Origin: an uncultured Bacilli bacterium
GTDB lineage: Bacteria; Bacillota_I; Bacilli_A; RF39; UBA660
Direction: 5' to 3'
Assembly: GCA_947623935.1 (NCBI GenBank)
Contig: CANQIE010000008.1
Span: 1-40,939 of the forward strand
Length of the DNA: 40,939 nt
Part shown: piece by piece, positions 1 through 40,939 of the stretch
Layout of the letters: every line of letters starts with the position of its first letter
Position numbering within the stretch: position 1 is the first letter of the stretch
Made by a program: the position numbers and the translations under genes
Notes under the pieces: generated by a model
The model's input: only the letters and a program-made list of their open reading frames with translations
What the model was told of the DNA's origin: nothing
Database searches by the model: none

Positions 1-76
<76 letters not shown>

Positions 77-117
77 TTAGCTATCTCACTCTTATTTGAA
101 AGAGTAGATAATAAAGT

Positions 118-146
118 AAAAGCGTGCTTGTAAAGTGCACGTTTTT
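118..146 (+). terminator. Intrinsic terminator after tRNA-Arg
   Basis: The stem AAAAGCGTGC (118-127) pairs with GCACGTTTTT (137-146) with one G-U pair, around a 9-nt loop. It lies 41 bases after the tRNA CCA end, so it should end the tRNA transcript. Confidence 0.7.
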
Positions 147-155
147 ATGTATAAT
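128..155 (+). promoter_or_regulatory. Possible promoter for a small RNA
   Basis: TTGTAA (128-133), a 16-bp spacer and a perfect TATAAT (150-155) lie on top of the tRNA terminator. Transcription would start near 162 and would meet the hairpin terminator at 236-271, giving an RNA of about 110 nt. The -35 matches only in part, so this is tentative. Confidence 0.4.
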
Positions 156-161
156 GTATTT

Positions 162-275
162 GTACAAGAAGTTTGCATACAATAAAAAAAGGAACATTCA
201 ATGTCGCATGTTGAGTGTTGCCGATAAAATTGGGCATCACCTAAATCATTGCTGAGTTAGGTGATTCTTTTATTT
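162..275 (+). ncRNA. Candidate structured small RNA or leader, unknown
   Basis: This non-coding stretch has a promoter-like sequence just upstream. One hairpin is AACATTCAA (193-201) with TTGAGTGTT (211-219), one wobble pair. The short pairing TGCC (219-222)/GGCA (233-236) competes with it at base 219. A 9-bp terminator stem follows. I do not recognise any known riboswitch or T-box motif. It could equally be spacer with chance structure. Confidence 0.3.
236..275 (+). terminator. Intrinsic terminator, 9-bp stem
   Basis: ATCACCTAA (236-244) pairs perfectly with TTAGGTGAT (257-265), followed by TTCTTTTATTTT. It is too far from the tRNA to be its first terminator and could end the candidate small RNA. 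Confidence 0.65.
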
Positions 276-325
276 TAGAATTACAAAGAGTAAAACTATG
301 AGTAAAAGGATAATGATGATCAAAG

Positions 326-348
326 AAAAGATTAATAAATCTTTTTTT
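326..348 (+). terminator. Terminator-like hairpin
   Basis: AAAAGATT (326-333) pairs with AATCTTTT (338-345) around the tetraloop AATA, followed by a T run. The stem is AT-rich and would work in either direction. It is the third such hairpin in the 376-base gap between the tRNA and addB. Confidence 0.45.
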
Positions 349-369
349 ATAAATAAACTGAAAAGTTCT

Positions 370-396
370 AGAAGGCGTAAAACCTTCTTTTATTTT
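370..396 (+). terminator. Terminator-like hairpin upstream of addB
   Basis: AGAAGG (370-375) pairs with CCTTCT (383-388) around a 7-nt loop, followed by TTATTTT. It would stop read-through before the addB promoter. Confidence 0.5.
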
Positions 397-411
397 GGGT
401 AAAAATAGAGG

Positions 412-417
412 TATAAT
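412..417 (+). promoter_or_regulatory. -10 box of the addAB promoter
   Basis: A perfect TATAAT lies 36 bases before the addB start codon. No convincing -35 is seen at the expected distance, only a T-rich tract belonging to the hairpin just upstream. Confidence 0.5.
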
Positions 418-452
418 AGAGATAAGTTCTAACAAAGATAGAGGGTGAATAC

Positions 453-2831
453 ATGCTTGAAGATTACATAGATAAAGAAGTTCTTTATATTGTTAAAGAT
501 CAGCATAAAGAAAAAATAATTGAACGATTAAGTAGAAGTACATCTTTAGTAAAAATGAAAGTACTATCTTGGAGTGAATTTATAAAGAATTATGTTTTTG
601 ATTATAATGAAGAAGCATTTGTTTATCTCTATCAAGTAAAAAAAATAAAACCAGAGATTACCTCTATCTATTTAGAAAATATGTATTATGTAGATACAAA
701 TAAAAAATATACTTCTTTTAAATTAAATCAGTTAAAAGAGCTAAAAAAAGAATTATTTGCTAAAAACTTATTAAAGACAAATCCTTCTTTTTTAAATCTT
801 GTAAAGCGGAAAAAGATTTTAGTAGATTCTTATACATTAGATGATTATAAGAAAAAACTTTTAAATGAAATTTCAACGATTACGGAAGTAATTTATTTAA
901 CGCCTCCTAAAAAAGAAAAGAATCTTCCTTTGGTATATCGTTTTGATACGATGGAAGAAGAGGTACGCTTTGTTGCTCGTTCGATTACAGAAATGCATCT
1001 AAAAGGAATTCCTTTTTCTAAAATGCATTTATTAAATGTATCGAATGAATACGATCATGTTTTAAATCGTATCTTTTCTTTTTATCATATTCCTATCGAA
1101 AAAATAAAAAGAGCTTCTCTTTATAGTTTGCCTATTGCCCAGGACTTTTTATCTTTATGCGAAAAAAGTAAAACGTTTGAGGAAGTGTTTACTTCTTTAG
1201 AAAAGGATAGGAATCCTTATTTTCAAGACTTAATTCAAATAAGCAATCGCTTTTCTTTTTATGAGGGATCGGTTTCTGATTTAGTCCCACTTTTAAAAAG
1301 GAGCCTTCAAAGTACTTTTTTTGAGGAAGAAGAGGCAATAGAGAAAGTAACGGTCGATGAGTATTATTTTCCTTATCAAGAAGATGATTTTGTTTTTCTT
1401 TTAGGATGCAATCAAGAAAGTTTTCCACCTAAGTTTAAAGATAACAGGTTTTTAGGAGAAGAAGAACGAAGTGAACTAGGATTTTCTTCGATATTAGATA
1501 GAAATAGACAAGAAAAAGAGCATCTTTTATCGTTTCTTTATAGTCTTTCTACACTTACGATTACATACAAGTTAAAAAGTGCTTTTGCTCTCTTTTTTCC
1601 CTCTTCTATTTTGGAAGAAGAATATCTTACAGAAAAAGCCCCAGATAAAAGTGATAAATTCTATAGTCATTTAGATGAGGCTTTAGTTTATGCTTCTTTC
1701 ATGGATCGTTATATTAAATATAATGAAAAATCTTCTTTACTCGATTCCTATTATGCTCATTTTAAGGAGATTCCGTACCGTAGTTATCAAAATGATTTTA
1801 CGGGAATTTCGAGCGAAAAGTGGAATAGGGAAAAAACGGAAAAACTTCATCTATCCTATAGTAGCATCGATCAGTTCTTTCGTTGTAACTTTCGTTATTA
1901 CGCTTCTCAGCTCTTAAAGTTAGAGCCTAGGATAGAGACTTTTGATACCAAGGTTGGTACGCTTTTTCATACCGTTTTAGCACTTGCTTTTACCCCTTCT
2001 TTTGATTTTGATACTTGTTTTCAAGAAGCACTTAAAGATTTTTCTTTTGATAAGAAAGAAATGTTTTTTTTGAAAAAATTAAAAGAAGAACTTCGTTTTG
2101 CTATTGAGATGATTAAAAAACAAGATAGGGGTCTTTCTTTAACGGATGCTCTTTTTGAGAAGAAAATAGAAGTTCGAACCAAAAAGAATCAGATGCCTTT
2201 TGTAGGTATTATTGATAAAATGCATTATCAAGAAGAAAATGGAAATACACTTGTCCAGATTGTAGATTATAAAACGGGAAGTGCAACAGTGGATTTATCT
2301 AATCTTCCTTATGGAATTGGTATGCAGCTTCCAATTTATCTTTATTTAGTTAAAAAAAGTGAACTTTTTTCCAATGTTCGTTTTGTAGGATTTTATTTAC
2401 AAAAAATCCTTCATAATGAAGTTTTAATCGATTCTAAAAAAACGTATCAAGAAGTACAGGAGGCTCTTTTCCGCCTTAAGGGTTACAGTAATAGTGATCT
2501 TTCTTTACTTGAAAAAATCGATCCCAATTATGCAAATAGTACAATTATTGATAAGATGAAACTAACTTCTAAAGGTTTTTCTTCATATAGTAAAGTCTTA
2601 AATGATATCGAAATGGATAGATTAGTATCGTTGGTAGAAAGTAAAATTGATGAAGCTACGGATGCTATTATAGAAGGGGATTTTAAGATTAATCCTAAAC
2701 AGATCGATAAAGATTTAGTAGGCTGTATGTACTGTCCTTTTAGGGCTTTATGTTACCGTAAAGGAGAAGACATCGTCTATTTGGAAAAGTTAAACAATCT
2801 TTCTTTTTTAAGGGGTGATAATAATGCCTAA
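453..2831 (+). CDS. addB: AddB-type helicase/nuclease subunit, short form
   Basis: This is the B subunit of the AddAB (RexAB) complex, which resects double-strand breaks for RecA. The 792-residue protein ends in a RecB-like PD-(D/E)XK nuclease: a GTLFHTVL motif, then a VDYKTGS motif holding the catalytic Asp and Lys. Four cysteines fit the family's Fe-S staple: one in FFRCNFRYY before the nuclease and three near the C-terminus in CMYCPFRALC. Bacillus AddB is about 1,160 residues. Here the N-terminus is much shorter, and the usual Walker A loop of the inactivated helicase domain is not visible. The frame is open and the ribosome site GAGGGTG suits ATG 453, so truncation by frameshift is unlikely. 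It overlaps addA by 8 bases. Confidence 0.88.
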   Translation: MLEDYIDKEVLYIVKDQHKEKIIERLSRSTSLVKMKVLSWSEFIKNYVFDYNEEAFVYLYQVKKIKPEITSIYLENMYYVDTNKKYTSFKLNQLKELKKELFAKNLLKTNPSFLNLVKRKKILVDSYTLDDYKKKLLNEISTITEVIYLTPPKKEKNLPLVYRFDTMEEEVRFVARSITEMHLKGIPFSKMHLLNVSNEYDHVLNRIFSFYHIPIEKIKRASLYSLPIAQDFLSLCEKSKTFEEVFTSLEKDRNPYFQDLIQISNRFSFYEGSVSDLVPLLKRSLQSTFFEEEEAIEKVTVDEYYFPYQEDDFVFLLGCNQESFPPKFKDNRFLGEEERSELGFSSILDRNRQEKEHLLSFLYSLSTLTITYKLKSAFALFFPSSILEEEYLTEKAPDKSDKFYSHLDEALVYASFMDRYIKYNEKSSLLDSYYAHFKEIPYRSYQNDFTGISSEKWNREKTEKLHLSYSSIDQFFRCNFRYYASQLLKLEPRIETFDTKVGTLFHTVLALAFTPSFDFDTCFQEALKDFSFDKKEMFFLKKLKEELRFAIEMIKKQDRGLSLTDALFEKKIEVRTKKNQMPFVGIIDKMHYQEENGNTLVQIVDYKTGSATVDLSNLPYGIGMQLPIYLYLVKKSELFSNVRFVGFYLQKILHNEVLIDSKKTYQEVQEALFRLKGYSNSDLSLLEKIDPNYANSTIIDKMKLTSKGFSSYSKVLNDIEMDRLVSLVESKIDEATDAIIEGDFKINPKQIDKDLVGCMYCPFRALCYRKGEDIVYLEKLNNLSFLRGDNNA

Positions 2832-5800
2832 ATGGACTATGGAACAACAACAAGCGATCGATTTAGAGGGTACCAACTTAATCGTCAGTGCGGGTGCTGG
2901 AAGTGGAAAGACCGCCGTCTTAACAGAAAGAGTTTTACGGAAATTAAAAAGTGGTGTCCGGATCGATCACTTACTTATTTTGACTTTCACCAATTTAGCA
3001 GCTAAAGAAATGAAAGACCGGATTCGTGTCAAGATGAAGGAAGAAGAATCTTTAAAAGAACAACTCGATTTACTAGAGTCCTCTTACATCATGACATTTG
3101 ATAGTTTTGCTTTGTTTTTAGCACAAAAATACCACTATCTATTGGATTTATCTTTTGATGTTGGGGTAGGGGATGAAAATCTCTTAAAGCAAGCTATGCG
3201 TAAAATTTTAAGACAAATCTTAGATAAAAAATACGAACAAGAAGATCCTCTTTTCTTAAAACTGATCGAGACGTTTTATGTGAAAGATGACCAAGATTTC
3301 TTAGATAGCCTTCTTTCCCTTTATCAAAAAATCGACTTAAAATACGATAAGAAAACGTATCTTGAAAGTTATATAGATACCTATTATCGTCCAGATTATA
3401 CCAATAAATTAATAGACGCTTATGTTTCTTTATTAAACGATAAAATCGATGAAATAAAATATCAATTAAAACTTTTACAGTACGAAGTTGAAGGTGCTTT
3501 TTATCAAAAAATGGAAGATGCCTTAAATCCTTTGTTTTTAGCCAAAACGTATAATGAAATAGTAAGTTTAAAAAAAGTAGATCTTCCTAGATTAATGGGA
3601 GGAAGCGACGAAGCCAAAGCTATCAAAGAAAAAATTAGTACGCTTCTTAAAGAACTAGATAAAATAACCCCTTATAGAAATCAGGAAGAATTGGTAGATA
3701 CCTATAATAGTTCCAAGGATACAGTGGAAGTTATCATAGCTCTTTTACTTACGTTTGATCAAAAGTTCACTCATTATAAACAAGAAAAACAACTTTTTAA
3801 CTTTACAGATATCAGTAAAATGGCCATTCGTCTTGTTTCGGATTTTCCTGAAGTAAGATCCGCCTTAACAAATCAATTTAATGAAATTTTAGTCGATGAA
3901 TATCAAGACACTTCCGATTTACAAGAATTATTCCTTTCTAAAATTGAAAGAAATAATGGCTATATGGTGGGCGATATTAAACAATCCATTTATCGTTTCC
4001 GAAATGCCAATCCTTTGATTTTTAAAAATAAATATGAAAATTACAAGGAAGGTGTTTTAGGAAGAAAGATCGATTTAAATAAAAATTTTCGTTCTCGTAA
4101 GGAAGTATTAGATGATATTAACTTAATCTTTGAGCCGGTCATGGACTTAAGACTAGGAGGCGCCTCTTATAGAGAAGATCATCGTTTGATTTTTGGAAAT
4201 AAAGTTTATAATGAGCAAGGAAAACAAGATAACAGAAACTTGGAAATGGTTACCTATTCTTCTGTTTTTAATTACTCGAGCGAAGAAATAGAAGCCTTTT
4301 ATATCGTAGAAGATATTAAGAAAAAAGTTTTCGAAAAGTATTTGGTCTATGATCGTGAGCAAGATCATTTACGACCATGTCGATATCAAGATTTTGTTAT
4401 TTTGATGGATCGTTCTACCTCTTTCGATTTATTTAAAAAGATTTTTACTTACTGTAAAGTGCCTTTGACCATTGAAAAAGAAGAGAACATGGTCAAAGAA
4501 GAAGATTTACTCATCTTTCAAAACTTAATTCATTTGATTATTCAAACAAAGAAGAAAAATTATGATACCTCGTTTTGGTTTTCTTATACTTCGATTGCTA
4601 GAAGTTATTTGTTTGCCTATCCTGATGATATGATTTTTGAAGCTGTTCAAACAAAAAAACCAATGCTGTTACCCATGATGGAAAAAGTAGAAGAAGTAGC
4701 AAGTATCCTTGACTTTTATCCGCTTACTCTGTTATGGGATCAAATACTAGAAAATTTTTCTTTTTATACTAAGATTATAACGAGTGGAGAAGTATCATCT
4801 CATATCAATCGGTTCGACTATTTTGCTGATTTATTAGCTTCTTTAGAAGAACAAGGTTTAACGGTTTATGATTTAGACTTGTATTTAACTTCACTTATTG
4901 AAAATAAAGATGACCTTAAGTATAATGTTTTAGAACCTTCGAGCGATAGTGTTAAAATTATGACCATTCATAAATCGAAAGGATTAGAGTTTCCTATTTG
5001 TTACTATGCAGGTCTTTACCGAGAATTCAATTTAGGTGAATTGAAAGAACGATTTTTATATGATTCGGAATATGGAATCGTTACTCCTTATTATAAGGAA
5101 GGAGTAGGATCAACATTCGTTAAAAAATTAGTTCAGGATAAAGTAATTCAAGAAGAAATAGGAGAAAAGATTAGACTTTTTTATGTCGCGTTAACAAGAG
5201 CTAAAGAAAAAATAATTTTAGTATTACCAGAAGCAAAGAGAGAAAGTGCATTAAACGATTCCTTCGTTGATTTAAGTATTCGGCTTAAATACCGTTCTTT
5301 TGCATCTCTCATCGAAAGTATTACCCCACTTGTTGCTCCTTATAAAAAAGAAATCCAAGAAAAAGATTTAAAACTTACTAAAGAATATAAAAAGTCACAA
5401 AAAATGAAAATAGATGCTTTATCTAGTACAGAAGTAGATCCTTTTACAGAAGTAGAACTACCACTAGGTAAAAAGATAACTAAAACAACTTCTTATAGTA
5501 AAAAGGTAACACTTTTAACGAAAGAAGAACAAAAGAAAATAGAAGAAGGAAATCGGCTTCATCATTTATTAGAAAGCATTGATTTAAAACATATCGAAGC
5601 AAGTGCATTTTCAGAAAAAGACTTTGCTCTCTTACTTCCGTTTGCAAATGCTAGCATGGTGCATGATGCAAAAAATATTTATCAAGAATATGCGTTTTAT
5701 GATGAAGAAAAGAAAAAAAGAGGAGTTATCGACTTAATTTTAGAACATGAAGATAAAATTTATATTGTAGATTACAAATTAAAAAACATTGATGATAAGG

Positions 5801-5943
5801 CTTATGAAATGCAACTAAGGGGTTATCAAGAGTATTTGACTCGGAAAACGAAGAAGAAAGTATACTTATATTTATATTCGCTTTTGGATCAAGAATTTAG
5901 GGAGATTCCCTTCCTTGACGAAAAAGCAAGTCCTATTTTATAA
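2824..5943 (+). CDS. addA: AddA helicase/nuclease subunit
   Basis: AddA is the UvrD-like motor of the AddAB recombination complex, carrying both helicase and nuclease activity. All superfamily 1A motifs can be read in order: Walker A GAGSGKT (residues 24-30), LTFTNLAAKEM, DEYQDTSDLQE, GDIKQSIYRFR, NKNFRSR, MTIHKSKGLEFP and LFYVALTRAKEK. A C-terminal PD-(D/E)XK nuclease follows, with GVIDLI, IVDYKLKN and the downstream QLRGYQEYL helix. The length is 1,039 residues, against about 1,230 in Bacillus. I chose ATG 2824 over the in-frame GTG 2815, because that GTG lies inside the ribosome site AGGGGTG. The gene is translationally coupled to addB. Confidence 0.95.
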   Translation: MPKWTMEQQQAIDLEGTNLIVSAGAGSGKTAVLTERVLRKLKSGVRIDHLLILTFTNLAAKEMKDRIRVKMKEEESLKEQLDLLESSYIMTFDSFALFLAQKYHYLLDLSFDVGVGDENLLKQAMRKILRQILDKKYEQEDPLFLKLIETFYVKDDQDFLDSLLSLYQKIDLKYDKKTYLESYIDTYYRPDYTNKLIDAYVSLLNDKIDEIKYQLKLLQYEVEGAFYQKMEDALNPLFLAKTYNEIVSLKKVDLPRLMGGSDEAKAIKEKISTLLKELDKITPYRNQEELVDTYNSSKDTVEVIIALLLTFDQKFTHYKQEKQLFNFTDISKMAIRLVSDFPEVRSALTNQFNEILVDEYQDTSDLQELFLSKIERNNGYMVGDIKQSIYRFRNANPLIFKNKYENYKEGVLGRKIDLNKNFRSRKEVLDDINLIFEPVMDLRLGGASYREDHRLIFGNKVYNEQGKQDNRNLEMVTYSSVFNYSSEEIEAFYIVEDIKKKVFEKYLVYDREQDHLRPCRYQDFVILMDRSTSFDLFKKIFTYCKVPLTIEKEENMVKEEDLLIFQNLIHLIIQTKKKNYDTSFWFSYTSIARSYLFAYPDDMIFEAVQTKKPMLLPMMEKVEEVASILDFYPLTLLWDQILENFSFYTKIITSGEVSSHINRFDYFADLLASLEEQGLTVYDLDLYLTSLIENKDDLKYNVLEPSSDSVKIMTIHKSKGLEFPICYYAGLYREFNLGELKERFLYDSEYGIVTPYYKEGVGSTFVKKLVQDKVIQEEIGEKIRLFYVALTRAKEKIILVLPEAKRESALNDSFVDLSIRLKYRSFASLIESITPLVAPYKKEIQEKDLKLTKEYKKSQKMKIDALSSTEVDPFTEVELPLGKKITKTTSYSKKVTLLTKEEQKKIEEGNRLHHLLESIDLKHIEASAFSEKDFALLLPFANASMVHDAKNIYQEYAFYDEEKKKRGVIDLILEHEDKIYIVDYKLKNIDDKAYEMQLRGYQEYLTRKTKKKVYLYLYSLLDQEFREIPFLDEKASPIL

Positions 5944-5979
5944 TAGAAAGAGAAAATAAGAAGAATAGGAAGTGGGTCT

Positions 5980-7584
5980 ATGGATAAAGTTTATATTTGT
6001 GGACATAAGAAGCCGGATACGGATTCGGTAACTTCAGCGATTAATCTTGCTTATTTGAAAAATAAGTTAGGTTATACTGCGGAAGCAAGAGTATTAGGTG
6101 AAATCAACAAAGAGACGAGATTTGTTTTATCGTATTTTAAAGTAGATGAGCCAGGATATTTAAACAATGTACGACTTCAAATAAGAGATGTCGATTACCA
6201 TCGGGGTTACTGTTTACCGGAGGACGCCTCTATTTTAGAAGTTTATGAATATATGATTGATCATCATATTACGGGTGTTCCTTTAGTCGATAAAGAAGGC
6301 ATACTAGTAGGCCTCATTACCGAGAAAATGCTTACTAAAGCCTTGGTGGAAGGATCGACTAGGCACTTTAAAACAAGTTATCAGCATCTTTTATATGCCC
6401 TAGATGGAGAAGAAATCTTACGCTTTGATGAAAGAATCGAAGGAACTTTAGTGGTTGACTCTTTTTTTCAGAATGAAGAATTAAATGATCCTATTCTACT
6501 TTTAGAAAATACAGCGTCATTTATGACTTATATCAATATGATTGGAGCTAAAACGGTGATTGTGGTAGATAATGGCTTTATCGATGAGGAGATGACATCT
6601 TTTGCTAAAGTTCATCAAATCAATCTTATAAGGACTTCTAAACCGTTACTTAAAGCGGTTAAAAAAGTAAGTCTTGCTCAATCGATTGAGGCGCTTGACG
6701 AAATTAAAAATCCAACCTCTTTTCAAGAGACGGATTCCTTCTTTGACTTCCTAGAAGAAAGCAAACGTCTTAAACATAACAACTATCCAGTTGTCGATAA
6801 ACAAAATCATTGCCTAGGTTTAATTCGAGTAACAGATATTACCAAAAAGAATAAGAAAAAAGTGATTTTAGTTGATCATAATGAGAAAGAACAAAGTGTA
6901 AACGGACTTGAGGAAGCTGAGATCTTGGAGATTGTCGATCACCATAAAATAGGGGATTTGACAACGAGTCTACCTATCAACTTTCGAAATATGGCGGTAG
7001 GTAGTACCAATACCATTATCTATCATTTATATCGAGAAAATCATATTGAGATTCCTTATACTAATGCAGGACTTATGATGAGTGGTATTTTATCAGATAC
7101 CCTTAACTTAACCAGTCCTACGACAACATCTCTTGATATAGAAGCCATTCAAGAATTAAATAAGATTGTAAAACTAGATGTAGATGACTATGCTTTGACC
7201 ATGCTTAAAAAGGGTATTTCTTTAGAGGGAAAAACCAAAGAAGATATTTTAACTTTGGATCTTAAAGTTTTCCCGATTAAAGATTTTAAAGTTGCCGTTT
7301 CCCAAGTGTTAACCTTCAATAGTGAAGAGATTTGTTCTTTAAAAGAAGAGTATCTAGAAGCAATGCATGCTTTGGTTTTAAAGAATGATTACCAAGAATT
7401 TATCTTTATCGTAACGGATCTTTTACAAAAGGGGAGTTACTTCTTCTATACTCCTTCGATGGAAAAAGTTTTGATGGATGCTTTTCATTTAGAAACCATA
7501 GAAGAAGGATTTTATTTACCAGACATTCTTTCCCGTAAAAAACAAGTGGTTCCAGTATTAGTAGATATTATTGAAGGAAAATAG
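5980..7584 (+). CDS. ppaC: Manganese-dependent inorganic pyrophosphatase with CBS insert
   Basis: This family II (DHH) pyrophosphatase hydrolyses PPi to two phosphates in the cytoplasm. The N-terminal metal motif GHKKPDTDS supplies His9, Asp13 and Asp15, and the IVDHH motif lies near residue 321. The C-terminal DHHA2 region begins around residue 400. Between the first and second motifs is a long insert with two CBS repeats (one contains GVPLVDKEGILVGLIT, the other YPVVDKQNHCLGLIRV), probably around a DRTGG domain. This is the layout of nucleotide-regulated CBS-PPases, about 540 residues long; simple forms are about 310. Adenine nucleotides are therefore the likely regulators. It starts 36 bases after addA with ribosome site AGGAAGTGGG, probably in the same transcript. 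Confidence 0.93.
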   Translation: MDKVYICGHKKPDTDSVTSAINLAYLKNKLGYTAEARVLGEINKETRFVLSYFKVDEPGYLNNVRLQIRDVDYHRGYCLPEDASILEVYEYMIDHHITGVPLVDKEGILVGLITEKMLTKALVEGSTRHFKTSYQHLLYALDGEEILRFDERIEGTLVVDSFFQNEELNDPILLLENTASFMTYINMIGAKTVIVVDNGFIDEEMTSFAKVHQINLIRTSKPLLKAVKKVSLAQSIEALDEIKNPTSFQETDSFFDFLEESKRLKHNNYPVVDKQNHCLGLIRVTDITKKNKKKVILVDHNEKEQSVNGLEEAEILEIVDHHKIGDLTTSLPINFRNMAVGSTNTIIYHLYRENHIEIPYTNAGLMMSGILSDTLNLTSPTTTSLDIEAIQELNKIVKLDVDDYALTMLKKGISLEGKTKEDILTLDLKVFPIKDFKVAVSQVLTFNSEEICSLKEEYLEAMHALVLKNDYQEFIFIVTDLLQKGSYFFYTPSMEKVLMDAFHLETIEEGFYLPDILSRKKQVVPVLVDIIEGK

Positions 7585-7629
7585 TAGTCTAGATAGGTTT
7601 CCATTAGAATAGAATTAAGTAGTTTTATT

Positions 7630-7638
7630 TGCTATATA
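7630..7638 (+). promoter_or_regulatory. Possible extended -10 for the popT-uppP operon
   Basis: TGC followed by TATATA forms an extended -10 about 25 bases before the popT start. No clear -35 is present. The 78-base gap after ppaC and the lack of a terminator leave read-through from ppaC possible as well. Confidence 0.35.
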
Positions 7639-7662
7639 AAGTAAACAAGAAAAGAGGTACTT

Positions 7663-8502
7663 ATGAAAAAGAATTTAATCTTAATTATGAAAGGTTTTTT
7701 AATAGGAATTGCCAACATTATTCCAGGAGTGAGTGGTGGTACTTTAATGATTACTTTAGGTATCTATGAACAAGTGATTGCATCCATCAGTCATTTCTTT
7801 ACGAAACTTAAAGAAAATATTTCTTTTTTGTTTTTCTTAGGTATTGGAATGGTCTTATCGCTTCTATTACTAAGTAAAGTAATTGGCTACTGCCTAGATA
7901 GCTATCCATTTCCTACCACGTTATTCTTTGTAGGACTTATTCTAGGAGGTATTCCTCTTTTATATAACAAAGTCAAAAAGAAACCAAAGACCAAAGGAAA
8001 TTATCTTGTTTTTGCTCTTACCTTTCTTTTAATTACTGTTTTTGCTTTTCTTAAAGAAGGGAATAGTGTAGTCGATTTATCGAATCCATCGTTTTTTGGA
8101 CTTGTGATGTTGTTTCTTGTGGGGGTCATTGCTTCTAGTACCATGATTATCCCGGGTATTAGTGGATCTTTTATGTTGATGTTATTAGGCTACTATAAAC
8201 CTTTAATTGATACCATTCGTAGTCTTACTGATTTTTCGTTATTAGGACATAATTTAATCGTCTTAATTCCATTTGGTTTAGGCGTAGTACTAGGTATTAT
8301 TGGTGTTGCTAAACTCATTGAATATTTATTGAAGAAATACGAAGTCAAAACGTATTATGGTGTTTTAGGGTTTGTTCTAGCGTCCATCATTGCGATTTTA
8401 CTTCCTCTAATCGGATTACCGGTGGATGTTTTACAAATGGTTTTATCAGTAGTTGTATTTATCCTAGGATTTGAAGTTGCTTATCATTTAGGAGGTGCTT
8501 AA
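7663..8502 (+). CDS. popT: DUF368 undecaprenyl-phosphate translocase (PopT)
   Basis: This polytopic membrane protein of 279 residues has about eight hydrophobic segments. It carries the duplicated signature of the DUF368 family, IIPGVSGGTLMI near residue 20 and IIPGISGSFMLM near residue 165, which suggests two inverted halves. DUF368 proteins have been reported as transporters that return undecaprenyl phosphate to the inner leaflet for new rounds of wall synthesis. The next gene, one base away, is uppP, which makes that substrate outside the membrane, so the context supports the assignment. The start is ATG 7663 with ribosome site AGAGG. Confidence 0.88.
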   Translation: MKKNLILIMKGFLIGIANIIPGVSGGTLMITLGIYEQVIASISHFFTKLKENISFLFFLGIGMVLSLLLLSKVIGYCLDSYPFPTTLFFVGLILGGIPLLYNKVKKKPKTKGNYLVFALTFLLITVFAFLKEGNSVVDLSNPSFFGLVMLFLVGVIASSTMIIPGISGSFMLMLLGYYKPLIDTIRSLTDFSLLGHNLIVLIPFGLGVVLGIIGVAKLIEYLLKKYEVKTYYGVLGFVLASIIAILLPLIGLPVDVLQMVLSVVVFILGFEVAYHLGGA

Positions 8503-8503
8503 A

Positions 8504-9310
8504 ATGGATTTAGGTGTTATTGTTTTAGCCATTATTCAAGGAATTTCGGAGTTCTTGCCCATTTCTTCTTCGGCGCATTTAATTATTTTCCGCGATTTAT
8601 TTCACATTGGTTCCTCTATCTCGAGTGAAATGGCTCTAAGCTTTGATATTGCGCTTCACTTTGGAACCCTTTTAGCGATCGGTATTTATTTCTTTAAAGA
8701 TTTTATCAAGATGATTAAAAGTGGACTTACTAAAGGATGTAAGGAAAAAGAGGGGAAACTTTTCTGGTACATCGTAGTAGCGACCATTCCTGCAGGACTT
8801 GCCGGTGTTTTATTTGAAGATGTGGTCGAAGGCTTCATTCGAAACAATTTCGTTTTAATTGCTCTTGCCTTAATCGGTATGGGAATTTTAATCTATATTG
8901 TCGATAAAAAAATGGCACAAAGTAAGACCTTATCGGATTTAACCATAAAAGATGCTTTTTTAATCGGTTGTAGTCAAGTTTTTGCTTTGATTCCAGGATT
9001 TTCAAGAAGTGGTACCACCATTGCTTGTGGAAGAGGTTTAAAGTTAAAAAGAGAGGATGCAGCTAAATTTTCGTTTTATCTATCCGCTCCGGTTGTTTTA
9101 GGTGCGGTATTAGTACAACTCTTAAAAGATGGAGTTGGCTTTATTACTTTAAACTTTGCTCCTTTTGTAGTGGGCATTTTAGTATCCTTTATTTCAGGAC
9201 TTCTTTGTATCGAATTTTTACTAAAATACTTAAGAAAGCATGACTTTAAACTTTTTATGTGGTATCGTATTGTATTAGGAATTATCGTTTTACTTACTGT
9301 ACTATTCTAA
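8504..9310 (+). CDS. uppP: Undecaprenyl-diphosphate phosphatase UppP (BacA)
   Basis: UppP removes one phosphate from undecaprenyl diphosphate on the outer face of the membrane, regenerating the lipid carrier and giving bacitracin tolerance. The family motifs are intact: EFLPISSSAHLI near residues 16-27 and PGFSRSGTT near residue 165. The protein is 268 residues, the normal size, with about eight membrane spans. ATG 8504 is chosen because the upstream GTG 8495 overlaps the ribosome site AGGAGG (8490-8495). It starts one base after popT stops, so both steps of carrier recycling are co-transcribed. Confidence 0.95.
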   Translation: MDLGVIVLAIIQGISEFLPISSSAHLIIFRDLFHIGSSISSEMALSFDIALHFGTLLAIGIYFFKDFIKMIKSGLTKGCKEKEGKLFWYIVVATIPAGLAGVLFEDVVEGFIRNNFVLIALALIGMGILIYIVDKKMAQSKTLSDLTIKDAFLIGCSQVFALIPGFSRSGTTIACGRGLKLKREDAAKFSFYLSAPVVLGAVLVQLLKDGVGFITLNFAPFVVGILVSFISGLLCIEFLLKYLRKHDFKLFMWYRIVLGIIVLLTVLF

Positions 9311-9327
9311 GTTAGGAGAGAGATATT

Positions 9328-10080
9328 ATGGCAGGACTCATTATTACTTTTGTACTAGGACTTTTTATCATGCTAGGAGCATCCATCGTTCTTTTTACGA
9401 AAAACAATAAGAACTTCATCGATTTTACATTGAGTTTTGCTCTTAGTGTCATGGTCGTATTACTTTTTACAGATTTACTTCCAGAGTCCTATGATTTATT
9501 TATGGAAACACTTCCTGGAGTGAAAGGTATTTTTGCACTTTTTGGCAGTATTCTTATCGGTTTTCTTATTCTATTTATTTTAGATAAGTTTATTCCCGAT
9601 CACGATCATGATACGCATACCAAAAAAGAAGAAAGTGATAACTTAGTTCATATTGGCTTGGTATCGTCGCTTGCTTTAATTATCCATAATTTCATTGAAG
9701 GAATTGCCATTTACTTTGTTACGATGAACGATTTATCGACAGGACTTGCGGCTAGTCTTGGAGTGGGACTACACAATATTCCTTTAGGCATTTTTATTGC
9801 CTCCACTTTTTATCAATCGACTAAGAATCGGAAAAAGACGTTTTCCATGATTGGTATCATTTCACTTTCGACTTTTGTGGGAGGTTTATCAGTTTTTCTT
9901 TTAGGAACTGCTATTCCGCCTCTTTTGGAAGCGATAGTTTTATCGGTTACATCGGGTATCTTACTTTACATTATTGGTATGGAATTAATTCCTAAAATCT
10001 ATCGTGCTAAAAATGTACGATCAACCGTTTTTGGTTTTGCCTTGGGCTTTCTTTTATTTCTAGTCACACTTTTCTTTTAA
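9328..10080 (+). CDS. ZIP family metal transporter
   Basis: This is a 250-residue inner-membrane transporter of the ZIP (ZupT-like) family, which imports zinc and other divalent metals. About eight hydrophobic segments are visible. The metal-site helices carry HNFIEG (His120, Glu124) and HNIPLG (His149). The cytoplasmic loop before them is His/Asp-rich (DHDHDTH, residues 91-97), a common metal-sensing loop in ZIPs. It begins 17 bases after uppP with ribosome site AGGAGAG, so it is in the same operon. Substrate specificity cannot be read from sequence. Confidence 0.88.
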   Translation: MAGLIITFVLGLFIMLGASIVLFTKNNKNFIDFTLSFALSVMVVLLFTDLLPESYDLFMETLPGVKGIFALFGSILIGFLILFILDKFIPDHDHDTHTKKEESDNLVHIGLVSSLALIIHNFIEGIAIYFVTMNDLSTGLAASLGVGLHNIPLGIFIASTFYQSTKNRKKTFSMIGIISLSTFVGGLSVFLLGTAIPPLLEAIVLSVTSGILLYIIGMELIPKIYRAKNVRSTVFGFALGFLLFLVTLFF

Positions 10081-10095
10081 AAAATGGAGGGATTT

Positions 10096-10848
10096 ATGTT
10101 TTATACGATTTGTTATGATTTTCTCTTTTTCTTTGGTGTTTCCGTATTAGGCTGGCTTGTAGAGACCACCTATTGTAGTCTTCGTGCGCGTAAACTCAAT
10201 TTGAATAGAGGGTTTTTAATTGGTCCTTATATTCCTCTTTATGGATGTGGAGGCTTACTTTGTCTATGGTTTTTAAATCGTTATTATAATGATCCCTTAG
10301 TTGTCTTTATTTTTGCCTTTGTAGGGTTTTCTCTCCTTGAATATTTTACGAGTTATTTGATGGAAAAACTTTTTAATGCACGGTGGTGGGATTATTCCGA
10401 CATTAAATACAATATCAATGGTCGGATTGTTTTAAGTAATTCTTTTCTTTTTGGTGTGATGGGACTTCTTTTTATCTATTTTGTGAATCCTTTTTATAAT
10501 TCTCTTCTTAAAATGATGCCTAAAGGGGTTTTAGAAATTGTTTCCGTTTTATGTTTTCTTGTTTTTTTAATCGATTTTATTGTTTCCTTTGTCATTATTT
10601 ATCGTTTAAAATCCACGACCAGGAAGCTTAAGGATTCGACCAATGAAATTAGTGAACAAGTAAGAGAAGAACTACAAAAGAATTCCTTCTTAAAGAAACG
10701 ATTGCTTGATGCTTTTCCTAAATTACAAACCCATTATGGGGATAAGATTATCGATTATTTACGCAAAAGCATCGATAACGGTAAACAGGGATTAGCGCGA
10801 AGCAAAGAAAAACTAAAAGGTGCTACCCAACGAAAGAAAAAATCTTAA
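10096..10848 (+). CDS. PF06541-type putative ABC transporter permease
   Basis: This 250-residue membrane protein looks like the PF06541 family, annotated as putative ABC transporter permease and of unknown function. It has about five hydrophobic segments in residues 1-175, with typical features such as GWLVETTYCS, NRGFLIGPYIPLYG and a WWDYS motif. A basic, helical cytoplasmic tail of about 75 residues follows. ATG 10096 is preferred: the in-frame ATG 10084 has no ribosome site and overlaps GGAGGG (10086-10091), which serves 10096. No ABC ATPase lies nearby, so a transport role is not supported by context. It closes the popT-uppP-ZIP run and is followed by a terminator. Confidence 0.75.
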   Translation: MFYTICYDFLFFFGVSVLGWLVETTYCSLRARKLNLNRGFLIGPYIPLYGCGGLLCLWFLNRYYNDPLVVFIFAFVGFSLLEYFTSYLMEKLFNARWWDYSDIKYNINGRIVLSNSFLFGVMGLLFIYFVNPFYNSLLKMMPKGVLEIVSVLCFLVFLIDFIVSFVIIYRLKSTTRKLKDSTNEISEQVREELQKNSFLKKRLLDAFPKLQTHYGDKIIDYLRKSIDNGKQGLARSKEKLKGATQRKKKS

Positions 10849-10876
10849 AGGACTTAAATGTAAGTTCTTTTTCTTT
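10847..10876 (+). terminator. Terminator of the popT-uppP operon
   Basis: AAAGGACTT (10847-10855) pairs with AAGTTCTTT (10862-10870) with one G-U pair and a 6-nt loop, followed by TTCTTTT. It overlaps the last base of the stop codon of the upstream gene. Confidence 0.7.
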
Positions 10877-10929
10877 TAGGTATGAAAACTTTTCTTTTTA
10901 CCACAATAAAAAAGAAAGGAGAAATGAAG

Positions 10930-11148
10930 ATGGAAGAAGTTCCTAATATTATATCGACTAAAGATTTTGCGTACATTTCAGATATGTTCGAATGGAATTT
11001 TACGGCGTGTAAAGAAATTTATCATTTTGCAAACGAAGTAGAAGATGAATCTTTCAAAGATCTACTCATGAATGTAGCGTCTATGCATCAAGCTCATTGT
11101 CAATTTTTATTAAGTATTTTACAAGGAGATGATACCAGTGAAGAATAA
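10930..11148 (+). CDS. Small helical protein, partner of a CotF-like coat protein
   Basis: The 72-residue product is predicted to be mostly helical and acidic. The motif FEWNFTACKEIYHFANEV followed by a segment ending MHQAHCQFLLSIL resembles short four-helix or half-ferritin proteins found beside Coat F domain proteins in spore formers. No signal peptide or membrane segment is seen. ATG 10930 is chosen: AGGAG at 10917-10921 sits 8 bases before it but only 2 before the in-frame ATG 10924, and the longer frame from 10882 has no ribosome site. The downstream gene overlaps it by 11 bases, so the two are made together. A spore role is inferred from the neighbour. Confidence 0.65.
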   Translation: MEEVPNIISTKDFAYISDMFEWNFTACKEIYHFANEVEDESFKDLLMNVASMHQAHCQFLLSILQGDDTSEE

Positions 11149-11455
11149 AAAAGTAGGTAATCCTAAGACTCCTATTAAAGAAACGAAAGAAATGAACGAT
11201 AAAGATTACTTGAATTCGGTCTTAGAACTCGAAAAAAATATGTCCAATAACTATTCCATTGCTTTAAGTGAAGCTAGTAACAACATTTTGTATAACGAAT
11301 TCTTTGATATGTTTGAAGATACCAAAGATATGGCTAGAGAAATTTATGATGTGCTTTTTCAAAAAGGATGGTATCAATTAGAAGAAGAAAACTGTACTAA
11401 GATCAATGAGAAAATAAGTGCGATGGAAGAGGAATTAAAACAATTACCTGAATAG
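11138..11455 (+). CDS. CotF-like spore coat protein
   Basis: This protein of 105 residues has the Coat F (PF07875) pattern: KDYLNSVLELEKNMSNNY, then a second helix, then AREIYDVLFQKGWYQLEEEN, matching the family's QMQQRGWY-type ending. Such proteins are assembled into the spore coat of Bacillus and Clostridium. The ribosome site AAGGAG (11123-11128) directly abuts ATG 11129, so that start cannot work. GTG 11138, nine bases downstream, fits, and overlaps the previous gene by 11 bases. A strong terminator follows. No sigma-E or sigma-K promoter could be identified with confidence upstream of the pair. Confidence 0.75.
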   Translation: MKNKKVGNPKTPIKETKEMNDKDYLNSVLELEKNMSNNYSIALSEASNNILYNEFFDMFEDTKDMAREIYDVLFQKGWYQLEEENCTKINEKISAMEEELKQLPE

Positions 11456-11478
11456 ACGAGAAAAATCGTCTTTTTCTT
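11454..11478 (+). terminator. Terminator after the coat gene pair
   Basis: AGACGA (11454-11459) pairs with TCGTCT (11466-11471) around GAAAAA, followed by TTTTCTTT. It separates the coat genes from murG. Confidence 0.75.
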
Positions 11479-11510
11479 TGACTAAAAAACTTTTTTGAAC
11501 GAAAAGAATA

Positions 11511-11519
11511 TGCTATAAT
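11511..11519 (+). promoter_or_regulatory. Extended -10 promoter of murG
   Basis: TGC directly before a perfect TATAAT (11514-11519) makes an extended -10. No good -35 is seen at 17 bp. Transcription would start near 11526, which excludes the upstream in-frame ATG 11518 as the murG start. Confidence 0.65.
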
Positions 11520-11538
11520 GAAGATAGGATGTGATAAT

Positions 11539-12627
11539 ATGCGTGTGGTTATTTGTGCAGGAGGTACGGGAGGACACATCTATCCGGCCTTAGCGATTCT
11601 TCATAAAATTAAGGAAAAAGAAAAGGATAGTACTTTTTTATATATTGGTACCACGGATCGAATGGAAGCAACGTTGATTCCGTCCTTGGGCATTCCATAT
11701 GTCGGAATTGAAATGAAAGGATTGGACCGAAAACATCCTTTAAAAAACATCGAAGTGATGAAAACGTTTAAAAAAGCAATTCAAAAAGCAAGAAGCGAGA
11801 TTAAGAAATTTAATCCCGATTTAGTCTTGGGTATTGGTGGATATATCACCGCTCCTGTTATTTATGCCGCAAAAAAAGAGGGGTATAAGACCTTTATTCA
11901 CGAACAAAATCAAATTCCAGGGTTGTCCAATAAATTCTTAGCGCATTATGCCGATAAAATAGGAGTATCACTTCCTGAGAGTGTTTCTTATTTTGATAAA
12001 GATAAAGTGGTTTACACGGGAAATCCTCGAAGTGAAGAAGTAATTGAGGTAGATCCAATTGATAAAAAGAAATATGATCTATCGGAAAATAAAAAATTAG
12101 TTTTAATTGTCATGGGTTCTTTAGGTTCCACCACGGTTTCCAACAAACTAAAAGAGATGGCTTACGATTTTAAAGACTGTTCTTACGAAGTCCTTTTGGT
12201 CACTGGAAAAGGTTATTACGATGAATTTAGTACTTTAAAAAAAATACCTAAAAATGTTAAAATTGTGCCTTACTTAGATGATATGTTAGGAGTTATGAAA
12301 AAGACATACTTGATTATTTCAAGAGCAGGAGCTAGTACCATTGCAGAGATTACGGCGATTGGACTTCCTTCGATTTTAGTACCAAGTCCCTATGTAACTC
12401 ATAACCACCAATATAAAAATGCCATGGCCCTAGTCGAAAAGAGGGCGGCTCTCATCTTAGAAGAAAAAGATTTTGAAAGTAAAAACTTGCTTCCGATGAT
12501 CGACTCTGTCTTAGAAGATAAAGAAAAATATAAAGAACTTAAAACCAATGCAAAAAAATTAGGTGTTACCGATAGTGCAACACGGATCTATAAAATACTA
12601 AAAGAACTAAAGGGTGAAGTAAAGTGA
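11539..12627 (+). CDS. murG: UDP-GlcNAc:lipid I transferase MurG
   Basis: MurG adds GlcNAc to lipid I on the inner face of the membrane, giving lipid II. The 362-residue protein has the GT-B fold signatures of family GT28: CAGGTGGHIYPALAI at the N-terminus, FIHEQNQIPGLSNK, and the UDP-binding half with ISRAGASTIAEI and THNHQYKNA. ATG 11539 is used because the -10 box overlaps the earlier ATG 11518; AGGATGTG precedes it. The stop codon overlaps the GTG start of murB by 4 bases (GTGA), so the two are coupled. It opens a partial dcw cluster. Confidence 0.96.
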   Translation: MRVVICAGGTGGHIYPALAILHKIKEKEKDSTFLYIGTTDRMEATLIPSLGIPYVGIEMKGLDRKHPLKNIEVMKTFKKAIQKARSEIKKFNPDLVLGIGGYITAPVIYAAKKEGYKTFIHEQNQIPGLSNKFLAHYADKIGVSLPESVSYFDKDKVVYTGNPRSEEVIEVDPIDKKKYDLSENKKLVLIVMGSLGSTTVSNKLKEMAYDFKDCSYEVLLVTGKGYYDEFSTLKKIPKNVKIVPYLDDMLGVMKKTYLIISRAGASTIAEITAIGLPSILVPSPYVTHNHQYKNAMALVEKRAALILEEKDFESKNLLPMIDSVLEDKEKYKELKTNAKKLGVTDSATRIYKILKELKGEVK

Positions 12628-13529
12628 AGGAAGTAGTTGAATTATTAAAAGAAAACAATGTAGGAAGAATTTTAGAAAATGTTCCTTTAAGTCATTATAC
12701 TTCTTACCGTGTTGGAGGAGTTGCTCGTTTTTTGGTCTATCCTAAAACGACCGACCAATTGATTCTTCTTTTGAAACTTTGTAGGGAGAATAAAGTTCGT
12801 CATATGGTTTTAGGGAACGGAAGTAATACGCTTTTTAGTGATAAACCGTATGAAGGTGTCATTATCAAATTAGATGAAATGAACGAAGTGGTATTTGATA
12901 AAAATAAAGTGACGGTAGGAAGTGGATATTCTCTTCAAAAGTTATCTTATCTTGCTGCTAAAAGGTCTTTATCAGGACTCGAGTTTGCATCGGGTATTCC
13001 AGGAACCATTGGAGGGGCTGTCTACATGAATGCAGGTGCCTACAAAAGTGATATGGGCTACATCGTTTCTAAAGTAAAAGTGTTAACGGATGATTATAAA
13101 GTGATTTCTATGGTCAACCGTGAATGTCACTTTCATTATCGTAGTTCCTTTTTTCAAAAACATAAAGACTATATTATTTTGGAAGCTACGTTAAATTTAG
13201 TTCCTGGTGATAAAAGTACCATTGAAGCGATTATGAAGGAACGTCTTAGTAGACGAATGGAATCTCAACCTTTGGAGTTTCCTAGTGCCGGAAGTGTATT
13301 CCGTAATCCCGAAGGTATGTTTGCAGGAAAAATGATTGAAGATTTAGGCTTAAAAGGACTTACGAAAGGTGGGGCCCAAGTAAGTAATAAACACGCGAAC
13401 TTTATTATCAATATCGGTAAAGCAAAGAGCCAAGATATTATGGATTTGATCATCTTTATAAGAGATACCGTTTTAGAAAATTATGGCGTTAAACTACAAG
13501 TAGAACAAGAATTTGTTAATTGGGAGTAA
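12624..13529 (+). CDS. murB: UDP-N-acetylenolpyruvoylglucosamine reductase MurB
   Basis: MurB reduces UDP-GlcNAc-enolpyruvate to UDP-MurNAc with NADPH and FAD. FAD-binding motifs are clear: YRVGGVARFLVYP, LGNGSNTLF, and ASGIPGTIGGAVYMNAGAY. The catalytic serine is Ser224 in AGSVFRNP, and the conserved C-terminal glutamate is Glu294 in KLQVEQEF. The 301-residue length fits the short (type II) Gram-positive form. It starts with GTG, overlapping the murG stop, with AGGGTG upstream. The order murG-murB-ftsQ is the same as in Bacillus. Confidence 0.96.
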   Translation: MKEVVELLKENNVGRILENVPLSHYTSYRVGGVARFLVYPKTTDQLILLLKLCRENKVRHMVLGNGSNTLFSDKPYEGVIIKLDEMNEVVFDKNKVTVGSGYSLQKLSYLAAKRSLSGLEFASGIPGTIGGAVYMNAGAYKSDMGYIVSKVKVLTDDYKVISMVNRECHFHYRSSFFQKHKDYIILEATLNLVPGDKSTIEAIMKERLSRRMESQPLEFPSAGSVFRNPEGMFAGKMIEDLGLKGLTKGGAQVSNKHANFIINIGKAKSQDIMDLIIFIRDTVLENYGVKLQVEQEFVNWE

Positions 13530-13532
13530 CCT

Positions 13533-14216
13533 ATGGCAAAGAAAATAAAGAAAAAGACAAAGTTACGCGTGCTTCCCTTTCTAATTGCATTAGTTGTTTT
13601 ACTTCTTGGAAGCTTATTAGCCTATCTTGTCTTGAATGCTAAAATTAAAAACATCATTGTAACGGGAAATAGTTATGTATCGGATCAAGTATTAATCGAT
13701 TTAGCAGGAATAGAAGACTATCCTAGTTTTTACTTAACTTCGACTTCTTCCATTAAAAGAAAGATTCTAGCGAATCCTTTTATTAAAGATGTGAAGATCT
13801 ATCGTACTTTTTATCACGTTTTAAAAATTGAGGTGACGGAATATAAATTACTTTATCAAAATTACACCGATGGTAAAGTTATTTTAGAAGATGGAAGTAC
13901 ACTTTTAAGTGAAGAGGCTATCCCAGGACTTCCTGTTTTGTTAAATTATGTTCCCGATACCAAACAAGCCGATTTTTATCAAAAAATGAGCGAAGTCAAA
14001 GACGATATTTTAAAACAAATCTCGGAAATTACCTATGTTCCGAACGATTACGATAAAGACCGGTTCTTGCTCTTAATGGATGATGGCAATAGTGTTTATC
14101 TCACTTTAACCAAATTTGAAATGATTAATTATTACGATGAAGTGTTACCTCAATTAGAAGGAAAGAAGGGAATTCTCTACTTAGATTCGGGTAATCACTT
14201 CCAAATTATGGAATAG
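13533..14216 (+). CDS. ftsQ: Cell division protein FtsQ/DivIB
   Basis: This 227-residue bitopic division protein has a short basic cytoplasmic tail (AKKIKKKTKLR), one membrane span at residues 14-34 and an extracellular POTRA domain beginning at KIKNIIVTGNSYVSDQVLIDLAG. A beta domain with ILYLDSGNHFQIM follows. FtsQ/DivIB bridges FtsL/DivIC with the septal synthase. The protein is shorter than Bacillus DivIB (263 residues) and lacks a long C-terminal tail. It starts 4 bases after murB with GGGAG upstream and is followed by a terminator overlapping its stop codon. Confidence 0.9.
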   Translation: MAKKIKKKTKLRVLPFLIALVVLLLGSLLAYLVLNAKIKNIIVTGNSYVSDQVLIDLAGIEDYPSFYLTSTSSIKRKILANPFIKDVKIYRTFYHVLKIEVTEYKLLYQNYTDGKVILEDGSTLLSEEAIPGLPVLLNYVPDTKQADFYQKMSEVKDDILKQISEITYVPNDYDKDRFLLLMDDGNSVYLTLTKFEMINYYDEVLPQLEGKKGILYLDSGNHFQIME

Positions 14217-14247
14217 ATGAAAATGATTTAGGTCTTTTCATCTTTTT
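14216..14247 (+). terminator. Terminator between ftsQ and ftsA
   Basis: GATGAAAA (14216-14223) pairs perfectly with TTTTCATC (14235-14242) around an 11-nt loop, followed by five T. It splits the division cluster into murG-murB-ftsQ and ftsA-ftsZ transcripts. Confidence 0.75.
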
Positions 14248-14257
14248 ATATTTATAT

Positions 14258-14263
14258 TATAAT
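14258..14263 (+). promoter_or_regulatory. -10 box of the ftsA-ftsZ promoter
   Basis: A perfect TATAAT lies 35 bases before ftsA. The -35 position falls in the terminator's TTTTCA and is a weak match. Confidence 0.5.
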
Positions 14264-14298
14264 TAAAGTAGAATGTAAGAATAGAAAGAAGCGATGGT

Positions 14299-15534
14299 AT
14301 GCGAAAGATTTATACAGGAATCGATTTAGGAAGCGATAGCATTAAAGTAGCTGTTATTGAACTAATCGATGGCGTTTGTTACAATTTAGCATCGACCTCG
14401 TATCCTTCGAAAGGCATTAAAAAAGGGTGGATCGTTGATGCTAATTTAGCAACTGCCACCTTAAAAGAAGCCTTAAAGGAAACGGAAGAAATGTTAGGTT
14501 TATCGATTAATCAAGCCATCGTATCCATTCCTTCTTATAATAGGAGTTTTCAAATTGGCGAAGGTTCTGTTAAGGTAGAAGGGGAAGAAGGAATCATTGA
14601 TTACGACGATGTTATTCGTGTTTTACAAGATGCAACGGTGGGTAAAGTCGAAGAAGGAAAAAGACTCGTTATGACCATGCCCATTTCTTTCCATGTTGAC
14701 CAAAAAGAAGGCGTTAAAAATCCGGTTTCAATCAAGGGCGAAGAACTTGCTGTTAAAGCCGTTGTTACGTCGGTTCCTAAAGAAAACGTCGATAATGTGT
14801 TGACGGTTTTAGAAAAGTGTAACGTCAAAGCCATCGACTTCACTTTGGGTGAAATTGGCGACTACTATGCCATTAAAAATAAAGAATATGATCGAAAAGT
14901 GGGAGCTATTATCAATATTGGTTACGACACCACGAAGATTGCCGTTTATAATAAAGGAATTCTAATCAAAAATGAAATTTTAAAAAGTGGTTCTAAAAAT
15001 ATTGACAAAGATATTCGTTATGTATATCATCTAGATAAGAAAACAGCACGTTACTTAAAGGAAAACTTTGCTGTTAGCAACAAGCGTTATGCCGATGTAA
15101 ACGATACAATGGAAGTTATCAATGCCTATGGTGAAAAGATTACGATCAATCAGTTAGAACTTTCAGAAGTCGTAGAAGCACGGATTGTAGAACTATTGAA
15201 AGATGCAAAAAAACAAATAAACGTCTTAACAAACCGTGAAATAAGTTATATAATAATTACGGGTGGTATAAGCGAGCTAGCAGGATTTCAGTATGTAGTA
15301 GATAACGTCTTAGGACGTGATGCTGTGACCTTGTCTATCACTTCGATGGGGTTAAGAAACAACAAATATTCGACGGTAGTAGGAATCTGTAAGTATTTTG
15401 ATGAGAAGTTGACGTTACGGGGTAGAAAGTATTCGATGTTTAGCGAAGTTACCTTATCGTCTAGAAAAAAAGATGCACCCAGTAACAGTACCCTAGTTAG
15501 TAAAGTATTTAATCATATTTTTGATCATAATTAA
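14299..15534 (+). CDS. ftsA: Cell division protein FtsA
   Basis: FtsA is the actin-like protein that ties FtsZ filaments to the membrane. The 411-residue protein opens with the phosphate-1 loop TGIDLGSDSIKVAVIE and has the 1C insertion domain (QAIVSIPSYNRSFQ). Phosphate 2 is GAIINIGYDTTKIAVY and the adenosine motif is IIITGGISELAGF. Its last residues, LVSKVFNHIFDHN, form the expected amphipathic membrane-targeting helix. It lies 12 bases before ftsZ with its own -10 box. GAAAGAAG upstream is a modest ribosome site. Confidence 0.95.
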   Translation: MRKIYTGIDLGSDSIKVAVIELIDGVCYNLASTSYPSKGIKKGWIVDANLATATLKEALKETEEMLGLSINQAIVSIPSYNRSFQIGEGSVKVEGEEGIIDYDDVIRVLQDATVGKVEEGKRLVMTMPISFHVDQKEGVKNPVSIKGEELAVKAVVTSVPKENVDNVLTVLEKCNVKAIDFTLGEIGDYYAIKNKEYDRKVGAIINIGYDTTKIAVYNKGILIKNEILKSGSKNIDKDIRYVYHLDKKTARYLKENFAVSNKRYADVNDTMEVINAYGEKITINQLELSEVVEARIVELLKDAKKQINVLTNREISYIIITGGISELAGFQYVVDNVLGRDAVTLSITSMGLRNNKYSTVVGICKYFDEKLTLRGRKYSMFSEVTLSSRKKDAPSNSTLVSKVFNHIFDHN

Positions 15535-15546
15535 AGGAGGATTTTT

Positions 15547-16680
15547 ATGTTGGATACGCTAGAGATGGATCAATTAGCCAAAATTAAAGTCATTGGAATC
15601 GGTGGCGGTGGAGGAAATGCCGTTAACCGTATGATTGAGTCTGGAGTAAAAGGAGTCGAATTTATTGTTGCGAATACCGATTTACAGGTATTAAATAATT
15701 CCCAAGCAGATGTTAAGATTCAAATTGGTGCTAATCTTACCGATGGATTAGGAGCAGGAGCAAAACCTGAAATCGGAAGAGAAGCGGCTGTAGAATCAAA
15801 GAAAGAAATCGAAGATGCCCTAGCGGGAGCTGACATGGTTTTCATCACTTGTGGTATGGGTGGTGGAACTGGAACGGGTGCTGCTCCAGTGGTTGCTGAA
15901 ATAGCTCAAAGCTTAGGTGCCTTAACCGTTGCTATCGTTACAAAGCCATTTGGTTTTGAAGGAAAGAAACGTATGGAAAATGCGTTAGCTGGTTTGGAAG
16001 AATTAAAGAAACACGTTGATACGTTAATTGTGATTCCAAACGATCGCTTAAGAGAGATCATCGATAAGACGACTCCAATGCTTGAAGCCTTCAAAGAAGT
16101 AGATAATGTCCTTCGTCGCGGTGTTCAATCCATTTCCGATTTAATTGCCGTTGTAGGACTCGTCAACCTTGACTTCGCCGATGTTAAAGCCGTTATGGAG
16201 AAATCCGGAAATGCCATCATCGGTATTGGTATTGGAATGGGTGAAGATCGTGCTATTGAAGCTGCTCAACAAGCAGTATCTAGTCCACTACTTGAAACCA
16301 GCATTCAAGGAGCAACCGATGCCATTATCAATATCACGGGTGGCGCTAACTTAACGTTATTTGAAGCAGAACAAGCGGCTGAAGTTGTAAGAGCTGCTGC
16401 AAACACCGATATTAATACCATCTTTGGATCGGTCATTAATGAAAACTTAACTGATGAAGTTATCGTAACGGTTATTGCTACTGGTTTTGATAAAGGACCA
16501 GCAAAAGAACCATTATACAACAACATTCAAAACACGCGTAGAAGTAGTGCACCAGCACCAACTCCTGAAAAAGTAGAAGCACCTCGTGAAAGACCAAGTT
16601 CTCCATTTATTGAAGATGATGACGACGATGACGATGGCGAATTCGAAATTCCTGCTTTCTTAAAAAATAGAAATTATTAA
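15547..16680 (+). CDS. ftsZ: Cell division GTPase FtsZ
   Basis: This tubulin homologue forms the Z ring. The 377-residue protein has [13 protein letters not shown] near residue 17, the tubulin signature GGGTGTG at 105-111, and the T7 loop region [11 protein letters not shown]. An Ala/Pro-rich linker of about 50 residues follows, then an acidic run of Asp residues. The conserved C-terminal peptide [11 protein letters not shown] binds FtsA and other tethers. AAAGGAGG lies 7 bases before the ATG. FtsA-FtsZ form one transcript ending at a strong terminator. Confidence 0.98.
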
Positions 16681-16705
16681 AAGAGTTCATGAAACTCTTT
16701 TTTCT
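16679..16705 (+). terminator. Terminator of ftsAZ
   Basis: AAAAGAGTT (16679-16687) pairs with AACTCTTTT (16693-16701) around CATGA, followed by TTCTTTTC. It begins at the stop codon of ftsZ. Confidence 0.8.
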
Positions 16706-16717
16706 TTTCGCGGTTTT

Positions 16718-16726
16718 TGTTATAAT
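16718..16726 (+). promoter_or_regulatory. Extended -10 promoter of ftsK
   Basis: TGT directly before a perfect TATAAT (16721-16726) gives an extended -10, 30 bases before the chosen start codon. There is no good -35. Confidence 0.6.
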
Positions 16727-16756
16727 TAGATTAGATAGATAATCGAGGTGGATGTA

Positions 16757-19015
16757 ATGGCAAAAAGAAAAAAAAGAAAAGAAGAAAATGAAAAGAAATT
16801 TGAACATACTGAAGAATTGCTTGGAATTGCTTTTATTATTTTGGCTATTTTAAGTATTGTTCCTAAACCCTTCGGTTTTGTAGGGGAGTTGGTTGCCTCT
16901 TTTGCTATGTTCTTAATTGGAACAGGTTATCAAGTATTACTTCTTGCACTCTTTATTTTAGGATGTTATTTGGTATGGAAAAAAGAATGGCCTAATTTTT
17001 TTGCATCTCGTTTAGTAGGCATTTACTGTATTGTGTTAGGACTTATCGTTTTAGCCCATATCAATTATGTTACGGAAAATAACGGAGATGCGCTTATCAT
17101 TATTAAAGAAACGGTCAACAATTTGATGGCGAACTTTAACCGTATTGTAGAAGGAAACTTAATTACTTTAAAAGGAGCAGGTATTATAGGTGCTGTCTTT
17201 AGTATTTTATTTACCAAACTTTTTGCTGTGACAGGCGCTTATATTGTTTCTGTGGTCATTATTTTAATTGGTATTTTCTTAACCACCGGTTTCTCTTTCA
17301 TCGATAAAGGAAAAGAACTTATTATGAAAATGAAACCATCTCACGATAAAAAGAAAGAATTAAGGGATGATGAAGAAGAGGAAGAAGCGGTTGTCTTATC
17401 CAATAATCCGGATAGTAAAAAACGTTATACCATTTCTTCACTCGAGGAATTAAGTAATTTAGTAACACCTGAACCTGAAGAAGTTATAGAAAGCCCTACG
17501 GTGATAGGAGAACAAGGAGAATCTATTTCAGAAGACGAAAGACCACATCCTATGGTTCATCATGAATATAAACTTCCATCGATTAGTCTTTTATCGCCTA
17601 GTAAAAAAGGAAAGAAAACTTCTCAAGCCGATGTTGAAAAGAACATTCTAACGCTTGAAAAAGTATTACGTGATTTTGGTATTATTGGTCGTGTTGTTGC
17701 CGTAACCGAGGGACCTGCTGTTACACAGTATGAGTTAGAATTAAATTCTGGAACCAAGGTCAATAAACTTTTAGGTATTAACCGTGAGATCTCACTTGCT
17801 TTGGCTAAAAAAGATGTTCGTATTGAAGCTCCAATTCCAGGTAAATCAACAGTTGGAATTGAACTTCCAAACGATACTGTTAGTATGGTTAGTATGCGTG
17901 AAATTATCGAAAATGTTCCTGCTAACAAAGAAAAGAATAAGTTGTTAGTAGCTTTAGGTAAAAATATTCAAGGTAAACCAGTCTTTTGTGAAATAGATAA
18001 AACACCTCATCTTTTAGTTGCAGGTTCTACTGGAAGTGGTAAATCAGTTTGCATTAACTGTATTATTACGTCTATTTTATTACGTGCTAAACCGGATGAA
18101 GTAAAATTGGTTTTAGTCGATCCAAAAAAAGTAGAATTAGGTAACTACAATGGTATTCCGCACTTGTTAATGCCTGTTGTAACCGATCCTAAAAAAGCAA
18201 GTGTTGCTCTTCAAAAAATGGTTGTCGAAATGGATAATCGTTATAATGAGTTTGCGGATAAAGGGGTTAAAAATATCGTAGGCTATAACGAGTGGATTGA
18301 TAAGCAAAATAGTAAACGGAGTAAAGATGATCAATTAAAGCACATGTATTATATCGTCGTTATTATCGATGAGTTAGCTGATTTGATGATGGTTGCTAGT
18401 AAAGAGGTAGAAGACTCGATTATGCGTATTACTCAGTTAGCTCGTGCTGCTGGAATCCATTTGATTGTCGCAACCCAAAGACCAAGTACAGATGTTATCA
18501 CTGGTATCGTTAAAGCCAATATTCCATCACGAATCTCTTTTGCTGTCAGTAGTGGAATAGATTCTCGTACCATTTTGGACCAAGTAGGAGCTGAAAAACT
18601 TCTAGGTCGAGGCGATATGTTATTCTTACCGATGGGTGAAAATAGTCCTCAACGTGTTCAAGGTGCCTTTGTTTCCGATGAAGAAATTGAACGATTAATT
18701 CAACATGCTGTTAATCAACAAAAGGCTGAGTATGATGAACGCTTTACCAATCTTACAGTAAACGATGGACCAGGAGTCGATGATGTTATGGATATGGAAG
18801 AAGAATACGATGATCCACTCTACAATGAAATTGTTGACTTTGTTATTCAAACAAAAAAAGCAAGTGCTTCCTTTTTACAAAGAAAGTATCACTTAGGTTA
18901 CAATCGTGCAGCAAGAATTATAGATTTATTAGAAGAAAGAGGCGTAATAGGACCTGCTAACGGAAGTAAACCTCGAGAAGTATTAATTGGAAAAGATCAT
19001 GATGAAGAGGAATAA
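16757..19015 (+). CDS. ftsK: FtsK/SpoIIIE DNA translocase
   Basis: This hexameric DNA pump clears chromosome ends from the closing septum and, in spore formers, may fill the forespore. The 752-residue protein has four membrane spans within residues 25-190 and an acidic linker to about 290. The RecA-like motor follows, with Walker A AGSTGSGKS near residues 422-430, Walker B VVIIDELADLMMV, and TQRPSTDVITG. The C-terminal gamma domain is a winged helix (SFLQRKYHLGYNRAARIID) that reads oriented chromosomal sequences. ATG 16757 is chosen since the in-frame GTG 16748 lies inside the ribosome site GAGGTGG. FtsK versus SpoIIIE cannot be decided here. Confidence 0.95.
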   Translation: MAKRKKRKEENEKKFEHTEELLGIAFIILAILSIVPKPFGFVGELVASFAMFLIGTGYQVLLLALFILGCYLVWKKEWPNFFASRLVGIYCIVLGLIVLAHINYVTENNGDALIIIKETVNNLMANFNRIVEGNLITLKGAGIIGAVFSILFTKLFAVTGAYIVSVVIILIGIFLTTGFSFIDKGKELIMKMKPSHDKKKELRDDEEEEEAVVLSNNPDSKKRYTISSLEELSNLVTPEPEEVIESPTVIGEQGESISEDERPHPMVHHEYKLPSISLLSPSKKGKKTSQADVEKNILTLEKVLRDFGIIGRVVAVTEGPAVTQYELELNSGTKVNKLLGINREISLALAKKDVRIEAPIPGKSTVGIELPNDTVSMVSMREIIENVPANKEKNKLLVALGKNIQGKPVFCEIDKTPHLLVAGSTGSGKSVCINCIITSILLRAKPDEVKLVLVDPKKVELGNYNGIPHLLMPVVTDPKKASVALQKMVVEMDNRYNEFADKGVKNIVGYNEWIDKQNSKRSKDDQLKHMYYIVVIIDELADLMMVASKEVEDSIMRITQLARAAGIHLIVATQRPSTDVITGIVKANIPSRISFAVSSGIDSRTILDQVGAEKLLGRGDMLFLPMGENSPQRVQGAFVSDEEIERLIQHAVNQQKAEYDERFTNLTVNDGPGVDDVMDMEEEYDDPLYNEIVDFVIQTKKASASFLQRKYHLGYNRAARIIDLLEERGVIGPANGSKPREVLIGKDHDEEE

Positions 19016-19030
19016 TCCTCTTTTTATTTT
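19005..19030 (+). terminator. Terminator of ftsK
   Basis: AAGAGGA (19005-19011) pairs with TCCTCTT (19016-19022) around ATAA, followed by TTTATTTT. It includes the ftsK stop codon. Confidence 0.8.
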
Positions 19031-19046
19031 GTCCAAAAAAGTCAGG

Positions 19047-19065
19047 TTTACATTCTTGGTGTAAA
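19047..19065. promoter_or_regulatory. Inverted repeat, possible operator
   Basis: TTTACA (19047-19052) and TGTAAA (19060-19065) form a perfect inverted repeat with 7 bases between, 14 bases upstream of the -35 box of the surface-protein promoter. It has the size of a dimeric regulator site. The factor is unknown. Confidence 0.4.
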
Positions 19066-19079
19066 AAATTAACAAAAAG

Positions 19080-19107
19080 TTGACATGGGGGGGGGTAGTT
19101 TTATAAT
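19080..19107 (+). promoter_or_regulatory. Promoter with G9 tract in its spacer
   Basis: Perfect consensus TTGACA (19080-19085) and TATAAT (19102-19107) are separated by 16 bases that include nine consecutive G (19087-19095). Gain or loss of a G changes the spacer to 17 or 15 bp, which should change promoter strength. Poly-G or poly-C spacers of this kind give phase-variable transcription of porA and opc in Neisseria. Whether this tract varies cannot be seen from one sequence. Confidence 0.85.
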
Positions 19108-19141
19108 AGAAATAGATAAATAATAAAGGAGAGATCAATTT

Positions 19142-21157
19142 ATGAAAGAAAAAGGAAATACGAAAAGTTTAATTGCTGTTTGCCTATTGGTATTAAGCTT
19201 AATCTTAATCACGGTAGGAACCACTTTTGCCTTTTTTCAATACTCAAGACAAGGAGAAAAGGAAAATAAAATTGAGACAGGAACTTTAACTTTTCTTTAT
19301 GATGAAAGTAAAAGTAAAGATGGAGGAGTATCTATAGAGAATGCTTTTCCAATGAGTGATGAAGATGGAGAAGTCTTAGATCAAGCGAATAAAGATGTCT
19401 TTGACTTTGATGTAAGGGCAACAACCAAAGGAGCAGCTATTAATTATGAAATATATGTAACTAAAGAAAATATTTCTACTTTACCAGAACAAGTAGTAAA
19501 AACTTATTTAAGAGTTGTAAAGGATGGAGCAGAAAGTGACCCCGAAACAAAGGGATTACCAACAGGAAATAATTTAAATTTATATAGTGAATTATATGAT
19601 AGTAAAGTACCAAGTCTATTAAAAGATACAAGTATATCAAAAGCAAAGACATTATATAGAGAAGAAATTCCGGATGGTCAAAGCAATTATGAAAAAACAT
19701 TCCGGTATAGAATGTGGATTGATGAAAAAGCGAATCAAGTAATAAATGGAAGTTGGATATATAATGATATGACTTTCTCTGTAAAAGTAAATGTATATGC
19801 ACAGAATGGAGCAATAGATGATCCAACAGCATCTTCAACAAATCCATATCAAGAGTCGCAAGATAAAAGTGGAGCCAATGTACCTGCTTTAGTAGAAGGG
19901 TTAATACCAGTGGTTTATGATGAAGTACAACAGAAGTGGGTCAAAGCAGGATATGCTGGATGGTATGATTATGACAAACAAGAATGGGCGAATGCGGTAA
20001 CGGTTACTGCAACACATAGAAATACATATCAAGAAGCAGAACCAGGAACAGCAATTGATATGAAGGATATCAACACGATGTGGGTATGGATACCAAGATA
20101 TGAATATAACTATGCAACTCTAGCATCTGCAAGTGGACAACAAAGTGCTTGCACTGATCCATTTAACAATACTTTTAATTGTTATTTAAAATCAGGAGAA
20201 ATAAAAGTTAACTTTATAAGTGGAACAAGCAGCAAAGTAAGTGATGAAAATAATTATAAAATGCATCCAGCATTTAATTTTGGCGAAGAAGAATTAGAAG
20301 GGTTTTGGTATGCAAAGTTTGAAACTAGTCCAAGTACAGATTGTAGTAATGTATCTGATTGTAATGTAACAACATTAAAACCACAAATTAAACCAAGTGT
20401 AAAGATCTGGAATTATATACAAGTTGCTAATGCCTTTATGGTATCTCAAAAAATGAAAACAGAATATGTAGATGAATATGGATTTAACGGTGAAGAAATA
20501 GATACGCATATGAGTAAGAATAGTGAATGGGGAGCCGTAGCTTATCTTTCGCAAAGTGCCTATGGTAAATATGGGAATCCTATTTATGAAGAAGATGATA
20601 AAGAAGTTTATATTAATAACTGTGCTCGTCATATAACAGGTATAGGGGGAGATACACTCAATGCTCCTAGTACTTATAAAACTTGTGAGCTCAATACTTA
20701 TGAAACGATACAAGGACAAAAAGCATCCGCGACAGGAAACATCACAGGAGTTTATGACATGAGTGGTGGTCTTGCTGAATATGTCATGGGAGTACTTGCA
20801 GATGATGATGGAAATCCAACCATAGGAGAATCAGGATTCACTGATAGTGAAGATACAAATAAATTATCAGAATCCAAATATTATGATTTATATACAAGCA
20901 CTACTCCAGATTCCAACGATATAAATTTGTCTGAGACAGCTTGTAATAAAGGAGTATGTTATGGACATGCTTTATCAGAAACAGCTGGATGGTATGAAGA
21001 TATGTCAAGATTTGTAAGTTCTTCTTTTCCATGGTTTATACGTGGTGGGAGTAATGGCCTTAAAAATAATGCAGGTGTGTTCACATCAAATTGCGAGAGT
21101 GGTGCCACCAATGAGAATATTTCTTTCCGCCTTGTTCTTGCGCCCGTAGGAGCGTAA
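19142..21157 (+). CDS. TasA/camelysin-like surface protein with FGE-like C-terminal domain
   Basis: This exported protein has 671 residues. Its N-terminal membrane segment (residues 9-31) ends VGTTFAFFQYS, then reads KIETGTLTF. This resembles TasA/CalY proteins, which SipW-type peptidases process after TxA. A beta-rich region to about residue 222 fits that family's fold. From about residue 317 (MWVWIPRYEYNY) it resembles the formylglycine-generating-enzyme/sulfatase-modifying fold, a C-type-lectin variant: GNITGVYDMSGGLAEYVMG corresponds to the YDMSGNVWEW motif, and RGGS...SFRLVL closes the fold. The final segment (residues 634-663) looks like a DGR variable region. Codon use is A-rich (many ATA and AGA) up to there, then shifts to C- and G-ending codons. 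AAAGGAGAG precedes the ATG. No SipW, sortase signal or reverse transcriptase is nearby. An adhesin or matrix fibre role is inference. Confidence 0.75.
   Translation: MKEKGNTKSLIAVCLLVLSLILITVGTTFAFFQYSRQGEKENKIETGTLTFLYDESKSKDGGVSIENAFPMSDEDGEVLDQANKDVFDFDVRATTKGAAINYEIYVTKENISTLPEQVVKTYLRVVKDGAESDPETKGLPTGNNLNLYSELYDSKVPSLLKDTSISKAKTLYREEIPDGQSNYEKTFRYRMWIDEKANQVINGSWIYNDMTFSVKVNVYAQNGAIDDPTASSTNPYQESQDKSGANVPALVEGLIPVVYDEVQQKWVKAGYAGWYDYDKQEWANAVTVTATHRNTYQEAEPGTAIDMKDINTMWVWIPRYEYNYATLASASGQQSACTDPFNNTFNCYLKSGEIKVNFISGTSSKVSDENNYKMHPAFNFGEEELEGFWYAKFETSPSTDCSNVSDCNVTTLKPQIKPSVKIWNYIQVANAFMVSQKMKTEYVDEYGFNGEEIDTHMSKNSEWGAVAYLSQSAYGKYGNPIYEEDDKEVYINNCARHITGIGGDTLNAPSTYKTCELNTYETIQGQKASATGNITGVYDMSGGLAEYVMGVLADDDGNPTIGESGFTDSEDTNKLSESKYYDLYTSTTPDSNDINLSETACNKGVCYGHALSETAGWYEDMSRFVSSSFPWFIRGGSNGLKNNAGVFTSNCESGATNENISFRLVLAPVGA
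21041..21133 (+). other. Candidate DGR-type variable region at the gene's 3' end
   Basis: Codons 634-664 run from CGT GGT GGG AGT through the SFRL segment. They encode an RGGS...NNAGVF...ENISFR pattern, like variable regions at the lectin-fold ligand face of DGR target proteins. Many positions have codons of the form NNC or NNT (AGT, AAT, GGC, CTT, TGC, GCC, ACC, ATT), as expected if A in AAC or AAT template codons had been replaced. The GC-richer CGCCTTGTTCTTGCGCCCG that follows could be a homing-initiation sequence. No template copy is in the window. Confidence 0.4.
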
Positions 21158-21218
21158 ACAATAATTTATGAACTTTGTCAATTAGCTTGAGCGAACTGTT
21201 TATATAGGATTAATAACT

Positions 21219-21245
21219 AAAAGAGAGTTTTTAAGACTCTCTTTT
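21219..21245. terminator. Bidirectional terminator
   Basis: AAAAGAGAGT (21219-21228) pairs perfectly with ACTCTCTTTT (21236-21245) with a 7-nt loop. A and T runs on both sides let it serve the surface-protein gene on the plus strand and the peptidase gene on the minus strand, whose stop codon lies in the loop. Confidence 0.8.
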
Positions 21246-22400
21246 GATTGGTTCTAATCGCTTTACAAATTTTTTTAGATTGGTGTAACCATCTTGATGA
21301 TATGTTGCGTTAATCTTTTCTAAATATTCCTCTAAAGATTGAGTAGGTAAAGTAAAACTTCTTTTTAAAAGATAGAATGCTTTTTCAGGATCTTGTCTAT
21401 ATAAATTATATAAATCCAGTGCTCCTAAAAGGGAATGAATCATCATGATATTTTCATCAAAGTCTGAATCAATATAACCAATAGCATTACATTTATTTAT
21501 AAAAATCGGAATGTTTTGTTTTTCTAATTCTTTTTCTAATTTATGTATAGATAAATAATAAGGGCTATATTTGGCAAACTTAGAGGCATAATATTGTATG
21601 TTTAGATTTTGAATAAAGGTATTTATAATATGGATTCTGTTTTGTACTTCTTTTAAGGATTCTTCTTGACTATATCCATAGTTTTGAGCAAAATCATTCA
21701 TAATTAATTCGATAAAGTAACCTTCTAATTCCAAAAAATAAGAATTTTCTTCTTTTTGTGTTGAAAGGAATTGTTCTTTATATAAATGTCCTAGTTCATG
21801 TCCTAGTGTATTAAACTCTAATACCGTTTGGTTGCGATAAATAACAGCAAAAGGATGAGGAAGGAAAGTATCCAAATAACACGTTCCTAATTCAGGAATC
21901 ATTTCGTAATCTTCATCGGAGATGGGTAATAGTTCAACGATTCGATTAGGACCATACAAGGTATCTTCTGCGAACCTTGCAAACTCTTTGTTTACTTTTC
22001 TCAGTACTTCTAATACGTTTGCTACTAATTCTTGGTCACTTTTAATTGTTTTTTTAAATTCAGAAGGACTGTAGGCTTCTACTTCTGGAACAGAATGAAT
22101 AGCTTCTCTTGCAATGTGCTCAAAACTTTTATCAGTAAGATTTTGATAAGGTTTTACATAATTTTGATAAAGTGCATGAGCAAGACTTTCTTGACGTGGC
22201 GGTTTAGCTTCTTCACCAACTATTAACTCTTCACTATAATTTTCAATTAAAGATTGAGGTAGCTGAAGCATTTCTTCAAGAAATTCAATATCTTCTTCAA
22301 TACCTTCTCTTTTTTTACGGGAAGGTTTCATTTCTAGGAGTTTCTTTTTTTGTATTAAAAGTTCTTCTAGTTCTTGTTTATCCCAAGTAAATGACTTCAT
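21231..22400 (-). CDS. Zincin metallopeptidase, M3-like, unassigned
   Basis: The 389-residue protein has a zinc-binding HELGH motif (His201, Glu202, His205). About 20 residues on is LELEGYFIEL, whose glutamates (Glu224, Glu226 or Glu231) could be the third ligand. This arrangement and the helical character resemble M3 (PepF-like) or M32-type peptidases, but it is far shorter than the 600 residues of PepF and I cannot place it in a named family. There is no signal peptide, so it is probably cytoplasmic. The N-terminal 60 residues look like a coiled coil. ATG 22400 is chosen over GTG 22409, which overlaps the ribosome site GAGGTG. It has its own good promoter. Confidence 0.7.
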   Translation of the reverse strand: MKSFTWDKQELEELLIQKKKLLEMKPSRKKREGIEEDIEFLEEMLQLPQSLIENYSEELIVGEEAKPPRQESLAHALYQNYVKPYQNLTDKSFEHIAREAIHSVPEVEAYSPSEFKKTIKSDQELVANVLEVLRKVNKEFARFAEDTLYGPNRIVELLPISDEDYEMIPELGTCYLDTFLPHPFAVIYRNQTVLEFNTLGHELGHLYKEQFLSTQKEENSYFLELEGYFIELIMNDFAQNYGYSQEESLKEVQNRIHIINTFIQNLNIQYYASKFAKYSPYYLSIHKLEKELEKQNIPIFINKCNAIGYIDSDFDENIMMIHSLLGALDLYNLYRQDPEKAFYLLKRSFTLPTQSLEEYLEKINATYHQDGYTNLKKFVKRLEPIKRES

Positions 22401-22423
22401 ACTTTTCACCTCACTCGGGTATT

Positions 22424-22452
22424 ATTGTATAAATTTTTCATCTGTTCGTCAA
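22424..22452 (-). promoter_or_regulatory. Promoter of the zincin gene
   Basis: On the minus strand TTGACG (22447-22452), a 17-bp spacer and TACAAT (22424-22429) give a near-consensus sigma-A promoter. Confidence 0.75.
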
Positions 22453-22489
22453 CAAAAACACAATAATGTAAGTAAATACTGATATTTTT

Positions 22490-22498
22490 TGGTATAAT
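22490..22498 (+). promoter_or_regulatory. Extended -10 promoter of deoD
   Basis: TGG precedes a perfect TATAAT (22493-22498), 23 bases before the deoD start. No clear -35 is visible. Confidence 0.6.
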
Positions 22499-22521
22499 AG
22501 AAATAGAAAGAAGGTATGATT

Positions 22522-23229
22522 ATGCCCACACCTCATATAGAATGTGAAAAAGGAATGATTAGTAAGAATGTTATTATGCCAGGAGATCCACTACGTGCAA
22601 AGTTTATAGCAGAACATTTTTTAACGGATGTAAAGATGGTCAATCAAGTACGAAATTGTTTGGCTTATACCGGAAAATACAAGGGAAAGGAAGTTACTGT
22701 TTTTTCTTCCGGCATGGGTATTCCTAGCATGGGAATCTATGCTTATGAACTATATCAGTTTTATGATGTAGAGAAAATTATTAGAGTAGGGTCTTGTGGT
22801 ACGTTTAAAGAAGATATCCATTTATTTGATTTGATACTTGTTTCTTCTTCTGTAAGTGAATCTACTTTTGGACAAGTCTTTTCTGGAAGTAGGGAAGAAC
22901 AGGTATATGGAAGTAGTACGTTAAATCAAAAAATTAAAGAGGTAGGGAAGTCTTTAAATAAAAATATTTACGAAGGAAATGTTTATTGTTCCGAAGCTTT
23001 TTATTCCATGATGAAAGAAAAGTCTTCTCTTATTGAAAAGTATCAATGTTTAAGTGTGGAAATGGAAAGTTTTGCTTTATTTCATATTGCAAATGCCTTA
23101 CATAAAGAAGCAAGTTGCTTACTTACGGTTTCAGATTCCATGGTCACCAATGAAGAAACTTCGAGTGAAGAGCGGGAAAAAGGTTTTACCGATATGATTG
23201 AAGTGGCATTAGAATCCATACTTTTCTAA
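22522..23229 (+). CDS. deoD: Purine-nucleoside phosphorylase DeoD
   Basis: This hexameric (low-molecular-weight subunit) phosphorylase of the NP-I family splits purine nucleosides with phosphate, yielding base and (deoxy)ribose 1-phosphate for salvage. The typical start MPTPHIE is present, followed by the phosphate-site motif MPGDPLRAKFIAEHFL. Other motifs are SSGMGIPSMGIYAYEL, VGSCGTF and VEMESFAL, with the catalytic Asp in TVSDSM. It is 235 residues long, full size. ATG 22522 is chosen over ATG 22516, because AAGG (22511-22514) is only one base from the latter. It is not followed by a clear terminator. Confidence 0.95.
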   Translation: MPTPHIECEKGMISKNVIMPGDPLRAKFIAEHFLTDVKMVNQVRNCLAYTGKYKGKEVTVFSSGMGIPSMGIYAYELYQFYDVEKIIRVGSCGTFKEDIHLFDLILVSSSVSESTFGQVFSGSREEQVYGSSTLNQKIKEVGKSLNKNIYEGNVYCSEAFYSMMKEKSSLIEKYQCLSVEMESFALFHIANALHKEASCLLTVSDSMVTNEETSSEEREKGFTDMIEVALESILF

Positions 23230-23248
23230 TAATTTAGTAGAAAATACA

Positions 23249-23254
23249 TATAAT
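23249..23254 (+). promoter_or_regulatory. -10 box upstream of ymfF
   Basis: A perfect TATAAT lies between deoD and ymfF with no good -35. The M16 pair may be transcribed from here as well as from the deoD promoter. Confidence 0.4.
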
Positions 23255-23282
23255 AAGAACAGATTAAAGGGAGCTGATGAAG

Positions 23283-24551
23283 ATGCAAGAGAAAAAAGTA
23301 AAATATGGTTCAGATACCATTCATATGATTAAGACGGATCAATTTAGAACGATTACCATAAAAGTAGTCTTAAAAGAGAAAGTCGCTAAAGACAGGATTA
23401 CCATGCGTAATTTTTTAACTAGTATGCTTACCGATACAACGTTAAAATATCCAACGAAAAGGTTATTAATCAAGGAGGCAGAAGATTTATATAATGTTGA
23501 CTTTCATATCTTAAATAGACGCCTTGGTAAATATAGTAATACTAATATTACGATGAGTTTATTAAATGAGAAATATACGGAAGAAGGCATGCTTGAGAAA
23601 AGTATTGAATTTTTGAGTGAAATCTTATTTCATCCCAATATAAAAAACAATCAATTCAATCAAAAATCGTTTGAATTTATCATGGAAAACAGTAAAAAGG
23701 CGATTCTTGGCATGGAAGAGCGAAAAGAAGCTTTGGCAGTAGTCCGAATGATGGAAAAGATGGGATACGATCCACTTACGTATAGAGATTATGGTTATGT
23801 AGAAGATTTAGAGAAAATTACACCTCAAAATTTAGTACCTTTTTATAAAGAATGGATTAAAAAAGCCCACTTTGATATTTATGTTTTAGGCGATATTTCT
23901 TTTTCTAAGATAGAATCGCTCTTTAAAAAGTATTTTCCGATTGAAACCTATAAAAAAGAAATCGTTACGCCTTTCTTAGATCCACTTCCAAAAAGGAGAA
24001 AAGTTCAAACTGTGGTAGAGACCGATGAAGTGGAACAAGCGAAACTCGTTATTGGTTGTGTGGTAGATCCTCTAGAAAAATATATGCATAACTATGTATG
24101 GAACCTCTATACCATTATTTTAGGAGCCAGTCCAGACTCTAAATTTTTTAAAAATATTCGGGAAAAACATTCAGTTTGTTACTACGTCAATGCCTCGATG
24201 CGAAAGTTTGATCATTTGCTTTTAATTCGAGCAGGCATTGATGAAAGTCAATTTAAGAAAACCGTTTCTCTTATTAAAAAAGAAATGAAAGCAATGGCTA
24301 AGGGAGATTTTTCTCTTGAAGATATAGAGAAGGCCAAGAAACTTTATATTTCTCTTTTGGATGAGATGAACGATAACCCGAATGAGTTGATTGAGTCCTA
24401 TATATCTTCCGATTTATCTGGAATAGGCTCGATTGAAGAACGGAAAAAAGAAATTTTAAAGGTGACCAAAGAAAACATTGTTGAGATGGCTAAAAAAGTA
24501 CATTTTGATACCATTTATTTATTGAAAGGAGAAAACCATGGAAGAGATTAA
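23283..24551 (+). CDS. ymfF: M16-family protein without zinc site (YmfF-like)
   Basis: This 422-residue protein has the insulinase-fold layout, with two repeats of about 200 residues. The HxxEH zinc motif is absent at the expected place (around RITMRNFLTSML), so it is presumably a non-catalytic partner. Recognisable pieces include the C-terminal VKKVHF-type helix and the KNIREKHSVCYYV strand typical of M16C. Pairing with an active M16 peptidase encoded next door is the ymfF-ymfH arrangement of Bacilli, which has been linked to EF-P modification. ATG 23283 fits AGGGAG (23268-23273) better than ATG 23277, though either is possible. It overlaps ymfH by 14 bases. Confidence 0.85.
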   Translation: MQEKKVKYGSDTIHMIKTDQFRTITIKVVLKEKVAKDRITMRNFLTSMLTDTTLKYPTKRLLIKEAEDLYNVDFHILNRRLGKYSNTNITMSLLNEKYTEEGMLEKSIEFLSEILFHPNIKNNQFNQKSFEFIMENSKKAILGMEERKEALAVVRMMEKMGYDPLTYRDYGYVEDLEKITPQNLVPFYKEWIKKAHFDIYVLGDISFSKIESLFKKYFPIETYKKEIVTPFLDPLPKRRKVQTVVETDEVEQAKLVIGCVVDPLEKYMHNYVWNLYTIILGASPDSKFFKNIREKHSVCYYVNASMRKFDHLLLIRAGIDESQFKKTVSLIKKEMKAMAKGDFSLEDIEKAKKLYISLLDEMNDNPNELIESYISSDLSGIGSIEERKKEILKVTKENIVEMAKKVHFDTIYLLKGENHGRD

Positions 24552-25818
24552 ACTAGCTGGACTTGATCAAAGTCTATTTTATGAAAAACTAGAAAATGGT
24601 TTGGAGGTGTATCTTCTTCCTTATCCTAAGAAAAAGAATTTTTGTGTACATTATGCTACCCATTTTGGATCTCTTGATACGGAGTTTGTTCCGGTAGGAG
24701 AAGATAAAATGATTAGGGTACCCGATGGTATTGCTCACTTTTTGGAACATAAGATGTTTGAACAAGAAGATGGGCAGGATCCTTTTAGCTTCTTTACGGA
24801 AAGAGGTTGCGATTGCAATGCTTCGACTACCTGGAAAAGTACAAGGTATTTATTTTCAGGATGTGACCACTTAGAAGAAAACTTAGATTATTTGCTCTCA
24901 TATGTCAACCGTCCTTATTTTACGGATGAAAATGTCGAAAAAGAAAAAGGCATTATTGCCGAAGAAATTAAGATGTATAACGATGATATTGATTGGACGA
25001 TGGAACGTAAAATGAAAGAAGCTACTTTCCATAAAGACCATATCAAAGTCGATATTGCAGGAACTGTGGAATCGATTGGAGAGATTACCAAAGAAGATTT
25101 ATATCATTGCTATAATACTTTTTATCAGCCAAGCAATATGTTTCTAATTGCTACCGGAAATATCGATTGCGAAAAGATAATCGAACAAATTAAAAATCAT
25201 CCCGATTTAAAAAATCGCAAAAGTAATCTTCCGTTTACCGTAAAGAAAGAAAAAGAAGAAAAATCGGTCGTTCACAAATATCAAGAAATAGAACAAAATG
25301 TAGTAAATCAAAAAGTGGGATTAACCTTTAAGATTCCATGGGATAGTAAAATGGATCCGTATTTGTTTGATACTTATTTAGGAAGTCTCTTATCGATTTT
25401 GTTTGGGCAAAGTTCTGTCTATTCCGAAATGATTCGGGATAATGGTTTAGCTACAACGTTCTTCTATATGCGGGAACACACCGATGATTATGTAACGATT
25501 GAATTTATTGCTCAAGCCGATGATGCGAAAAAGTTTACGGATTTTGTTATCGATACTTTGAAGAATGGAAAAATCACCAAAGAAGATTTAGAACGGGTTA
25601 AAAAAGTATGGATTTCCTCGGAAGTTATCATGGTCGATAATAGCGAAGCAACTCTTGACAATATCTATTACGATTTAACAGAATTTAGAAGATTAATTCC
25701 TGATAAAATAGAGATTTATAAATCGTTATCGTTTGATACCTTAAAGAAGATTCGTAAAGATCTTAAATTAGATTCTTATTCCGTAGTCGTAGTTCATCCT
25801 AAAGAAAACAAAGAGTAA
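24538..25818 (+). CDS. ymfH: M16-family zinc peptidase (YmfH-like)
   Basis: This is the catalytic partner of the preceding protein. The inverted zinc motif is HFLEH (His67, Glu70, His71), with the distal ligand Glu142 or Glu143 in IIAEEIKMYNDD. The 426-residue length covers one N-terminal and one C-terminal M16 domain, with YSEMIRDNGLATTFFY in the second half. The heterodimer probably has a closed chamber like other M16 pairs, cutting small unfolded peptides in the cytoplasm. It starts inside the end of ymfF with AAAGGAG 6 bases before ATG. A terminator follows at the stop codon. Confidence 0.92.
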   Translation: MEEIKLAGLDQSLFYEKLENGLEVYLLPYPKKKNFCVHYATHFGSLDTEFVPVGEDKMIRVPDGIAHFLEHKMFEQEDGQDPFSFFTERGCDCNASTTWKSTRYLFSGCDHLEENLDYLLSYVNRPYFTDENVEKEKGIIAEEIKMYNDDIDWTMERKMKEATFHKDHIKVDIAGTVESIGEITKEDLYHCYNTFYQPSNMFLIATGNIDCEKIIEQIKNHPDLKNRKSNLPFTVKKEKEEKSVVHKYQEIEQNVVNQKVGLTFKIPWDSKMDPYLFDTYLGSLLSILFGQSSVYSEMIRDNGLATTFFYMREHTDDYVTIEFIAQADDAKKFTDFVIDTLKNGKITKEDLERVKKVWISSEVIMVDNSEATLDNIYYDLTEFRRLIPDKIEIYKSLSFDTLKKIRKDLKLDSYSVVVVHPKENKE

Positions 25819-25840
25819 GACAAGTTTTTGTCTTTTTTCT
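25817..25840 (+). terminator. Terminator of ymfFH
   Basis: AAGACAA (25817-25823) pairs with TTGTCTT (25828-25834) around GTTT, followed by TTTTCT. It begins in the ymfH stop codon. Confidence 0.75.
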
Positions 25841-25868
25841 TGAAAGAAGCAATATCTTTCTATATAAT
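25840..25868 (+). promoter_or_regulatory. Promoter of the unknown gene and tcdA
   Basis: TTGAAA (25840-25845), 17 bp, and a perfect TATAAT (25863-25868) directly follow the ymfH terminator. Confidence 0.75.
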
Positions 25869-25891
25869 AAAATATTGTTTGAGGTGGTAGT

Positions 25892-26557
25892 ATGTATTAT
25901 TTTCCCCTATTAAAGAATAAAGAATTACAGGTATATTCGCTTTCTTTAAAGGTTATTTTATCGATGGCTCATGACCCAATACCGGTAAATGAATGCTATC
26001 TTTCGTATTATCCGGAAAAAGATAGGTCTTGTTTCATTGGTTATCAAGAAATGAAAAGTCTTCCATGGGATGTTTTTTATAAATTGGCTAAAAATACGAA
26101 AGATGCTTATTTTTTGATGGCCGTGAATAAAAGTTATTCGATTAAAACACCTTCCATTATTACTTCTAGGAACTTTTCCTCTATTTCAAGTAGTACTTTA
26201 TATTATCACTTGTTATATCAACTGTTAGATCCTACTTTAAAAGATGAAGTATTAGATTTAGACCGTTTGGTGGATCGCAATGGAGCCTTTAAAGAATTGT
26301 TGGATCGGTTTGATCAAAAAGGCTTCCGTTACTTAAATGAAGATGCCGATAAAGTTCTTTTGCCTTCGTTTGTAGAAGCTCATTTAGAAAAAACCATTCC
26401 CTTGATGGAAGTCCAAGATTCGACTAGAAAGACTCGATATTTTTGCACGGATGCCTATTGGAATTCCTATCTATCGGTTGCAAAACGTAATGGAGATTTA
26501 GTGAAAGAATTTAATCCTCCAAAAGAGAGCAAGAAGCCATATGAAAAAAGAGTTTAG
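25892..26557 (+). CDS. Unknown protein upstream of tcdA
   Basis: I do not recognise this 221-residue protein. It has no signal peptide, no membrane span and no obvious catalytic motif. It is rich in Tyr, Ser and Leu, with the motifs LSYYPEKDRSCFIGYQEM and TRYFCTDAYWNSYLSVAK. The C-terminus is Lys/Pro-rich (PPKESKKPYEKR). Ribosome site GAGGTGG and a consensus promoter support it as a real gene. It overlaps tcdA by 17 bases, so the two are translated together, which hints at a shared role in tRNA modification or its regulation, without proof. Confidence 0.75.
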   Translation: MYYFPLLKNKELQVYSLSLKVILSMAHDPIPVNECYLSYYPEKDRSCFIGYQEMKSLPWDVFYKLAKNTKDAYFLMAVNKSYSIKTPSIITSRNFSSISSSTLYYHLLYQLLDPTLKDEVLDLDRLVDRNGAFKELLDRFDQKGFRYLNEDADKVLLPSFVEAHLEKTIPLMEVQDSTRKTRYFCTDAYWNSYLSVAKRNGDLVKEFNPPKESKKPYEKRV

Positions 26558-27227
26558 TCGTTTTGAAAAGTTAATTGGAACGGAAGCTTTTGAAAAACTT
26601 ACTCAAAAGACCGTTTGCGTAGTAGGTGTAGGTGGAGTAGGGGGCTATGTCGTCGAATCATTTGTAAGATCGGGAATAGAATCTCTTATTTTAGTTGATT
26701 TTGATAAGGTCGATGTAACTAATCTCAATCGCCAAATTATTGCTTTGCAATCGACCATTGGAAAAGATAAAGTAGACGTTTTTAAAGATCGTATTTTAGA
26801 TATTAATCCTTCTTGTAAGGTGAAAACTTATCGATTTAAGTACGATGAATCGAAAAAAGATTTCCTTTTTCATGAAAAAATCGATTTTTTAGTAGATGCA
26901 TGTGATGATATCAAAGCGAAAGAAAGTCTTATTGAAACTTGTCTTGCTAAAGGAATTCCTTTTATTTCTTCGATGGGTACGGGGAAAAGATTAGATCCAA
27001 GTAAACTTATTATTACGACTTTGAAGAAAACTTCTTATGATCCCTTAGCACGTATTTTACGAAAATGGGTAAAAGACAATGAAATTAAAGGAGTAATTCC
27101 TGTTCTTTCTTCTCTAGAGGCTCCTTTAAAAATAGAGGGAAGAGAAGTCGCTTCATCTTCCTTTGTTCCTGCTAGTGCAGGACTCTTAATTGCCTCTTAT
27201 GTGATAAAAGAATTACAAAAAAAATAG
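26541..27227 (+). CDS. tcdA: tRNA threonylcarbamoyladenosine dehydratase TcdA
   Basis: This E1-like (ThiF/MoeB fold) enzyme uses ATP to cyclise t6A to ct6A at position 37 of tRNAs reading ANN codons. The 228-residue protein shows the nucleotide loop VGVGGVGGYVVESFVRSGI, then LVDFDKVDVTNLNRQ, VDACDDIKAK and SSMGTGKRLDPSKL. No zinc-binding CxxC pairs are seen, in line with TcdA rather than MoeB. E. coli TcdA is about 270 residues; this one has a shorter C-terminus. The terminator at its stop codon also serves lexA on the other strand. Confidence 0.9.
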   Translation: MKKEFSRFEKLIGTEAFEKLTQKTVCVVGVGGVGGYVVESFVRSGIESLILVDFDKVDVTNLNRQIIALQSTIGKDKVDVFKDRILDINPSCKVKTYRFKYDESKKDFLFHEKIDFLVDACDDIKAKESLIETCLAKGIPFISSMGTGKRLDPSKLIITTLKKTSYDPLARILRKWVKDNEIKGVIPVLSSLEAPLKIEGREVASSSFVPASAGLLIASYVIKELQKK

Positions 27228-27246
27228 AGCTTTAAACTCTATTTTT
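27220..27246. terminator. Bidirectional terminator between tcdA and lexA
   Basis: AAAAATAGAG (27220-27229) pairs with CTCTATTTTT (27237-27246) around CTTTAAA. The stop codons of both convergent genes lie in the arms. Confidence 0.8.
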
Positions 27247-27862
27247 ATAATTTACGGTAAAGACCTACCACTTTTCCTAGAATCGTTACAGTTGGTAATA
27301 TAATAGGGGCCATGGTATCATTTTCCGGTTGAAGACGAATATGGTCTTTTTCTTTGTAGAATGTTTTAACCGTTACTTCGTTTTCTTGGGTCATGGCTAC
27401 TACGGTATCTCCATTATGAGCTGTTGCTTGACGTTCTACAATTAAGATATCACCATCGTAAATGCCTACATTGATCATTGATTCTCCACTTACGGTTAAG
27501 GTAAAAATTTCATTCTTTCTAGAAATTAAGTTAGCGGGAAGTGAAAAATATTCATTGGGTACTTCGATTGCTTCAATAGGGTTTCCTGCTGTTACTTTTC
27601 CTAATAAAGGAACTTGTACTACGTCATCATTTTTCATTTCAAATTCGTTCGGTACTAATAATTCAATGGTACGATTTTTAGAACCATCTTTTCGGATGTA
27701 ACCTTTCTCTTCAATCTGTTTTAGATGAAAGAAGATAGTAGCAGGACTTTTCAAATTCAAAATTGCTCCAATTTCTCTTACGGTTGGGGGATAACCTTTC
27801 TCCGCCATAAATTCTTTAATTACTTGTAAAATATCACTTTGTCTTGTGGTTAGTTTTTCCAT
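27245..27862 (-). CDS. lexA: SOS repressor LexA
   Basis: LexA represses DNA-damage genes and cleaves itself on RecA filaments. The winged helix covers residues 1-70 (TVREIGAILNLKSPATIFFHL). The cleavage site is Ala92-Gly93 in VTAGNP, and the catalytic dyad is Ser128 in GESM and Lys166 in EVTVKTF. The 205-residue size is standard. The ribosome site AGGAGG is 7 bases before ATG. Its promoter overlaps a LexA-box-like palindrome, so autoregulation is likely. It is divergent from a small membrane-protein gene, the same arrangement as lexA-yneA in Bacillus. Confidence 0.97.
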   Translation of the reverse strand: MEKLTTRQSDILQVIKEFMAEKGYPPTVREIGAILNLKSPATIFFHLKQIEEKGYIRKDGSKNRTIELLVPNEFEMKNDDVVQVPLLGKVTAGNPIEAIEVPNEYFSLPANLISRKNEIFTLTVSGESMINVGIYDGDILIVERQATAHNGDTVVAMTQENEVTVKTFYKEKDHIRLQPENDTMAPIILPTVTILGKVVGLYRKL

Positions 27863-27882
27863 TCTATAACCTCCTTAAATTC

Positions 27883-27911
27883 ACTTTACCATAAAATGTG
27901 TAAAGTGTCAA
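27883..27911 (-). promoter_or_regulatory. lexA promoter
   Basis: On the minus strand TTGACA (27906-27911), 17 bp and TAAAGT (27883-27888) form a sigma-A promoter. The -35 is overlapped by the LexA-box-like site at 27909-27922. Confidence 0.75.
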
Positions 27912-27922
27912 ACAAATGTTTA
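27909..27922. promoter_or_regulatory. Candidate LexA box 1 (lexA side)
   Basis: CAAAC AAAT GTTTA differs by one base from a perfect CAAAC-N4-GTTTG palindrome and has the spacing of the Bacillus box CGAAC-N4-GTTCG. It covers part of the lexA -35. Confidence 0.65.
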
Positions 27923-27940
27923 AAAAAATGTAAAAAAATA

Positions 27941-27969
27941 TTGACCAAACAGTTGTTTGATAATATAAT
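27941..27969 (+). promoter_or_regulatory. Promoter of the divergent small gene
   Basis: TTGACC (27941-27946), 17 bp and a perfect TATAAT (27964-27969). A LexA-box-like palindrome fills most of the spacer, which is an ideal site for repression. Confidence 0.85.
27946..27959. promoter_or_regulatory. Candidate LexA box 2 (small-gene side)
   Basis: CAAAC AGTT GTTTG has perfect inverted 5-base arms with N4 spacing. It lies between the -35 and -10 of the small-gene promoter. Relative to the Bacillus consensus, the second base of each arm is changed (G to A, C to T). Confidence 0.75.
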
Positions 27970-27997
27970 GGAAGTATAAGAAAGGAAGGTAATAGTT

Positions 27998-28147
27998 ATG
28001 AAATTGAAAAAACAAGTAAAAATGATTTTGGTAGGTTACTTAATTGTCGCCATCATTTCCTATTTTGCTTTAGGAAGAATCGAAAAATTAGAAAGTGTTG
28101 AGGATTTAGAAAGCAATAATCAAAAAGTGGTTTCTCTTGTTCGATAA
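27998..28147 (+). CDS. 49-residue membrane protein, candidate SOS division inhibitor
   Basis: A short open frame encodes a basic tail (MKLKKQVK), one membrane span (about residues 9-25) and a short acidic outer tail (KLESVEDLESNNQK). AAGGAAGG lies 8 bases before the ATG, and the promoter carries a LexA-box-like operator. Small single-span proteins induced by the SOS response block division in other bacteria (YneA beside lexA in Bacillus, SidA in Caulobacter). The position and regulation match YneA, but there is no LysM domain such as YneA has, and sequence similarity is not evident. The function is therefore inferred from context. Confidence 0.7.
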   Translation: MKLKKQVKMILVGYLIVAIISYFALGRIEKLESVEDLESNNQKVVSLVR

Positions 28148-28183
28148 GGATAAAAGTTTATAGGTGTTTTGAGGCTTTATTCG

Positions 28184-28192
28184 TGTTATAAT
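28184..28192 (+). promoter_or_regulatory. Extended -10 promoter of polA
   Basis: TGT directly before a perfect TATAAT (28187-28192), 18 bases before the polA start codon; the -35 is weak. Confidence 0.6.
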
Positions 28193-28209
28193 AAAAATGG
28201 TGATGTACG

Positions 28210-30855
28210 TTGAAAAAAGTAATTTTAATTGATGGAAATAATATTTTATTCCGTAGTTATTATGCTACTGCTTATAGTGGTAGCAATTTGAAAAATTCAA
28301 AAGGTTTTCCTACTAATGCCTTGTATGGTTTTATTAATATGTTAAATAAAATCATTAACGAAGAAAATCCAAGTTATGTGATGATTGCCTTTGATAAGGG
28401 AAAGACTTTTCGCCATGATAAATACAAAGAGTATAAGGGTGGAAGAGGCGAAACGCCTGAAGAATTATTGGAACAGTTTCCAGTTGCTAAAAAATTAACG
28501 GAAGCCATGGGCATGACTTATGTCGAAATTGATAATTATGAAGCGGACGATATTATTGGTACCTATGCCAAAAAAATTGATGAAGACGAGGAATACACGG
28601 GAACTATTATCAGCAGCGATAAAGATTTGCTTCAATTAATTTCACCCGACGTTGATGTGAAACTTTTGAAACAAGTTGGTTATATTAGAATGAACGAAGA
28701 TGTCTTTAGAGAGACCTATGGTATTGATCCTATTCGTATGATTGATTTAAAAGCCCTAATGGGAGATGCTAGCGATAATATTCCAGGGGTTAAAGGAATT
28801 GGTGAAAAAACGGCTCTTGCCCTTTTAAAAACATATGATAATGTCGATAATTTATATGCTCATATTGATGAGATTAAAGGTAAAACACATGAAAAATTAA
28901 TTGCTGATAAAGACGCTTGCTACATGAGTAAAGATTTGGCTACCATTTACCGTGAAGTTCCGATTGATACTGATTTTGAAAAAATTAAATATCGCGGTAT
29001 CGATACTTTAAATTATATTGCTTTATTAGAAGATTTGGAGTTTTATTCACTCATTAAAAAATTAAATATTCCTAAAGAAGTCATGAAAGAAAACATGGAA
29101 GAAGAGCAAGATGAAAAAATCGATTTTCAAATTATCGATACCAAAGAAAAATTAGCTTCTTTAAAATTAGATCATCCTTTTGCTTTCTATTTAGAAATCT
29201 TAGGAAACAATTATCATCGTGATAAAAAATTAGGTATGGGTATCTATAATGAAGAAGTTGCTTGTTTTATTCCTTTTTCGCTATTAAAAGAAAATCCTTC
29301 TTTTTTTGATACAGAGACTACTAAATACACTTACGATTTCAAAAAGACATTGGTTCCATTTCTTTACGAGGATTATAAAATTAAAAACGTTACTTTTGAT
29401 ACTATGGTCGCATCCTACTTACTCAATAAAAATATTAAAGACGATATTGCTTATCTTGCTAATCAAATGCATTATAATATTCCTTTTTATGAAAAAGTAT
29501 TTGGTACCAGCAATGTCAATAGTCGCTTAAAAGAACCTAGTGAAGAAGTAATAGCAGATCTTGCAGTACAAAAAGCGAAATTTATTTTTGAAACGAAAGA
29601 AAGTTTAGAACAAGAATTAAAAGATGAGGAAGCTTATACTTTATTTGAAAAGATTGAAATGCCTTTAATTCCGGTTTTAGCCGATATGGAGTACACAGGT
29701 ATTTTAGTCGATCAAGATTATTTACAATCGATGAGTCTAGAATTAAAAGCAAAGATGGATGAGATAGGGGAAGAAATCTATCGTTTAGCCGATGTACGAT
29801 TTAATTTGATGAGTCCTAAACAATTAGGAGAGGTCCTTTTTGATAAACTAGCCATTCCGTATCCTAAACGGATTAAAGAAAATGAGCGATATTTAACAAA
29901 TAAAGAGATTTTGGATAAATTAGCACCGGATTATCCGATTGTAGAAAAAGTCTTGGAATATCGAACTTTTTCAAAACTATATACAACGTATGCGATTGGG
30001 TTAATCAATGAAATTCATCCGGATGGAAGAATTCATACGATTTATACTCAGACGCTTACTAGAACAGGACGTTTGTCTTCCATTAGTCCGAATCTTCAAA
30101 ATATACCGGTAAGACTAGAATATGGTAAACTCATTCGAAAGGCTTTTATTCCATCTTTAGGATGCATTCTTTTATCAAGCGATTACTCGCAAATTGAACT
30201 TCGTATGTTTGCCCATATGGCGCATGCATCAAACCTTATTGAAGCGTTCCAAGAAGGAAAAGATATTCATATGAAAACCGCTATGGATATTTTCCATGTC
30301 GAGGAAGAAGAAGTTACTAAGGATATGCGAAGAAGTGCTAAAGCCGTTAACTTTGGAATTTTATATGGTATTAGTAGTTTTGGATTAAGTGAAGACTTAG
30401 GTATCGATATTGCGAGTGCCAAGAGTTTTATTAACGACTATTTAAATACTTATCCAGGCATCCGGGAATACATGGACGAAGTAATCGAGAAAGCTCATAA
30501 ACTAGGCTATGTTAAGACAATTATGAATCGTAAACGAACAATTGAAGAATTGAATAATAAAAACTATATGATCCGAAGTCAAGGAGAAAGAATGGCTTTA
30601 AATACGCCGGTTCAAGGAAGTGCTGCCGATATTTTAAAGAAAGCTATGATTGAGATTTATCAAGCTTTTAAGGAAAAAGGCTTAAAGAGTAAGATGTTAT
30701 TGCAAGTACACGATGAGCTTGTTTTTGAAGTACGTAAGGAAGAAGAACAGGAAGTACGAAAGATTGTTAAAGACTTAATGGAAAATACGTATCAATTAGA
30801 TGTGCCTTTAAAGGTGGATATTGAAACGGGAAACAATTGGTACGAAGCGAAGTAA
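28210..30855 (+). CDS. polA: DNA polymerase I
   Basis: PolA fills gaps and removes RNA primers. The 881-residue protein has the 5'-nuclease domain in residues 1-290 (LIDGNNILFRSYY, GDASDNIPGVKGIGEKTA). A degenerate 3'-exonuclease domain follows to about residue 480: the DxE motif is replaced by FYLEIL, so proofreading is probably lost, as in Bacillus polymerases. The polymerase domain has motif A with Asp658 in SSDYSQIELR, motif B KAVNFGILYG and motif C with Asp835 in QVHDELVFEV. Translation begins at TTG 28210. No in-frame ATG lies upstream, and the alignment of MKKVILIDGNN fits the family start. It is followed 12 bases later by mutM. Confidence 0.97.
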   Translation: MKKVILIDGNNILFRSYYATAYSGSNLKNSKGFPTNALYGFINMLNKIINEENPSYVMIAFDKGKTFRHDKYKEYKGGRGETPEELLEQFPVAKKLTEAMGMTYVEIDNYEADDIIGTYAKKIDEDEEYTGTIISSDKDLLQLISPDVDVKLLKQVGYIRMNEDVFRETYGIDPIRMIDLKALMGDASDNIPGVKGIGEKTALALLKTYDNVDNLYAHIDEIKGKTHEKLIADKDACYMSKDLATIYREVPIDTDFEKIKYRGIDTLNYIALLEDLEFYSLIKKLNIPKEVMKENMEEEQDEKIDFQIIDTKEKLASLKLDHPFAFYLEILGNNYHRDKKLGMGIYNEEVACFIPFSLLKENPSFFDTETTKYTYDFKKTLVPFLYEDYKIKNVTFDTMVASYLLNKNIKDDIAYLANQMHYNIPFYEKVFGTSNVNSRLKEPSEEVIADLAVQKAKFIFETKESLEQELKDEEAYTLFEKIEMPLIPVLADMEYTGILVDQDYLQSMSLELKAKMDEIGEEIYRLADVRFNLMSPKQLGEVLFDKLAIPYPKRIKENERYLTNKEILDKLAPDYPIVEKVLEYRTFSKLYTTYAIGLINEIHPDGRIHTIYTQTLTRTGRLSSISPNLQNIPVRLEYGKLIRKAFIPSLGCILLSSDYSQIELRMFAHMAHASNLIEAFQEGKDIHMKTAMDIFHVEEEEVTKDMRRSAKAVNFGILYGISSFGLSEDLGIDIASAKSFINDYLNTYPGIREYMDEVIEKAHKLGYVKTIMNRKRTIEELNNKNYMIRSQGERMALNTPVQGSAADILKKAMIEIYQAFKEKGLKSKMLLQVHDELVFEVRKEEEQEVRKIVKDLMENTYQLDVPLKVDIETGNNWYEAK

Positions 30856-30867
30856 GGGGAAATTCAC

Positions 30868-31683
30868 ATGCCAGAAAAACCAGAAGTGGTCACGGTTGCC
30901 AAATGCCTAAAACCAAAATTAGTGAATAGACAAATTAAAAAAGTAGATGTCTATTGGGATAATGTGATTGCCTCTCCTAGTGTTGAAGCATTTAAAAAAG
31001 AAATTATTGATCAAACAATTTTGGATATTTCAACAAGAGGGAAGTGGCTCGTTATTACGTTATCCAAGGATGTTTTACTTATCCATTTACGAATGGAAGG
31101 AAAGTTCTTTTTTCGTGAAGTAGGAACGATTCGTAATAAACATGAACACGTAGTCTTTACTTTAGATAACGATATGGAGTGGCGATTCCACGATGTGAGA
31201 AAATTTGGTAAAATGTATTTGCTTCCTAAAAGTTACGCCTATACTTCCAGGCCATTATCGCTTCTTGGATTAGAGTATGATGACCAAAATTTATCGAGTA
31301 GTTACTTATACGATAAATTACGAAAAAAGTCTCTTCCTATTAAAAGCGCCTTGTTGGATCAATCCATTATTGCAGGGATTGGGAATATTTACGACGATGA
31401 AATTTTATTTTTAAGTGGTATTAATCCTTTAAAAAAAGCCAATAAAATTTCTAAAAAGAAATGTGAAGATATCATTGACAATACGAAAGAAGTGTTGGAT
31501 CATGCGATTGCTTTAGGAGGTACCACGATTCGGAGCTTTACTTCGGAAGAAGGGGTACATGGCCTTTTTCAAAATGAACTACTGGTTCATGGAAAAAAAG
31601 AGTGTCCTCATTGTCATGGTAAAGTAAAAAAGATTGTGGTGGGTGGACGTGGTACTTACTATTGTCCCGTTTGTCAAAAATAA
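30868..31683 (+). CDS. mutM: Formamidopyrimidine-DNA glycosylase MutM (Fpg)
   Basis: MutM excises 8-oxoguanine and formamidopyrimidines and cuts the abasic site. The N-terminus MPEKPEVVTV keeps the catalytic Pro2 and Glu3. Leu4 and Glu8 of the usual PELPEVET start are replaced by Lys and Val. Lys59 is in TRGKW, the helix-two-turn-helix contains AGIGNIYDDEILF, and the zinc finger ends with ECPHCHGKV and GRGTYYCPVCQ. The length is 271 residues, normal. It follows polA by 12 bases, as polA-mutM often do in Firmicutes, so both are probably expressed together. Confidence 0.95.
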   Translation: MPEKPEVVTVAKCLKPKLVNRQIKKVDVYWDNVIASPSVEAFKKEIIDQTILDISTRGKWLVITLSKDVLLIHLRMEGKFFFREVGTIRNKHEHVVFTLDNDMEWRFHDVRKFGKMYLLPKSYAYTSRPLSLLGLEYDDQNLSSSYLYDKLRKKSLPIKSALLDQSIIAGIGNIYDDEILFLSGINPLKKANKISKKKCEDIIDNTKEVLDHAIALGGTTIRSFTSEEGVHGLFQNELLVHGKKECPHCHGKVKKIVVGGRGTYYCPVCQK

Positions 31684-31684
31684 C

Positions 31685-31746
31685 AAAGATCAAGGATTAA
31701 TCGGAGGTGTTTTGTATTCCTTTTCGATTAATTTTTTTTGATCTTT
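31685..31746. terminator. Long two-part hairpin between convergent mutM and tmcAL
   Basis: Outer arms AAAGATCAA (31685-31693) and TTGATCTTT (31738-31746) and inner arms ATTAATCG (31696-31703) and CGATTAAT (31725-31732) form a long hairpin just after the mutM stop and over the end of tmcAL. A/T runs on both sides make it a plausible bidirectional terminator. Confidence 0.55.
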
Positions 31747-32841
31747 TAATGGAAAAACTAATGCATAAATTTTGGTTACTTGCTGTTCTTTTGCTAACAT
31801 TATATCCTTTAGGTCTTTTAATCTTGTAATAATAGGAATCTTTGTATTTTTTTTGATTTCGTGAAGATATTTTTGCCCCTTTACACTAAAGCCTAGAATA
31901 CGAAGATAGGTAATTTCTTTCATGGATGAGGCTTCTTCTTTGGTAAATTGACATAGAATATGGACAAACATGCGATTAATTCGGTTATAAGTATATCGTT
32001 TGGTTTTAATTTTTTGTACTAAATCGGCATAACTATCCACTTTATCGATAAATTTTAAAATACGCTTATCGATTCCTTCATCGACCGTTTGAAATCCTTC
32101 TAAATGGTCCTGGTTTGTATAAATTTGATATTTTAAATAAGGAAAATAATCTTCCATCGTAGGAAGGATTCTTTTTAAATAAGGATAGGTGTAGGATGGA
32201 ACATAGGCTTTAATATCTTGTTTCTTTTCTAGAGCAAGCCGTATACTAGTGGCACTTGTTATTTTCTCTTTTAACTCTTTACTATGATATTCGTTGGTTC
32301 TTTGAATAGTTAAAGGAGTTATTTTTGCTTTTTGTTTTATAATTTCACGAATATAACTGATTCCAAGAATATCGTTTGGAAGATTGATTTCATTTTGTCC
32401 TAATTTTTTTAAAGCTTTTGATAAAGCGGTAGGATAATTGATTCCTTTTTTGATCTCTTGCTTAATTTCTTCCTGATACTTTTTATCTAATTGAATTTGA
32501 GCAAGTCTAGTTAGCATTTCAATGTCGTTGGATTCACTTCCAAAGACTAAATAATCTACTTTCAATTCTTTTAGAATGGAAATGGCACCTCTTGCAAAAA
32601 TATCAGCACTTTGTGTGGCAAAAGGGAAGGGTAGTTCCACTACTAAATCGACACCATAATGAAGGGCAATTTCTGTTTTATCCCATTTATTTAAGATGCT
32701 TGGAATACCTCGTTCTGTAAAACAGGAAGATAAGACTAAGACTAAGAGGCTATCAGGAAAAAGTCCTTTGATTTTATGAATATGATATAAATGTCCTTTA
32801 TGAAAAGGGTTGTATTCTGCAATGATTCCTACTTTAACCAT
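31690..32841 (-). CDS. tmcAL: tRNA(Met) cytidine acetate ligase TmcAL
   Basis: TmcAL (YlbM) makes N4-acetylcytidine at the wobble position of elongator tRNA-Met from acetate and ATP. The 383-residue protein starts with the nucleotidyltransferase-fold motif GIIAEYNPFHKGHLYHI, containing HKGH (His14, His17). VELPFPFATQSADIFARGA and LVFGSESND follow, then a helical C-terminal domain. The size is close to the Bacillus protein (about 415). It ends with TGA, which confirms that TGA is a stop in this genome. AGGTGA lies before the ATG. It is convergent with mutM. Confidence 0.94.
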   Translation of the reverse strand: MVKVGIIAEYNPFHKGHLYHIHKIKGLFPDSLLVLVLSSCFTERGIPSILNKWDKTEIALHYGVDLVVELPFPFATQSADIFARGAISILKELKVDYLVFGSESNDIEMLTRLAQIQLDKKYQEEIKQEIKKGINYPTALSKALKKLGQNEINLPNDILGISYIREIIKQKAKITPLTIQRTNEYHSKELKEKITSATSIRLALEKKQDIKAYVPSYTYPYLKRILPTMEDYFPYLKYQIYTNQDHLEGFQTVDEGIDKRILKFIDKVDSYADLVQKIKTKRYTYNRINRMFVHILCQFTKEEASSMKEITYLRILGFSVKGQKYLHEIKKNTKIPIITRLKDLKDIMLAKEQQVTKIYALVFPLKDQKKLIEKEYKTPPINP

Positions 32842-32895
32842 GTTTCATCACCTAGCGTTATCATATCATAAATTCTTTTGTGAGCGGTAGTTTAT

Positions 32896-32924
32896 TTGAC
32901 AAAATGGCCTCCTTATGCTAAAAT
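32896..32924 (+). promoter_or_regulatory. Promoter of the tandem Cys-His-Asp genes
   Basis: TTGACA (32896-32901), 17 bp and TAAAAT (32919-32924), with a TG one base before the -10 hexamer, make a strong sigma-A promoter. Confidence 0.8.
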
Positions 32925-32953
32925 AAGTCGCTAGTAAAAAAAGGTGATTTACT

Positions 32954-33820
32954 ATGATAGATTTTGCTATTTATGAAGAAAAATTAGAAGAAATATCCTT
33001 ACAATCGGCTAAAGAACAAAATGCTCAAATTTTTTCATTACTTTCTTCTTTGATCGCTCAAAAGAAGGAATTAACTATAGATTTACGTTTAGAATTAACA
33101 CAAGATCAAAGAAAATATACCTATCTCGATCGGTTGAGTAAAATTCATCATTTGACTACTAAATATTTAGATCAGGCATCTTACCAAGAATTAGTGAATA
33201 TGCTTCCTAAAGAACATGTTATAGATGAGTTCTTAATCGATCATACAATGATAGATGACAAGACGGATTTATCTTCCTATTTGAGATATAATTCTTTTCT
33301 TTATGGAGAGCATATTAAAAATTTTAGAAAAACCAAATATGGAATTAGACTAGATACTAGTTTAGGGGCTATCACTTATTACCAAGCAAGTGATCGTTTT
33401 TTAGAAGATAATACAAGAATGAAGGAACTTCTTTTTAATCATCGTACTATCCATGGAAATTTTCGTTGTCATGAATTATCTTATGATCTTACGCGCATAT
33501 TAGGAGCTACGGCTAAGACAGGACTTCTTACAAGTCTTGGTTATCGTTATCTTCATTCCTGGGTAGAGTACGATTCATTTGCTATCGATATTGCTCATAA
33601 TTTAGTACTTAAAAAGAAGGACTTTACGAAGCTTTGTGAACCGGAAGTTTGGAATAGTTTAAGTTTTGAAGAAATGGAGGCCTATCAAATTGGGCCTATT
33701 ACTTATGCGAACTACAAAGGTGAAAGAGTAAATTATATGTCGCTTGTAGCCCTTGCCCTCCTACATCATTTTGAATCGATTGAAAACAAAGACATGGCTT
33801 ACTATAAAATAAAAAGATAA
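32954..33820 (+). CDS. Unknown Cys-His-Asp protein, tandem paralogue 1
   Basis: I do not recognise a named family for this 288-residue protein. The C-terminal half has a conserved block: RCHELSYDLTRILGA with Cys172, LHSWVEYDSFAIDIAHN with His201 and Asp212, then EVWNSLSFEEM. A Cys followed about 29 residues later by HSWVE and 11 residues later by Asp recalls the triad of transglutaminase-like or papain-like enzymes. There is no signal peptide or membrane span, so it is likely cytoplasmic. Residues 1-125 are helical and poorly conserved with the paralogue. AAGGTGA precedes the ATG. The next gene, 19 bases on, is a paralogue. Confidence 0.75.
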   Translation: MIDFAIYEEKLEEISLQSAKEQNAQIFSLLSSLIAQKKELTIDLRLELTQDQRKYTYLDRLSKIHHLTTKYLDQASYQELVNMLPKEHVIDEFLIDHTMIDDKTDLSSYLRYNSFLYGEHIKNFRKTKYGIRLDTSLGAITYYQASDRFLEDNTRMKELLFNHRTIHGNFRCHELSYDLTRILGATAKTGLLTSLGYRYLHSWVEYDSFAIDIAHNLVLKKKDFTKLCEPEVWNSLSFEEMEAYQIGPITYANYKGERVNYMSLVALALLHHFESIENKDMAYYKIKR

Positions 33821-33839
33821 AAAGAAAGAAGGAGTGCTA

Positions 33840-34697
33840 ATGCAAGACTACACCTATGCCGTCGACGATGTAGAAATAATGATGGATGCTTCTTTTGTAT
33901 CTTCAACGGAGGCCTATTTGTATCGTATAAAAGATTTTTTTAAGAATAAAAAAGTCGAAGTTCTTGACCGAGCTAGCAAAGAATGGTGGTATCAGAAAAA
34001 GAAACATGGAATCGCTAGTATGGAAGACTTGTACAATATTTTTTTTGAATTAGGGACTCAGGAATATTATGCACGTTTTTTAGATGAATGGATGGAACCA
34101 GAAAAAGTGATTGTGGACTATATGCAGTTTCATTCAAACTATCCTAGTCCTTTTCCTTTTTATCTTAGAAAAAACTACTTTATGAAAAATATGTTTCTCT
34201 ATCGAAATAGTATTGATTCTATTGAAACTAAGGAGCATAAAATTCAGCTATCTACACAACTTGGAACTATTTCTTTTAGGCAGGCTTCGGATACCTATGT
34301 AAAAAATGATCCTTATTTATGTGATATTTTAGCGCATCATCGTTTTTCAGATGGATGTTATCATTGTCATGAGTTATCTTATTATTTAGTAAGTAGAATG
34401 GATGCTACCTTAGTTACTGGAATCATCAAATTATTGGAAGGAAAAATCTTACACTCGTGGGTTGAAGTAGAGGATGTTGCAATCGATATTGCTCATAATT
34501 TGGTCTTATTGAAGGAAGATTTTAACCGGTTGTATCATCCCGTGGTTTGGAACACTTTAACACATCATGACATAAGGAACAATTCTCTTCCATCTAATTT
34601 AGATCTCTTTTCTCATGGAAAAGTAGAGTCTCTTCAAACGCCTTATGTTTTAGCACTAAAGAAACATTATCTTTTAAATAACGAAAAAACGCAGTAG
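33840..34697 (+). CDS. Unknown Cys-His-Asp protein, tandem paralogue 2
   Basis: The 285-residue product shares the C-terminal block of its neighbour: YHCHELSYYLVSRMDA with Cys176, LHSWVEVEDVAIDIAHN with His205 and Asp216, and PVVWNTLTHHDI. The Cys-His spacing (29) and His-Asp spacing (11) are identical in both. A shared LGTISFRQASD segment lies just before. The N-terminal 110 residues differ from the paralogue, suggesting distinct partners or substrates. ATG 33840 is chosen because GTG 33834 overlaps the ribosome site AAGGAG. Tandem duplication followed by divergence is the likely origin. Transglutaminase-like activity is inference from the spacing only. Confidence 0.75.
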   Translation: MQDYTYAVDDVEIMMDASFVSSTEAYLYRIKDFFKNKKVEVLDRASKEWWYQKKKHGIASMEDLYNIFFELGTQEYYARFLDEWMEPEKVIVDYMQFHSNYPSPFPFYLRKNYFMKNMFLYRNSIDSIETKEHKIQLSTQLGTISFRQASDTYVKNDPYLCDILAHHRFSDGCYHCHELSYYLVSRMDATLVTGIIKLLEGKILHSWVEVEDVAIDIAHNLVLLKEDFNRLYHPVVWNTLTHHDIRNNSLPSNLDLFSHGKVESLQTPYVLALKKHYLLNNEKTQ

Positions 34698-34705
34698 AGT
34701 TTTTC

Positions 34706-34734
34706 TTGCATTTTAGCTTGTTATTCGGTATAAT
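34706..34734 (+). promoter_or_regulatory. Promoter of yceD-rpmF
   Basis: TTGCAT (34706-34711), 17 bp and a perfect TATAAT (34729-34734), 22 bases before yceD. Confidence 0.75.
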
Positions 34735-34755
34735 GTTAATGCTGGTGGTGATAAC

Positions 34756-35220
34756 ATGTTCGATTTAACCGCATTAAATAGTCATGTCACGGATAAGATT
34801 GATATTGACCAAGAAGTGATACTTCCAAAAGAAATCTACCAAAATAGTGAACTTTTAGATTTATCGCCTATCAAAGTAAAAGCCACTATCTACAAGGATG
34901 CAGAAGATGAAAATGTGATCGATATTCAAGCCAGTGGCCAAATGACCTTACAAGATGCCATTAGTTTAAAAGAAGTTGTTTATCCTTTTTCTCTTGAATT
35001 AGAGAAAGAACCCTTAGAAACTTTAGAAAGTAATCAAAATACTCTTGATTTTCAAGCGCTTTTATGGCAAAATATTGTTTTAGAGATTCCACTAAAGTTT
35101 ACTGAGGTGGAAGATTTTAGTGAATTTCAAGGGACTGGCTGGAAATTATTAAGCGAGGATGAATTAAAACAGGAACAAAATCCTTTTAATGATCTCTTGA
35201 GTAAATTTGGGAAGGAGTGA
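34756..35220 (+). CDS. yceD: YceD/DUF177 family protein
   Basis: This 154-residue protein matches the YceD (DUF177) family, which is needed for 23S rRNA accumulation in E. coli and plants and is usually encoded directly before rpmF, as here. The N-terminal MFDLTAL, the central [12 protein letters not shown] and the late [13 protein letters not shown] segment fit the family. The cysteines often found in the centre (CxRC) are absent; the protein has no Cys at all. It ends 4 bases before the rpmF start, so the two are co-expressed. Confidence 0.85.
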
Positions 35221-35224
35221 GAAT

Positions 35225-35434
35225 ATGCTAAAATTAAACATTCAATTATTTGCTGTACCATTCCATCGTGTATCAAAAACGAGAAAGAGAATGAGAAGAG
35301 CACACAATGCATTAACGGCAAATGGAACCGTAAAATGTCCAAACTGTGGTGAAGCAATTCGTCCTCATAGAGTTTGTGCAAAGTGTGGTTACTACAAAGG
35401 TAAAGAAGTTGTAGCAGTTAAAGAAGCAGAATAG
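35225..35434 (+). CDS. rpmF: Ribosomal protein L32 with L27-like N-terminal leader
   Basis: The body is a zinc-type bL32: [19 protein letters not shown], then [22 protein letters not shown] with four cysteines. Normal L32 begins MAVPxR. Here no start codon exists at that point: the frame reads TTA TTT GCT GTA CCA. AAGGAG (35212-35217) sits 7 bases before ATG 35225, so the protein starts [12 protein letters not shown]. This extension is almost the leader of Firmicute L27 (MLKLNLQFFA), which the Prp protease removes. Cleavage at the same place would leave a mature L32 starting at Ala or Val. The product has 69 residues before processing. Confidence 0.93.
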
Positions 35435-35449
35435 AAAAGTAAAAAGAAC

Positions 35450-35475
35450 GAAATCCAGAAGGGTTTCTTTTTTTT
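35450..35475 (+). terminator. Terminator of yceD-rpmF
   Basis: GAAATCC (35450-35456) pairs with GGGTTTC (35461-35467), one wobble, around AGAA, followed by eight T. Confidence 0.85.
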
Positions 35476-35507
35476 GACAAAAAAAGACTACTTGTTTTTT
35501 ATATGAT
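35473..35507 (+). promoter_or_regulatory. Candidate Spo0A-dependent promoter of spoIIGA
   Basis: TTGACA (35474-35479) and TATGAT (35502-35507) are 22 bp apart. The same unusual spacing is known for the Bacillus spoIIG promoter, which needs Spo0A~P to work with sigma-A. TTTGACA (35473-35479) differs by one base from the 0A box complement TTCGACA. Confidence 0.55.
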
Positions 35508-35524
35508 AAGAGTAGGTGAAGCGT

Positions 35525-36307
35525 ATGAAGATTTATCTTGATTTAGTCTTTTTTCTAAACTTTGCTTTTGACTTTCTTCTTTTACTATTGACATCCTATC
35601 TTTTAAAAAGAAAGGCTAAAATAAAAACACTTGTTCTTGCTGCGTTCGTGGGAAGCATTAGTATCATTACGCTCTTTCTTCCTATGAATTCTATTATCTT
35701 ATTTCTTTTTAAAACAGGTATTAGTCTTTTGATGGTGCTCATCTCTTTTGGCTTTAAAAACAAAACTTATTTTTTTAAAAATTTTCTTTATCTTTATTTG
35801 GTAAGTGTTCTTTTAGGAGGCCTTCTTTATGCCTTAAACATTCAGTTTAGTTATAAGAAAGAAGGACTCATCTTTTTTTATCAAGGTTTAAGTATTAATA
35901 TGTTTCTTTTGTTTATCATAGGACCTCTTCTTCTTTATCTTTATTGTAAAGAATTAAAGACGCTTCCTTTAAGGCAAAAAGTGACCCACTTTCTTACGGT
36001 GTATTTAACTTCCAAAAAGAAATTTTCTCTTAAAGCTTATTTGGATACGGGAAATCGACTATACGATCCTTACCATCATCGACCGATCTTACTTATTTCC
36101 TCTTCTTTGTTAGAGATTCCCTATGAAGAAGCTATTTTAGTTCCATACGAGACTGTAAGTGGAAAGGGAATTTTAAAATGTAGAAAGGTAGAGAAAATCG
36201 TAATTGATGAAGATAAAACGATTTACAATGTGTTGGTTGCTAAAAGTCCTGTTCCTTTTCATTTAGAAGATGCCGAAGCGATACTTCATCCAGATTTTAT
36301 GAAATAG
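35525..36307 (+). CDS. spoIIGA: Sporulation sigma-E processing protease SpoIIGA
   Basis: SpoIIGA is the membrane aspartic protease that cleaves pro-sigma-E in the mother cell after a SpoIIR signal from the forespore. The 260-residue protein starts KIYLDLVFFLNFAFDFLLLL, typical of the family, and has about five membrane spans in residues 5-145. The cytoplasmic domain has the active-site motif LDTGNRLYDP (Asp174). ATG 35525 follows AGGTG; the upstream in-frame GTG 35516 overlaps that site. sigE follows after 86 bases, with a promoter of its own. Confidence 0.93.
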   Translation: MKIYLDLVFFLNFAFDFLLLLLTSYLLKRKAKIKTLVLAAFVGSISIITLFLPMNSIILFLFKTGISLLMVLISFGFKNKTYFFKNFLYLYLVSVLLGGLLYALNIQFSYKKEGLIFFYQGLSINMFLLFIIGPLLLYLYCKELKTLPLRQKVTHFLTVYLTSKKKFSLKAYLDTGNRLYDPYHHRPILLISSSLLEIPYEEAILVPYETVSGKGILKCRKVEKIVIDEDKTIYNVLVAKSPVPFHLEDAEAILHPDFMK

Positions 36308-36315
36308 ATCCTTGT

Positions 36316-36349
36316 TTCGACAAAATAAAAGTAGGGAAATGCTTATACT
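36316..36349 (+). promoter_or_regulatory. Candidate Spo0A-dependent promoter of sigE
   Basis: TTCGACA (36316-36322) is an exact complement of the 0A box TGTCGAA. The overlapping TCGACA serves as -35, and TATACT (36344-36349) as -10, with a 21-bp gap. In Bacillus, spoIIGA and sigE share one promoter; here sigE seems to have a second. Confidence 0.6.
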
Positions 36350-36393
36350 AAAAATAACCACTGAATCATAGGATAAACTAGAGGAGGGATGAT

Positions 36394-37083
36394 ATGATTA
36401 CATTATGGTTATTATTGGGAACATTATATGAAAAGTGTAGTTGTTTATTTTATGTGGGAGCAACCGATGTTTTACCGGAACCTTTATCGAAAGAGGAAGA
36501 AGAATATTATCTCACCATGGCGGAAGATGGAGATCTTTTTGCAAGAGATAAACTGATTGAACACAATTTGAGACTTGTTGTGTTTTTAGCTAAGAAGTAC
36601 GATAATACTAAAGTAGATTTGGAAGATTTAGTAAGTATTGGAACCATTGGTTTAATTAAAGGAATTAAAACCTATCAAATGGATAAAAATATAAAACTGG
36701 CAACCTATGCGTCTAGATGTATTGATAATGAAATTTTGATGTATTTGCGCAAAAATAAAAAGGTGAGGACAGAAGTCAGTTTTGATGAATCCTTGAGTTT
36801 TGATCCCGATGGAAACGAACTCCATTTAGAAGATATTTTAGGAACCGAAGCTGATATTGTGACCCGAGGATTAGAAGAAGAGACAGAACGGAATCTATTG
36901 ATGCAAGAAATTAACAAATTAGAAGCAAGAGATCAAGAAATTATCAAACTTCGCTATGGTTTAGATGGCAAAGAAGAAATGACCCAAAAGGATGTTGCCG
37001 ATCTTTTAGGCATTAGTCAGTCGTATATTTCAAGGATTGAAAAGAAAGTGATTAAGCGTCTTAAAAACATTGTTCGTTGCTAA
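36394..37083 (+). CDS. sigE: Sporulation sigma factor SigE (pro-sigma-E)
   Basis: This sigma-70 family factor directs early mother-cell genes. The 229-residue protein starts with a hydrophobic pro-sequence (about residues 1-22, MITLWLLLGTLYEK onwards). YVGATDVLPEPLSKEEEEYYL follows, as in sigma-E and sigma-K. Region 2 has HNLRLVVFLAKKYDNTKVDLEDL, and region 4.2 the helix-turn-helix TQKDVADLLGISQSYISRIE. Adjacent spoIIGA makes it SigE rather than SigK. The pro-sequence is shorter than the 27 residues of Bacillus. GAGGAGGG is a strong ribosome site. Confidence 0.94.
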   Translation: MITLWLLLGTLYEKCSCLFYVGATDVLPEPLSKEEEEYYLTMAEDGDLFARDKLIEHNLRLVVFLAKKYDNTKVDLEDLVSIGTIGLIKGIKTYQMDKNIKLATYASRCIDNEILMYLRKNKKVRTEVSFDESLSFDPDGNELHLEDILGTEADIVTRGLEEETERNLLMQEINKLEARDQEIIKLRYGLDGKEEMTQKDVADLLGISQSYISRIEKKVIKRLKNIVRC

Positions 37084-37114
37084 ACTATTTTTCTCTATGA
37101 AAAATAGTTTTTTT
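37082..37114 (+). terminator. Terminator of sigE
   Basis: AAACTATTTTT (37082-37092) pairs with AAAAATAGTTT (37100-37110) around CTCTATG, followed by TTTT. Confidence 0.8.
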
Positions 37115-37186
37115 GTAATAAATAAGCAAATTTTTAAGTTAAAATTTAGAGACTGTAAACCTTTTTTAAAAAAATGAATTAGGGTA

Positions 37187-37215
37187 TTATCAAACATATT
37201 TAATCATGCTAGAAT
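37187..37215 (+). promoter_or_regulatory. Promoter of the acidic membrane-anchored protein
   Basis: TTATCA (37187-37192), 17 bp and TAGAAT (37210-37215) with TGC directly before the -10. Confidence 0.6.
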
Positions 37216-37265
37216 AGTATTTGTTAGGATTAATAATTCTTTTTTTGTTCGAGGTGAAGTAGTAC

Positions 37266-38084
37266 ATGTTTTCTTTTATGAGTGATACCGTTAATAATCA
37301 GATTTATATTATCTATGGCTTAATTGCTGTAGTGCTTGTTTTGATATTCATTCTTTTTATCGTTGATCGAAAAGAAAAGAAAAAAAATCATTCTCTAAGT
37401 AAGCCAGCACCTAAGGCTACCATTGAAGTACAAGAAGAGAAAACGGAAATTCCACTCATCGAACCGGTGGAAGAAGTGCCTCCTAAAAATGAAATTAGGT
37501 ATGTTGAAGAAAATCCAGAAGTAATGAAGACGGAAGCGCAAATGGAACTACAACGTATCACCAAAGAATTGGAAGAAAAAGAAGACGATGACGACAAAAT
37601 AAAACTTACCAATTTTGAACTTGAACAAGAAGAAAATGCTATTATCAGCATTCATGAACTCATGAAAAAAAGCCAAGAACTTTACGATAAAAATGAAGAA
37701 GTACAGTACCAAGATGAAGGAAATGAACCGATTAATTTAGAAGAGTTAAAAGAACGCTTTGAATCTAAAAATATAGAACCTGCACCAGTTGAGGCTAAAG
37801 AAGAGATAGAAACAAAAGAACTTAAAAAAGCAGTCCTTAATGAGTTTGTTACGCCAAAAGAAAAAGAAGCTCTAGTAAATAAGGCTCCATCCAAGTTTAA
37901 ACGTAGTCCTTTTATTTCTCCTATCTATGGTATTGAAAAACCAAAGGAAGAAGAAGTGGAAAAACAAGAGGGGATCAATCCGGTAGAGACCTATACGAGT
38001 GAAAATGCTTCTTTGGATGATGAAATACGAAAGACCAATGAATTCTTAAGTGTTTTAAAAGAACTAAAAAAGAATCTTGAATAA
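37266..38084 (+). CDS. Acidic membrane-anchored protein of unknown function
   Basis: The 272-residue protein has one membrane span (about residues 12-33) followed by DRKEKKKN, so the long C-terminal part faces the cytoplasm. That part is highly charged and probably largely disordered, with a Glu-rich coil. Two blocks look conserved-like: an acidic helix with ISIHELMKKSQELYDKNEE, and FKRSPFISPIYGIEKPKEE. The layout is like ZipA or other divisome anchors and the Ser-Pro-x-Tyr-Gly motif looks like a short binding motif, but I do not recognise the family. It has its own promoter and a terminator shared with rnhC. Confidence 0.7.
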   Translation: MFSFMSDTVNNQIYIIYGLIAVVLVLIFILFIVDRKEKKKNHSLSKPAPKATIEVQEEKTEIPLIEPVEEVPPKNEIRYVEENPEVMKTEAQMELQRITKELEEKEDDDDKIKLTNFELEQEENAIISIHELMKKSQELYDKNEEVQYQDEGNEPINLEELKERFESKNIEPAPVEAKEEIETKELKKAVLNEFVTPKEKEALVNKAPSKFKRSPFISPIYGIEKPKEEEVEKQEGINPVETYTSENASLDDEIRKTNEFLSVLKELKKNLE

Positions 38085-38095
38085 AGATTCTTTTT
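38066..38095. terminator. Bidirectional terminator before rnhC
   Basis: GAATCTT (38072-38078) pairs with AAGATTC (38084-38090) around GAATA, extended by A and T runs on each side. It serves the two convergent genes. Confidence 0.8.
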
Positions 38096-38996
38096 ATATG
38101 ATTAATGTCCTTAAAATTCTTCCTGTATTTAAAAAATTGAGTTTAGCAACTTCTCCTAATTTTTCTTTTCCATATTTTTCAACTAATTCTTTTCCAATTT
38201 CATCACAGGCTGGACCTGCTCCCTTAGGTAGAGGCAACTGTACATCATCACAAAGTTTATCAAAAGCTTTAATGAAAAAATAACGGGATAGGATACTAGC
38301 ACAGGCTACCGCTAAGTTTTTGTCTTCCGCCTTGGTCATAAAGGTGATTCCTCTTTGGATGGTTGCACTATCTTGAATATATTCGTAGTATTTATGTTCT
38401 TTTGCAAACTCATCGACGATGATGTAGTCGTAAGTAGGCTTTTCTTCATCAATTAATTGAAAGAGCATTTTATTATGAAGAATCGCTTTGATTTTGTTCA
38501 TATTGAAGTCCTTGCCGTAGCGTTCGTTATATTCTTTATTCGATAGAATTATGCTTCGATATTTGATTCTTTTAGCAATGAGGGGAGCTAGTTGCAATAT
38601 TTTTTCGTCGGTTAGTTTTTTAGAGTCTTTAATACCTAGTTCGGTAAGATAGGATACATCTTCTTTTTTGACATAAGCACTACTAACGACAATGGGACCA
38701 AAATAGTCTCCGGTTCCGACCTCATCACTTCCTACCGATGAACAGTGGTAGTAATCGGTAGTATCCACTTTTTCTTCCGTTGCACTTTGCCCATCCATCG
38801 CTTTCCACATGTTGGCATCGACATCGGCACTCGTTCCTTGAAACATAACTTTACCCGAAGTATACATGGTAATAACGGTATCTTCATCTTCGGCTTGGAA
38901 AACGGTATAAGGAATCTGTTTATCTCTTAATTTATCCTTGTAATATTCGATCATTTTTTGTTTGGTTGCATCACTTACTCTAATGACAATATTCAT
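38094..38996 (-). CDS. rnhC: Ribonuclease HIII
   Basis: RNase HIII cuts RNA in RNA-DNA hybrids, such as R-loops. The 300-residue protein has the N-terminal TBP-like substrate-binding domain (residues 1-80) typical of RnhC. The type 2 catalytic domain follows, with GSDEVGTGDYFGPIV (Asp91, Glu92), IKDSKKLTD and IIVDEFA. SILSRYFFIKAFD near the C-terminus fits too. The start at 38996 aligns with the family. A -10 box lies 20 bases upstream on the minus strand. Confidence 0.95.
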   Translation of the reverse strand: MNIVIRVSDATKQKMIEYYKDKLRDKQIPYTVFQAEDEDTVITMYTSGKVMFQGTSADVDANMWKAMDGQSATEEKVDTTDYYHCSSVGSDEVGTGDYFGPIVVSSAYVKKEDVSYLTELGIKDSKKLTDEKILQLAPLIAKRIKYRSIILSNKEYNERYGKDFNMNKIKAILHNKMLFQLIDEEKPTYDYIIVDEFAKEHKYYEYIQDSATIQRGITFMTKAEDKNLAVACASILSRYFFIKAFDKLCDDVQLPLPKGAGPACDEIGKELVEKYGKEKLGEVAKLNFLNTGRILRTLII

Positions 38997-39015
38997 TTTA
39001 TCTACCTCTCTTTCT

Positions 39016-39021
39016 ATTATA
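39016..39021 (-). promoter_or_regulatory. -10 box of rnhC
   Basis: TATAAT on the minus strand, 20 bases before the rnhC ATG; TTTAAA about 18 bases further up may be the -35. Confidence 0.55.
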
Positions 39022-39108
39022 GCGAAAGAACAATAGTATTTTAAAGAGATTTTTGCGAAAAAATATAAAAGTTTACCAGTTTTAATGGTAAATTTTACAT
39101 ACTTCGGT

Positions 39109-39114
39109 TATAAT
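39109..39114 (+). promoter_or_regulatory. -10 box of cvpA-trxA
   Basis: A perfect TATAAT 24 bases before the chosen cvpA start; the -35 is weak. It rules out the in-frame ATG 39085 upstream. Confidence 0.5.
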
Positions 39115-39138
39115 AGTAATATAAAGGAAGGGAAGTAT

Positions 39139-39849
39139 ATGAATATTATTGATGCGGTCATTATTTTAATGATTTTAATGTTTGGAGTCATCGGCTTTAA
39201 ACGAGGGGTTTTGGAAGAAGTTGTCACCACGGTCGGAACAATCATTGTCTTAATTTTATCTTTCTATCTTAAAAATCCACTTGCTAATTTCTTGTGTGCC
39301 CATTTACCATTTTTTAATTTTGGAGGAGTCTTTTTAGGACTCACTTCACTCAACCTTGTTTTATATCAATTAATTTCTTTTTTGATTGTTTCATCGATTC
39401 TATATGCACTTTTAAGAATTGTAATGAGTGTTACCGGTGTTATTGAAAAAATATTAAAATTTACTATTATCTTAGGTATTCCCTCTAAAATTTTAGGTGC
39501 CATTGCGGGATTTATTGAAGGCTTTGTCATTGTTTTTGTGGCTTTGTTCTTTTTAAATCAACCATCGTTCAATATCGAAATGGTCAAAGAGTCTAAATTA
39601 ACACCAAAGATTCTAGAAAGCACCCCTGTATTATCCAATATTGTAGGAGATTTCAATCAAGCATTCCACGATATTTACGAGTTATCGAAACAGTATGAAC
39701 AAAGTGAAGATAAGAATCGTTTTAATCTAGAAACCGTGGATATTCTTCTTAAGTATCACATTGTCGAAGTAAATGATGTGGAAGAGCTTGTTCGAAGCGG
39801 AAAACTTTCCATCACAGGCATTGATTCCTTATTAAATAATTATCGATAG
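39139..39849 (+). CDS. cvpA: CvpA family membrane protein
   Basis: This 236-residue CvpA (colicin V production) family protein has four membrane spans in residues 1-150, starting MNIIDAVIILMILMFGVIGFKRG as in the family, with a charged C-terminal region. In Bacilli the homologue YshB sits near mutS2; the molecular role of CvpA is not settled. ATG 39139 has AAGGAAGGGAAG upstream, while the longer frame from 39085 begins before the transcription start. trxA follows after 11 bases, suggesting one operon. Confidence 0.87.
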   Translation: MNIIDAVIILMILMFGVIGFKRGVLEEVVTTVGTIIVLILSFYLKNPLANFLCAHLPFFNFGGVFLGLTSLNLVLYQLISFLIVSSILYALLRIVMSVTGVIEKILKFTIILGIPSKILGAIAGFIEGFVIVFVALFFLNQPSFNIEMVKESKLTPKILESTPVLSNIVGDFNQAFHDIYELSKQYEQSEDKNRFNLETVDILLKYHIVEVNDVEELVRSGKLSITGIDSLLNNYR

Positions 39850-39860
39850 GAGAGATAAAT

Positions 39861-40160
39861 ATGGTTATACATTTAGAAAAAGAAGATTTTAATGAAGTAA
39901 TTAAAGAAGGTAAAGTGTTGGTTGATTTTTATGCGGATTGGTGTGGTCCATGTAAAATGCTTGCTCCCATCATTGAAGAATTGGCAAAAGAAAACGAATC
40001 TATTAAATTCGTTAAAGTTAATGTAGATTTGCATGAAGATTTAGCTCAGCAGTATGGCATCATGTCGATTCCAACGGTTATTTTATTTGAAAATGGGGAA
40101 CAATTAAAAAAGCAAATTGGCTTTGTACCAAAAGATGTATTCGAAGAATGGATAAAATAA
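39861..40160 (+). CDS. trxA: Thioredoxin
   Basis: This 99-residue thioredoxin reduces cytoplasmic disulfides. It has the active site WCGPC (Cys28, Cys31) in VDFYADWCGPCKMLAPI and the cis-proline loop MSIPTVILF, with no signal peptide. GGAGAG precedes the ATG. It is the last gene of the cvpA transcript, and the end overlaps a terminator-like hairpin shared with the convergent yigZ gene. Confidence 0.95.
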   Translation: MVIHLEKEDFNEVIKEGKVLVDFYADWCGPCKMLAPIIEELAKENESIKFVKVNVDLHEDLAQQYGIMSIPTVILFENGEQLKKQIGFVPKDVFEEWIK

Positions 40161-40174
40161 TTCATTCTTTTTTT
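40144..40174. terminator. Terminator between trxA and yigZ
   Basis: AAGAATG (40144-40150) pairs with CATTCTT (40163-40169) around a 12-nt loop containing both stop codons, followed by TTTTT. Confidence 0.55.
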
Positions 40175-40746
40175 GTGATCCAACAGGAAGCGATGATTTC
40201 GTGTTTGATACCACTTTCATTTAGCATTTTTTCTTCCTCTATAGTCACTTTAAGTCCATAAGTAATATCGGTATCAAACTTTTTTAAAAGCAATTCTTTT
40301 CCTTTTAATAAGTAATCGATCTTATTTTGATCTTCATAAGGAAAATAAAGATGGACAATGTAACCCTTTTCAAGACTTACTATTTGGGCTTTTTGAACAG
40401 CTCCTTGAATGGCTTTTGTATAGGCTCTTACTAAACCGCCCGTTCCTAATTTAATACCTCCGAAGTAACGAATGACGACGCCACAAACTTGGCATAGTTC
40501 TTTTTGCTTTAAAACATTTAAAATAGGGAATCCCGCTGTTTTAGTGGGTTCTTTATCATCACTACAAAATTCTTCTTGTTCAATAATATAGGCATAACAA
40601 TAGTGCGTTGCTTTGGGATAATCTTTTTTACATTTTTCAAGAAGCATTTGAACTTCTTCCCTAGAGGATACTTTACAAAGAAGACCTATAAAACGTGATT
40701 TTTTCTCTTCTATTTCACTTACTGTATTTTCCATTATACTCTTCAT
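40162..40746 (-). CDS. yigZ: YigZ/IMPACT family protein
   Basis: The 194-residue protein is a YigZ-type member of the IMPACT/UPF0029 family, two ferredoxin-like domains with no proven enzyme activity. Recognisable motifs are EIEEKKSRFIGLL, ATHYCYAYII, DDKEPTKTAGFPIL and the signature VIRYFGGIKLGTGGLVRAY. Eukaryotic relatives act on translation control through GCN1; the bacterial function is unclear. GAGGTG lies 5 bases before ATG 40746, and a consensus promoter lies upstream. Confidence 0.9.
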   Translation of the reverse strand: MKSIMENTVSEIEEKKSRFIGLLCKVSSREEVQMLLEKCKKDYPKATHYCYAYIIEQEEFCSDDKEPTKTAGFPILNVLKQKELCQVCGVVIRYFGGIKLGTGGLVRAYTKAIQGAVQKAQIVSLEKGYIVHLYFPYEDQNKIDYLLKGKELLLKKFDTDITYGLKVTIEEEKMLNESGIKHEIIASCWITKKE

Positions 40747-40769
40747 AAAAGCACCTCATTTCTATTTAA

Positions 40770-40798
40770 ATTATATTAGGAGCGTATTTTCTTGTCAA
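40770..40798 (-). promoter_or_regulatory. Promoter of yigZ
   Basis: On the minus strand a perfect TTGACA (40793-40798), 17 bp and a perfect TATAAT (40770-40775). Confidence 0.85.
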
Positions 40799-40939
40799 AT
40801 GAAGAAAAATTTTTAAAAAATTTATAAAACTTTATATTTTAAAAATTCAAACTTTTTTTCTTTGGAAAACTTAAATTTCCTCTTAAGTGAAATCTAAAAA
40901 AGTTTCTAAGGGAACCTTTTCAAAACTTAAAAAGTGCGA

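Follow-up and report, generated by a model that had tools for sequence, protein, structure and literature searches.

In Neisseria meningitidis, a homopolymeric tract between the -35 and -10 elements controls the surface proteins encoded by porA, fetA and opc (PMC2791445). The lipoprotein genes of the vlp family of Mycoplasma hyorhinis each have a promoter poly-A tract, in which random insertions and deletions switch expression, and in Mycoplasma mycoides SC the length of a repeat in the promoter spacer alters transcription of the surface protein Vmm (PMC10502178). The vlhA genes of Mycoplasma gallisepticum are numerous paralogous surface genes with a variable number of GAA repeats in the promoter region, between conserved flanks (PMC6258824). 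Given these precedents, the mechanism itself is already known, and the rarity that the original prediction ascribed to promoter-spacer switching has to be narrowed, since the kind is not new in the wider group (mycoplasma Vlp and Vmm; PMC10502178). What appears to be new in the system described here is its scale, its lineage and its pairing with targets resembling those of diversity-generating retroelements (DGRs): such a copy number and such a lineage were not found in the open-licence literature searched, nor was the pairing of DGR-like targets with poly-G promoters.

The window, a stretch of 40,939 nt, is contig C8 of G000, a 1.15-Mb assembly (50 contigs, 93% complete) from a tiny, uncultured, gut-type member of the Bacilli. 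Between an ftsK-like gene (16748-19015) and an ORF for a 671-aa protein (19142-21157), positions 19080-19107 read TTGACA-T-GGGGGGGGG-TAGTTT-TATAAT, which matches the promoter consensus at 12 of 12 positions and is the only such match in 13000-25000. The nine G residues lie between TTGACA and TATAAT in a 16-bp spacer, precisely as the original prediction had it, and the -10 hexamer is 34 bp from the start of the 671-aa protein gene. The tract, at 19087-19095, had rightly been called a striking exception: it is the only run of more than five G or C in the window, the next-longest G run being 5. The proposal of a surface-type product also agrees with our reading, in which the predicted N-terminal signal/anchor indicates a protein of the membrane-anchored type. 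The features of the locus are as follows.

19047-19065, + strand: inverted repeat TTTACA-N7-TGTAAA, immediately 5′ of the promoter (from the sequence)
19069-19079, + strand: TTAACAAAAAG, conserved upstream box that runs into the -35 element (TTAACAAAAAGTTGAC), from comparison of copies
19080-19085, + strand: -35 hexamer TTGACA (from the sequence)
19086, + strand: single T after the -35 hexamer (from the sequence)
19087-19095, + strand: G9 tract, where the spacer varies in length (from the sequence; G6-G10 among copies)
19096-19101, + strand: TAGTTT, the 3′ part of the spacer, constant in length (copy comparison)
19102-19107, + strand: -10 hexamer TATAAT (from the sequence)
19126-19131, + strand: ribosome binding site AAGGAG of the 671-aa protein gene (from the sequence)
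19142-21157, + strand: gene for the 671-aa protein, with an N-terminal signal/anchor helix of TasA/CalY-like appearance and C-terminal FGE-sulfatase/C-lectin-like motifs
21032-21139, + strand: hypervariable C-terminal region, resembling a DGR variable region (VR), W..RGG......AGVF......G.......SFRLVL (paralog comparison)
21218-21246, + strand: terminator-like hairpin 3′ of the 671-aa protein gene (from the sequence)

We searched G000 for six or more G followed by TATAAT and found 43 sites, with no matches to the reversed pattern genome-wide. A second genome-wide search, for every tract of eight or more G, also returned 43, compared with about three expected on both strands under an order-1 model derived from the window; 42 of these 43 tracts lie inside tract promoters. 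The window site is thus one of about 42 near-identical copies. The sole G8 tract outside the promoters (L244, contig C21:6425-6433) is part of the reading frame of an essC-like ORF (type VII secretion), where it is a possible frameshift switch. At L053 (contig C31:96-110) we observed a decayed copy with a spacer of 10 and no gene behind it. Two classes of copy were distinguished, class A being TTAACAAAAAGTTGAC[G/C/A]T-G9-TAGTTT-TATAAT and class B TTGAC[T/G]-G8/9-TTAACTTTAT-TATAAT. The upstream box (TTAACAAAAAG/TTAACAAAAAGTTGAC) is kept in most class A copies of G000 and of G002, a genome of the same genus (MAG 'Lapin-032__bin119'), and the -35 hexamer is TTGACG or TTGACC in the majority of paralogous copies, compared with TTGACA in the window. 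Sequences similar to the inverted repeat at 19047-19065, but variable, are found 5′ of some other copies. About 12 tract promoters have a longer leader (L049, L056, L061, L064, L065, L066, L067, L069, L072, L073, L079 and L080) containing a conserved, AT-rich, promoter-like TTTCTTTTTAGTTAA...TATAAT, a candidate second promoter through which transcription could circumvent the tract.

Outside G000, tract promoters number 27 in G002 and 26 in G001, both congeners, and 28 in G008, a member of another genus. A survey for TTGAC-(0-2)-G7+-TATAAT in 242 sampled genomes (148 genera) of the taxonomic family gave at least one match in 16 genomes and 15 genera, with no control matches. When 296 genomes were sampled across the class, the 258 from other families yielded a single site, and none was found in phage and viral contigs. 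A chance origin of the tract promoters is ruled out by the reversed-pattern controls of the G000 search and of both surveys. The element recurs in the separate genomes G001, G002, G008, G021, G054 and G188 with tracts of 7-12 G. In the other genera the products of the downstream genes are often anchored or secreted, and they belong to unrelated families. The promoters of G008 (loci L143-L150 and L188-L204) have TTTCATAAATC in place of TTGAC before the tract, which is G6-G9 and lies 14 nt from TATAAT.

A downstream ORF was readable at 37 of the 43 sites in G000, the remaining sites being at contig ends or decayed. A hydrophobic signal/anchor of TasA/CalY-like appearance begins 36 of the 37, and these 36 anchored proteins come mostly from one paralogous family or a few related families. 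The 37th (L068, contig C4, 37173 region) is an unrelated 426-aa protein whose C-terminus looks SHOCT-like by eye. The 671-aa protein of the window has 61 matches within G000, and at least two members of its family are without a G tract. Searches with this protein against Pfam, NCBIfam, PHROGs and PDB sequences gave no confident family; the FGE-sulfatase Pfam match to the C-terminal domain was weak (0.013, in 2 of 8 relatives), and an Ig-like surface domain was matched in one paralog. An AlphaFold model built with eight sequences was too poor for use (mean pLDDT 36).

The arrangement resembles the porA, fetA and opc promoters in placing a homopolymer between the -35 and -10 elements of surface-protein promoters. 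However, those are single genes, whereas here there are about 42 copies before a paralog family in uncultured Bacilli. The vlp genes, which form a small gene family, are alike in that each member of a surface-gene family has its own homopolymeric promoter tract; they differ in that the tract is poly-A rather than poly-G and that the lipoproteins are unrelated to the 671-aa protein family. Vmm shares a repeat inside the promoter spacer, but it varies by dinucleotide insertions and deletions at one gene. In vlhA, many paralogs likewise each stand behind a repeat-containing promoter, although there the repeated unit is the trinucleotide GAA, located some 40 nt 5′ of the start site, and no homopolymer in the spacer is involved.

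The spacing of ordinary promoters was assessed over about 289 kb of G000, taking sites with at most one mismatch to the consensus and no G tract. These peak at a spacer of 17 (21 sites, all of distinct sequence, versus 3 at 16; 4-5 in the reversed control), so that the optimum of 17 assumed in the original prediction is borne out for this host. In contrast, the tract promoters of G000 have a spacer of 16 in 32 cases and of 17 in 4 (Fisher p 2e-9 for tract versus ordinary spacing, with the copies not being independent). This fits tract promoters that rest off the optimum, mostly one G short of 17. For 15 further genomes of the family, 65 TTGAC-G sites were listed; their spacer is 16 in 24 cases, 19 in 17 and 17 in 6, and in G001 all 26 spacers are of 19-20 bp. 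Given these long spacers and the missing TTGAC box of G008, a simple 17-bp rule fails for some relatives. The view that the promoter sits one G from its optimum therefore stands for the window promoter and its host, but is not general.

Tract length differs between copies with the same flanks: G8, G9 or G10 in G000, G8 or G9 in G002 and in G001, and G6, G7, G8 or G9 in G008. Over the same copies, the rest of the spacer hardly changes in length. The 11-nt non-tract part is constant in 26 of 26 G001 promoters despite many substitutions, the 14-nt part between tract and TATAAT keeps its length in all 28 promoters of G008, and the non-tract part has a constant length in 23 of 24 class A copies of G002; in class A copies of G000, deviations come mainly from substitutions at the tract edge. 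Two copies that have a private substitution in common (TTGACCTA) carry G6 and G8. An orthologous class B locus has G8 in G000 but G7 in G002, and its immediate flanks are unchanged. At the level of paralogs and of species, length thus varies as had been supposed, and almost all of the variation falls within the tract (G6-G10). Judged from these comparisons, we infer that it is the trace left by slippage over evolutionary time. MutS and MutL are both encoded in G000, which rules out loss of mismatch repair as a cause of instability.

We conclude that multi-locus phase variation via poly-G promoter spacers is probably the best explanation, given the architecture and the comparative length variation. 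Slipped-strand mispairing in the tract would add or remove G and so alter the -35 to -10 distance. In the G9 form, the spacer of 16 would be one below the host optimum of 17, so that most family members would be silent or expressed at a low level, while those few copies that have a 17-bp spacer would be on. The copies would slip independently, such that each cell would show another subset of the anchored-protein family, and the displayed proteins would themselves have diversified C-terminal ends, probably owing to a DGR. In this explanation we infer that the length differences stem from slippage and that they affect transcription, as well as the display at the surface and the purpose of switching. 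Several observations count against it. Tract lengths are tight, with G9 in 33 of 43 copies; slippage rates should be lower with MutS and MutL present; and three class A copies of G000 with G8 or G10 retain a spacer of 16 via tract-edge substitutions, which would be expected if selection favoured a spacer of 16. Further points against it are the promoters of G001 and G008, which escape a simple 17-bp rule, and the possible second promoter in about 12 of the leaders.

The tightness of tract lengths also bears on an alternative that we consider unlikely, namely that the tract is a fixed recognition element, TTGAC-G8/9, bound by a dedicated regulator or an altered RNA polymerase subunit; the promoters would then form one regulon and their length variation would be incidental. 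Consistent with this, tract lengths centre tightly on 8-9 in every genome, and G008 keeps the tract though its TTGAC box is missing, so that of the two the tract is better conserved. G000 and G002 have both kept the upstream box TTAACAAAAAGTTGAC, and the 19-20 bp spacers that were seen are typical of some activator-dependent promoters. However, the distance from the tract to the -10 element ranges from 6 to 14 in the genomes compared, with almost all values represented, a poor fit for a fixed DNA-bound activator. Moreover, the upstream box is absent from the other genera, and copies with identical flanks differ in tract length.

Less probable still is that the tract promoter mainly serves as a block of homology for cassette exchange, its likeness among copies arising from gene conversion and the tract having no role in switching. 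Exchange itself is illustrated at the ftsK site, where the window (19015-19142) and locus L115 of G002 are syntenic upstream and have different promoter-gene cassettes, a difference that we interpret as cassette exchange at the promoter. More generally, at several sites G000 and G002 agree for more than 1 kb 5′ of the promoter but have a different family member or leader behind it; a flank of about 60-70 bp is common to copies before unrelated genes; and a contig end is found no more than 320 bp away from 12 of the 43 copies, versus 1.2 expected. Nevertheless, homogenisation fails to explain the persistence of the tract in genera with different flanking promoter sequence. The two processes, exchange of cassettes and switching by the tract, do not conflict and may occur side by side. 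Finally, it is very improbable that the tract lengths reflect sequencing or assembly error at an ordinary promoter: Illumina reads are known to be unreliable in runs of eight G or longer, where meningococcal contigs break (PMC4235727), and contig ends are enriched near the tract sites, but other, separate genomes, from several genera, also contain the element, with 7-12 G in the tract, and the breaks lie 25-310 bp away from the tract, as repeats would give.

Phase variation through the poly-G spacers would act on proteins whose C-terminal ends are probably diversified by a DGR. When paralogs are compared, entropy is close to 3 bits at many of the final 36 residues of the family, which are set in a framework that stays fixed. 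The corresponding window region, 21032-21139, matches a template-repeat-like sequence on contig C2 of G000 (about 58868-59005; L065), 3′ of a family gene, which has the same framework and carries Asn (AAY) codons at the variable positions. Across 28 genomic variable regions compared with this template, mismatches affect 64.5% of template A, 42% of C, 25% of G and 22% of T, a bias toward template adenines that is present, though not exclusive. DGRs with many VRs are known (PMC6642488). The present case is like them in its C-terminal hypervariable region, its AAY-rich template-like copy and the reverse transcriptase (RT) with an Avd-like ORF in related genomes (G001, G002, G008 and G013, with the template-like repeat and RT on one contig in G001, G002 and G013). 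It differs in that the window's own assembly, 93% complete, has no RT match (PF00078). We conclude that DGR diversification is likely in the genus and unproven in G000.

Taken together, these data suggest, tentatively, a two-layer system in a genome-reduced gut lineage of the Bacilli, in which a retroelement would rewrite the binding ends, at the C-terminus, of around 40 surface proteins, about 42 independent poly-G promoters, mostly one base short of the best spacing, would randomly select those to be displayed, and promoter recombination would swap cassettes. Phase variation at the promoter spacer has so far concerned mostly a few genes of pathogens, whereas here it would involve about 42 copies in a single genome of 1.15 Mb from an uncultured lineage. 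If this is true, tract length alone would predict which surface proteins are expressed. At stake is whether a commensal shuffles its receptor repertoire in the manner of pathogens.
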